This document shows positions 1 to 41,911 of a stretch of 41,911 nucleotides of DNA, piece by piece. Location: the NCBI RefSeq assembly GCF_905250085.1, contig NZ_CAJNOB010000010.1, positions 1-41,911 of the forward strand, written 5' to 3'. The notes under the pieces are model-generated. The model was not told where the DNA came from and did no database searches. It worked only from the letters and a program-made list of their open reading frames with translations. The position numbers were made by a program, and so were the translations under genes. Source of the stretch: Candidatus Methylacidithermus pantelleriae. GTDB taxonomy: Bacteria > Verrucomicrobiota > Verrucomicrobiia > Methylacidiphilales > Methylacidiphilaceae. The first letter of the stretch is position 1; each line of letters starts with the position of its first letter.

Positions 1-1505
1 CACCTCCGCCGCCCCCTCCCCCCTCGCTGGGCAGGGAGAAAACTCCTCCGGAAAGCGCCCGGACCAAACGACCAGGCCGATCGTTTCTTTTTTGGGCGGT
101 GTGGATCTTGGCTCTTGGGGCCCTGGGTCTGGTCGGGGCGAGTGCCGTGCGTTGGGTACTCCCATGGGTTCTTTCGTCATCGGGTTCCACAGCGGATGAA
201 GAACGATATTCCAGGCAGGAACTTCAGGCGGAGTGGGAGCGGTGGAGGGATCGGGTTGAGTCCTTTGCGTCGGGATCCTATGGGGAGCTTCCGTCGGGAA
301 AGCTAGGATGGTGGGAGAGTCTTACGCTAGTGCCACCGAGGGAGACCGCATGGGCTACTTTGAAACGGAGGCTCGGCCGAGGAGTGGAGCTCGTTGATGT
401 TGAGCCTGTACAAGTGGCACGCGATGGGGAGGGGGTTCGAATCGTTTACCGGGTGAGGCTTCGCGTTGGAGAACCGCAGTATCTGGTCCCGATTGGAGAT
501 GCCGTTCCTGACCCGCGCTCTGATGTGCGCGAACAAGCTCTGATTCGGTACGTGCTTTTTGCGCGGGGTCTCCCCCCGGGGAAGGTCTACTTTGTAGATA
601 AAAAGACGCTCCTTGTGGAGGGAGGAAAGGAGCTGGTGTTTCCCTGGGTGGTCCGCCGGGCGGTCAAGGAAGGTGGGATTTGGAAGATTCTTTCGGCTGA
701 TCCGATTCCGCTGGAGCGCGGAGTTCGGTGGGATGCGATCGCAGCCCAGAGTTCCCGAGCTTGTGTCATCCGGTCCGCTTCGGAAATCGATGAGTGCTTG
801 AACGAACAAGAAACCAGTTGGCGGCAATTTCGCGATCGTGTCAGCGCTATCGAGCAAACCAGCCACCAGCGCGAGCAAGAGCTTCAACAACAGCTCGAGT
901 CGGGTCGAGCCCAAATGGAAAGACAGCTTTCCGAGTACCGGCAAAAACTTTTGGCGCAAGTCCCGCAGGTCGGATCGGCCCCACGACCCAACCGCGAGCT
1001 CTTGAAATCGGGAACCGGGACCCCGACGGCTGCGGGTCTTGGAGCACTTTCCGGTGCAGCTGCTGGGGCGCTTTTCGGTGGCATTGCTGGAGGAGGGGAA
1101 GGGGCGGGAATTGGTGCTGGAGTGGGAGCGCTAGGAGGATTGCTCGGCGGGTTAATCGTGGGAAAATCTCACGAGCATGAAGTGTACGAACGCAGGCGGG
1201 CGGCTTACGCCGCACGGCGCAGAGCTCGGGCAGAAGCCTTGGCCCAAATAAACCAGGCTGTGGAGCAATACCGGAGTCAATTGGAAAGTGAATACGAGAA
1301 CCAGAAGAAAGCATTGGAGGAGTCCACGCAAAAACAAATCCAAGAGTTGTGGGACAACTTGAAACGGGAACTTGTAGAAAAGGCCCAGCAAAGAGAACAG
1401 GAGCTTCAATCGATTTTGGAAGGGGAGAAGGGTTTGGCTTGGAATCGTGGTTGGCGCCGGACGTCACGAGAACCGTCCAGAAGCTTTTTTGTATTTGCAG
1501 GGTAA
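1..1505 (+). CDS. Membrane-anchored coiled-coil protein with glycine-zipper segment (5' partial)
   Basis: The frame is open to the left edge of the window, so the N-terminus probably lies upstream. The first in-window residues are proline-rich (six prolines in a row), then basic. A GTG at 99 would be the first start codon, but it has no ribosome-binding site and would cut into the membrane segment, so I treat the gene as truncated by the window. One hydrophobic segment lies at about 90-190. It is followed by a globular region, a coiled coil rich in Gln and Glu (about 790-970), a Gly/Ala zipper-like hydrophobic stretch (about 1035-1160) and a second charged coiled coil (about 1190-1430). The zipper could be a second membrane insertion or an oligomerisation element. 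I recognise no family and assign no function. The end at the TAA at 1503-1505 is clear. Confidence 0.7.
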   Translation, partial: PPPPPPPSLGREKTPPESARTKRPGRSFLFWAVWILALGALGLVGASAVRWVLPWVLSSSGSTADEERYSRQELQAEWERWRDRVESFASGSYGELPSGKLGWWESLTLVPPRETAWATLKRRLGRGVELVDVEPVQVARDGEGVRIVYRVRLRVGEPQYLVPIGDAVPDPRSDVREQALIRYVLFARGLPPGKVYFVDKKTLLVEGGKELVFPWVVRRAVKEGGIWKILSADPIPLERGVRWDAIAAQSSRACVIRSASEIDECLNEQETSWRQFRDRVSAIEQTSHQREQELQQQLESGRAQMERQLSEYRQKLLAQVPQVGSAPRPNRELLKSGTGTPTAAGLGALSGAAAGALFGGIAGGGEGAGIGAGVGALGGLLGGLIVGKSHEHEVYERRRAAYAARRRARAEALAQINQAVEQYRSQLESEYENQKKALEESTQKQIQELWDNLKRELVEKAQQREQELQSILEGEKGLAWNRGWRRTSREPSRSFFVFAG

Positions 1506-1964
1506 GGAGGGACGAGGTTTTTTGCGTGGTGAATCTTGGGTGGGAACCGGCGCCCGAGTTTCCCTTGGGTCAAAAGGCCTGGCCAGGGAGTTCTCTTTCG
1601 TGACACCCTTTCCCCACGAGGAAATTGGGGGGCTTATATTACCGGCGGGGTATCGCCCTAGTCGAGCTGCCCAGGCGCAATACCCTTCGGGAGATGTCGC
1701 TATTTGCCGATGGGCGCAGAAGGGGAAAGAAAGGTGCCTCTTCAGTCTTTCGTATCTTTTGCGCTGATATAACACCCACTCCGTCTCAATGCCATTTTGG
1801 CTCTTGCGGCAGCTGATGGGACGATTTCGGTGGGCCCCCTGTCATGCACTCCCAAAGTCTTAGGGGCCCTCGGCCTCGCCCGGGCGACGGGGAGAAGGGA
1901 TGGGCCTTGGCTCGCAAGCTTATGAGCGATTCTTTTTCGAGGCAACGACCGGGCAAAGGCCTCC
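1506..1964. other. Intergenic stretch between convergent genes, no gene seen
   Basis: About 460 bases lie between the end of the coiled-coil gene and the end of metG, which run towards each other. I see no tRNA, no T-tailed hairpin of good quality and no reading frame with a ribosome-binding site. The short frames here look like random open frames in GC-rich DNA. Confidence 0.5.
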
Positions 1965-3596
1965 CTAGCCGAGTTGGGTTGCCTCAAGCTTGCGAAAGGG
2001 CAGCAAAGGTTTGCCAAGCGGGGTGTGCGGCTCCAAGGGCCGGAAAGCCCATCCGGTTTCCTCGACCTTTCCGCTTGCTCCCAAAAGTTCATGAAGGCGC
2101 TGGGAAGCGTGGGGCAAAAAGGGGTACCACAGGATTTTGAGGGCCTGGAGAAGATTCAAGAGATTCCCGAGTGCCGCCTTCATGGCCGGTGGATTTTCTC
2201 GGGCGCTTTTCCAGGGAGCTTTTTCCTCAAAGTAACGGTTTCCCAGGCGAGCCAGTCCCAGGGCCACTCGAAGGCCATCCCGAAGGCGCACCGCTTCCAA
2301 GCAACAACTTTCTTCTTGGAACGCCTTTTCAATGGCTTCGCTTATCCCCGCGTCCAGACCGGGAAAGGAAGGAACTTGTCCCCCTAAGTAATTGTGGGCA
2401 AAGGTGATCGTTCGATGAATGAGGTTTCCGTATATTCCCACCAGTTCCTCATTGTGACGCCGGAGAAATTCATCGAGCTCAAAATTGGTGTCGGAACTTT
2501 CGGGTAGCACCGCTGCCAGCCCGTAGCGAATTTCGTCGGGTGTAAAGTGGCGCAGCAGGTCCGGAAGGGTCACGCCAATCCCCTGGCTTTTGGAGGCTTT
2601 GGCTCCCCCGAAAACCAGATATTCGCTGGCCGGCACGTCGTAGGGGAGATTGAGTGCTCCTACGCCGAGAAGGATGGCGGGCCAGATAATCGTGTGAAAG
2701 GGAATATTATCCTTCCCGATGAAGTAATACGAACGGACCTCTGGATCTTGCCACCACTCTTTCCATCCGTCTGGGTTGCCTTGCTTTTGGGCGTACTCGA
2801 TCGTCGCGGAAAGATAGCCAATGACGGCTTCGAACCAGACGTAAATCCTTTTCTGCTCGTAACCGGGATAGGGTACGGGGATACCCCATTCGAGATCCCG
2901 GGTGATCGCGCGGGGCTGGAGACCTTGGGCCAGGAAGCTTAACGTGAACCGGTATACGTTGGATCGCCAGTGATGATTTTCTTTGACCCAGGCAACCAAG
3001 CGATCTTGGAAGGCCGGTAGGTCGAAAAAGAAGTGGATGGTGGTTCTCAGAACGGGAGGCTCTCCAGACAGGAGGCTTCGGGGAAAGAGAAGCTGAGAAG
3101 GCTCCAACAACGTCCCGCAACCCTCGCACTGGTCTCCTCTGGCTCGTTCATACCCGCAGCGGGGACAGGTCCCTTCGATGTAGCGATCCGGTAAAAAACG
3201 TTTTTTTATGGGGTCGTAGTAAGCCTCGACCTCTTTTTGGAAAAGATAGCCTTTGTCCAGCAGGGTGGAAAAAATCTCTCCCACCGTCTTTTGATGGGTT
3301 AGGGAGCGTGTGGTTGTGTAGTGATCGAAGGAAATGCCAAGCGAGGCCCAATATCCCTGGAATTCCCTATGGAAACGCTCCGCAATGTCTGCAGGGGAGA
3401 CTCCTTCCTTTTCTGCGCGGACGGTGATCGGCGTGCCGTGGGCATCGCTGCCGCTCACCATAAGGATGGGATTCCCTTGGATCCGGTGGTATCGGCAAAA
3501 GATGTCGGCTGGAAGGTAAACCCCGGCCAGGTGTCCGGCATGGAGAGGGCCGTTAGCGTACGGCCAGGCAACACCCACAAAAATTTTTTTTGCCAT
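1965..3596 (-). CDS. metG: Methionyl-tRNA synthetase
   Basis: This cytoplasmic class I aminoacyl-tRNA synthetase charges tRNA-Met with methionine using ATP. The HIGH motif appears as HAGH (residues 19-22) after WPYANGPL. The KMSKS loop appears as KASKS (333-337). A zinc knuckle of four cysteines is visible at 144, 147, 157 and 160. At 543 residues it is the short form without the C-terminal tRNA-binding domain found in some bacterial MetRS. I chose the ATG at 3596 (MAKKIFVG). A TTG two codons upstream is also possible, and neither has a strong ribosome-binding site. It lies about 100 bases downstream of dapB on the same strand and may be the last gene of the dapF-dapA-dapB transcript. Confidence 0.95.
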   Translation of the reverse strand: MAKKIFVGVAWPYANGPLHAGHLAGVYLPADIFCRYHRIQGNPILMVSGSDAHGTPITVRAEKEGVSPADIAERFHREFQGYWASLGISFDHYTTTRSLTHQKTVGEIFSTLLDKGYLFQKEVEAYYDPIKKRFLPDRYIEGTCPRCGYERARGDQCEGCGTLLEPSQLLFPRSLLSGEPPVLRTTIHFFFDLPAFQDRLVAWVKENHHWRSNVYRFTLSFLAQGLQPRAITRDLEWGIPVPYPGYEQKRIYVWFEAVIGYLSATIEYAQKQGNPDGWKEWWQDPEVRSYYFIGKDNIPFHTIIWPAILLGVGALNLPYDVPASEYLVFGGAKASKSQGIGVTLPDLLRHFTPDEIRYGLAAVLPESSDTNFELDEFLRRHNEELVGIYGNLIHRTITFAHNYLGGQVPSFPGLDAGISEAIEKAFQEESCCLEAVRLRDGLRVALGLARLGNRYFEEKAPWKSARENPPAMKAALGNLLNLLQALKILWYPFLPHASQRLHELLGASGKVEETGWAFRPLEPHTPLGKPLLPFRKLEATQLG

Positions 3597-3699
3597 GGTC
3601 AAAAGATAATCCCATCCTGTGCAGGGACGCGACCGAGATTTCGTTTTTTTCCGGCCCTCTTGTCCGGGCCTGAAGCGCGTGGATGGCTTTCTCCTTTAG

Positions 3700-4461
3700 C
3701 TAGAAAGAGCTCTTCGGCTGGCTACCCAGCATATCCTCGATGGAGTAAAGACCGGCAGGGCGGTTGCGGATCCATAAAGCTCCTTTGAGAGCTCCGGAAG
3801 CGAAGGCGGCCCGGCTCCAGGCTTTGTGGGAAAGCTCCAGTCTTTCTCCTTCGGTAAGAAAAAGGACCGTATGTTCGCCGATGACATCTCCCCCGCGCAG
3901 CGAGTGCATTCCTAGCTCCTCCTTGGAGCGAGGACCGGTTTGTCCCGCTCGACCGAACCGGGCCATTTCCTGCCACTGCCTTTGCATCGATTGGCCAATC
4001 ATTTCGGCTAAACGGCAGGCGGTCCCGCTTGGAGCATCGAGCTTGTTGCGGTGGTGCAGTTCCACAATCTCTACTTCGTAGCCTTCCCCTAAGAGCCAGC
4101 GGGCGGCCTCCTGCACGAGTCGCCCCAGTACCATTACGCCCAGGGAAAAGTTGGGAGCATGGAGGATGGGAATCTTTTGGGCAGCGTCCCGTATTGTTGC
4201 TTTCTCCTCGCTTGTGTGCCCCGTGGTGCCACTGACAAGGGCTTTGTCCAGGGCAACACAGGCTTCCACGAGGCTGGCAGTAGCCGAAGGGTGGCTAAAA
4301 TCGATGATCACGTCGCAGGAGACAAAACCTCGGAGGGGATCGTCACCTCGATCGAGCTGAGCCACAACGGTAAAGCGAGGATCAGAGGACGCCAGGCGGA
4401 CAATTTCCTGTCCCATTTTTCCCTTGGCTCCAAAGACACCCAGCTGGATCGGGGAGTTCAT
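3700..4461 (-). CDS. dapB: 4-hydroxy-tetrahydrodipicolinate reductase
   Basis: The enzyme reduces the DapA product with NAD(P)H to tetrahydrodipicolinate in the lysine/meso-DAP pathway. The N-terminal Rossmann motif GAKGKMG lies at residues 10-16, GTTG follows in the nucleotide-binding domain, and the substrate-binding and catalytic signature HHRNKLDAPSGTA is intact. Length (253) is close to the family norm of about 250-270. The ATG overlaps the stop of dapA as ATGA (4458-4461), which indicates translational coupling. With dapF and dapA it forms a compact operon that supplies meso-DAP to the wall cluster downstream in this window. Confidence 0.95.
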   Translation of the reverse strand: MNSPIQLGVFGAKGKMGQEIVRLASSDPRFTVVAQLDRGDDPLRGFVSCDVIIDFSHPSATASLVEACVALDKALVSGTTGHTSEEKATIRDAAQKIPILHAPNFSLGVMVLGRLVQEAARWLLGEGYEVEIVELHHRNKLDAPSGTACRLAEMIGQSMQRQWQEMARFGRAGQTGPRSKEELGMHSLRGGDVIGEHTVLFLTEGERLELSHKAWSRAAFASGALKGALWIRNRPAGLYSIEDMLGSQPKSSF

Positions 4462-5339
4462 GATGGGACAAGCCCCAGGGAGCGCAGTGTCTGTTCAAGC
4501 CGCCTCCAATTGGCGGGCTCCATCGGGACAAGGGGGAGACGAACTTCTGCGCTCATCCATCCCAGAAAGGCAAGGGCTTGTTTGACCGGAACAGGATTGG
4601 TCTCAAGAAACAGATCCCGAAAAAGCGGGTAAAGCTTTCGATGCCATTGGAGGGCTTCGGAAGGGTTCCCAGCACAAAAGCTTCGCACCAGGCTTCCTAC
4701 CTCGCGGGGTACAAGGTTGGACGCCACGCTTATGACCCCGGTGGCTCCCAGGCTCAAAAGGGGAAGGGTTAGGCTATCGTCCCCGCTTAGGATGGCAAAC
4801 TCTTCCGGTAAACATTGTTTGAGCCGGCTCACCCGATCCACTGAGCCGCTGGCTTCCTTAATGGCGACGGCATTCGGACAGCGCTGCGCAATCTCGGCCA
4901 CAGTTTCCGGCAAAAGATCCACTCCGCACCGACTCGGAATATTGTAAAGAACCACAGGAAGCGGGGTCGATTGGCAGACCGCTTCAAAATGGGCGATCAG
5001 ACCTGCTTGTGTTGGGCGGTTGTAGTATGGGGAAACGACCAGTACTCCATCGGCTCCTGCCTTTTCCGCAGCCTGGGTGAGTTCGATGGCTTCGCGTGTG
5101 CTGTTGCTCCCGGTTCCCGCAATGACACGGGTGCGCCCTGCCGCTTGCTGGACCACCATTTCAATCACTTGAATATGCTCGTGGTGGCTTAAGGTGGCCG
5201 ATTCCCCCGTGGTTCCCACGGGGACCATTCCTTCGACTCCGGCCTGAACCTGGCGTTCGACCAAGGCCAAAAGCGCCTTGCTGTCGATGCAACCGTCGCG
5301 AAAAGGAGTCACTAAGGCAGTAAAAACGCCGTGAAGCAT
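4458..5339 (-). CDS. dapA: 4-hydroxy-tetrahydrodipicolinate synthase
   Basis: A TIM-barrel, Schiff-base-forming enzyme that condenses pyruvate with aspartate semialdehyde, the committed step of lysine/meso-DAP synthesis. Visible signatures are GTTGESATL near residue 44, the catalytic Tyr in YNIPSRCG and the Schiff-base Lys in AIKEASG. From the ATG at 5339 the protein has 293 residues, matching the family. A TTG two codons upstream (5345) abuts the dapF stop but would only add two residues. No strong ribosome-binding site is seen, so translation probably depends on coupling to dapF, whose stop lies 6 bases upstream. Confidence 0.95.
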   Translation of the reverse strand: MLHGVFTALVTPFRDGCIDSKALLALVERQVQAGVEGMVPVGTTGESATLSHHEHIQVIEMVVQQAAGRTRVIAGTGSNSTREAIELTQAAEKAGADGVLVVSPYYNRPTQAGLIAHFEAVCQSTPLPVVLYNIPSRCGVDLLPETVAEIAQRCPNAVAIKEASGSVDRVSRLKQCLPEEFAILSGDDSLTLPLLSLGATGVISVASNLVPREVGSLVRSFCAGNPSEALQWHRKLYPLFRDLFLETNPVPVKQALAFLGWMSAEVRLPLVPMEPANWRRLEQTLRSLGLVPS

Positions 5340-5345
5340 AAACAA

Positions 5346-6179
5346 TCAAAGGGTGGGATCACGTAACTCGACTTCACCCGAAAAGACGACCTCGGCAGGA
5401 CCGCGGAGGACCACCTGGCCAGGAAGGGGTTCTCCGGGAGCAAACTCGACCCGGAGAATCGAACGGCTTTTGACGGTCACTTCGATCGGAGGAGCTAGTT
5501 GCTTGACGAGATACGCGACGAGGGCCGACGCGGCAACCCCTGTCCCGCAGGCCAGGGTTTCGTCTTCAACCCCACGCTCGTACGTCCGAACGCCAATGGA
5601 GGAGGACCCGGTTACTTGGACAAAATTCACATTGGCTCCCGCAGGTGACCAGGCGGGATGATGGCGCAGTTCGGCGCCTCGTTCTCGAATGGGGACCGAC
5701 TCAAGATCGCGCACAAAGACTACAAGATGCGGGACTCCGGTCTTGACAAAATGAACTTCGAGCGGGCCGTGAGCGGTCGAGATGAAGCGATGCAGTTCCA
5801 CCTCTTGGGGGGCAGGAAGCTTCACCGATACCCCTTCGGCATCCACGGTGGCTTCGATCGGGCCGGCCTTGGTGTCAAAGCAAAGCGAGTTTCCAAAGCC
5901 TTGATGGGCAAGGAAACGCGCAAAACATCGGGCTCCGTTGCCGCAACTTTCGGCTTCTGTCCCATCGCAGTTAAAATACCGCATGAGGGTTCGGCCGGGT
6001 TGGTCGCCTTGCTCGACCAAAAGGACCCCGTCGGCTCCGACACCAAAATGGCGGTCGCAAAGCCAAGCGATCGTTTGGGGAGCTAGACTTAGGCGATGGG
6101 AGCGATTATCAATGAGAATGAAATCGTTGCCGGCCCCGGTCAATTTTACAAAGGGGACTTTCCTTCGATCCGCGGTCAT
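5346..6179 (-). CDS. dapF: Diaminopimelate epimerase
   Basis: A cofactor-independent racemase that converts LL-DAP to meso-DAP. Both half-site cysteines are present: NCDGTEAESCGNGARC in the N-terminal half and ACGTGVAASA in the C-terminal half. The N-terminal motif KLTGAGNDF is typical. Length is 277 residues. It is the first gene of the dapF-dapA-dapB(-metG) set and diverges from hisH with about 130 bases between the two, where the promoters must lie. No strong promoter consensus stands out there. Confidence 0.95.
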   Translation of the reverse strand: MTADRRKVPFVKLTGAGNDFILIDNRSHRLSLAPQTIAWLCDRHFGVGADGVLLVEQGDQPGRTLMRYFNCDGTEAESCGNGARCFARFLAHQGFGNSLCFDTKAGPIEATVDAEGVSVKLPAPQEVELHRFISTAHGPLEVHFVKTGVPHLVVFVRDLESVPIRERGAELRHHPAWSPAGANVNFVQVTGSSSIGVRTYERGVEDETLACGTGVAASALVAYLVKQLAPPIEVTVKSRSILRVEFAPGEPLPGQVVLRGPAEVVFSGEVELRDPTL

Positions 6180-6312
6180 GCTTGCTACTTTGGCCTGGAG
6201 TGGATGCTTTTTCTTAGAACGTTTTCCTTTTTTCTTTTACTTTGGATCCTACAAGGGACCAAAGCTACTCCAACCCTAAAAATCACTGATCCAAGGACGT
6301 CAGAACGCTTCT

Positions 6313-7047
6313 ATGCAAGAAAAAAATCGTGGACGTAATCAAGAAGATCACCCTTCTTCGGGACTTCTCCGGCAAGAGCCAAAGAAAGGGTTTCCAACCG
6401 GTGACTTTCAGGGACGTTTTGGTTTGGGTCTTCGCATTGGGCTCGTCGACTATTCCATGGGGAACCTCCGCAGCGTGGCCAACGCGCTGCGGGTCACCGG
6501 GGCTAGTCCAATCCTTGTGACGGGACCGGGTGACCTTCCTGGGCTTCAGGCGCTCGTACTGCCTGGGGTGGGAGCGTTTGGCGATTGTGTACGGCAATTA
6601 CAGAACCGCAAGCTTTGGGAGCCTATCCGCCAGTGGATCGGCGAGGGGAAACCTTTTCTTGGTATTTGCCTGGGTTACCAGGTGCTTTTTGAAGGGAGCG
6701 AGGAAGCGCCAGGGTGCCCCGGTTTGGGGATTTTTGCCGGGATGGTACGACGCTTGCCGGCCGGGACTCTCAAGGTGCCTCACATGGGTTGGAACCGGAT
6801 TGAGGTGGTCCGGACCAACCCGTGGAGTTTTGCCCTGCCCAGCGGGGAGTTTGTGTATTTTGTGCACAGCTTTTACCCGGAGCCCCGTGATCGGGAGCTT
6901 GTGTTAAGCTGGACGCAGTATGGGGTCCGTTTTGCGAGTTCCATTGGCCGGGGCAGGCTGGTGGCTACACAGTTTCATCCGGAAAAAAGCCAGCGGGTGG
7001 GTTTGGGGCTCTTACGGGCCTTCGTCCGCTCGATCGAGTGTGCGTAG
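6313..7047 (+). CDS. hisH: Imidazole glycerol phosphate synthase, glutamine amidotransferase subunit
   Basis: HisH hydrolyses glutamine and channels ammonia to HisF for imidazole-glycerol-phosphate formation in histidine synthesis. The class I amidotransferase triad is visible: the Cys nucleophile in FLGICLGYQ and the His and Glu in QFHPEK. The oxyanion-strand motif PGVGAFGDCV is present too. The open frame begins at the ATG at 6313, but the conserved fold begins only at RIGLVDYSMGN. A TTG at 6424 preceded by CAGGGACG is the start that best fits the family (207 residues), leaving about 37 extra residues if 6313 is used. hisF is not in the window. The gene stops with TAG directly in frame with the following hisA. 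Confidence 0.93.
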   Translation: MQEKNRGRNQEDHPSSGLLRQEPKKGFPTGDFQGRFGLGLRIGLVDYSMGNLRSVANALRVTGASPILVTGPGDLPGLQALVLPGVGAFGDCVRQLQNRKLWEPIRQWIGEGKPFLGICLGYQVLFEGSEEAPGCPGLGIFAGMVRRLPAGTLKVPHMGWNRIEVVRTNPWSFALPSGEFVYFVHSFYPEPRDRELVLSWTQYGVRFASSIGRGRLVATQFHPEKSQRVGLGLLRAFVRSIECA

Positions 7048-7049
7048 GG

Positions 7050-7055
7050 AGGAGG
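7050..7055 (+). promoter_or_regulatory. Strong ribosome-binding site of hisA
   Basis: A perfect AGGAGG within GGGAGGAGGG directly follows the hisH stop. It sits 7 bases before an ATC codon at 7063 and 1 base before an ATT at 7057. No ATG, GTG or TTG in the hisA frame lies at normal spacing, so this site helps decide the unusual start. Confidence 0.7.
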
Positions 7056-7062
7056 GATTGCG

Positions 7063-7788
7063 ATCAAACTCTTTGCTGCGTTGGATCTTTACCAGGGCCA
7101 GGTAGTGCGGCTTTTGCAGGGCCGCAAGGACAAGCTGTGGGTCTATGGGAAAGACCCGGTTGCGGTGGCCCAAAAGTGGAAGGAAGCAGGGGCACGACGG
7201 CTCCATGTGGTGGACCTGGATGGTGCGTTTGAGGGAGAGCCACGACAGCTTCACTGGGTTCGCAGGATCGTGGAGTCTACGGGGCTTGCCCTCCAGCTCG
7301 GAGGAGGGATACGGAGCGAGTGGGCCGTGGAACAAGCGTTGGAGTCAGGAGCCCGGTGGATTCTTTTGGGAACGGTAGCGGCGGAAAATCCGTCCTTGGC
7401 GGCCCAGATTGTGCGAAGGTTTGGTAGCGATCGAATCGGTGTGGCACTGGATGCTCGCAAGGAGCGTGTGGTGACTCGGGGCTGGGTGCAACGATCCCAG
7501 CGGACAGTGATGGGGCTTGCCTTGGAGCTTCGTGCAGCAGGGATCGAGCGCTTTCTTTATACGGACACCTCGGTCGACGGAACGCTTGGCGGGCCAGATA
7601 TGGAGGGGATCGAGAAGCTCGTTGGTTCGGTGGGGGGGCTGTGGATGGCTTCCGGAGGAATCGGGGGACTTGAGGACCTCCGGAAACTGGCAAGGGTTGG
7701 GGGGCTTTACGGGGTGGTCGTTGGGCGTGCGCTTTACGAGGAGCGCTTGGACCTAAGGGAGGCTCTTTCGCTAGAAGGTGTGAGGTAA
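7063..7788 (+). CDS. hisA: Phosphoribosylformimino-AICAR-phosphate isomerase (ProFAR isomerase), non-canonical start
   Basis: HisA is a (beta-alpha)8 isomerase of the histidine pathway. Recognisable parts are the first strand with the catalytic Asp (KLFAALD), the phosphate-binding GGGIRS, the second catalytic Asp in YTDTSVDGT and the C-terminal ASGGIG. The first conventional start in frame is a TTG at 7081, but it would delete strand 1 and leave the catalytic Asp as residue 2. The codons before it encode conserved sequence back to an ATC at 7063, which is correctly spaced from a perfect AGGAGG. I therefore place the start at ATC 7063 (241 residues). An ATT at 7057 is the alternative. Because hisH and hisA share a frame separated by one TAG, read-through to a fused protein is also formally possible. 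Confidence 0.85.
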   Translation: MKLFAALDLYQGQVVRLLQGRKDKLWVYGKDPVAVAQKWKEAGARRLHVVDLDGAFEGEPRQLHWVRRIVESTGLALQLGGGIRSEWAVEQALESGARWILLGTVAAENPSLAAQIVRRFGSDRIGVALDARKERVVTRGWVQRSQRTVMGLALELRAAGIERFLYTDTSVDGTLGGPDMEGIEKLVGSVGGLWMASGGIGGLEDLRKLARVGGLYGVVVGRALYEERLDLREALSLEGVR

Positions 7789-7791
7789 GGG

Positions 7792-7837
7792 TTGTCAAGA
7801 GCGAGACAATACAAAGGGACAGAAAAGGCTCGTTGTC
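7792..7837. repeat. TTGTC/GACAA inverted repeat group after hisA
   Basis: TTGTC (7792-7796), GACAA (7805-7809) and TTGTC (7833-7837) can pair in two alternative hairpins. No T-run follows, so it is not a clear terminator. It may be chance or a weak regulatory structure between hisA and mraZ. Confidence 0.25.
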
Positions 7838-7961
7838 ACAGGATATCCGAGTGACGTTGTGTGCGCGGGGCAGGCGGTCCTGGATGGGTGGTCAAGGCGG
7901 AGGCCGGCCATTGCTAGAATAAAAAAAGATCCTTACTTTTCGTTTTTTTCCAAAAAAAAGT

Positions 7962-7990
7962 TTGACAATCCCCTGGTCGTGGAGGCAAAT
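7962..7990 (+). promoter_or_regulatory. Possible sigma-70 promoter of the dcw cluster
   Basis: A perfect TTGACA box at 7962-7967 is followed 17 bases later by GCAAAT, a poor -10 box. It lies downstream of an A/T-rich stretch with several A-runs, unlike the surrounding GC-rich DNA. The TGGNN array begins exactly at the end of the -10 position, as expected for a repressor site over the transcription start. Confidence 0.45.
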
Positions 7991-8034
7991 GGGGCAAAGT
8001 GGGAGACATTGGAGAAAAATGGAGCCAGGTGGCC
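7990..8034 (+). promoter_or_regulatory. MraZ-box-like operator: five TGGNN units at 10-bp period
   Basis: TGGGG (7990), TGGGA (8000), TGGAG (8010), TGGAG (8020) and TGGCC (8030) are spaced at exactly 10 bases. Established knowledge: MraZ binds TGGGN direct repeats separated by about 5 bases next to its own gene and represses the dcw operon. The first two units match fully and the later ones are degenerate. The array overlaps the first possible start codon of mraZ. Confidence 0.75.
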
Positions 8035-8505
8035 CAGAAGGGGGGCTCTGGGAGGACGGATTATCGCCCGGTTCGGGCCAGCTACACGGATGTCTTTGAA
8101 CATAGCTTTGACGAAAAGGGCAGGATTACGATTCCCGCCGACTGGCGAACGGAAGCTTATGAATCAAGGCTTTTCATTTTTCCCTCCAAAAAACTGTGTC
8201 TCAAGGTCTATCCGGAGTCCTGGCTGGGTCGTCTTCAGGAGGCCATTGCCAGTTTTTCTCTGGATGATCCCCAACGGTTGCGCCTGGAAGCGCTGGCTCA
8301 GATGGCCCAGGCGGCTAGCTGGGACCAGCAAGGCCGGATCACGGTTAAGGAGCGTCTTCGCACGCATGCGCAATTAAAAAAGGAAGCCATTCTGGTCGGA
8401 TGCTTGGACCACTTTCAAATCTGGGCTCCGGATCGTTGGAAGGCGGCAGCGCCGCGGCCCCTCCAACTAGAGGAGGTGATCGAGGGATGGCTCTTACGGC
8501 TGTAA
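7999..8505 (+). CDS. mraZ: Transcriptional regulator MraZ
   Basis: MraZ is a DNA-binding regulator with two SpoVT/AbrB-like domains, each with a DxxxR motif. Here they read DEKGR (about residues 38-42) and DQQGR (about 112-116). Family members usually start a few residues before the first domain, while this frame from the GTG at 7999 has about 29 extra residues and overlaps the operator array. A GTG at 8029, with GGAG four bases upstream, is therefore an equally good or better start. It is the first gene of the dcw cluster, and its 3' end overlaps the rsmH start by 19 bases. It is probably autoregulated through the TGGNN array. Confidence 0.92.
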   Translation: MGDIGEKWSQVAQKGGSGRTDYRPVRASYTDVFEHSFDEKGRITIPADWRTEAYESRLFIFPSKKLCLKVYPESWLGRLQEAIASFSLDDPQRLRLEALAQMAQAASWDQQGRITVKERLRTHAQLKKEAILVGCLDHFQIWAPDRWKAAAPRPLQLEEVIEGWLLRL

Positions 8506-9458
8506 CGAGGAAAAGCCAGCTCCGCAGGCCGAGCTTGGACCTGGGGGAGGAGGTCGTTCATCGACCGGTCCTTTTGGAGCGGTTTCTCGAAGCTGCTGAG
8601 CCCAAGCCCGAAGAAGTCTGGGTTGATGCGACGTTTGGTTCAGGAGGGTATAGCCGCGCACTTTTAGCCCGACAATGCCAGGTCTTGGCCTTGGATTGGG
8701 ACGAGCTTGCGGAAGGATTTGCTCGTGAACTTGAGGAGAAATTTCCGGAAAAGTTTCGGTTCTTTCGAGAAAACTTTGCCCGGTTGGGAGAGCTATGCCG
8801 AAAGATGGGGTTTGCCTGGGTGGATGGGGTTGTGCTGGATCTGGGGGTTTCCGGCCTGCAGTTGTCGGATCCTACCCGCGGCTTTAGTTTTCGCACCGTA
8901 GGCCCGCTGGATATGCGGATGGACCGGCGGTTGCCTCTCTCGGCCCGGGATCTTCTCTATGGCGCAAGCTTGGAGGATATAACGGTCCTTTTTCATCGAG
9001 TCTTGGATTTACGGGAAAGTCGCAAACTTGCTCGTGCGGTTGTCATGGCGCGCGAGCGGGGAAGGTTACAAACGACCACGGATCTGGCTCGGATCGCGGA
9101 AAAAACCCTGGGATGGCGGCGGGGATCCCGGATCCACCCGGCGACGCGGCCGTTTCTTGCGCTGCGGTTGGCGGTCAACCGGGAACTGGACTATTTGCCG
9201 GTAGCGCTTCGGGAGGCCAGGGATGTGCTGCGACCGGGAGGCAGGCTTGCCGTGGTGGCTTTTCACTCCCTGGAGGATCGCATAGTCAAAGGGTTTTTTC
9301 GTGGGGAAGGGGATCTTGGGGAGGGCTTGCCGCGGGATCCCGGTCGAAAGGTTGGCTGGTTTGAACGGGTGCACCGATACCTGCCCACGCCGGAGGAGGT
9401 GGCTTCCAATCCGCGAGCACGAAGTGCCCGGCTGAGGATCGGATGGAAACGAGGCTAA
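8487..9458 (+). CDS. rsmH: 16S rRNA (cytosine(1402)-N(4))-methyltransferase
   Basis: RsmH methylates C1402 of 16S rRNA with S-adenosylmethionine. The entry motif HRPVLLERFL, the SAM-binding DATFGSGGYS, LDLGVSGLQL followed by RGFSFR and MDRR, and the late motif AFHSLEDRIVK are all intact. The ATG at 8487 gives 323 residues, matching the family. An AGGAGG at 8471-8476 lies 10 bases upstream inside mraZ. The frame is open further upstream, but those codons lie inside mraZ and show no family similarity. Confidence 0.95.
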   Translation: MALTAVTRKSQLRRPSLDLGEEVVHRPVLLERFLEAAEPKPEEVWVDATFGSGGYSRALLARQCQVLALDWDELAEGFARELEEKFPEKFRFFRENFARLGELCRKMGFAWVDGVVLDLGVSGLQLSDPTRGFSFRTVGPLDMRMDRRLPLSARDLLYGASLEDITVLFHRVLDLRESRKLARAVVMARERGRLQTTTDLARIAEKTLGWRRGSRIHPATRPFLALRLAVNRELDYLPVALREARDVLRPGGRLAVVAFHSLEDRIVKGFFRGEGDLGEGLPRDPGRKVGWFERVHRYLPTPEEVASNPRARSARLRIGWKRG

Positions 9459-9464
9459 TCCTTG

Positions 9465-9830
9465 ATGGGGAAAAATCGAGCCAAGGGGGAATATGGACTT
9501 CGATGGGCAACGGTGATCCAGTGGGTGGTTGCCTTTGGGGTTCTTTCGGCGCTAGGGCTTAACTATGTGTGGCTGAAAAACGAGATTTTGCGCCTCTCGG
9601 GAGAGATCGGCGCTTTGGAAAAGGAGTTGGAAGGATGGAACCGGCGCAACGCCCGATGGGAGGCCAATATTGGTGTCCTTCTGGCATCTTCCGAACTCGA
9701 GCGCAAGGTGCGCGAATGGCATCTGGGGTTGGTGCCTTTGGGCGAGCTCGAAGTGATCGCGATGGATCGGGTCCAGGAAGCTCCCAAGTCCCGGCGCGCG
9801 GAGCCGGTGCGCTCACACCCGGCGAGGTGA
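9465..9830 (+). CDS. ftsL: FtsL-like bitopic cell division protein
   Basis: A 121-residue protein with a short basic cytoplasmic tail, one membrane segment (about residues 15-35) and an extracytoplasmic leucine/glutamate heptad region. This is the FtsL architecture in the canonical FtsL position between rsmH and ftsI. FtsL sequences diverge fast, so the name rests on topology and position. I chose the ATG at 9465 with GAGG 10 bases upstream, over a TTG one codon earlier. Its stop overlaps the ftsI start as GTGA. Confidence 0.75.
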   Translation: MGKNRAKGEYGLRWATVIQWVVAFGVLSALGLNYVWLKNEILRLSGEIGALEKELEGWNRRNARWEANIGVLLASSELERKVREWHLGLVPLGELEVIAMDRVQEAPKSRRAEPVRSHPAR

Positions 9831-11575
9831 GACAAAGGGCGCTGATCATTGTTGCGCTTTTAGTCCTAGGGCTTACGGCGATTTCTCTGCGCCTGGTTCA
9901 ACTCCAGCTCTGGGAACATGAAAAGTACGCCCGGCTAGCGATGGAGAATCATAACGTAAGGCTCTGGCTGGAACCGCGGCGGGGCGTCATTTTGGACCGG
10001 AACTTCCAAGTACTGGCCCAAAGTCGTCCCACCTACGAGGTCCACCTCGATATGCAGCATGTTTTCGAACCTGGGCTACTCCTCCCGGCTTTAGCGCGCA
10101 TTGCCGGCAAGCCGCCAGAAGTTTTGGTCCGGACGGTGAATCCGTCCGATCGGTATGCGCTTTTATCGAAGGATCTTTCGGAAGAGAAAGTGGCGCAGCT
10201 AGAGGCTCTCCAAAAGGAGTGGTTGCGGAAATGGCAAAAGGAGGGCAAAGCGGTGGCCCCTTTCCTCATTGTGGAAGAGCGGTACAAAAGACTCTATCCC
10301 AATGGATCGCTTGCGTGCCATGTCGTGGGAATGGTGGATGAAACGGGCCGGGGAGTTCTTGGTGTCGAAAAGGCATGGGAGAACTGGCTTGCAGGTAAGC
10401 CCGGCGAAAAATGGTTCGAGCGCGATGTTCGCGGTCGCGAAATTGCGGCCTTTCGAGCGAAGGATGTTCCCCCGGTCGATGGGTCGACGGTGGTCCTTAC
10501 GCTGGATGCGGGTGTGCAGCGGGTACTGGAGGAAGGTCTTAAGGGGCTCGAGGGAAAGTATCATCCCAACGGCTGTTTTGCCATTGCCTTGCGACCCAAG
10601 ACCGGGGAGGTCTTGGGGTTGGCCAATCGTCCTTCGTTTGATCCCTCGCGGAGGGGGTCGATCGATGCGGCCTCTCTTCGGAACCGTTGTCTTACGGATA
10701 CTTTTGAACCGGGATCGATTTTTAAACTCGTGACGTTATCCGCCGCGTTAAACGAAGGGCTCTTTTCGCTGGATTCTACCCTTGACTGCGAGAACGGCCA
10801 GTTTTTCTACGGGGGTTACTGGCTTCACGATGTCCATCCGTACGGTGTTTTGACCTTGCGGGAGGTTACGGCCAAATCCAGTAACATTGGATTTGCCAAG
10901 GTGGGGCTGGCCCTCGGGGAGAACCGGCTCTATCGCTATGTCCGGCTTTTTGGTTTCGGCGAACCCACAGGGCTTCTCCAAGGGCAAGGGGAGTCGGCCG
11001 GGATTGTCCGGCCGCTGGAGGAGTGGTCGAAGCTTACGGTGACCCGGGTGGCGATGGGCCAGGGGATTGCCGTTACGCCCATCCAGATGGCGGTCGCGGC
11101 GGCGGCTGTGGCCAATGGAGGGTGGCTTTTGCGTCCCTACCTCCTTAAGGAGCTTCGCAGCCCGCAAGGAGAGACCGTGGCGACGTTCCGGCCGCAGCCG
11201 CTTCGCCGGGTTGTTTCGAAGCGCGCGGCACGGCTTGCTTCTTTAGCTCTCAAGGGAGTTGTGGAGCCGGGGGGTACCGGGGTTAAGGCCAGTGTGCCGG
11301 GTTTTACGGTTGCCGGTAAAACCGGGACGGCACAGAAAGTCATCCGGGGAAGTTATGCGCACGGTCGCTATCTTTCCAGTTTTATTGGGTATTTCCCGGA
11401 GGAGGATCCAGAAGTTCTCCTTTTGGTCATGGTGGACGAACCCCATGGGGAGGACTACTACGGGGGGGCAGTGGCGGCGCCGGCTTTTAGCGAGATGGCA
11501 GGCCAGATTGCGGCGATTCTCAATATTGTTCCCAAAAGCCTTCCAGCGAAGCTAGCGGGGGAGGCAACACCATGA
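9827..11575 (+). CDS. ftsI: Septal peptidoglycan transpeptidase (class B penicillin-binding protein, FtsI/PBP3)
   Basis: A class B PBP that cross-links septal peptidoglycan with FtsW. It has an N-terminal membrane anchor (about residues 5-24), a dimerisation region beginning RRGVILDRN, and a transpeptidase domain with the acylated Ser in SIFK (about residue 296), SSN (about 351) and KTGT (about 497). The long upstream open frame overlaps ftsL and has no family similarity. The GTG at 9827, overlapping the ftsL stop by 4 bases, gives 582 residues, normal for the family. No PASTA domain is seen at the C-terminus. Confidence 0.93.
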   Translation: MRQRALIIVALLVLGLTAISLRLVQLQLWEHEKYARLAMENHNVRLWLEPRRGVILDRNFQVLAQSRPTYEVHLDMQHVFEPGLLLPALARIAGKPPEVLVRTVNPSDRYALLSKDLSEEKVAQLEALQKEWLRKWQKEGKAVAPFLIVEERYKRLYPNGSLACHVVGMVDETGRGVLGVEKAWENWLAGKPGEKWFERDVRGREIAAFRAKDVPPVDGSTVVLTLDAGVQRVLEEGLKGLEGKYHPNGCFAIALRPKTGEVLGLANRPSFDPSRRGSIDAASLRNRCLTDTFEPGSIFKLVTLSAALNEGLFSLDSTLDCENGQFFYGGYWLHDVHPYGVLTLREVTAKSSNIGFAKVGLALGENRLYRYVRLFGFGEPTGLLQGQGESAGIVRPLEEWSKLTVTRVAMGQGIAVTPIQMAVAAAAVANGGWLLRPYLLKELRSPQGETVATFRPQPLRRVVSKRAARLASLALKGVVEPGGTGVKASVPGFTVAGKTGTAQKVIRGSYAHGRYLSSFIGYFPEEDPEVLLLVMVDEPHGEDYYGGAVAAPAFSEMAGQIAAILNIVPKSLPAKLAGEATP

Positions 11576-13062
11576 AACTGCGACAGCTCATACGGGCTTT
11601 GGAAGCCTATCATGTGCTGGGACCCACGGGAGGGGAGGTCACGGGGCTCTCTTATGACTCGCGGGATCTTGAACCGGGCAATCTTTTCTTTGCTTGGAAG
11701 GGTTCCCGTTTCGATGGGCATTCCTTTGCGGACAGGGCGTATGAAAAGGGAGCTAGCGGGGTTGTGGGTGAAATCTTACCGGAGGGGCTCCGGCTCCATC
11801 CGGGGGTTCCCTTCGTGCACGTTCCCTCGACTCGCAGTGCTCTTTCGGTCATGGCTGGTGCCTGGTATCACCATCCGAGCCGAAGCCTGAAAGTGGCAGG
11901 TGTGACGGGGACCAATGGGAAAACGACGACGTGCTATTTTCTCCATTCGTTCCTGGAAATGTCCGGATTTCGGACCGGGTTACTGGGCACAGTGGAATAC
12001 CGCGTTGCGGGTTTGCAGCTGGTAGCCACCCGGACGACACCGGAGGGACTAGAGCTTCAGCATTTTCTTGCCCGGATGAGGGATTCGGGGTCTACCCATG
12101 CGGTCGTCGAACTTTCCTCTCATTCGCTGGCCCAGGGCCGGGCCGACGGGATCCGGTTTGATGTTGGGATTTTTACCAATCTCTCCCCTGAGCACCTGGA
12201 TTTTCACGCGTCGATGGAGGAGTACTTTTTGGACAAATGCTTGTTGCTCCGGCTTCTGAAACGACCCTCAAGCTATTTTGTGGTCAACTGGGATGACCCG
12301 TATGGCAGGCGGATCCCGAAGTTTTTGCCTCCTCATGTGCGGCTTATCCGGTGCGGGATCCAGGGCAAGGAGGCCTTGGATCTCGAGGCTTCCCAGGTCA
12401 AGCTTTCCCTTTCCGGGACGGAGTTTTGGGTGCGGTGGCGGAAGTACCCGCGTCAGAAGGTGCGCTTGCCCCATTTGGGGGAGCATAACGTGCGGAATTT
12501 TCTCTGCGCGCTTGCAGCGGCTTGGGCACTGGGGATTTCCTGGAAGGAGCTGACTACCCTGTGGGAGGGATTGCCGCAGGTGCCGGGACGGATGGAGAGG
12601 TTTTCTTCCCGCCGGGGTTTTACGGTCGTTGTGGATTACGCGCATACCGAGGAAGGACTGCGCTATCTTTTGCAGACCCTGCGTGCCCTGGGTCCTCGGA
12701 AGCTTTCGCTTGTGGTTGGATGCGGGGGAAACCGGGATCGCACCAAGCGACCGAGGATGGCGCAGGTGGCCGTGGAAGGTTCGGATCGGGTCTACTTTAC
12801 GGCCGATAATCCCAGAGATGAACCCTTGGAAAAGATTTTTGCAGATATGCAGCAAGGGGTTCCCCCGCACGCCGGCAAGAAAGTCCATTGGATTGCGGAT
12901 CGGAAAGAGGCCATTGGTCTTGCGATCGCTGACGCGCGGGAGGGGGACATCGTGTGCGTGGCAGGGAAAGGACATGAACGGACGCAGGAAATCGCGGGCC
13001 AGTTCCTTCCTTTCGACGATCGGGAAGTGGTCCGGTGGCTTTTATCAAGAGAATCAAGATAA
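11572..13062 (+). CDS. murE: UDP-MurNAc-L-Ala-D-Glu:meso-diaminopimelate ligase
   Basis: MurE adds the third stem-peptide residue in the cytoplasm. The ATP-binding loop VTGTNGKTTT lies near residue 113. The DNPR motif in TADNPRDEP is typical of enzymes that take meso-DAP rather than lysine, which fits the dap operon in this window. Length (496) is normal. The ATG overlaps the ftsI stop as ATGA (11572-11575). The C-terminal GKGHE motif is intact. Confidence 0.95.
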   Translation: MKLRQLIRALEAYHVLGPTGGEVTGLSYDSRDLEPGNLFFAWKGSRFDGHSFADRAYEKGASGVVGEILPEGLRLHPGVPFVHVPSTRSALSVMAGAWYHHPSRSLKVAGVTGTNGKTTTCYFLHSFLEMSGFRTGLLGTVEYRVAGLQLVATRTTPEGLELQHFLARMRDSGSTHAVVELSSHSLAQGRADGIRFDVGIFTNLSPEHLDFHASMEEYFLDKCLLLRLLKRPSSYFVVNWDDPYGRRIPKFLPPHVRLIRCGIQGKEALDLEASQVKLSLSGTEFWVRWRKYPRQKVRLPHLGEHNVRNFLCALAAAWALGISWKELTTLWEGLPQVPGRMERFSSRRGFTVVVDYAHTEEGLRYLLQTLRALGPRKLSLVVGCGGNRDRTKRPRMAQVAVEGSDRVYFTADNPRDEPLEKIFADMQQGVPPHAGKKVHWIADRKEAIGLAIADAREGDIVCVAGKGHERTQEIAGQFLPFDDREVVRWLLSRESR

Positions 13063-13088
13063 AAAAGAGAGGGCTCGGGGAAGTTCCT

Positions 13089-14474
13089 ATGGCACTGGCA
13101 ACGGCAAAAGATCTGGCCCAATGGATGGGGGGAGAGCTTTGCGGTCGCGAGGATCGGGAGATTGTACGGGTACACACCGATTCTCGGACGGCTCTTCCGG
13201 GAGATGCTTTTGTCGCTCTCAAAGGAAGGCGATGGGATGGGCATCAGTTTATTCTGCAAGCGATCCAAAAGGGGGCCTCGGTGGTGGTCGTGGAAACGGG
13301 TTGGCAGATCGATTCGGAAAACGTTTCCGTTATCCGGGTTTCGGATACCCTCCAAGCCTTGCAGGCAGCGGCTTGTGCCTATCGGGCTGGGCATCGGGCT
13401 CGGTGGATCGCCGTCACGGGAAGTAGTGGGAAAACCACGACCAAGGAGCTCATTCGCTCGGTTCTTGGCGCACGATTCCGCGTTGCGGCGACCCAGGGAA
13501 ATCAAAATAACCATATTGGGGTTCCCTTAACCGTATTACAGGTTGCTCCGGACGAGGAATTTGCCGTGGTCGAGTTGGGAACGAACCACCCGGGTGAGAT
13601 TGCTTTTCTGGCGGAGCTGGTTCGACCCCAGTTTGGCGTGATTACGGGGATTGGTCCCGCGCACATAGAGTTTTTCGGAAGCCTGGAAGCGATTGCCAGG
13701 GAAAAGACCGATCTGTGGGCCTCTCTTCCTTCCGATGGATGGGCTGTAGCCAACGGGCAAGACGTGTGGCTACGCCGCTTTGCCTGGCGTTCCAAGGCGC
13801 GGATGATGTGGGTGGGAGGAGGAGAGGATGCGGTGTGGGTTTTGGAAGGTTGGGAACCTGGGAAGGAGGGAAGCCGGTACTGGCTTTCCTGGCATGGGGT
13901 AGGAAAAGTTGAGGTTTTCCTACCGTTTTGGGGTGGGGCCTTGGGAGTTAATGTTCTTTTGGCGGCGGCCCTCGGTGGGATAGCGGGGCTTTCCCTTTCG
14001 GAGATTGCGCAGGGACTGGAGCGTTTTCGCCCCTCTGCGGGAAGAATGGAGCTTAAACCCAGCGCTGGGGGATGGGTCTTGGATGATTCTTACAATGCCA
14101 ATCCCCAGTCGGTGGAGGCTGCTTTGGAGGCACTGGCGCGACTCCAGCTGGGTGGGCGTAGGGGAGCTGTCCTCGGTACGATGGGGGAATTGGGAGAGTG
14201 GGCGGCGGGTTTCCATAGGGAATTGGGCAAACAGGTGGGCAGGCTTGGGCTTGACTGGGTGGTGTTTGTAGGGGAGCACGGCGAGACACTCGCCCAAGGG
14301 GCAAGGGAGGTCCATTTTCCCGAAGATCGCCTTTTTGTTGTTCCGGGAGCGCAGGAGGCCTTGGAGCAGGTCCGGGAGCTTTTTCGCCCGGGCGACCTTC
14401 TTTTGGTGAAAGGATCGCGGGCGGTGGGTCTGGAAAGGGTTGTGGAGGGCCTGGACGGTTCGGCGGCAGGTTAG
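13089..14474 (+). CDS. murF: UDP-MurNAc-tripeptide:D-Ala-D-Ala ligase
   Basis: MurF adds D-Ala-D-Ala to complete the pentapeptide precursor. The P-loop TGSSGKTTTK lies near residue 119, LGTNHPGEI follows, and the late family motif DDSYNANPQS is intact. The frame is open to 13035, inside murE, but the homologous N-terminus (ALATAKDLAQWMGG) begins at the ATG at 13089, giving 461 residues. It lies 26 bases after murE. Confidence 0.95.
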   Translation: MALATAKDLAQWMGGELCGREDREIVRVHTDSRTALPGDAFVALKGRRWDGHQFILQAIQKGASVVVVETGWQIDSENVSVIRVSDTLQALQAAACAYRAGHRARWIAVTGSSGKTTTKELIRSVLGARFRVAATQGNQNNHIGVPLTVLQVAPDEEFAVVELGTNHPGEIAFLAELVRPQFGVITGIGPAHIEFFGSLEAIAREKTDLWASLPSDGWAVANGQDVWLRRFAWRSKARMMWVGGGEDAVWVLEGWEPGKEGSRYWLSWHGVGKVEVFLPFWGGALGVNVLLAAALGGIAGLSLSEIAQGLERFRPSAGRMELKPSAGGWVLDDSYNANPQSVEAALEALARLQLGGRRGAVLGTMGELGEWAAGFHRELGKQVGRLGLDWVVFVGEHGETLAQGAREVHFPEDRLFVVPGAQEALEQVRELFRPGDLLLVKGSRAVGLERVVEGLDGSAAG

Positions 14475-14485
14475 GTGTGTTTCCC

Positions 14486-15586
14486 ATGCTTTACTACCTT
14501 CATTACTGGAGTCACTCGTTTGGGCCGTTGAACGTATTCCGGTACATCAGCTTCCGGGCCACGGCCGCCGCGATCACCTCGCTTGCCTTCTGCTGGATCT
14601 TCGGACCGTGGTGCATCCGGATCTTGCGGCGCTTGAAAGCAGGTCAGCCCTTGCGGGGAAAGGAAGAGGTTCACCGGTTGGCAGAACTCCATAGTCAAAA
14701 AAAGGGCACACCGACAATGGGCGGGGTTCTCATTCTAGCCTCTGTTACGGCGAGCTCTCTTCTTTGGGGGATTCCGACCAACCGGTACGTGTTGCTATCG
14801 CTCTTTGGGCTTCTTTCCCTGGGACTGGTTGGTATGGCCGATGACTTGGCCAAAATCCGCCAGAAGGCGGCCCGGGGGATCCCGGGTCGTGTGAAACTTC
14901 TGGCGCAGGGGTTCGTAGCGGTCGTAGTGGGCTTGGCTTTGGCTTGGGAGCCGGAAACGTCCCGCAACCTCTACCGGGTCGTCGTGCCGTTTGTCAAAGA
15001 GAGCACCTTGTGGGATTTGGGATGGGTGATCTGGCCTTTTCTCATGCTGGTCGTCATGGGGGCTTCCAATGCTGTCAACTTGACCGACGGGCTGGATGGC
15101 CTGGCCGTAGGCTGCTCGATTACTGTCGCGTTTGTTTACGCGGTTTTTGCCTATGTGGCAGGGCGGCCTGATTTTGCTGGATATCTCTTTGTTCCGTACG
15201 TGCGCGGGGGAGGGGAACTGGCGGTTTTTTGCGCAGCGCTTCTCGGGGCATGTATGGGGTTTCTCTGGTACAACTGTTACCCGGCCCAGGTGTTCATGGG
15301 GGATACGGGATCGTTGGCGATCGGGGGAGCCATTGGCATCGTCTCCATTTGCTTGTGCCAGGAGCTTCTGCTGGTGATTGCTGGGGGTATTTTTGTCCTG
15401 GAAGCGCTTTCAGTACTTCTCCAGGTGGGATCGTTTAAGATGACTGGGCGGCGGATTTTTGCGATGGCCCCCCTGCATCACCACTTCGAACTGGTAGGAT
15501 GGAGCGAGACGACGGTGGTGGTTCGTTTTTGGATTTTGAGCCTTCTTTTTTCCATGATCGCTCTTTCAAGTTTGAAAATTAGGTGA
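14486..15586 (+). CDS. mraY: Phospho-MurNAc-pentapeptide transferase (lipid I synthase)
   Basis: A polytopic enzyme that transfers phospho-MurNAc-pentapeptide to undecaprenyl phosphate. Family motifs seen in order are KKGTPTMGG, MADDLAKI (the DD motif), NAVNLTDGLDGLA, FMGDTGSLA and the HHHFE loop. About ten hydrophobic segments are visible. The ATG at 14486 (MLYYLHYW) matches the usual start, while a GTG three codons earlier is less likely. murF ends 11 bases upstream. In most dcw clusters murD would follow. Here it does not. Confidence 0.95.
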   Translation: MLYYLHYWSHSFGPLNVFRYISFRATAAAITSLAFCWIFGPWCIRILRRLKAGQPLRGKEEVHRLAELHSQKKGTPTMGGVLILASVTASSLLWGIPTNRYVLLSLFGLLSLGLVGMADDLAKIRQKAARGIPGRVKLLAQGFVAVVVGLALAWEPETSRNLYRVVVPFVKESTLWDLGWVIWPFLMLVVMGASNAVNLTDGLDGLAVGCSITVAFVYAVFAYVAGRPDFAGYLFVPYVRGGGELAVFCAALLGACMGFLWYNCYPAQVFMGDTGSLAIGGAIGIVSICLCQELLLVIAGGIFVLEALSVLLQVGSFKMTGRRIFAMAPLHHHFELVGWSETTVVVRFWILSLLFSMIALSSLKIR

Positions 15587-15637
15587 GGCGATGAGCCATC
15601 CAGACCGGTACAGGAACGCAACGCGGGGAGGGGAAGT

Positions 15638-16351
15638 ATGGCGGGCCGGTTGAGCCGGTGGGAGTCGTCCGCCCGGGAGGCTGTCGTGGAGGACCAGCCA
15701 GGCGAGGGGTTGGGCCCCTTGCGGGTGCTAACGACCTTTGTGCTTCTTGTGGTGGCTCATCTGGTAGCGATCTGGCTGGTCTCTTCCTGGAAGTGGGTCG
15801 AGCAAAACCCCTGGGTTCGGCGCGCGCTAGGGGTGGTAACACCGAGGGCCGGATCTTCTGCGAGCTTGGCTTCCTCGGTGCATGGGAACTGGAAGGGAGC
15901 TGCCAGCCGTGAGTCGTTTGCCACCTACCGGGTCAGTTCTGGGGATACGCTGGCAGGAATTGCGCGCAAGTTCGGAGTCAAAGTGGAGGAGTTACGAGAG
16001 CTTAATCACCTTCCCAATGGGCAACTCCGGGTGGGCGAGCGGATTGTATTGCCCAGGGGAGCGCGGTGGCAAGAGAAGTTGCAAGCCCCCTCTTTGCAGG
16101 AATCCTCTGGCCTTTGGGTTGTCTACACTGTGCGGCGGGGGGACACGTTGCAGAAAATCGCCCGGAAAACGGGATGTTCGGTGCGGTTTTTAATGAAAAA
16201 AAACGGCATCCAGGATCCCCGGAGGCTTTCGGTGGGCCAGAGGCTTTGGGTACCGAAAGGGAAAAAATCGTCTCCTCCACCAACGGAAGGTAACGGGCTT
16301 TCGGGGAAAGGGAATCCGGCAACGGGGACACCGGGAAAGAAAGGGGCATAG
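15638..16351 (+). CDS. Membrane-anchored protein with two LysM domains
   Basis: A 237-residue protein with a short cytoplasmic N-terminus, one membrane segment (about residues 29-48), then two LysM modules. The first runs from TYRVSSGDTLAGIARKFG and the second from VYTVRRGDTLQKIARKTG. A Pro/Gly/Lys-rich tail follows. LysM domains bind GlcNAc-containing glycans such as peptidoglycan, so the modules are probably periplasmic. It has a strong GGGAGGGG ribosome-binding site. It occupies the usual murD position between mraY and ftsW, so a role in septal wall placement is reasonable inference, not proven. It is not related to MurD. Confidence 0.88.
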   Translation: MAGRLSRWESSAREAVVEDQPGEGLGPLRVLTTFVLLVVAHLVAIWLVSSWKWVEQNPWVRRALGVVTPRAGSSASLASSVHGNWKGAASRESFATYRVSSGDTLAGIARKFGVKVEELRELNHLPNGQLRVGERIVLPRGARWQEKLQAPSLQESSGLWVVYTVRRGDTLQKIARKTGCSVRFLMKKNGIQDPRRLSVGQRLWVPKGKKSSPPPTEGNGLSGKGNPATGTPGKKGA

Positions 16352-16357
16352 GCAAGG

Positions 16358-17518
16358 ATGAAGTTGGGAGCTTTCCACCGCCAAGTAGGGTATCTTTTAT
16401 TAGTAAGCTCTCTTGGGCTTATCGCGATTGGCTTGGTGATGCTGGCCAGTGCGGGGGGCAAGTTTGTTCTGGATCGCCCTAGCCTTTGGGGTGGGCTTTT
16501 GGTACGGCAGCTAGCCTGGGTGGGGCTAGGCGGCATTACCTGTGGGATTTTGGCCCGGTGGGATTACCACTGGTTTTTACACCGATCGGCGTTTGCGCTT
16601 GCTTTGGCTTTTTTTTGCCTTCTGGGCTGTTTTGTCCCTGGTCTTGGGCATAAGGTCCACGGGTCGTGGCGCTGGATCGAGGTGGCTGGTTGGCGCTTCC
16701 AACCCTCGGAATTGGCCAAGGGAGCGCTTGTGGTTTTTCTGGCCGCATACTTGGGTCACCCCAACCGGAAGCTTTCCCGTTTTACGGAAGCTTGCGCAAT
16801 CCCCGTGGCGGCTACGCTGCTTTTAGCCGGCCCCATCCTGGTTTCTCGGGATCTGGGGAGTGTTTTGTTTCTCTTGCTTACGCTGGGAGCCCTTTTGTTT
16901 TGTGCTGGGTGCCCGGCTCGATGGTGGGTGCCCGTGCCGGTCGCAGGGTTCCTTGCTACCCTGGTGTTTGCCCTGGCCATCCCTGAGCGCAGGGCTCGAA
17001 TCGTTGAGTTTTTCCGTCACGGCGAAGACCACTTGGGGAAGGGATACCAGATTTACCAGGCTTTAATTGCCTTGGGTTCGGGAGGTACGCAGGGGCTAGG
17101 CTTAGGCAATAGCCGGCAAAAGATGTATTACCTACCCGAATCGACGACCGATTTCATCTTTCCGATCATCGGAGAAGAGCTTGGCCTATGGTTTGCCCTT
17201 AGCGTTGTGTTTGCGTACGTGCTTGTGGTTCTTTGCGGCGGTTGGATTTCTCTCCACGCCCCGGATCGGCAAGGGATTCTTTTGGGGACGGGTCTTACGC
17301 TTTTGGTTGGAGCACAGGCCGTGGCCAATCTTGGGGTAGTGACCGGGCTTTTACCCAATAAGGGGTTACCCCTTCCTTTCGTAAGCTACGGGGGTTCGAA
17401 CCTTCTTCTGTGTATGGGGGCTCTGGGGATCCTTTTTAATCTCCAGCGGCAAGCGCAATGGAAGGACGATGAGGATTGTTCCCTACCGGAGCGTTACCGG
17501 CAGAGTGTACGCATATGA
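16358..17518 (+). CDS. ftsW: Septal peptidoglycan glycosyltransferase FtsW (SEDS family)
   Basis: A SEDS-family polytopic membrane protein that polymerises lipid II at the septum with FtsI. Visible features are about ten hydrophobic segments, the catalytic-loop region STTDFIFPIIGEELG, and the C-terminal signature GLLPNKGLPLPFVSYGGSN. Length is 386 residues. The start lies 6 bases after the LysM gene stop. Its stop overlaps the murG ATG (ATGA). Confidence 0.95.
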   Translation: MKLGAFHRQVGYLLLVSSLGLIAIGLVMLASAGGKFVLDRPSLWGGLLVRQLAWVGLGGITCGILARWDYHWFLHRSAFALALAFFCLLGCFVPGLGHKVHGSWRWIEVAGWRFQPSELAKGALVVFLAAYLGHPNRKLSRFTEACAIPVAATLLLAGPILVSRDLGSVLFLLLTLGALLFCAGCPARWWVPVPVAGFLATLVFALAIPERRARIVEFFRHGEDHLGKGYQIYQALIALGSGGTQGLGLGNSRQKMYYLPESTTDFIFPIIGEELGLWFALSVVFAYVLVVLCGGWISLHAPDRQGILLGTGLTLLVGAQAVANLGVVTGLLPNKGLPLPFVSYGGSNLLLCMGALGILFNLQRQAQWKDDEDCSLPERYRQSVRI

Positions 17519-18615
17519 ACCACGGGCGCTGGATCATTGCGTGCGGAGGCACGGGTGGGCACCTCTATCCGGGGGTCGCCGTGGCGCAGGAGCTCCGCAA
17601 AAGGGGGCATCTTGCAATGCTTTTGGTTTCTTCCAAGGCGATTGATGGGGAAATTCTTCGTGCCCATCCTGACCTTCCTGCTCGGGCTCTACCCGCCATG
17701 GGTTGGCCTGGGTGGAAGAGTCCCAAGCTCCTTCCCTTTGCCTGGTCCGTGGTTCGAACCGTAAGGGAATGCCAGCGCATTTTCCGGGATTTTGCTCCCA
17801 ACGGTGTGCTCGCCATGGGAGGGTTTACGGGGTTGGTGCCCCTGTGGCTGGGTAAGCGGCAAAACTTACCCATTTTTCTGCACGAAGCCAATGCCAAGCC
17901 AGGGAAGCTTACCCAACTGTGGGCAAGACACGTGGATCGCGTGTTTTTGGGTAACGATCGTTGCCGGACGTTTTTACCCAAGGCCAAGGTAACTTTTACG
18001 GGCAATCCGATCCGGGAGGGACTCGTCCGCCTGGATCGTGAGCAAGCTGCCCGGCGTCTTGGGCTTTCCGCCCAGCGCCAAACGCTCCTCATCATGGGGG
18101 GAAGTCAGGGGGCTGTGGGAATCAATTCGCTCCTGACGAGTTGCCTCCCCCTTTGGGGAGACAAGCGGGAAAAGTGGCAATGGATTCATCTTTGCGGTTT
18201 TAGCGATCTGGAGAGGTGCCAAAGAGCCTATGCAGAATATGGGCTAACCCACTGGGTGGCGCCTTTTAGCCGGGAGATGGCCGTCCTTTATAGCCTGGCC
18301 GATCTGGCCATCTGCCGGGCGGGTGCTGCCACGCTGGCGGAACTGGCGTACTACGGGATCGCATCGGTCTTGATTCCCTATCCGTTTGCCAGTGGGGACC
18401 ACCAGATGGAAAACGCCCGGAGCTTTGCGGAAGTGGGAGCAGCGCACGTGTTCCGGCAGGAAGAGCTAACGCCTGGCCTTTTGGACCGGGTGGTGCGGAC
18501 CATGTTAGAAGACCCCAGCGGGCTGGAGCGGATGAGGCAGGCTGCCGCAAGCCTTTCGGTTCCAGGAGCAGCCGCCAACATTGCGGAGGAATTGGAAAAA
18601 TGGATCCATCGGTAG
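17515..18615 (+). CDS. murG: UDP-GlcNAc:lipid I N-acetylglucosaminyltransferase
   Basis: MurG, a peripheral GT-B enzyme on the inner membrane face, makes lipid II. The N-terminal glycine-rich GGTGGHLYPG, HEANAKPGK, and the C-terminal donor-site region RAGAATLAEL followed by PYPFASGDHQ are intact. The ATG at 17515 overlaps the ftsW stop by 4 bases and gives 366 residues. The 13 codons upstream in frame lie within ftsW and are not family-like. The 3' end overlaps the murC start by 16 bases. Confidence 0.95.
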   Translation: MNHGRWIIACGGTGGHLYPGVAVAQELRKRGHLAMLLVSSKAIDGEILRAHPDLPARALPAMGWPGWKSPKLLPFAWSVVRTVRECQRIFRDFAPNGVLAMGGFTGLVPLWLGKRQNLPIFLHEANAKPGKLTQLWARHVDRVFLGNDRCRTFLPKAKVTFTGNPIREGLVRLDREQAARRLGLSAQRQTLLIMGGSQGAVGINSLLTSCLPLWGDKREKWQWIHLCGFSDLERCQRAYAEYGLTHWVAPFSREMAVLYSLADLAICRAGAATLAELAYYGIASVLIPYPFASGDHQMENARSFAEVGAAHVFRQEELTPGLLDRVVRTMLEDPSGLERMRQAAASLSVPGAAANIAEELEKWIHR

Positions 18616-20876
18616 CCTCGCTTCTCGCCACTCTCCTCGGCCGCCGGAGCACACGGATCCATCTGGTGGGGGTCGCGGGCGCCGGGATGAGTGCGCTGGC
18701 TCGCTTGCTTTTGGCCCGGGGTTATCCCGTTTCCGGTTCTGATCTTCGAAGCTCGCCCGCGGTAGAGGAACTGGTGGAAGAGGGACTAAGGTTTTGGGTC
18801 GGGCATTCGGAAAGCTCTCTCGAAGGGGTGGAGCTTCTTTGTTACTCCAGCGCGATTTCCACCGAGAACCCCGAGCGGGAGGCAGCGACACGACGGGGCA
18901 TTCCCCAGGTGCGCCGGGCGGAACTTTTGGCAGCTCTTGTTCGGGAAAAGAAAGCCGTCGTGGTCGCGGGAATGCACGGGAAAAGTACTACGGCCGCGCT
19001 TTTGGCTTTTGTGTTCCGTCACGCGGGGCTGGACCCTTCCTACTACGTGGGAGCGGAAGTGCCGAGTCTGGGTGCTTCGGCTCGATGGGGAAGCGGAGAC
19101 TATGTCGTGATCGAGGGGGATGAAAGTGATGGGACTCTTCTCTGTTTTGATCCCTTCCATGCGGTTGTTCTCAATATCGAGGAGGAACACCTCGATTACT
19201 ACCGTAGCCTAGAAGAGATTTTGCGAGTTTTCTCGCAGTTTGGTGCGAAGATCGCGGGCAAGCTCGTGTATTGCTCCGACGACCCGAATGCGTTTCTTCT
19301 CTATTCCTCTCAAGTCAAGGCGATTTCGGCTGGCCTGGGTGAGCGTGCGCGCTACCAGGCCAGAAAGGTTCGTTTGTCGGAGGATCGAAGCGCGTTTGAA
19401 ATCGTTCGAGAAGGGGAAAGCCTGGGAGATTTTGAGCTCTGGCTTCCGGGGATGCAAAACGTGTGCAATGCCGTCGTGGCTGCGGCCTTGGCTCTGGAAA
19501 TAGGGATGGAACCCGAAACGTTTCGGGAAGGGTTGCGGCTGTTTCGCGGGGCGCGCCGTCGCTTTGAGGTTTGCTGGCAGGGGCAGCAGTTCATGGTGGT
19601 GGACGATTATGCGCATCACCCCACCGAAATTCGGGCGACGCTGGCTGCTGCGCGCCTTTCCCGCTGGCCAAGGACGGTGGCTCTTTTCCAGCCTCATCGC
19701 TATTCGCGCACCAAGTTTCTCCAAGATCGTTTTGCCGAGGCTTTCCAAGACGCGGACCTGGTTTTTTTGACCGAAGTCTATGCGGCCAGCGAGCCTGTTT
19801 GGGAAGGGGTCAACGGGAAAAACCTGGCTCGGGCGGTCCGGGATTCCGGGCATCCGCGTGTCTTTTTTGAGCCCAATTTGGAAGCGCTTTTGCGCCGAGT
19901 GGCAAGCCACGTAAGGCCCGGAGATCTCATTGTGACGTTGGGGGCGGGAGACATTCACCGCTTGGCCGGCCGGCTCGCTCAAGGCCTTAGGCTCTGGGAA
20001 AGCTTACTTTCCTCCTTACCGGAAGGGACCAGGCTTGAGTGGTATGTCTCGATGGCATCACGGTTGGCCTTAGGGCTAGGAGGATGGGCGGAGTTCTGGT
20101 GCGAACCGGCCAGCGTTGCCGAGCTTGTGGCGGTGGTCCAAGCGACCCGGAGGGCGGGGCTTCCCATTCTCATTGCAGGATCGGGGACGACGATGCTTCC
20201 CCCCGACGAGGGGTTTCAAGGGGTGGTGGTTGCTCTTCGCCGGGGCGTTTTTCAAGAACTATCCTGGTCGAGCGACCGGTCGGTTGACGTCGGCGCAGGA
20301 GTTTTCGTTCGCGAGGTGGTCCAGAAGGCGCACGAAAGAAAGCTCGGTGGTTTTGGTCGCTTGTCACGATGGCCGGGCAGTGTCGGGGGTCTTTTAGCAA
20401 GCTGCCAGGAAAAGAGTCTTTGGAAAAGGGTTCGCCGCGCTTGGTGGGTGAGCGCGGAGGGAAAGTTCTGTCAGTGGGAAGGGGAAGGGCTGGGAAATTC
20501 CCCGGAAGGGATACAGGGGATCTGGGTTCGAGCCGAGCTCGTTTTGGAACCGGTTTCTGCGGACGTTTTGGCTGTTGAAACCCAAGAGTCAGGCTGCTCT
20601 CTCCTTTCGGACGAGCGCTCGGCAGCAAAAGCAGTCCTTGCCTTTGAGGATCTCCCGGGTGGTTCTCTAGACGAGCTTCTCCGGGAGCTCGGATGGGGAG
20701 GTCGCCGGTGCGGGAGGGTCTTCCTTCGGCCGGATCGCCCGACAATCGTCATTTGCGAGCCCGGGGCGAAGGTCAGCGAACTCCAAACCCTTTTGGAGGA
20801 GGTGTGCCGGAACGTTCACAGGGCAACGGGGCGGAAACTCGTCACCCGGTTCTGTGGCCCTACCGTTTTTTCATGA
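18600..20876 (+). CDS. murC: MurC (UDP-MurNAc:L-alanine ligase) fused to a degenerate MurB-like domain
   Basis: Residues 1 to about 465 are a complete MurC: GVAGAGMSALA at the N-terminus, the ATP loop GMHGKSTT (124-131), EGDESDGT, NIEEEHLDYY, DDYAHHPTEI and FQPHRYSRT. Residues from about 481 to 758 follow the MurB fold: SRLALGLGGWAEF, the FAD-site-like GSGTTMLPPDEGF (about 526) and WPGSVGGLL (about 590). The MurB half then loses what the family needs. The NAGA segment after VGG is absent, there is no YRxS segment, no SAGSxFxNP segment, and the final LExEVR-type Glu motif reads LVTRFCG. I infer an active MurC with a probably inactive MurB-like appendage that may bind a nucleotide or UDP-sugar. 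The start ATG lies within the end of murG. Confidence 0.9.
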   Translation: MDPSVASLLATLLGRRSTRIHLVGVAGAGMSALARLLLARGYPVSGSDLRSSPAVEELVEEGLRFWVGHSESSLEGVELLCYSSAISTENPEREAATRRGIPQVRRAELLAALVREKKAVVVAGMHGKSTTAALLAFVFRHAGLDPSYYVGAEVPSLGASARWGSGDYVVIEGDESDGTLLCFDPFHAVVLNIEEEHLDYYRSLEEILRVFSQFGAKIAGKLVYCSDDPNAFLLYSSQVKAISAGLGERARYQARKVRLSEDRSAFEIVREGESLGDFELWLPGMQNVCNAVVAAALALEIGMEPETFREGLRLFRGARRRFEVCWQGQQFMVVDDYAHHPTEIRATLAAARLSRWPRTVALFQPHRYSRTKFLQDRFAEAFQDADLVFLTEVYAASEPVWEGVNGKNLARAVRDSGHPRVFFEPNLEALLRRVASHVRPGDLIVTLGAGDIHRLAGRLAQGLRLWESLLSSLPEGTRLEWYVSMASRLALGLGGWAEFWCEPASVAELVAVVQATRRAGLPILIAGSGTTMLPPDEGFQGVVVALRRGVFQELSWSSDRSVDVGAGVFVREVVQKAHERKLGGFGRLSRWPGSVGGLLASCQEKSLWKRVRRAWWVSAEGKFCQWEGEGLGNSPEGIQGIWVRAELVLEPVSADVLAVETQESGCSLLSDERSAAKAVLAFEDLPGGSLDELLRELGWGGRRCGRVFLRPDRPTIVICEPGAKVSELQTLLEEVCRNVHRATGRKLVTRFCGPTVFS

Positions 20877-21778
20877 AAAGGAAACCCATGACGATCGCCG
20901 TGTTGAAAGGAGGATTTTCGAGCGAACGGGAAATTTCGCTTCGAACGGGTCGAGCCGTGGCCGGGGCCTTGCAGAGCCTTGGGTATCCGGTCGTGGAAAT
21001 CGACCTTCGGAGCCGGTCGCTCGATCTTCCGGAGGGGATCGATTTTTGTTTCGTTTGCTTGCACGGGGCCTTCGGTGAGGACGGCGAGTTACAAGCCTTG
21101 CTGGAGGCTCGCGGGCTGCCTTTTAGCGGATCGGGAGCCGAAGCCTGCCGCCGAGCGTTTGACAAGATTCAAGCCCGGGCGACTTTTGAGGCTTCCAGCT
21201 TACCCGTGCCCAAGGGTGAGGTTCTAGAGCGCGGACGGTTCCCGGCCCTTCCGGTGCCGGTTGTAATCAAACCAGCGCGGCAGGGTTCCAGTGTTGGCGT
21301 GAGTATTGTATTCCATCCGGAGGAACTTTCCGCTGCCTTGGATCTGGCCTGGTCCTGGGATAGCGCTGTCTTGGCTGAGGAGTACATCGCGGGGAGAGAG
21401 CTCACGGTAGCTGTCCTTGGAGAGGAACCACTTCCCGTCGTCGAGATCCGCCCCAAGCAAGGGTTTTACGATTATCGCAACAAGTACACGCCTGGGGCAA
21501 CCGAGTATCTCTGCCCGGCTCCTTTACCACGGGAAAAGGAGCTTGAGATTCAAAAGCTAGCGGTTCGGGCCCACAAGGCCTTGGGATGTCAGGTGTATTC
21601 CCGGGTGGACCTAAAGCTAGATTCCGACGGTTTCCCCTGGCTTTTGGAGGTCAACACCGTTCCCGGGATGACGGAGACCAGTCTCTTTCCCAAGGCAGCT
21701 CTTGCGGCCGGAATTTCCTTTCCGGAACTGTGCGAGCGGATCGTAGAGCTTTCTTGGAAACTTCGGGCAAAGGGGTAG
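20873..21778 (+). CDS. ddl: D-alanine:D-alanine ligase
   Basis: An ATP-grasp ligase that makes D-Ala-D-Ala for MurF. Motifs seen are GGFSSEREISLRTG at the N-terminus, HGAFGEDGELQALLE, KPARQGSSVGVS and the late metal/substrate segment LEVNTVPGMTETS. The ATG at 20873 overlaps the stop of the murC fusion as ATGA and gives 301 residues. An ATG five codons later is also possible. The long frame upstream overlaps murC and is not real. Confidence 0.95.
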   Translation: MKRKPMTIAVLKGGFSSEREISLRTGRAVAGALQSLGYPVVEIDLRSRSLDLPEGIDFCFVCLHGAFGEDGELQALLEARGLPFSGSGAEACRRAFDKIQARATFEASSLPVPKGEVLERGRFPALPVPVVIKPARQGSSVGVSIVFHPEELSAALDLAWSWDSAVLAEEYIAGRELTVAVLGEEPLPVVEIRPKQGFYDYRNKYTPGATEYLCPAPLPREKELEIQKLAVRAHKALGCQVYSRVDLKLDSDGFPWLLEVNTVPGMTETSLFPKAALAAGISFPELCERIVELSWKLRAKG

Positions 21779-21781
21779 ACC

Positions 21782-22642
21782 ATGGCACTGGCTAAGCGCA
21801 AGCGTCTTCCAGTCGAGCAGCAAGAGAACCTTTTGTGGACCAAAACGAGCCGGGCGTTTCGCAAGCAACAGGCAGCCGGTTGGGTAACACGAACGGTTCG
21901 CTGGCTCCTTTTTACGGGGTTGGTGAGCTTGGCTGTATACGAGTCAGGTTCCTATCTTTTGGACCGCGTTTTCTACGAAAATCCCAGATATCGGCTTCGG
22001 GAGATCCTCGTAGAAAACAAGGATCCAAACCGGGTGGCCCAGGTTGTGGCGGCCAGCGGGCTCAAACAGGGCCAGAGTGTACTGCGGATTGATCTTCAAG
22101 AAGTGGAAAGGCGGGTGGAGAGCCTTGCCTTTGTGGAACGGGCTTTGGTGGAGCGTAGGCTTCCCGATCGAATTGTGATCCGGATCACGGAACGTATCCC
22201 CGTAGCCAAATTTGCCGTACCCGGCCCGCATGGGACCATTAAAGAGATCTTGCTCATTGATCGGGAAGGAACGGTCATCCGGCCACGGGACCTTGAGATG
22301 GTCCGGGAACTTCCGGAAATTGTCGGGTTTCGGGCAACTCTTTGGCCCCCCGGTTCTCGCATTGAGGATCCCCAGGTGCGGGCGGCTTTGGCTTTGCTTG
22401 CGGCCTTGGAACTTTCGCCCTTACGGGCGCAGTTTGACCCGATGAAAGTGGATGTGTCCCGGCCTTTGTCCCTTTGGGTCATGACGTGGCAAGGGTGTCG
22501 GGTGGGTTTTCTACCGGGGCGGTTTGAGGAGCAGCTGGAACGGCTGGGTCGGATTCTGTCCTTTTCCGAGAGTCGTGGGCGGAAGCTGGCGAGTGTGGAT
22601 TTGACCTTGGAGCGGAACGTTCCGGTAACGTTCCGAAACTAG
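21782..22642 (+). CDS. ftsQ: Cell division protein FtsQ
   Basis: A bitopic divisome protein that links early and late division proteins with FtsL. It has a basic cytoplasmic tail, one membrane segment (about residues 39-60), then a POTRA domain starting YRLREILVENK and ending near ERIPVAKFAV, and a beta domain. Length is 286. AAGGGG lies about 8 bases before the ATG. FtsQ is poorly conserved, so the name rests on the POTRA, topology and position between ddl and ftsA. Confidence 0.88.
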   Translation: MALAKRKRLPVEQQENLLWTKTSRAFRKQQAAGWVTRTVRWLLFTGLVSLAVYESGSYLLDRVFYENPRYRLREILVENKDPNRVAQVVAASGLKQGQSVLRIDLQEVERRVESLAFVERALVERRLPDRIVIRITERIPVAKFAVPGPHGTIKEILLIDREGTVIRPRDLEMVRELPEIVGFRATLWPPGSRIEDPQVRAALALLAALELSPLRAQFDPMKVDVSRPLSLWVMTWQGCRVGFLPGRFEEQLERLGRILSFSESRGRKLASVDLTLERNVPVTFRN

Positions 22643-22683
22643 TGAGGCAAACCGGAAAACGGGAAAGGAAAAAGGAGGCAACG

Positions 22684-23910
22684 GTGTTCTGGAAAAAAGA
22701 TACGGACATTTTGGTAGCCATGGAAATTGGCTCCAGCAAGGTTGCGGTGGCCGTCGGGGAGCTTCGTACGGACTCCAATTTGACCCTTTTAGGGGTAGGG
22801 GAGCGCCCGTCGAGTCAGGTACGGAAACGGGAAATTGTCGACTTTGAAATTGCCCAGCGTTGCGTGCATGACGCGATTGTGGATGCGGAAGAAAAGACCG
22901 ACACCGCAGTGAAAGAGGTGTATCTGGCAATTTCCGGAGCACATGTGCGCTCTACGAATCGCCGGGTGACCCTTGCCCTAGAGGGGGGACGAACGGAAAT
23001 CGAAAACCGGCACGTGGAACAATTGCGCAAGCTGGCCCGGCAATTACCCCTGCCTGCGGGTTATGTGTTATTGCATGACCTTTTGCAGCAGTACTCACTG
23101 GATGATGGTTCGGTTACCCTCAATCCGGTTGGGCTTTGTTCCAAGCGGCTGACGGCTGATTATCACCTGGTTTTTGGGATTGCGACGCGACTCCAAACGA
23201 CCATCCGGTGTGTGAAGGAGTTGTCGATCGAGGTCAAAAACTATGCCCTATCCTCCTACGCGACGGCGCAGGCGGTTCTTTTACCCGACCAGAAGGAAAT
23301 GGGTGCAATGGTGATCGATTGTGGAGCCGGGGTGACCGATTACATCGTTTATGTACGAGGCTCCGTGGTCCACAGTGGGATTCTTGGGGTGGGAGGTGAC
23401 CACTTGACCAATGATCTGGCGGTCGGGCTGGGGCTTCCTTTTGCCACGGCGGAAGAGCTCAAAAAGACCCACGGATCGGTCGTGGCGAGCACTAAGGAAA
23501 AGCGACAACGGGTTGTCATTCCTCCTTCACCGGAACATGGGGAAATTCATGTTCGCAAGGAAGCCATTGTCACGATTCTTCGCGCACGGCAACAGGAGAT
23601 CTTTGAAATCATTCGGGAGGATGTGGAATCGCAGCCCTTCTGGTCCGGCTGGAGCGGCCAGATTTTCGTAACGGGTGGTGGATCGCTCCTGCCCGGAATT
23701 GAAGAATTGGCTACGGAAGTCTTCCGGCATCCGGTTGAGCGGGCCGTTCCGGTTCCAATGGATGGGGATCAAGAACTGGTGCGCCGACCTCAGCTGGCCA
23801 CTGTGCTGGGTCTTTTACAGTATGCGCGGGTTGCGGAGCTCCAGGAAATCCCTTCGCGCGGGTGGCGTTCCCGGTTCCAGCGAGTGCTGGCGGGGATGCG
23901 TTTGTTCTAA
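22684..23910 (+). CDS. ftsA: Cell division protein FtsA
   Basis: An actin-like ATPase that tethers FtsZ filaments to the membrane. Motifs seen are MEIGSSKVAVAVGE (phosphate 1), the 1C domain with ISGAHVRS, VIDCGAGVTDY (phosphate 2), GGDHLTNDLA and TGGGSLLPGI (adenosine). The C-terminal WRSRFQRVLAGMRLF looks like the amphipathic membrane-targeting helix. I chose the GTG at 22684 because a perfect AGGAGG (22673-22678) lies 5 bases upstream. The frame is open to 22642. The protein looks normal, in contrast with its FtsZ neighbour. Confidence 0.95.
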   Translation: MFWKKDTDILVAMEIGSSKVAVAVGELRTDSNLTLLGVGERPSSQVRKREIVDFEIAQRCVHDAIVDAEEKTDTAVKEVYLAISGAHVRSTNRRVTLALEGGRTEIENRHVEQLRKLARQLPLPAGYVLLHDLLQQYSLDDGSVTLNPVGLCSKRLTADYHLVFGIATRLQTTIRCVKELSIEVKNYALSSYATAQAVLLPDQKEMGAMVIDCGAGVTDYIVYVRGSVVHSGILGVGGDHLTNDLAVGLGLPFATAEELKKTHGSVVASTKEKRQRVVIPPSPEHGEIHVRKEAIVTILRARQQEIFEIIREDVESQPFWSGWSGQIFVTGGGSLLPGIEELATEVFRHPVERAVPVPMDGDQELVRRPQLATVLGLLQYARVAELQEIPSRGWRSRFQRVLAGMRLF

Positions 23911-23943
23911 AGGAACAAGGCGAAACAAACAAGGAAGCAAGCT

Positions 23944-25170
23944 ATGCAAGGACAAACCAATGGCAGAAGTGATTCGGAGAAAGGCCAAAGGAGCGTGTCC
24001 CTTCTGGGCCTTGGGAAAATGGGTGTGTCCGTGCTCGACCGGGCCATTTTGGCCGGAATGAATCCGCAGCAAATGACTGCGGTCGATACGGATCGTTTTG
24101 TATTGGAGGGAAGTCTTGCGCAACGGCGCATCCTTTTAGGCAAGGAACGAACACGAGGTTTGGGATCGTTTGGCGATCGTGAGCTAACCCGCAAGCTCAT
24201 TGAGAATAGCACGGAACCCTTGCAAGCTCTGCTTCCCGAAGGGGGAGATCTTCTCATGGTGGCATCGTTAGGTGGGACAACGGGTAGTGAGCTTGCCCGG
24301 TTTTTTTCTGCGCAAGCCAAGGACCGAGGGATCCGAATGACGCTCGTGGCATTAACCCCTTTTTCCTTTGAACCACAGGCTCGAAAGGAAGAGGCCTGGC
24401 GCCTGGCTCAGGAATTAGGGGGCTCGGTTGATTGCTTGTGCGTTCTTTCCCAGCTGGCCATGGAGTCATGGGACGTTTTTTCGGACAATTTCCCTTCGGC
24501 TATGGATCGATGGGACCGGATGGTTGCGGAGGTGGTTTTCAGTTTCTGTCATGTGCTGGAAGAACGGGACTTTCCCTCCCTGACGCCCTGGGAACTTTGT
24601 CGCTTTTTTGCCCGTTGTGGTTTTGGAGAGGAGGGAAATGGGGTCGGAGGTTTTGCGGAAGCGGGGATAGGGCCGGCCATGACCGAGCGGCTCGTGAACG
24701 AGGTAATGGATAGGCTCCCCGCGACGGAGAAGTTCCCCTGGAGTTCAGCTCCCGAATACTTTGCCTGCCTGACTGTGGCGGAAGATCCTCCAATCAGCTT
24801 CGTTCGAGAGTTGGAACGAAAGCTGAGTAATCGAGTTGGACCTAGCGCCCGGCTGCGTTTGAGTATTACGTTAGAACCTCAGCGGAAGGATCGGGCTAAG
24901 CTCTTGGTTCTCTTTCCCCTTCCTACTTCCTCTTCTCTCAAGGCCTTTGGCCTGGCAAGTCCTTCCGTTCCGGAGGCGACCCCAGAGGAACCGGTACCTA
25001 CCCTTACACCAGCGGCTGAGATGGCAGTAACCCTCGGCCAGTCCAGCCAGCAAGAGCTACCGATTGTTCCCGCCGGGGGAAGGTTTGAACGAATTGCTGC
25101 CACCGTGTACAAGGGGCAGAACCTGGACGTACCGACGTTTCGGCGCCGCAATTTGACGGTGCGAATGTAG
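23944..25170 (+). CDS. ftsZ: Divergent FtsZ-like tubulin-fold protein
   Basis: The order and many short blocks match FtsZ: AVDTD (46-50), TRGLG (70-74), PFSFEP (139-144), and a C-terminal LDVPTFRRR resembling the FtsA-binding peptide. Key nucleotide residues differ. The T1 loop, normally rich in Gly with an Asn, reads GLGKMGVS (22-29). The tubulin signature GGGTGTG reads GGTTGSE (110-116). The T7 synergy loop, normally NxDFAD, reads SLTPWE (212-217), so the catalytic Asp pair is not conserved. The usual guanine-contact PNDRL reads SQLAM. It may bind GTP weakly or not hydrolyse it. Position after ftsA, an AAGGAAG ribosome-binding site and 408 residues support a real gene. Whether it is the only FtsZ of the cell cannot be told from the window. 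Confidence 0.85.
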   Translation: MQGQTNGRSDSEKGQRSVSLLGLGKMGVSVLDRAILAGMNPQQMTAVDTDRFVLEGSLAQRRILLGKERTRGLGSFGDRELTRKLIENSTEPLQALLPEGGDLLMVASLGGTTGSELARFFSAQAKDRGIRMTLVALTPFSFEPQARKEEAWRLAQELGGSVDCLCVLSQLAMESWDVFSDNFPSAMDRWDRMVAEVVFSFCHVLEERDFPSLTPWELCRFFARCGFGEEGNGVGGFAEAGIGPAMTERLVNEVMDRLPATEKFPWSSAPEYFACLTVAEDPPISFVRELERKLSNRVGPSARLRLSITLEPQRKDRAKLLVLFPLPTSSSLKAFGLASPSVPEATPEEPVPTLTPAAEMAVTLGQSSQQELPIVPAGGRFERIAATVYKGQNLDVPTFRRRNLTVRM

Positions 25171-25898
25171 CGGGGGACTCCCGCAGGGAGAGGGAAAAAG
25201 TGTTGGATGCGAGGAGTAACGGCAAGCTCTCGTAAAGATGGGAGAAAGTCCTTTTGGGTACGCTGGCAAGCCTGCGGGGTAGTAGGACGAAAAAAACGTG
25301 GGTTTAGGCCCGAGCCCCTCAGGCGGGAAGCTCGAGAGTAAAAGAGGGCTTTTCCAGCAAAAAAGCTTCTTTGTCTAGCTTCCCAGAACCTCGCGGGCGA
25401 TTGCACACGCGTTGGTTAGATACGTTTCCTCCATAGCTTGGGGACAAAGCGATTCGTTGGTTCGAAAAGCTTCTTTTCTTGCTCCTAACGGCTCCGGTGG
25501 TTACCCATCCAATACAAGACTAGAAGATACCCTTGCTAGAACCGGTTTTTCTTTTTGCAAAAGAGGGGCGTCGTTTTTCTCTGGACAACAAAGGAACCCT
25601 GCGAACGAGGTAGGAAAAGCTCAATTTAGCCCAATCCGGGGAGTGGGCCACTTGTAAGCGTTTGCCTTTTTGCAAGACCGCCGGAACAAAGCTTGGCAAA
25701 AGAAAGGTTTTTTTCCGAAAATAGCCTGGACTTTCCTTCTTAGAAAAAGCAGCGGCTCTACGAGAAGAGGCAAAGAGCCCTCCTGGCCACATCTGGCAAG
25801 CCCGCCTCTTGGGGTAAAGAGCCTTTCGCTTCGCCCAGGCACTCAACTACCTTCGGAAGCGCTCCCACGAAGAGCCTTATGGGTCGGTCTCTTTTTAG
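25171..25898. other. Long convergent intergenic region between ftsZ and glpX
   Basis: About 730 bases separate two genes that end towards each other. The sequence is less GC-rich than its flanks, with repeated AAAGCTTCTTT-like strings near 25360 and 25465. I see no reading frame with a convincing ribosome-binding site, no tRNA fold, and no RNase P, tmRNA or SRP RNA core motif. An unrecognised small RNA or a decayed gene remains possible. Confidence 0.45.
25178..25190 (+). terminator. Small hairpin after ftsZ
   Basis: CTCCC-GCA-GGGAG forms a 5-bp hairpin 7 bases after the ftsZ stop. No T-run follows, so it is at best a weak or factor-assisted terminator. Confidence 0.3.
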
Positions 25899-27002
25899 CT
25901 ATTGGTAAGCCTCCTCCTCCGTTCCGACGTCATTCGCTAGCGTGTGTTCGGCCTGGGAGCTGCGCAGCCGAATCGTTTTGAGTTGCAAGTTATGGTGCGT
26001 CCGAATGTAGCGAACAGTTTGGGTGCGAGAGCGCATGAGGACCGAATGGGTCACCGCATGGTTACCCCGGATACGAACCCCGGGAAGACCCGGAGCGTCG
26101 CTAATGGCCGTCGCTGAAAAGATAATGGAGGACCCTTTTGCCAAGTCTTTCGCATAAAAAATCGTATCGAGCTCGTCTCCATACCCTTGCTCGATGAGTT
26201 TTTGTTTTTCCTTTTCGTCCTTCGGCCACATCCGCACTTGGATTTCCCCACCCAAACACCGGATCCCGGCTGCCGCAAGGACGGCCTCTGGGGCTCCTCC
26301 GATCCCAATGTACAAATCGATGTCGCCGTCTGGCAGGGAAGGAGCCATGGCAGCTGTAATGTCCCCGTGTTCAATCAAACGCAGGGAACAGCCAAGCTTG
26401 CGGATCTCGGCAATCAACTGCGCGTGTCGAGGGCGATCCATCACGCAGACCACAAGGTCAGAAAGTCGTTTTCGAAGTGCCCGCGCGACGATGGGCAAAA
26501 GCTCCTCCACTGGGGTATCCAATCGGAAACTCTCGATGCCTGAGGTCTCCACATAATTTTTCACCTGGGGACCATAGGCAAGTTTCATAGCATAGTAGGA
26601 GGGTAGGTCCTTGAGAGCATGTTCGGAGTCTTGCTCGGGTACGGCGGCCGCGATCACTGCGAGGGACCCTGGGAGACCCTTCGAGACATTGGTCGTTCCA
26701 TCGATCGGGTCTACGGCAATGTCAAACCGGGGGGAACCCGGGATCCATCGACCCAGCTTTTCTCCCTTAAAGATCCCAGGGGCTTCGTCCTTTAACCCTT
26801 CTCCAATGACGACTTCGGCACAAATATCCATAAGATCGAACATTCCCCGGATGGCATCACAGGCAGCGGCATCGGCTTTCTCTTTCTCTCCCTTACCTAC
26901 CCAACGAATCACGTTGAGGGCGGCCGCTTCGGTCGCTCGAACAAAATCAAAAGCCAAAACCCTTTCTAGATCGGGCATTTTGTAGGAAGGTACTGACTCC
27001 AT
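25899..27002 (-). CDS. glpX: Fructose-1,6-bisphosphatase class II
   Basis: A metal-dependent phosphatase of the GlpX family that converts fructose 1,6-bisphosphate (and in some autotrophs sedoheptulose 1,7-bisphosphate) to the monophosphate. The inositol-phosphatase-like metal site DPIDGTTN is intact, preceded by EGLKDEAPG, and GDIDLYIGIGGAPE follows. Length is 367 residues, slightly above the usual 320-340. The extra residues are in a polar C-terminal tail with an unusual high Arg/Thr content. GGGAG lies 5 bases before the ATG. In a Calvin-cycle methanotroph this enzyme would serve carbon fixation; that role is inference. Confidence 0.93.
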   Translation of the reverse strand: MESVPSYKMPDLERVLAFDFVRATEAAALNVIRWVGKGEKEKADAAACDAIRGMFDLMDICAEVVIGEGLKDEAPGIFKGEKLGRWIPGSPRFDIAVDPIDGTTNVSKGLPGSLAVIAAAVPEQDSEHALKDLPSYYAMKLAYGPQVKNYVETSGIESFRLDTPVEELLPIVARALRKRLSDLVVCVMDRPRHAQLIAEIRKLGCSLRLIEHGDITAAMAPSLPDGDIDLYIGIGGAPEAVLAAAGIRCLGGEIQVRMWPKDEKEKQKLIEQGYGDELDTIFYAKDLAKGSSIIFSATAISDAPGLPGVRIRGNHAVTHSVLMRSRTQTVRYIRTHHNLQLKTIRLRSSQAEHTLANDVGTEEEAYQ

Positions 27003-27049
27003 GATGCTCCCTTCTGGTTATTCGATAGCTTTGATAGTCTCCGATCGAA

Positions 27050-27123
<74 letters not shown>

Positions 27124-27144
27124 CCTTACGGTTTCCTGGTTCCA

Positions 27145-27173
27145 TAATTAAGCCATCTCTCCTCTTGCAGCAA
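27145..27173 (-). promoter_or_regulatory. Probable promoter of tRNA-Pro
   Basis: On the minus strand TTGCTG (27173-27168) and TAATTA (27150-27145) are separated by exactly 17 bases, ending about 21 bases upstream of the mature tRNA 5' end. The fit to sigma-70 boxes is good for the -10 and fair for the -35. Confidence 0.5.
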
Positions 27174-27180
27174 GCCAGAT

Positions 27181-27777
27181 ATGAAAGACCACCTCCCTCC
27201 CCAAGAGGCTGCGCGGATCGCCTTATACGGGGGAAGTTTTGATCCACTCCATCATGGGCACTTGGTCGCAGCCTGTGATGCTTTGGAACAGTTCCGGCTC
27301 GATGCGGTCATTCTCATCCCGTGTCGGCAGTCCCCCCACAAGTTGCGTCACCGGATCTCTGAGGGAACCCACCGTTACCGGATGATCCGCCAAGCCATTC
27401 GAGGTCTACCTGGGCTTTACGTGTCGGCGTGTGAACTTCGTCGCCCCCCTCCCTCCTACTCCGTAGACACGGCCCGGGAGATGGCCCAGCTTTATCCCAA
27501 AGCCCTGCTCTTTTGGCTTCTGGGAACCGACCAGCTTCCGGAACTGTCCCTCTGGAAGGACTATGAGGAGCTTGCACGGCTCGTCCGGTTTCTGGCCGTC
27601 CCACGGCCAGGATTTGTGGAAAGGCTCAAGCCCTCCATCACTCTCTTGCCCAAACCACGATTTGTGGATATATCTTCCTCAGAGATCCGGAGTCGCGTGC
27701 GAAAGTCGCTCCCTTATGCGCATCTTGTTCCTTGGCCTGTGGCCCGTTACATCGAGCGACATGGTCTGTACCGGTGA
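27181..27777 (+). CDS. nadD: Nicotinate-nucleotide adenylyltransferase
   Basis: NadD adenylates nicotinate mononucleotide in NAD synthesis. The nucleotidyltransferase motif GGSFDPLHHGH lies near residue 18, the substrate-binding region includes CRQSPHK, and the C-terminal ISSSEIRSR is intact. Length is 198 residues. No strong ribosome-binding site precedes the ATG. Its TGA overlaps the GTG start of rsfS by 4 bases (GTGA), a pairing seen in many bacteria. Confidence 0.95.
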   Translation: MKDHLPPQEAARIALYGGSFDPLHHGHLVAACDALEQFRLDAVILIPCRQSPHKLRHRISEGTHRYRMIRQAIRGLPGLYVSACELRRPPPSYSVDTAREMAQLYPKALLFWLLGTDQLPELSLWKDYEELARLVRFLAVPRPGFVERLKPSITLLPKPRFVDISSSEIRSRVRKSLPYAHLVPWPVARYIERHGLYR

Positions 27778-28118
27778 CCACCTTGAGTCTTTTTGAGCTA
27801 GCTAAGTTTTGCCGAGATTTTGTCCTAGAAAAAAAGGCTTTGGCCCCTGTCATCCTCGATCTACGCGGAATTTCTACGGTGAGCGATTTCTTTGTGATCT
27901 GCGGGGCCCAGTCGGAACCTCAGCTAAAAGCAATCGCTCAGGGCCTGGAAAAAACGCTCAAAGAGCGTTACGGCAAGCAACCGTACGCAATCGAGGGTTT
28001 TCCCAAAAGTCACTGGGTGATCGTCGATTACGGAGGCGTCATGGTCCATATCTTTCACGAAGAAAAGCGGCGCTACTACGCCCTGGAAGAACTTTGGGGA
28101 GACGCTCCGCGCTTGTGA
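27774..28118 (+). CDS. rsfS: Ribosomal silencing factor RsfS
   Basis: RsfS (Iojap family) binds ribosomal protein uL14 and blocks subunit joining when nutrients are low. The family pattern LDLRGISTVSDFFVICGA and the later HWVIVDYGGVMVHIFH and YYALEELWGDA are present. I place the start at the GTG at 27774, which overlaps the nadD stop and gives 114 residues. The frame opens further upstream inside nadD. Confidence 0.93.
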   Translation: MTTLSLFELAKFCRDFVLEKKALAPVILDLRGISTVSDFFVICGAQSEPQLKAIAQGLEKTLKERYGKQPYAIEGFPKSHWVIVDYGGVMVHIFHEEKRRYYALEELWGDAPRL

Positions 28119-28260
28119 CGAGGAACTCTTGATCCTGGCCAAACTACGGAAAAAGAGGCGGAGTCATCCCAGAGACCCGTCAGCACGGCCGCGACTTTGC
28201 TCACACTTTCATTCCCCTTCGCCCTTTTCGCTACCCGATGGGGAAAAATCCCTTTTTGGG

Positions 28261-28283
28261 AAGGGAACTTTTTTCCCTTTTTT
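28261..28283 (+). terminator. Rho-independent terminator after nadD-rsfS
   Basis: AAGGGAA-cTTTT-TTCCCTT forms a 7-bp stem with a 5-base loop, and the 3' arm runs into a T tract ending at 28283. It lies about 140 bases downstream of rsfS. Confidence 0.5.
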
Positions 28284-28312
28284 ATGCCCGATGGATGAAC
28301 AAACGGGCTTCC

Positions 28313-28337
28313 GGGTTCGGAGAAAACCCCTTTTTTT
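28313..28337 (+). terminator. Second rho-independent terminator in the rsfS-peptidase gap
   Basis: GGGTT (28313-28317) pairs with AACCC (28325-28329) over a 7-base loop and is followed by C and seven Ts. Together with the hairpin at 28261 it makes a tandem pair that separates nadD-rsfS from the peptidase gene. Confidence 0.5.
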
Positions 28338-28431
28338 GAACGCCGACGGGGACGAGTGATTTTCCCAAGCCGCTCCCAATCCCTGGACTTGCCCGGAAGC
28401 ACAAAAGGCTCAAAACTCTTCCTACCCACCT

Positions 28432-29700
28432 ATGGATTGGGCAACGCTCGAACAACAAGCGCTTGAAGTTCTCCAAGCCTACGTGCGGATCCCCTCCGTT
28501 AACCCGCCGGCTGACACAAGCCAAACCGCGTTTTTCCTCGCAGAACTCCTGCGCAGGGAAGGCTTGGAACCCCGGCTTTTCCCAAGCGGGCCCAATGGCC
28601 AGACCAATCTTCTGGTCCGGGTACCAGGAGAAGACCCTCACAAGCGACCTTTGCTCCTCTTAAACCACATGGACGTTGTTCCCGCCGATGAGAAAGCATG
28701 GGAAAAGCCTCCGTTTGGCGCGATCGTGGAGGACGGATTTCTTTGGGGACGAGGCGCCCTGGATATGAAAGGGTTAGCCATCCAACAGCTCATGGCACTG
28801 GTTGCACTACGAAGAGGGGGACGGAAGCCTCACCGCGATGTCCTTTTTTTGTCCACGGCAGACGAAGAAAGCGGTGGCAAGTATGGGATCCGCTGGATGC
28901 TGGAGCACCATTTCTCAGACCTCGAACCGGAATACGCACTGGATGAAGGGGGGTTTGGAACTCGGGACCTTTTCCAATCCCAATCGCTCGTCTTTGCCGT
29001 TCAAGTGGCTGACAAACAGCCGCTTTGGGTCCGTCTTCGGGCCCAGGGGCCCCCAGGACACGGATCGATCCCCATTGACCAGGCAGCCCCGGCGACTCTC
29101 GTTCGGGCGCTGGCAAAGATTCTCCCCTGGGAGGAACAACCCTCGCCCCCGCCCGTGGTAAAAGCGATGATCCAGACGGTCGGGGCTGCCCTGGTCGATA
29201 GCCCGTTTACCCGAGCGATTCAAAGGAATACGCTCTCTCTTACGAGCCTCCAAGCGGGCGTTGGATCGCCTCCCAAAATCAACGTCATCCCATCCTGGGC
29301 CGAGGCGACCTTGGACTGCCGTCTTCTTCCGGGAACCCATCCTTCCGACTTTCTTCACAAGTTGGAACAAGCGATTGGCGATCCGGACATTTTCCTGGAA
29401 GTCGTTAGCGATGCGCCCGATCCCACACCTCCCAGCTCCTGGGAAACGCCCCTGTTTGAAGCCATTCGCCGGGTTGTAGGAAGGCATTACCCTGGGGCGA
29501 CGGTGACGCCCTTCTTAAGTAGCGGGTTTACGGATGCTCGTTATTTACGACAACGAAATGTCGTTGCTTATGGGTTTATGCCCATGGTCCTCGATAACCA
29601 AACGGCTTATAGCGCTCATTCCGACTGGGAACGCATTCCTGTGGATGAATTTTGTAAAGGGATCCACGTCTTTTTTGATCTTCTCCAGGAGCCCTTCTAG
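28432..29700 (+). CDS. M20-family metallopeptidase (ArgE/DapE/carboxypeptidase-type)
   Basis: A di-zinc hydrolase of the M20 peptidase family. Ligand motifs seen in order are LLNHMDVVPA (HxD), GRGALDMKG, TADEESGG (the general-base Glu and a ligand) and a C-terminal SAHSDWE. An insertion between the ligands with a PPGHGSIP segment is the dimerisation domain. Length is 422 residues. The family includes acetylornithine deacetylase, succinyl-DAP desuccinylase and broad carboxypeptidases. The sequence is closest in layout to the M20 peptidases often annotated as carboxypeptidase S-like, and the substrate cannot be told. It stands alone between terminators. Confidence 0.88.
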   Translation: MDWATLEQQALEVLQAYVRIPSVNPPADTSQTAFFLAELLRREGLEPRLFPSGPNGQTNLLVRVPGEDPHKRPLLLLNHMDVVPADEKAWEKPPFGAIVEDGFLWGRGALDMKGLAIQQLMALVALRRGGRKPHRDVLFLSTADEESGGKYGIRWMLEHHFSDLEPEYALDEGGFGTRDLFQSQSLVFAVQVADKQPLWVRLRAQGPPGHGSIPIDQAAPATLVRALAKILPWEEQPSPPPVVKAMIQTVGAALVDSPFTRAIQRNTLSLTSLQAGVGSPPKINVIPSWAEATLDCRLLPGTHPSDFLHKLEQAIGDPDIFLEVVSDAPDPTPPSSWETPLFEAIRRVVGRHYPGATVTPFLSSGFTDARYLRQRNVVAYGFMPMVLDNQTAYSAHSDWERIPVDEFCKGIHVFFDLLQEPF

Positions 29701-29975
29701 ACACTGGCAAGCACGACCGTGTCATAAGAAGATTGGCTTATTGGCAAACGGGAAAGACAAAAGAAAAGCCTGTTTTCATGGGTCGATGTCGAACGCTCCC
29801 GACGGGCGGCCGGTAGCGGTGGTAGAACGGCGATCCAAGAAGAAAAAGCTCCCCACCGGATGCGCTCCTTCCCAACTGTCAATAAGAAGGAGGCGATGGC
29901 AGTGTGCCTCTTTCGGAGTAGCGGGGAGGGGCCCCCACGTTTTTCTTTTTGCACCCGGGTCCGAGGCGAAAAACC

Positions 29976-31457
29976 TTACCCCATGGAGGCCGAAGGATCC
30001 ATCCGGGCTTGACTAGCTTTGCAGGCCTCACACAACCACCCGGCCAAGGCAGCTGCTTGTGATCGAATTTCGGGGATGGCCGTCGTTTCCCACAAGTCCC
30101 CGATCCGAAGAGGACCCACGGCAAAAAGTCCCTCCTGGACCTCGTTATCTGGGCCTAGGACAGTCCCATCCGGTTGCGTAGCAATTCCTAGACCCAATGG
30201 GCCAGCGCCCACCAGACGCCGGTCAAACAGGCGTTCCCACAAAGGGTCGCCTGTTTCCTGCCACCGGAACCGGGGACCGGTGCAGTTGATAACCGCATCA
30301 ACCAATAACCCCTCTTGCCTGCCTCCGGAATATTCCAGGAGAGCTTCGACCCTACCTCCCGAAGGCCGTAACCTCCTCACACGAGCGCGCACGAGACGGC
30401 ACCTGCCCGTGTGTAACCAGGAACCCAAAAGCTGTGCATCTTCGGGAGGGGCCCGATGCCGCACCACATTCCAATAGGGTCGCAGGTGGCGTAAAAATCG
30501 AGCTCGATCTTCTAGACTTAGCCCTTGCCACAGTTCCGGAATGCTTGGCCGGATGAGATCCACCCAATCTCTTGGGTCTATCCCTCTGGCCACGCTCTGG
30601 GCAAAATGTTCCCGTAAGCCTCGAAGAGTTTTTATATGGGGAAAGGGAGGCTCTAGCTGGGACGTTCCTTTCCCTACACCATGAACGGACAGCCGATGAG
30701 GAAGGGGGAAAAGACCCCGCGGTGAAACCCCGTACAAAACCCCTTGAAACGAAAACGAAGATAGAAGCGTCAGAACATCCAGAAAAGTCAAGCCCGTACC
30801 CACTGCCAAAAGACGGCGTCGGGCCGCAAGCTCTTCAAGGGCTTCCCGCTGGAGCGTCCATGGGTTATTGACGTAGAGCGGAAACGAACAGGCTTCCGAC
30901 CCTGGAAGAGGAGCTGGGGGCAAAAGCCCTGTGGCCAGGACTACAAAACGGGCGTGCCACTGCTCACCTCCCGCAAGACAAACACAATAGCCGCCGGGAA
31001 CCCGAAAAAGATCGATGACTCGGGCAGCACGTTTGATAAGAAAAATTCCCCTGGCCGAAGCTTGATCCTCGGCCTCGCGCAAGCGCTGTTCCAGGTACTG
31101 CCCGTAAAGAACGCGCGGGAGAAAATCCCCGGGACGCACGGCCCCGTTGCCGTTCTCTTCCGAAGCCCAGCGGTAAAAATCTTCCGGGTCTCGAGCAAAG
31201 GCACCTAGCTTGGCCGCGGGAACGTTTAACCGAAGCGCGGGCCAAGAGGTTCCGTACGCCCAACCGCGACCCCAGCGACCACAGGCGTCCCAGAGTGCCA
31301 CCCGCAACGGGGACTGAGCTTGCTCCAGGAGATGGATGGCCACAAGCACACCCGTGGCCCCGCCCCCAAGGATCGCAACATCGACCCAGCCCTGAGGCCG
31401 AGCATTGCGTCCATCCGAAGAGGCCGGCTCGAAAGCGCGATTTGCTGGATCGTTCAC
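29976..31457 (-). CDS. FAD/NAD(P)-binding protein, YdhS-like
   Basis: A 493-residue flavoprotein-like protein with a Rossmann dinucleotide motif LGGGATGVLVAIHLL near residue 30, followed by GRGWAYGTSWPALRLNVPA, which is characteristic of the uncharacterised YdhS/NAD_binding_9 group. A later VVLATGLLPP and a C-terminal GPLRIGDLWETTAIPEIR, which fits the usual C-terminal FAD-binding segment, are also present. Substrate unknown; relatives are thought to be oxidoreductases or hydroxylases. The start is a GTG at 31457 with a poor ribosome-binding site. It diverges from the methanethiol oxidase gene across about 320 bases, so a shared regulation is possible. Confidence 0.8.
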   Translation of the reverse strand: MNDPANRAFEPASSDGRNARPQGWVDVAILGGGATGVLVAIHLLEQAQSPLRVALWDACGRWGRGWAYGTSWPALRLNVPAAKLGAFARDPEDFYRWASEENGNGAVRPGDFLPRVLYGQYLEQRLREAEDQASARGIFLIKRAARVIDLFRVPGGYCVCLAGGEQWHARFVVLATGLLPPAPLPGSEACSFPLYVNNPWTLQREALEELAARRRLLAVGTGLTFLDVLTLLSSFSFQGVLYGVSPRGLFPLPHRLSVHGVGKGTSQLEPPFPHIKTLRGLREHFAQSVARGIDPRDWVDLIRPSIPELWQGLSLEDRARFLRHLRPYWNVVRHRAPPEDAQLLGSWLHTGRCRLVRARVRRLRPSGGRVEALLEYSGGRQEGLLVDAVINCTGPRFRWQETGDPLWERLFDRRLVGAGPLGLGIATQPDGTVLGPDNEVQEGLFAVGPLRIGDLWETTAIPEIRSQAAALAGWLCEACKASQARMDPSASMG

Positions 31458-31775
31458 TTTTTTCTCTTGCCGGATCGTAAACGCTCTACAACTCTTGTAA
31501 AGACGATAGTTTTTGTCGTATTTTTATTGTCTCGGTGGGAGCCGTGTTTGTCTTAGGGTTTTTTTTTCTCCAGAGCTCGGCAGAGCAAATGCCTGTTTTC
31601 TTGGTGGACTTTGGGCAAGAGAAAGCAGAAGGTAGTGGGAAGTGCTTGGGTCAAGCCACATCGGAAGAATGTGCCTTTTGTCGTGACCCAGCTACTTTGG
31701 GGTTCAGGCGAACGAATGGATCCCCACAAACTTTTTCGAGCGGTACAAACATCTCCATTCTCTAGGAGGTAACCC
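31458..31775. promoter_or_regulatory. Divergent intergenic region with a possible methanethiol oxidase promoter
   Basis: The 318 bases contain an A/T-rich segment at about 31490-31530. TTGTAA (31495-31500) and TATTTT (31519-31524) with an 18-base spacer could be a plus-strand promoter with a long leader. A perfect AGGAGG at 31764-31769 lies 6 bases before the ATG at 31776. No gene is seen in this stretch. Confidence 0.4.
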
Positions 31776-33173
31776 ATGCCTGTATTGCGACCCGATCCTA
31801 CCTTTTACCCGTCCGCGCGACTGGCGCGGCTTGCCCCCCAGGAAAAGCTCGCCTATGTGGTCGCTTTTTCTCCGAGCCCCCTAGAAGGGACAACGGACCG
31901 GCTAACCGTTGTGGATGTCAACCCGGATTCCCCAGACTATGGGAAGATCGTGGGGGAGCTCGTTTTACCGGGCCTAGGTCATGAGCTGCATCACTTTGGT
32001 TGGAACGCATGCAGCTCGGCTCTGTGCCCCTATGCGCCGCATCCCCATTTGGAAAGGCGCTATCTCATCATTCCCGGACTTCGTTCTTCGGACATCCACA
32101 TTGTGGACACCAAGCCTGACGTTTTGACGCCGAAACTCGTGAAAACGATTGGTTCCAAGGAACTTTTGGCCAAAACGGGTTACTCGCGTCCTCATACGGT
32201 TCACTGCGGGCCCGATGGGATCTATGTGAGCGCGCTTGGGGGAGAAGGCAACGGGGGACCCGGGGGTATTTTCATCCTCGATCACTTTTCTTTTGACGTC
32301 CTAGGACCCTGGGAAATCGAGCGGGCAAACCAGTACCTGGCCTACGACTTCTGGTGGCACTTAAACTGGGACATGCTCGTCAGTAGCGAATGGGGGACAC
32401 CAGAGCTTTTTGAAAATGGGGTGGTGCCTGAGAAGCTTTTGGCAGGCCAATACGGGCACAAACTCCATTTCTGGGACTTGCGACACCGGCGCCACTTCCA
32501 GGAAGTAGATCTTGGAAAGGAACACCAGATGGTGCTCGAGTTGCGGCCGGCTCACGACCCTCGCAAAACCTACGGATTTGCCGGGGTGGTCATCTCGCTC
32601 GAAAACCTCTCCAGTTCCATTTGGCTCTGGTACCGCCAGGATGACCAGTGGAAAGCGCAAAAAGTGATTGAAATCCCTGCCGAACCCGCCGATCCCCAAA
32701 CTCTTCCTCCCATTCTCCAGGGGTTTGGCCTCCTCCCTCCCCTGGTCACCGATCTAAACCTTTCGCTCGACGACCGCTTTCTTCTCGTGTCTGCATGGGG
32801 AAAGGGGGAACTGCTTTCCTATGACGTAACCGACCCCTTCCATCCCCGTTTGGTAGACCGACTCTCCATCGGGGGCATCGTCCACCGGAGGCCACACCCG
32901 TCTCAACCGGATCGCCCACTCTCGGGCGGGCCACAGATGGTAGAAGTCAGCCGTGATGGCCAGCGGGTGTATCTCACGAACTCCCTATACTCCACCTGGG
33001 ACGACCAATTTTACCCCCAGGGATTGGAAGGATGGCTTGTCAAAATAACGCTCTCCCCGGAAGGGCGGCTTGCATGGGATGAGCGTTTTTTTGTCGAATT
33101 TGGAAAATGGCGTCCCCACCAGGTGCGACTGCAAGGGGGCGACTCCTCTAGTGATAGCTTTTGTTATCCCTAG
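31776..33173 (+). CDS. mtoX: Methanethiol oxidase / selenium-binding protein SBP56 family
   Basis: A 465-residue beta-propeller of the SELENBP1/SBP56 family, whose bacterial members include copper-dependent methanethiol oxidase (methanethiol plus O2 and water to formaldehyde, H2S and H2O2). Family blocks seen are YVVAFSP, ELHHFGWNACSSALC, GYSRPHTVHCGPDGIYVSALG, DFWWHLNWDMLVSSEWG and GGPQMVEVSRDGQRVYLTNS. Several His and Cys residues suitable as metal ligands are retained. No signal peptide is visible, so a cytoplasmic location is likely, whereas some described methanethiol oxidases are periplasmic. The ribosome-binding site is excellent. Methanethiol is toxic to methanotrophs, so detoxification and H2S release are plausible roles. 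Confidence 0.9.
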   Translation: MPVLRPDPTFYPSARLARLAPQEKLAYVVAFSPSPLEGTTDRLTVVDVNPDSPDYGKIVGELVLPGLGHELHHFGWNACSSALCPYAPHPHLERRYLIIPGLRSSDIHIVDTKPDVLTPKLVKTIGSKELLAKTGYSRPHTVHCGPDGIYVSALGGEGNGGPGGIFILDHFSFDVLGPWEIERANQYLAYDFWWHLNWDMLVSSEWGTPELFENGVVPEKLLAGQYGHKLHFWDLRHRRHFQEVDLGKEHQMVLELRPAHDPRKTYGFAGVVISLENLSSSIWLWYRQDDQWKAQKVIEIPAEPADPQTLPPILQGFGLLPPLVTDLNLSLDDRFLLVSAWGKGELLSYDVTDPFHPRLVDRLSIGGIVHRRPHPSQPDRPLSGGPQMVEVSRDGQRVYLTNSLYSTWDDQFYPQGLEGWLVKITLSPEGRLAWDERFFVEFGKWRPHQVRLQGGDSSSDSFCYP

Positions 33174-33196
33174 CCCAAGAGTCAAACCCTGGGGAT

Positions 33197-33832
33197 ATGG
33201 AAAAAACCCTTTGGATCGCTTTTGGTCTTGGCGCTTTTCATGGTCTCAATCCGGCCATGGGGTGGCTTTTTTCTGTGTGCCTGGCTCTCCAAAAGGGCGA
33301 CGCGCGGGCCATTGTTTTTTCCTTATTCCCGATTAGCCTAGGCCATGCCCTTTCCACGGGCGTCATGGCGCTTCTTTTCGGAGCCCTTGGCCTGTTGTTA
33401 TCCCCCTTCTGGCTCAAAGTCCTGGCGAGCTCCCTCCTCATTGTTTTTGGCGTTTGGCGATTGTTGCGCAATCGCCATCCTCGCTGGGTCGGAATGCAAG
33501 TGGGTTTTTTTGACCTCGTTGCCTGGTCGTTTCTCGTAGCTACCGCACATGGAGCGGGGTTGATCCTCTGGCCTCTCTACTGGTGCAAGGAAGCTTCTTT
33601 TGCTTTCGCCACATCGATTGCTTCGGGACTTGTCTTTCCGGCTTCTGTATGGCTGAGCATGTTGCCCCTTCTTTTCGCCCATATCGCCGGACATTTCTGG
33701 ACAAGCGGACTTGCCGCTTGGATCGTGTATGACACCTGGGGTGGAGAGCTTTTGCGGAAAGCCTGGTTTAACGTGGACCTTGGCTGGGCAGTGGCGCTCG
33801 TCGTAACGGGGGCGGTTTTTCTCCTGGACTAA
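33197..33832 (+). CDS. Polytopic membrane protein next to methanethiol oxidase
   Basis: A 211-residue protein with about five to six hydrophobic segments. A histidine-rich pattern repeats: GAFHGLNPAMGW near the N-terminus, SLGHALSTG in the second segment, ATAHGAGLIL in the middle and FAHIAGHFW near the C-terminus. Such His-Gly-Asn/His-Ala motifs in membrane helices recall NicO/HupE-type metal transporters, but I do not recognise the family firmly. The ATG at 33197 fits the hydrophobic start, while the frame also opens at a TTG at 33161 inside mtoX. It lies 23 bases after mtoX, so the two are probably one operon. A role in copper or substrate handling for the oxidase is inference. Confidence 0.8.
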   Translation: MEKTLWIAFGLGAFHGLNPAMGWLFSVCLALQKGDARAIVFSLFPISLGHALSTGVMALLFGALGLLLSPFWLKVLASSLLIVFGVWRLLRNRHPRWVGMQVGFFDLVAWSFLVATAHGAGLILWPLYWCKEASFAFATSIASGLVFPASVWLSMLPLLFAHIAGHFWTSGLAAWIVYDTWGGELLRKAWFNVDLGWAVALVVTGAVFLLD

Positions 33833-33876
33833 AAAGCTCCTTGAGGAACGGTAGCCCTTTTTGGGTCTTTGGTGTC

Positions 33877-34806
33877 CTATCGAGAAACGTCCAAAGCAAG
33901 TTTTCCCCGCACATGCCCGGTCTGGGATAGCTCGTGGGCTTTGCGCGCTTCCGATAACCCAAAAACTTGCGACACATAGGGTCGTAACTTTCCCTGGTCC
34001 ACCAGCTCGGCAATTTGGGCAAGCTCCTCAGCATTGGGCTCGACAAAGACATAAGCTCCCCGCAGTCTCCGTGTGTCCGAAGGAGCTTGCGGAGGACTCA
34101 AAATGGAAACAAGAATTCCTCCCGGTCGCAAAACTTTCCACGAACGTTCCTGCGTCTCTCCTCCGACCGTATCGAAAACCACGTCCACATCCTTGATCCT
34201 CTCTTCAAACGGAACCTGTGTGTAATCCACGACTTCGTCCGCCCCCAGTTCGTAAACAAAGTCGTGATTCCGAGCCGAAGCCGTGGCGATGACTTGAGCT
34301 CCCCAAATTTTGGCCAGCTGAACAGCAAAATGTCCCACTCCCCCCGCCGCCGCATGCACAAGAACTGTTTGCCCAGGCTCGAGCTTGGCCGCATCAAAAA
34401 GGCTTTGCCATGCCGTTAGCGCTGCCAAGGGGATGACGGCACTCCGAATATGATCCAACGACCTGGGCTTGCGTGCTACTTCCACTTCCCGGACCGCAAT
34501 ATATTCGGCATAGGAACCATCCCGGCGGATGTCAGGCCGCGCAAAGACTTCGTCCCCCCAAGCAAACCGGCTAGTTCCCGGACCTTGCTGGACCACCACG
34601 CCCGAAAAATCCCACCCAAGAATCAACGGGAGCTTGTGGTTGAGTCTTGCCTGCAGCCTTCCTTCCCGCACTTTCCAGTCGACGGGGTTAACTCCTGCCG
34701 CATGAACCTTGACAAGGAGATCCCCCTCCTGCAGCACAGGAAGAGGGGCTTCCTCATACTGCAAAACCTCGGGTCCTCCAAAGGAATGAATGCGAACGGC
34801 TTTCAT
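33877..34806 (-). CDS. Zinc-free MDR-family quinone/enone oxidoreductase
   Basis: A 309-residue medium-chain dehydrogenase/reductase. It has the GroES-like N-terminal part (AAGVNPVDWKVREG, GWDFSGVV), the nucleotide-binding motif HAAAGGVGHFAVQLAK near residue 153 and FDTVGGETQERSW. Catalytic zinc ligands of alcohol dehydrogenases are absent, so it belongs with NADPH:quinone reductase and related alkenal/enone reductases. Substrate unknown. It reads towards mtoX and the membrane gene, ending 44 bases after them. Confidence 0.9.
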   Translation of the reverse strand: MKAVRIHSFGGPEVLQYEEAPLPVLQEGDLLVKVHAAGVNPVDWKVREGRLQARLNHKLPLILGWDFSGVVVQQGPGTSRFAWGDEVFARPDIRRDGSYAEYIAVREVEVARKPRSLDHIRSAVIPLAALTAWQSLFDAAKLEPGQTVLVHAAAGGVGHFAVQLAKIWGAQVIATASARNHDFVYELGADEVVDYTQVPFEERIKDVDVVFDTVGGETQERSWKVLRPGGILVSILSPPQAPSDTRRLRGAYVFVEPNAEELAQIAELVDQGKLRPYVSQVFGLSEARKAHELSQTGHVRGKLALDVSR

Positions 34807-34900
34807 AGATTCTCGATAAAGGCTGCGACGTCAGTCGCGGGTTATCTACCGGAATTTCTTTTTGACGTCCACGTTTTCCCTTCTGACTGCCAGTCCTCCT

Positions 34901-34931
34901 GATGGCTGCTCCCGTTAAAGGAGCAGCCATC
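34901..34931. repeat. Perfect 12-bp inverted repeat (GATGGCTGCTCC / GGAGCAGCCATC)
   Basis: Two 12-base arms flank a 7-base loop CGTTAAA. It lies between the small Cys-rich gene and the MDR gene on the minus strand. It has no T-run on either strand, so it is not a standard terminator. It could stabilise or stop the small-gene transcript, or be a protein site. Confidence 0.7.
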
Positions 34932-34972
34932 GATTGCTGGGAGAGCAGTACCGAGGACGGCGCTCTCGTCCG

Positions 34973-35284
34973 CTAGCCGAGAAGAGACTTTTCCAGCGCT
35001 TTTCGGAACTCGGCTCCTGCTTTGGCTTTGGCGATTCTTGCTTGCCAACAGGCCTCCATAACCCCAAGAAACGCTTCGGCTCCCTTTTCAAGCTCGGAAC
35101 CCCAGCGGGCCCGGATCTTTTCTTTGAGAATTTCTTCTACAACTCCCGAAAAGGCCTTGCAGCCAGCGGATTTCCACATGCCCGCAACATGCTCCACAAG
35201 GTCACTCTCTTCGTGACATTTTTCGGCTTCTTCCTCGCGGCAGCGGGTCTCCTGGCACGAGTGCTTTTCTTCGCAATCGCTCAT
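34973..35284 (-). CDS. Small Cys/Glu-rich N-terminal, helical hypothetical protein
   Basis: A 103-residue protein starting at an ATG with AAGGAG about 9 bases upstream. The first 24 residues contain four Cys and many Glu and Lys (for example CEEKHSCQETRC), which could bind metal. The rest is charged and helical, ending EFRKALEKSLLG. One more Cys lies at about residue 42 and one near 79. I recognise no family. The good ribosome-binding site and the protein-like composition support it as real. It is divergent from the AraC-type regulator gene at 35494, whose target it may be; that is inference. Confidence 0.6.
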   Translation of the reverse strand: MSDCEEKHSCQETRCREEEAEKCHEESDLVEHVAGMWKSAGCKAFSGVVEEILKEKIRARWGSELEKGAEAFLGVMEACWQARIAKAKAGAEFRKALEKSLLG

Positions 35285-35493
35285 GGTTCGGTTCTCCTTC
35301 TACTGGTTGTGTTTCGATGGTATCCGGATCCGGCTTCCCGCACAGAAGCGATCGGCGTCTCGGATTTTCCGCGTAAATATGGAGCAAACGATTGCAGCCA
35401 ACCAGGGTCACCCAGGACAAATTGCGGGTGGAAAACGTCACGGCTTACGTAGGGGATTGGACAGGAGCGACTTTGGACTCTACCCTTTAAGCA

Positions 35494-36522
35494 ATGGTAG
35501 AACTTCGGTACAGATGGATCGTAGCGATCCCTTTGGTTTCCGGCTCCAAACCCATCTCGATTGTGGGTCCTGCCTATCTTTTGCAGCAGATGGGCAATCC
35601 CATGTCTTGTGGACCATCCCCAGGATCGAACGACACCCCGTTCCGGGTGTTTCTAGTTTCTGCCGATGGGGCACCCGCGAAAAATGGGTCGGTTACCATC
35701 CAATGTGATGCCTTGATCCGCGAGATTCCTGCTCCTGACCTAATCTATGTTCCAGCGATGGATGGCGATTGGGATCGGGTTTTGGGGGAAAACCGTCCGT
35801 ATCTGGATTGGATCCGGGAATGCCACGACCGGGGAACTCTCGTGGCAACCGCATGTACGGGCGCGGTCTTTTTAGCCGAGGCTGGGCTGTTGGATGGACG
35901 CCAGGCGACGACCCATTGGCGCTTTGCCACATTTTTGGCCTCGCGCTATCCCAAAGTGCGTTGGCAAATCTCTCGCATGGTGGTTGAGGATGGTAAAGTG
36001 ATCACGGCGGGTGGAGCAACGGCGTATTTCAACTTGATGATCAAGCTTGCCGAGAAATTTTTAGGGCGAGAACCGGCTTTGTCTTTCTCCCGGTTCATTC
36101 TGGTGGATCCTGAACGTGACTCGCAGCTTCCCTACATGATGTGTTCGGACCATCCGGCACATAGGGATCGTTACGTTCAGAGGGCGCAGGAACTTTTGAT
36201 CGCAAATCCGGCCAAAGCGGTGATACTAGCCGATCTAGCGAAATGTTGCGGGGTCAGTTCTCGGACGCTTCTACGGCGGTTCCGGATAGCGCTAGGGAAA
36301 AGCCCCGGGGAATATCTCCGAGAGCTGCGGATTGAAAAGGCAAAGCATCTATTGGAAAAAACGGATCAGACCGTGGAAGAGATCGTGGCTGAGGTCGGGT
36401 ATGATGATTCCCGCTCGTTTCGCCGTCTTTTCCGCCGGTACGTAGGGATCTCACCGCAAGCGTACCGGCGGAAATACGGGCTCATTCCCGCCGGTGCGGA
36501 GTTTTACAAAAGCCGGTCCTAA
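35494..36522 (+). CDS. GlxA-family transcriptional regulator (DJ-1/PfpI domain plus AraC HTH)
   Basis: A 342-residue regulator with an N-terminal DJ-1/PfpI-like domain (residues 1 to about 200). The nucleophile-elbow-type Cys lies in ATACTGAVFLAEAGLL, followed by the ATTHW motif typical of GlxA regulators. The C-terminus (about 230-330) is an AraC/XylS DNA-binding domain with two helix-turn-helix units (SSRTLLRRF and a second ending GISPQAYRRKYG). Ligands of this group include nitrogen compounds, but none can be assigned here. The ribosome-binding site is weak. Candidates for control are the small Cys-rich gene and the MDR gene next to it. Confidence 0.88.
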   Translation: MVELRYRWIVAIPLVSGSKPISIVGPAYLLQQMGNPMSCGPSPGSNDTPFRVFLVSADGAPAKNGSVTIQCDALIREIPAPDLIYVPAMDGDWDRVLGENRPYLDWIRECHDRGTLVATACTGAVFLAEAGLLDGRQATTHWRFATFLASRYPKVRWQISRMVVEDGKVITAGGATAYFNLMIKLAEKFLGREPALSFSRFILVDPERDSQLPYMMCSDHPAHRDRYVQRAQELLIANPAKAVILADLAKCCGVSSRTLLRRFRIALGKSPGEYLRELRIEKAKHLLEKTDQTVEEIVAEVGYDDSRSFRRLFRRYVGISPQAYRRKYGLIPAGAEFYKSRS

Positions 36523-36859
36523 AGCAAGGAGTAAGAGCGGTCGGTCGCCGGTTCTGTGTGAAACGGCAGCGTGAGACTCAAAGTGGCTCTGCCGGTATCC
36601 TTTGAACGAAGAAAGGCTTACTCAAAAAAAGGCCCGGAGCCCGCGACCGGCAATCGACCCGGCTGGGTTCCCGGTTTATCCATTAAGGACTGGCCGCAAG
36701 TTCACTTGAGCGTTTTCCTTCTTGCGAAAAAGCTTGAGGAGAAAACCTTTGTTGGCGACAAAAACGACCGGTCCAGATCACCGGCCCAGAGCTAAAGATC
36801 TTCTCCCTTGGAGAGGACTCTTCTCGAACCTCTTTTTTTCTTGCGCGGAAGGCAAAAGG
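36523..36859. other. Intergenic region between convergent genes
   Basis: About 340 bases lie between the regulator and the rhomboid-like gene, which end towards each other. Seen are a CGGCAG/CTGCCG pair near 36564-36593 with a long loop, a GC-rich ACCGG/CCGGT segment near 36640-36680, and the weak T-tailed hairpin at 36812. I see no gene and no clear tRNA fold. Confidence 0.4.
36812..36839 (+). terminator. Possible terminator downstream of the AraC-type gene
   Basis: AGAGG (36812-36816) can pair with CCTCT (36829-36833) and is followed by a run of Ts to 36839. The loop is 12 bases, so the hairpin is weak. It lies about 290 bases after the regulator gene and just beyond the end of the rhomboid-like gene on the other strand. 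Confidence 0.35.
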
Positions 36860-37699
36860 TTATTTCTTTTCGTTTCTCTTTAAAAGGGACATCCGAGCAC
36901 GTTCCAGAGCTTCTTTTTCGGCCTTGGTCAAGCTCCCCATACCGCTTTTGGCAATTTTATCCAAGATGGCGTCAATAGATTCACTCTCGTTGGGTCCCTT
37001 CGAGGAGGATTCCTGGCGTTTGTTCCGAAGGGTCTGCAGGCGCTTGGTGAACCAATTTTGGATCCAACCGAAGGAAATCTCGGGGACGGGAATCCGGGTG
37101 AAGGCAATCGCTATTCCAAGAGATGACCACTCCATGAGCAAGCCTGGAAGGGAATGCTGAGCCAGGAGAATGAGGGACTGGATCGTCACAAAGGTGATCG
37201 CAAACCACTTGGCGTTAACCCCGAACAAAAGCTCCGCGGAGGGGAAGAGGGCAGCAAACGCAACGAAGAGGGCAAAGTGCACCGTGTCAGATCCCGAGAT
37301 CACGATGTCCCAGGCAGGACTGAGCCAGCTAACGGCAACAACCAAAAGAGCGGGTACGACGGCAAGACTTACATAGAGAAGCAAGTATTTCTGCCGTCCA
37401 ATATTCCGTTCCACCTCCTGACCGAACCAGTACAACATGAGCATCTCGAGAGGAAACCAGTAGGAGAGCCGGTGTAGCCAGATGTAGGTAAAAAGTTGCC
37501 AAATCTTACCCTCTTCCACGACAGCTCGCGTACTCAATGCCAGTTCCAGAAGGAGAGGTGCAAAACCTAAGGCTTGGCCCAAAGCCGTGAGAACAAAAAC
37601 AAGGGAATGGGCTCCAATCAAAACGCCTGTCACATAGACAGGTTGATTCCCAATCCAAAAGAGGGGGCCATCCTCACCAGGTCGTGACCATCGAGACAT
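36860..37699 (-). CDS. Rhomboid-like membrane protein, predicted catalytically inactive
   Basis: About six membrane segments follow a short N-terminus. Block order matches bacterial rhomboids: WQLFTYIWLH near residue 70, FGQEVERNIG, then a TM4 segment with VAFAALFP and NAKWFAI downstream. The active-site GxSG position reads GSDT with Asp in place of the nucleophile Ser, and the TM6 AHLGG position reads SSLGI, so both catalytic residues look lost. The C-terminal polar tail ESIDAILDKIAKSGMGSLT resembles the small C-terminal domain on many verrucomicrobial and planctomycetal rhomboids. The start is taken as the ATG at 37699 (279 residues). A longer frame from a TTG at 37774 exists, and neither has a good ribosome-binding site. 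Confidence 0.75.
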   Translation of the reverse strand: MSRWSRPGEDGPLFWIGNQPVYVTGVLIGAHSLVFVLTALGQALGFAPLLLELALSTRAVVEEGKIWQLFTYIWLHRLSYWFPLEMLMLYWFGQEVERNIGRQKYLLLYVSLAVVPALLVVAVSWLSPAWDIVISGSDTVHFALFVAFAALFPSAELLFGVNAKWFAITFVTIQSLILLAQHSLPGLLMEWSSLGIAIAFTRIPVPEISFGWIQNWFTKRLQTLRNKRQESSSKGPNESESIDAILDKIAKSGMGSLTKAEKEALERARMSLLKRNEKK

Positions 37700-37859
37700 A
37701 CCGGTATTAATGTGGCCGAGGAAACTTTTGTGGTAAATCCTTTTGTTTCGAATCCCAAAAAAGATTCCGGACAAAAAGGCGTTTCGAGCTCATGTTCCAA
37801 CCCCGGTAGGGTTAAGCTTTGGGTAGACGGATTAGAAGAACCATTTTTTCCCTGCCTCG

Positions 37860-38819
37860 CTACGGGTTTTCTTTCCCACTTGAGGGAATCTCGGGTGAGC
37901 TCGGGGTTGGCGAACAAAGCTCTTGAAAGATGGTAAAATGGATTTTTCCCAGCTGGGCTAGCCCTTCCTTTCCGAGTCTTTCGGCCAGTTCTTTTGCGAC
38001 CTCTCGTACTCTTCCTGAGGATCCTTTGGGAAGTTCCCGGCCTGCCTTTTGGCCCAGTTCGGCAAGTTTCTCTAGAAAAACCGCTCGGGCCAGGATCGAG
38101 GCCGCGGCCACGGCAGGGTCCTCTTCTGCGTGGGTCTTTTGGCGGAGAGGAACCTCGAGCTTGGTCAGGAAGCGGCTGACCCAACTCGCCGCATGAGGGC
38201 TAAACTGGTCCAGAAGCACAAAGGAAGGGGTAGTAGCCAGTTTACGGAGGACTTCTTCGACAGCCTTTGCGTGTGCCCAGGCAAGCATTCGATTGAGATT
38301 GCCGAAACGGCGGTAAAGCGCATTGTATCGAGGCGGACCTAATGTCACCGTGGAAAAAGCCCCCCGGAGCTCTTCCCGAATGGCTCGGGCAATCCGGCGG
38401 ATTTCCCGAGCACTCTTGACCCGTTTGGAGTCTCTCAGTCCCTGTGCCAGGAGTCTTTTGGCGGAGTCTCGTTCCAGATACACCGCACAGACAACCAGAG
38501 GCCCGAAAAAGTCTCCCTTACCGCACTCATCGACGCCAATGTGGGGTTCGAACCATTCGGGGAAAAGTTCCTCTTCGTAACCGAGCCTCGCTTCTCCCAG
38601 GATCTCAGGTTCCAGAACAAACGAAACAAAATCGTTGGTTCCCTTTCCCTGCACTACAACAGCCCCGGAATGATATGCACTAATGTGAAGAGTCCCTTTG
38701 CGGGCCCGGAAATAGCCGTGGGCCAAGGGCTCAAAAAGAAAATCTTTTTGCTCCAAATGGTGCCGGAGCTGTTCGATCTCTTCTCGGGACAGGCGTACCG
38801 TATAGGAAGAATTGGTCAC
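37860..38819 (-). CDS. rnhC: Ribonuclease HIII
   Basis: RNase HIII degrades the RNA strand of RNA-DNA hybrids. The catalytic acidic residues are visible: GVDECGKGDFFGP (DE pair), DSKRV, LLDQFSP and EEDPAVAAASILAR. The region before them (to about residue 100) is the TBP-like substrate-binding domain that marks type HIII. I chose the GTG at 38819 with AAGGGAAG about 9 bases upstream (319 residues). The frame continues to 39032, but those extra residues are not family-like. The extra C-terminal tail of about 20 residues is Ser/Pro-rich. Confidence 0.92.
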   Translation of the reverse strand: MTNSSYTVRLSREEIEQLRHHLEQKDFLFEPLAHGYFRARKGTLHISAYHSGAVVVQGKGTNDFVSFVLEPEILGEARLGYEEELFPEWFEPHIGVDECGKGDFFGPLVVCAVYLERDSAKRLLAQGLRDSKRVKSAREIRRIARAIREELRGAFSTVTLGPPRYNALYRRFGNLNRMLAWAHAKAVEEVLRKLATTPSFVLLDQFSPHAASWVSRFLTKLEVPLRQKTHAEEDPAVAAASILARAVFLEKLAELGQKAGRELPKGSSGRVREVAKELAERLGKEGLAQLGKIHFTIFQELCSPTPSSPEIPSSGKENP

Positions 38820-39609
38820 AAGAAAAGCTTCCCTTTTCCCTTTTTCCAAAAACCGCTCGTGTGGCCCTAGCCTCGGAGAACACGAGAGACCTACTGAAAA
38901 TCCCGTCCCGTTGCGTAGAGGCTTGCTAAAAGCTTTTCCTAAAAAAAAGAGGTAGTGCAACCGTTTTATCCGCTTGGAGACGATTCCGTCCGAACCCAAA
39001 AGGGTGGCTAGAGGCTGTGGAGCCAAACCCATGTTTTGGCGGTGATTCCCAACGGGATCGGCCTTGGTGATAGCGCCACAAGGAGAGACTTCTTGAAGCC
39101 AAGCAAAGCAATGAAAAGCGGAGCTTTTCTTTGAAAAAATTTTGGGAGGACAAAGCCACGCTTTTTCCTCTAAACCTTGTTCCTTTGGGTCGGCATGCGG
39201 TCCGCATCCATTTTTCGTTGCGCGTTCCCCACGTTTTCTTTGGACAAATAGAGCGAAACTCCGCTCGAAAAGGATTTTGGACGATCAAACCGAGAAAAAA
39301 GTGTTTTTTGGGATCCCGTACTTAGGGAACACAGCCCTCGCGCTTGATAGCCAATCGGGTGGGGCTTTTTTGCATTGGTTCCATTTCAAAGAAAGCTTGC
39401 CGTTAGTTGGGAGAAAAGCCCAAATCCCGGAAACATTTTTGCCGCGATCCTAGTACGGGCTAGGAGCAAGGCAGGTATCTTCCGAAAAAAGGATTTCCTG
39501 GAAGCGCGCAAGCAAAGGGATTTTTTTCCTTTTTTTCCTTTTCTTCCGGTGATCGAGCTAGAGCATAACGACAAAGCAGAAGAAAAAAATCCGAAGGCTC
39601 TTTTTTTCG
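38820..39609. other. Long divergent intergenic region between rnhC and mutY
   Basis: About 790 bases, with A/T-rich runs of A or T in GC-rich surroundings. It holds the orphan hairpin at 39113 and presumably the rnhC and mutY promoters. I found no reading frame with a good ribosome-binding site and no known RNA core motif. Confidence 0.45.
39113..39132 (+). terminator. Orphan hairpin with short T tail
   Basis: GAAAAGC-GGA-GCTTTTC is a perfect 7-bp stem with a 3-base loop, followed by TTTG. No plus-strand gene lies upstream for over 2 kb. It could close an unannotated small RNA encoded at about 38880-39130, or be chance. Confidence 0.4.
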
Positions 39610-40629
39610 ATGAGCCACTTCCTTGGAAATCCGCAACGCATGCGACAAAAACTGTACCAATGGCATCGCTGCCGCAGCTGGGACTTGCCTTGGAGACAAA
39701 CGCAGGATCCGTACGCCATCGTTGTGTCGGAATTTATGCTTCAGCAGACGCGGGTAGGGACGGTCCTTCCTTATTACGAGGCTTGGATGGCACGATTCCC
39801 CACTTGGGACTCGCTGGCAAGCGCGGCGGAAGAAGAAGTTCTCCGGGCATGGGAAGGGTTAGGGTATTACCGTCGGGCAGCCAATCTTCACAAGCTTGCG
39901 CGGTGGGTCGCGGCTCAACCAGGCAAGCTACTGCCGGAGGACCCGGCGGAGCTCGAAAAACTCCCAGGGATCGGACCCTATACGGCTCGGGCGATTGCTC
40001 TTTTTGTGTTTCGGAGACGCGAACTCCCCTGGGATAGTAATCTCTATCGAGTGTTCGGACGGATTTCGGGCACCGATCCACGGTCTTTCCGCCAGAGCTC
40101 GCAGTCTTGGGTTTGGGAGCTCCTCCCCTCGGGCGACAAGGCCAGGGATTTTGTCAATGCCGTAATGGATCTCGGTCGGACGGTGTGTCTCCCACGACGT
40201 CCCCGCTGTTCGCTCTGCCCTTGGGAACGGTTTTGTCAGACACGGCTTCGAGGAGAGAGCTTCTTGACAACTCCCAGACAAGCGCTTCGGGTAACCGACG
40301 AAGAACTTGCGCTTATTGAGTCGGAGGGATCCTACTGGGTATCACCTTGTCAGCGCGGCAAACGGTGGCAGAGCTTTTGGTGTCTTCCGGATTGGCAAAC
40401 CGACAACATGACCCGGCTCGATTTGATGGGCCGTTTTACCTATTCGGTGACCCGGTATCGGGTGTGCGTGGCAGTCTGGAAAGCACAATGGAAAGGCGAG
40501 CCAGTGGGTCCAGGACGCTGGGCGGATCCGCCGACCCTAGAAAAACTCCCTCTGCCTCGCCCGCATCGCCGCGCGCTGGCCTTGGTGCAAAAGGACGAGC
40601 TCTTGTTGGAAAGCTCGCGTAAGCGTTAG
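39610..40629 (+). CDS. mutY: Adenine DNA glycosylase MutY
   Basis: MutY removes adenine mispaired with 8-oxoguanine. Motifs are LPWRQTQDPY and SEFMLQQTRVGTV (catalytic Glu), the helix-hairpin-helix LPGIGPYTARA, the catalytic Asp in WDSNLYRV, and the iron-sulfur cluster C-x6-C-x2-C-x5-C in CLPRRPRCSLCPWERFC. The C-terminal NUDIX-like region is present but short. The start is ATG 39610. A second ATG at 39640 fits the family N-terminus about as well, and neither has a strong ribosome-binding site. Length is 339 residues. Confidence 0.93.
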   Translation: MSHFLGNPQRMRQKLYQWHRCRSWDLPWRQTQDPYAIVVSEFMLQQTRVGTVLPYYEAWMARFPTWDSLASAAEEEVLRAWEGLGYYRRAANLHKLARWVAAQPGKLLPEDPAELEKLPGIGPYTARAIALFVFRRRELPWDSNLYRVFGRISGTDPRSFRQSSQSWVWELLPSGDKARDFVNAVMDLGRTVCLPRRPRCSLCPWERFCQTRLRGESFLTTPRQALRVTDEELALIESEGSYWVSPCQRGKRWQSFWCLPDWQTDNMTRLDLMGRFTYSVTRYRVCVAVWKAQWKGEPVGPGRWADPPTLEKLPLPRPHRRALALVQKDELLLESSRKR

Positions 40630-40658
40630 GCATTGCGGTAGGGGGAGTTTTTGCCTAA
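40626..40658. repeat. TTAGGC/GCCTAA inverted repeat between mutY and aroG
   Basis: Six-base arms with a 21-base loop span the mutY stop and the aroG leader. It could be a weak RNA hairpin ahead of the DAHP synthase gene. It is short enough to be chance. Confidence 0.25.
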
Positions 40659-40670
40659 GCTGAAACGAAG

Positions 40671-41750
40671 ATGATTCCCACCCAAGATCTCCACATCTGG
40701 AAAACTCAGCCGTTACTTCCTCCGCGCGTGCTCAAGGAGCGCTTTCCCATGACGGAGGCGTCCAACCGGACCGTGGTCCGGGGTCGGGAAGCCATTAAAA
40801 AGATCCTTTTAGGCAAAGATCTCCGGATCCTGCTGGTCGTGGGACCTTGCTCGATTCACGACCCGGAAGGAGCCCGAGACTACGCCCGGCGTTTGGTTAC
40901 CATCGCTCGCGAGCTTCAAAATGTTTTTGTCATCGTCATGCGGGTTTACTTTTCCAAACCGCGCACTTCGGTGGGGTGGAAGGGGTTGATTAATGATCCC
41001 TACATGGACGGCTCCTGCGACATTGAAGCGGGCTTACGAATTGCGCGTCGTCTTTTATTAGAAATCACCGAAATGGGTCTTCCCTGTGCCACGGAGTTCC
41101 TGGATGCAGTCACACCCCGCTACATTTCTGACCTTGTGAGCTGGGCGGCGGTTGGCGCGCGAACTACCGAGTCCCAATTGCATCGGGAAATGGCCAGTGG
41201 CCTTTCGATGCCGGTGGGATTTAAGAACGGAACAGATGGGAGCCTACAGATTGCTCTGGATGCCCTGAGAGCCGCCTTAAAGCCCCATAGTTTCATTGGG
41301 ATCGATGACAATGGTGTAACGAGTATCATTCGGACTACGGGTAACCGGTGGGGTCATATCGTTTTGCGGGGAGGCCGCTTCCGAACGAATTATGATCCAG
41401 AAAGTATCGCGGAAGCCGTGCGCCGGCTCAAAGAGTACGGTCTTCCCCCGGCGATCATGGTGGACTGTAGCCACGCCAACTCCGGGAAGGAACCACGACA
41501 ACAAGAGATTGTTTGGAGAAGCGTCATCGAACAGCGAAGAAAAGGCAACCGCAGTCTTATGGGCCTTATGCTGGAAAGCTATCTCGAGGAAGGCAGCCAG
41601 CCCATCCAGGCCGACCTTTCAGAACTCCGCTACGGTGTTTCCGTGACCGATCCTTGTATTGGTTGGACGACAACAGAACAGTTGTTGCGAGAAGGATACG
41701 AGGCCCTGAAGGAAGAAGTTTGCTCTGAGTCCGTGGTGCTTTCCACATAA
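40671..41750 (+). CDS. aroG: 3-deoxy-7-phosphoheptulonate synthase, class I (AroG/AroF/AroH type)
   Basis: This enzyme condenses PEP and erythrose 4-phosphate at the entry to aromatic amino acid synthesis. Metal and substrate motifs are [56 protein letters not shown] and DPCIGW near the C-terminus. Length (359) is the usual for the E. coli-like class, whose isoforms are feedback-regulated by single aromatic amino acids. Which isoform this corresponds to cannot be told, so the symbol is a family label. It starts 42 bases after mutY and is closed by a strong terminator. Confidence 0.93.
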
Positions 41751-41783
41751 AAAAAGAGAAACGACCAAAGCGTTTTTCTTTTT
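41751..41783 (+). terminator. Rho-independent, possibly bidirectional terminator after aroG
   Basis: AAAAAGAGAAACG pairs over its full 13 bases (one G-U) with CGTTTTTCTTTTT across a 7-base loop, and the 3' arm is T-rich. It starts directly after the aroG stop. The A-rich 5' arm would make it act in both directions. The remaining bases to 41911 show no gene. Confidence 0.8.
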
Positions 41784-41911
41784 CTTCGTTCTCTCTCACA
41801 AAAGAAGCAAGCCGGTCTTAAGAAGGGATCATTGTTTCAACACGTAAAGCCTGGTGTCTTCCCTTTTGGCTCCGGGGAATTCTTCAAGCAGAAGAGGCAA
41901 GCATTTGGGAA

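Follow-up and report, generated by a model that had tools for sequence, protein, structure and literature searches.

The sole FtsZ of Candidatus Methylacidithermus pantelleriae combines a divergent T7 loop with a conserved FtsA-binding tail

FtsZ treadmilling, powered by GTP hydrolysis, is generally believed to set the pace of septal wall synthesis, and in model species mutations of the T7 Asp and Asn residues inactivate the protein. The window analyzed here, a 41,911-nt stretch of Candidatus Methylacidithermus pantelleriae DNA, encodes an FtsZ-like protein with altered GTP-binding and T7 loops, raising the question of whether it is the FtsZ of this organism and, if so, how it could function. 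The gene is an intact ORF directly 3′ of ftsA, with an ATG start and an AAGGA-like site upstream:

21782-22642, + strand: ftsQ-like gene (POTRA_1, E=4.3e-12)
22642-23910, + strand: canonical ftsA (TIGR01174, 299.3 bits, cut-off 175.85)
23944-25170, + strand: divergent ftsZ, 408 aa, the sole tubulin/FtsZ-family gene of the genome (PF00091, TIGR00065, AlphaFold2 fold)

The C-terminus of FtsA is an amphipathic membrane-targeting stretch (SRGWRSRFQRVLAGMRLF), and the TIGR01174 score lies well over the cut-off, bearing out the description of this FtsA in the first-pass annotation as normal and retaining its membrane helix. The same annotation placed ftsZ in an otherwise complete dcw cluster, which is inexact: murD is encoded on another contig (G000:C23:54174-55436), and a LysM-domain gene (15638-16351, + strand) sits between mraY and ftsW, the place of murD in E. 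coli. A single 758-aa ORF (18600-20876, + strand) encodes MurC with a MurB-like (FAD-binding) domain fused to its C-terminal end, the MurB part scoring far under its family cut-offs. As the ddl ORF (20693) overlaps the end of this fusion ORF, ddl probably starts later.

The window protein matches the Pfam tubulin/FtsZ GTPase domain PF00091 (58.8 bits, cut-off 33, E=1.2e-15). Against the NCBIfam ftsZ equivalog TIGR00065 it reaches 65.6 bits, below the cut-off of 295.2, and it has no match to the Pfam FtsZ_C domain PF12327 at E 0.1, a domain that does match the order relatives L127 and L139. The missing PF12327 match and the distance from the TIGR00065 cut-off indicate that more than the loops has diverged. 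An AlphaFold2 model built from a 15-sequence alignment (mean pLDDT 69.5) nevertheless displays the full FtsZ fold, with a GTPase domain, H7, a C-terminal domain, a low-confidence linker and a short terminal helix, so the C-terminal domain is present even though Pfam misses it. In the VIA comparison with B. subtilis FtsZ (2VAM), 301 residues align with Z 30.6 at 19% identity, and the fold spans aa 16-327. The model was also run through Foldseek. Among the CetZ and FtsZ structures compared, the two CetZ entries score Z 25.6 and 24.5 versus 30 for bacterial FtsZ, and PF13809 (Pfam Tubulin_2, FtsZl1) has no match anywhere in the genome.

The protein thus lacks four features of canonical FtsZ (a TIGR00065 score over the cut-off, PF12327, the T7 NxDxxD and the T4 GGGTGTG) and has those of an FtsZ ortholog, namely the GTPase domain, the two-domain fold, the ftsA neighbor, the single copy and the C-terminal peptide (GQNLDVPTFRRR). 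In the tree, it is nested inside the FtsZ clade of its order. We conclude that it is a vertically inherited FtsZ ortholog and the only one of the organism. A chance or frameshifted ORF is ruled out by the PF00091 E-value, the complete FtsZ fold and the presence of the same gene at the same place in relatives.

The genome assembly (71 contigs, 2.46 Mb, 99.91% complete) contains one PF00091 match, and searches with PF00091 at E up to 10, with PF13809 and at the protein level found no second FtsZ or tubulin in it. Family members with a PF00091 match likewise have one per genome, six single-contig genomes among them. The suggestion that this protein partners another FtsZ is therefore unsupported, no second FtsZ/tubulin-family gene having turned up in this or the searched family genomes. 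For SepF, the genome yields just a sub-threshold match with stops inside; with no SepF over the cut-off, FtsA is likely the sole tether of FtsZ. The genome also has one MreB and one match to the ammonia/methane mono-oxygenase family PF02461.

In the search for related loci, the window FtsZ as a single-protein query returned nothing, and an alignment query returned 14 loci. At the search threshold, 11 of the other 12 family genomes carry an intact ftsZ ORF free of internal stops. In the twelfth (G010, in sister genus g3), PF00091 finds nothing at E 0.001; there, a C-terminal stretch alone matches the window FtsZ (G010:C9:18932-19261), in a 248-aa open frame, to be explained either by a break in the assembly or by truncation of the gene. 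The two sister genera, g2 and g3, presumably correspond to Methylacidiphilum and Methylacidimicrobium.

We located the FtsZ motifs by alignment, with E. coli numbering as reference, and every motif quoted in the first-pass annotation, from T1 to the C-terminal peptide, was found in the ORF:

24007-24030, + strand: T1, GLGKMGVS, aa 22-29; G20/G21/N24 are K25/M26/S29
24079-24099, + strand: T2, AVDTDRF, aa 46-52; D45 is kept as D50, and Q47 is F52
24271-24291, + strand: T4, GGTTGSE (canonical GGGTGTG), aa 110-116; G107 is T112 and G111 is E116
24358-24384, + strand: T5, PFSFEPQAR, aa 139-147; E138/R142 are kept as E143/R147
24577-24594, + strand: T7, SLTPWE, aa 212-217; N207/D209/D212 are S212/T214/E217
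25072-25167, + strand: C-terminal conserved peptide region GRFERIAATVYKGQNLDVPTFRRRNLTVRM, the FtsA-binding tail, from about aa 377; near-invariant across the order

In T3 (TRGLG, aa 70-74), G69 is kept as G74 and G71 is replaced by F76; in T4, the glycines G106 and G109 are kept. The putative guanine contacts are altered (N165 to Q170, D187 to R192), so the protein may not even be specific for GTP. The tail peptide LDVPTFRRR lies at aa 394-402, in alignment columns that are invariant or nearly so across the order.

Full alignments revealed no usual Asn or Asp displaced within T7, a possibility that the first-pass annotation had raised against its own reading, and no NxDxxD elsewhere in the H7/T7 region of the protein. 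The single acid left in T7 is Glu217, in the D212 column, and owing to this Glu the window FtsZ is not wholly devoid of T7 acids. The T7 acid of alpha-tubulin is also Glu. The AlphaFold2 model is of only moderate confidence here (pLDDT falls below 50 at 209-211 and averages 55-69 by block), and the placement of Glu217 rests on the sequence alignment.

In the S. aureus protein, the T7 residues D210 and D213 keep the catalytic water in place, N208 is a K+ ligand that also bridges to D46 and Q48 of the neighboring subunit, Q48 (E. coli Q47) together with N208 (N207) helps to hold K+, and R143 is arginine-finger-like; the T7 residues are conserved across species, and D46A, R143Q, N208L, D210N and D213N each alone suppress assembly (PMC8936486). 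Of the equivalent residues in the window FtsZ, D46 and R143 are kept, D213 is Glu, and N208, D210 and Q48 are lost. With all three T7 sites changed, the protein might not assemble at all. Poor or altered GTP hydrolysis, as the first-pass annotation had proposed, is plausible by analogy, because the equivalent S. aureus substitutions abolish assembly and the E. coli T7 mutant D212A keeps about 7% of its GTPase activity (as quoted in PMC8142252).

The T7 alteration extends beyond this gene. Among order relatives outside the family, where T7 aligns well, no sequence has N207 and a single one has D209; most families keep D212, and family f4 has Glu in its place. Exactly one T7 acid is found in 37/38 FtsZs from the rest of the order. 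In 67 FtsZs from other Verrucomicrobiota, the N/D/D triad is complete in 11, and positions 209 and 212 carry one acid in 53, two in 12 and none in 2. Some one-acid sequences keep D209 and lose D212 (LDFATL), while others show the reverse (IGFDDL). In the family, 9/12 FtsZs lack a T7 acid, although the zeros in g2 and g3, whose T7 loops are both unrecognizable, hinge on an uncertain alignment. None of the 11 FtsZs that lack a T7 acid has the glutamine Q47, compared with 11 of the 13 that have two; the T7 and Q47 figures are raw sequence counts that ignore kinship. Hence the T7 alteration is real, as first noted, and its apparent peculiarity to this gene is not, N207 and almost always D209 being gone order-wide.

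The Methylacidiphilum-like genus has an invariant F-D pair (F202-D203 in the L033 protein) that lies a few residues before the aligned T7 position and, judging by sequence, could stand in for D209. The profile alignment of g2 to the order ended before T7; with this pair nearby, the absence of a T7 acid in that genus depends on the alignment. A distant FtsZ at L139:5989-7236 (DYRQ01000009.1; ~23% identity) has the conserved tail and the T7 region QTLDGRKL. Since the FtsA of this locus shares only 35% identity with the window FtsA, it seems to represent a distinct lineage in which T7 has eroded.

The family forms a single clade in the FtsA tree (0.97) as well as in the FtsZ tree (0.95). On the FtsA topology, the ratio of FtsZ core to FtsA branch length is 3.14 in the family versus 1.1 elsewhere. 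In a model-free comparison at 50-60% FtsA identity, FtsZ core identity averages 23.5% among family members, 36.9% among the other members of the order and 44.9% beyond the order. The dN/dS values inside the sister genera are 0.22-0.36 (ftsZ) and 0.04-0.18 (ftsA), and selection on ftsZ there is relaxed yet clearly purifying. The single PF00091 match and these dN/dS values answer to a single divergent copy under purifying selection, the outcome that the first-pass annotation had named as support for a changed mechanism; as a single and intact gene, with purifying selection on its sister-genus counterparts, the window ftsZ cannot be read as a second copy or a pseudogene.

The drift is uneven along the protein. 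Pairwise identity inside the sister genera is 0.71-0.79 in the nucleotide domain, 0.52-0.60 in the H7/T7/C-domain part, 0.33-0.39 in the linker and 0.86-0.87 in the C-terminal peptide. FtsA is much better kept than FtsZ, and the tail peptide is among the most conserved parts of FtsZ, in line with the earlier proposal that the FtsA-FtsZ interface is the conserved function.

Our preferred reading, to which we give a probability of roughly 0.6, is that this sole FtsZ is an FtsA-tethered division scaffold in which the GTP-hydrolysis half-site has been rewired and which probably binds GTP and hydrolyzes it slowly. We infer GTP binding, slow hydrolysis and filament formation from the pattern of kept and lost residues. 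The N-terminal domain has most likely kept its capacity to bind GTP, by way of the T1 glycines, D50 (Mg waters), the GG-TG core of T4, E143 and R147. The rewired half-site would comprise the T7 loop and the C-terminal "bottom" face, and slow hydrolysis would use Glu217, the counterpart of E. coli D212, as the remaining T7 acid. The protein would probably assemble into filaments or oligomers bound to FtsA, and the normal FtsA would hold it at the membrane via the frozen tail. The window FtsZ would stand near the end of a series in which one T7 acid is common across the phylum and the order is devoid of N207 and almost always of D209; the window's genus retains only the Glu, and the two sister genera have no recognizable T7.

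The chief rival, which we consider unlikely, is a catalytically dead and possibly non-polymerizing FtsZ that serves as a passive FtsA adaptor via its tail, with FtsA filaments and septal wall synthesis driving division. The unrecognizable T7 of the two sister genera would fit such a role, as would the loss of Q47 and G71, which face T7 in the filament, along with T7 itself, the drift of the bottom half beside a frozen tail, and the conserved, normal FtsA. However, a mere adaptor would not need the nucleotide domain, whose identity stays at 0.71-0.79 within genera, and Glu217, Asp50 and Arg147 remain in the window FtsZ. A further proposal, likewise unlikely in our view, is that the family divides with its sole FtsZ but without GTP hydrolysis or without canonical T7 polymerization, and hence with no GTP-driven treadmilling behind Z-ring function and septal wall synthesis; the one-acid state of the phylum would then have been the permissive step.

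It is improbable that ftsZ is decaying in a lineage moving toward FtsZ-less division, as in Planctomycetes and Chlamydiae. The strong rate acceleration, the observation of Hou et al. on M. infernorum (PMC2474590) and the loss of FtsZ in other branches of the PVC superphylum (PMC5147048) would agree with decay, but the ORF is intact in 11/12 other family genomes and partially matched in the twelfth, omega is well under 1 in the sister genera, and the C-terminal peptide is frozen. Escape from a phage or cellular inhibitor that binds the T7/bottom face, with full activity compensated, is very improbable: the H7/T7/C-domain half does change faster than the nucleotide half, and phage proteins attacking FtsZ are known (e.g., P1 Icd, PMC11897509), but whole-gene omega of 0.22-0.36 carries no sign of positive selection, and the drift is old and phylum-wide.

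Returning to the rewired, FtsA-tethered scaffold, several known systems offer comparisons. Canonical FtsZ (E. coli, B. subtilis, S. aureus) shares with the window FtsZ the fold, the place after ftsA, the nucleotide domain, D45, E138, R142 and the FtsA-binding peptide; the window protein differs in lacking N207, D209, Q47 and G71, in having Glu for D212 and in its ~19% identity over the fold. The gammaproteobacterial FtsZ of Candidatus Thiosymbion oneisti is described as a weak GTPase that does not polymerize in vitro and forms rings in cells (PMC8953583); judged by this description, the window FtsZ may work similarly. The T7 mutant AtFtsZ1 D275A retains about 15% of its GTPase activity (PMC8142252). 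Mutants of the D212A class are laboratory constructs and plants co-assemble two FtsZs, whereas the window FtsZ is one natural copy.

Closest is the FtsZ of Methylacidiphilum, by inference the same gene in the same family, although the window's genus retains more of T7 (the Glu) than the presumed Methylacidiphilum sequences do. Hou et al. remarked in 2008 (data not shown) that ftsZ evolution is accelerated in M. infernorum and that of ftsA and ftsK is not (PMC2474590), and a 2016 survey found M. infernorum FtsZ solely with an alternative query (PMC5147048). We found no residue-level account of a Methylacidiphilum-type FtsZ in the open literature searched. The residue-level T7 pattern thus appears to be new, whereas the acceleration had already been remarked upon and is now quantified.

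These are viable, partly cultured bacteria whose sole FtsZ lacks the canonical T7 residues, a warning that models of FtsZ built on T7 do not hold universally. Within one phylum, they belong to a natural series with two T7 acids at one end, one in the middle and none recognizable at the other end, and purified relatives along this series would make it possible to test which part of the FtsZ GTP cycle is indispensable.
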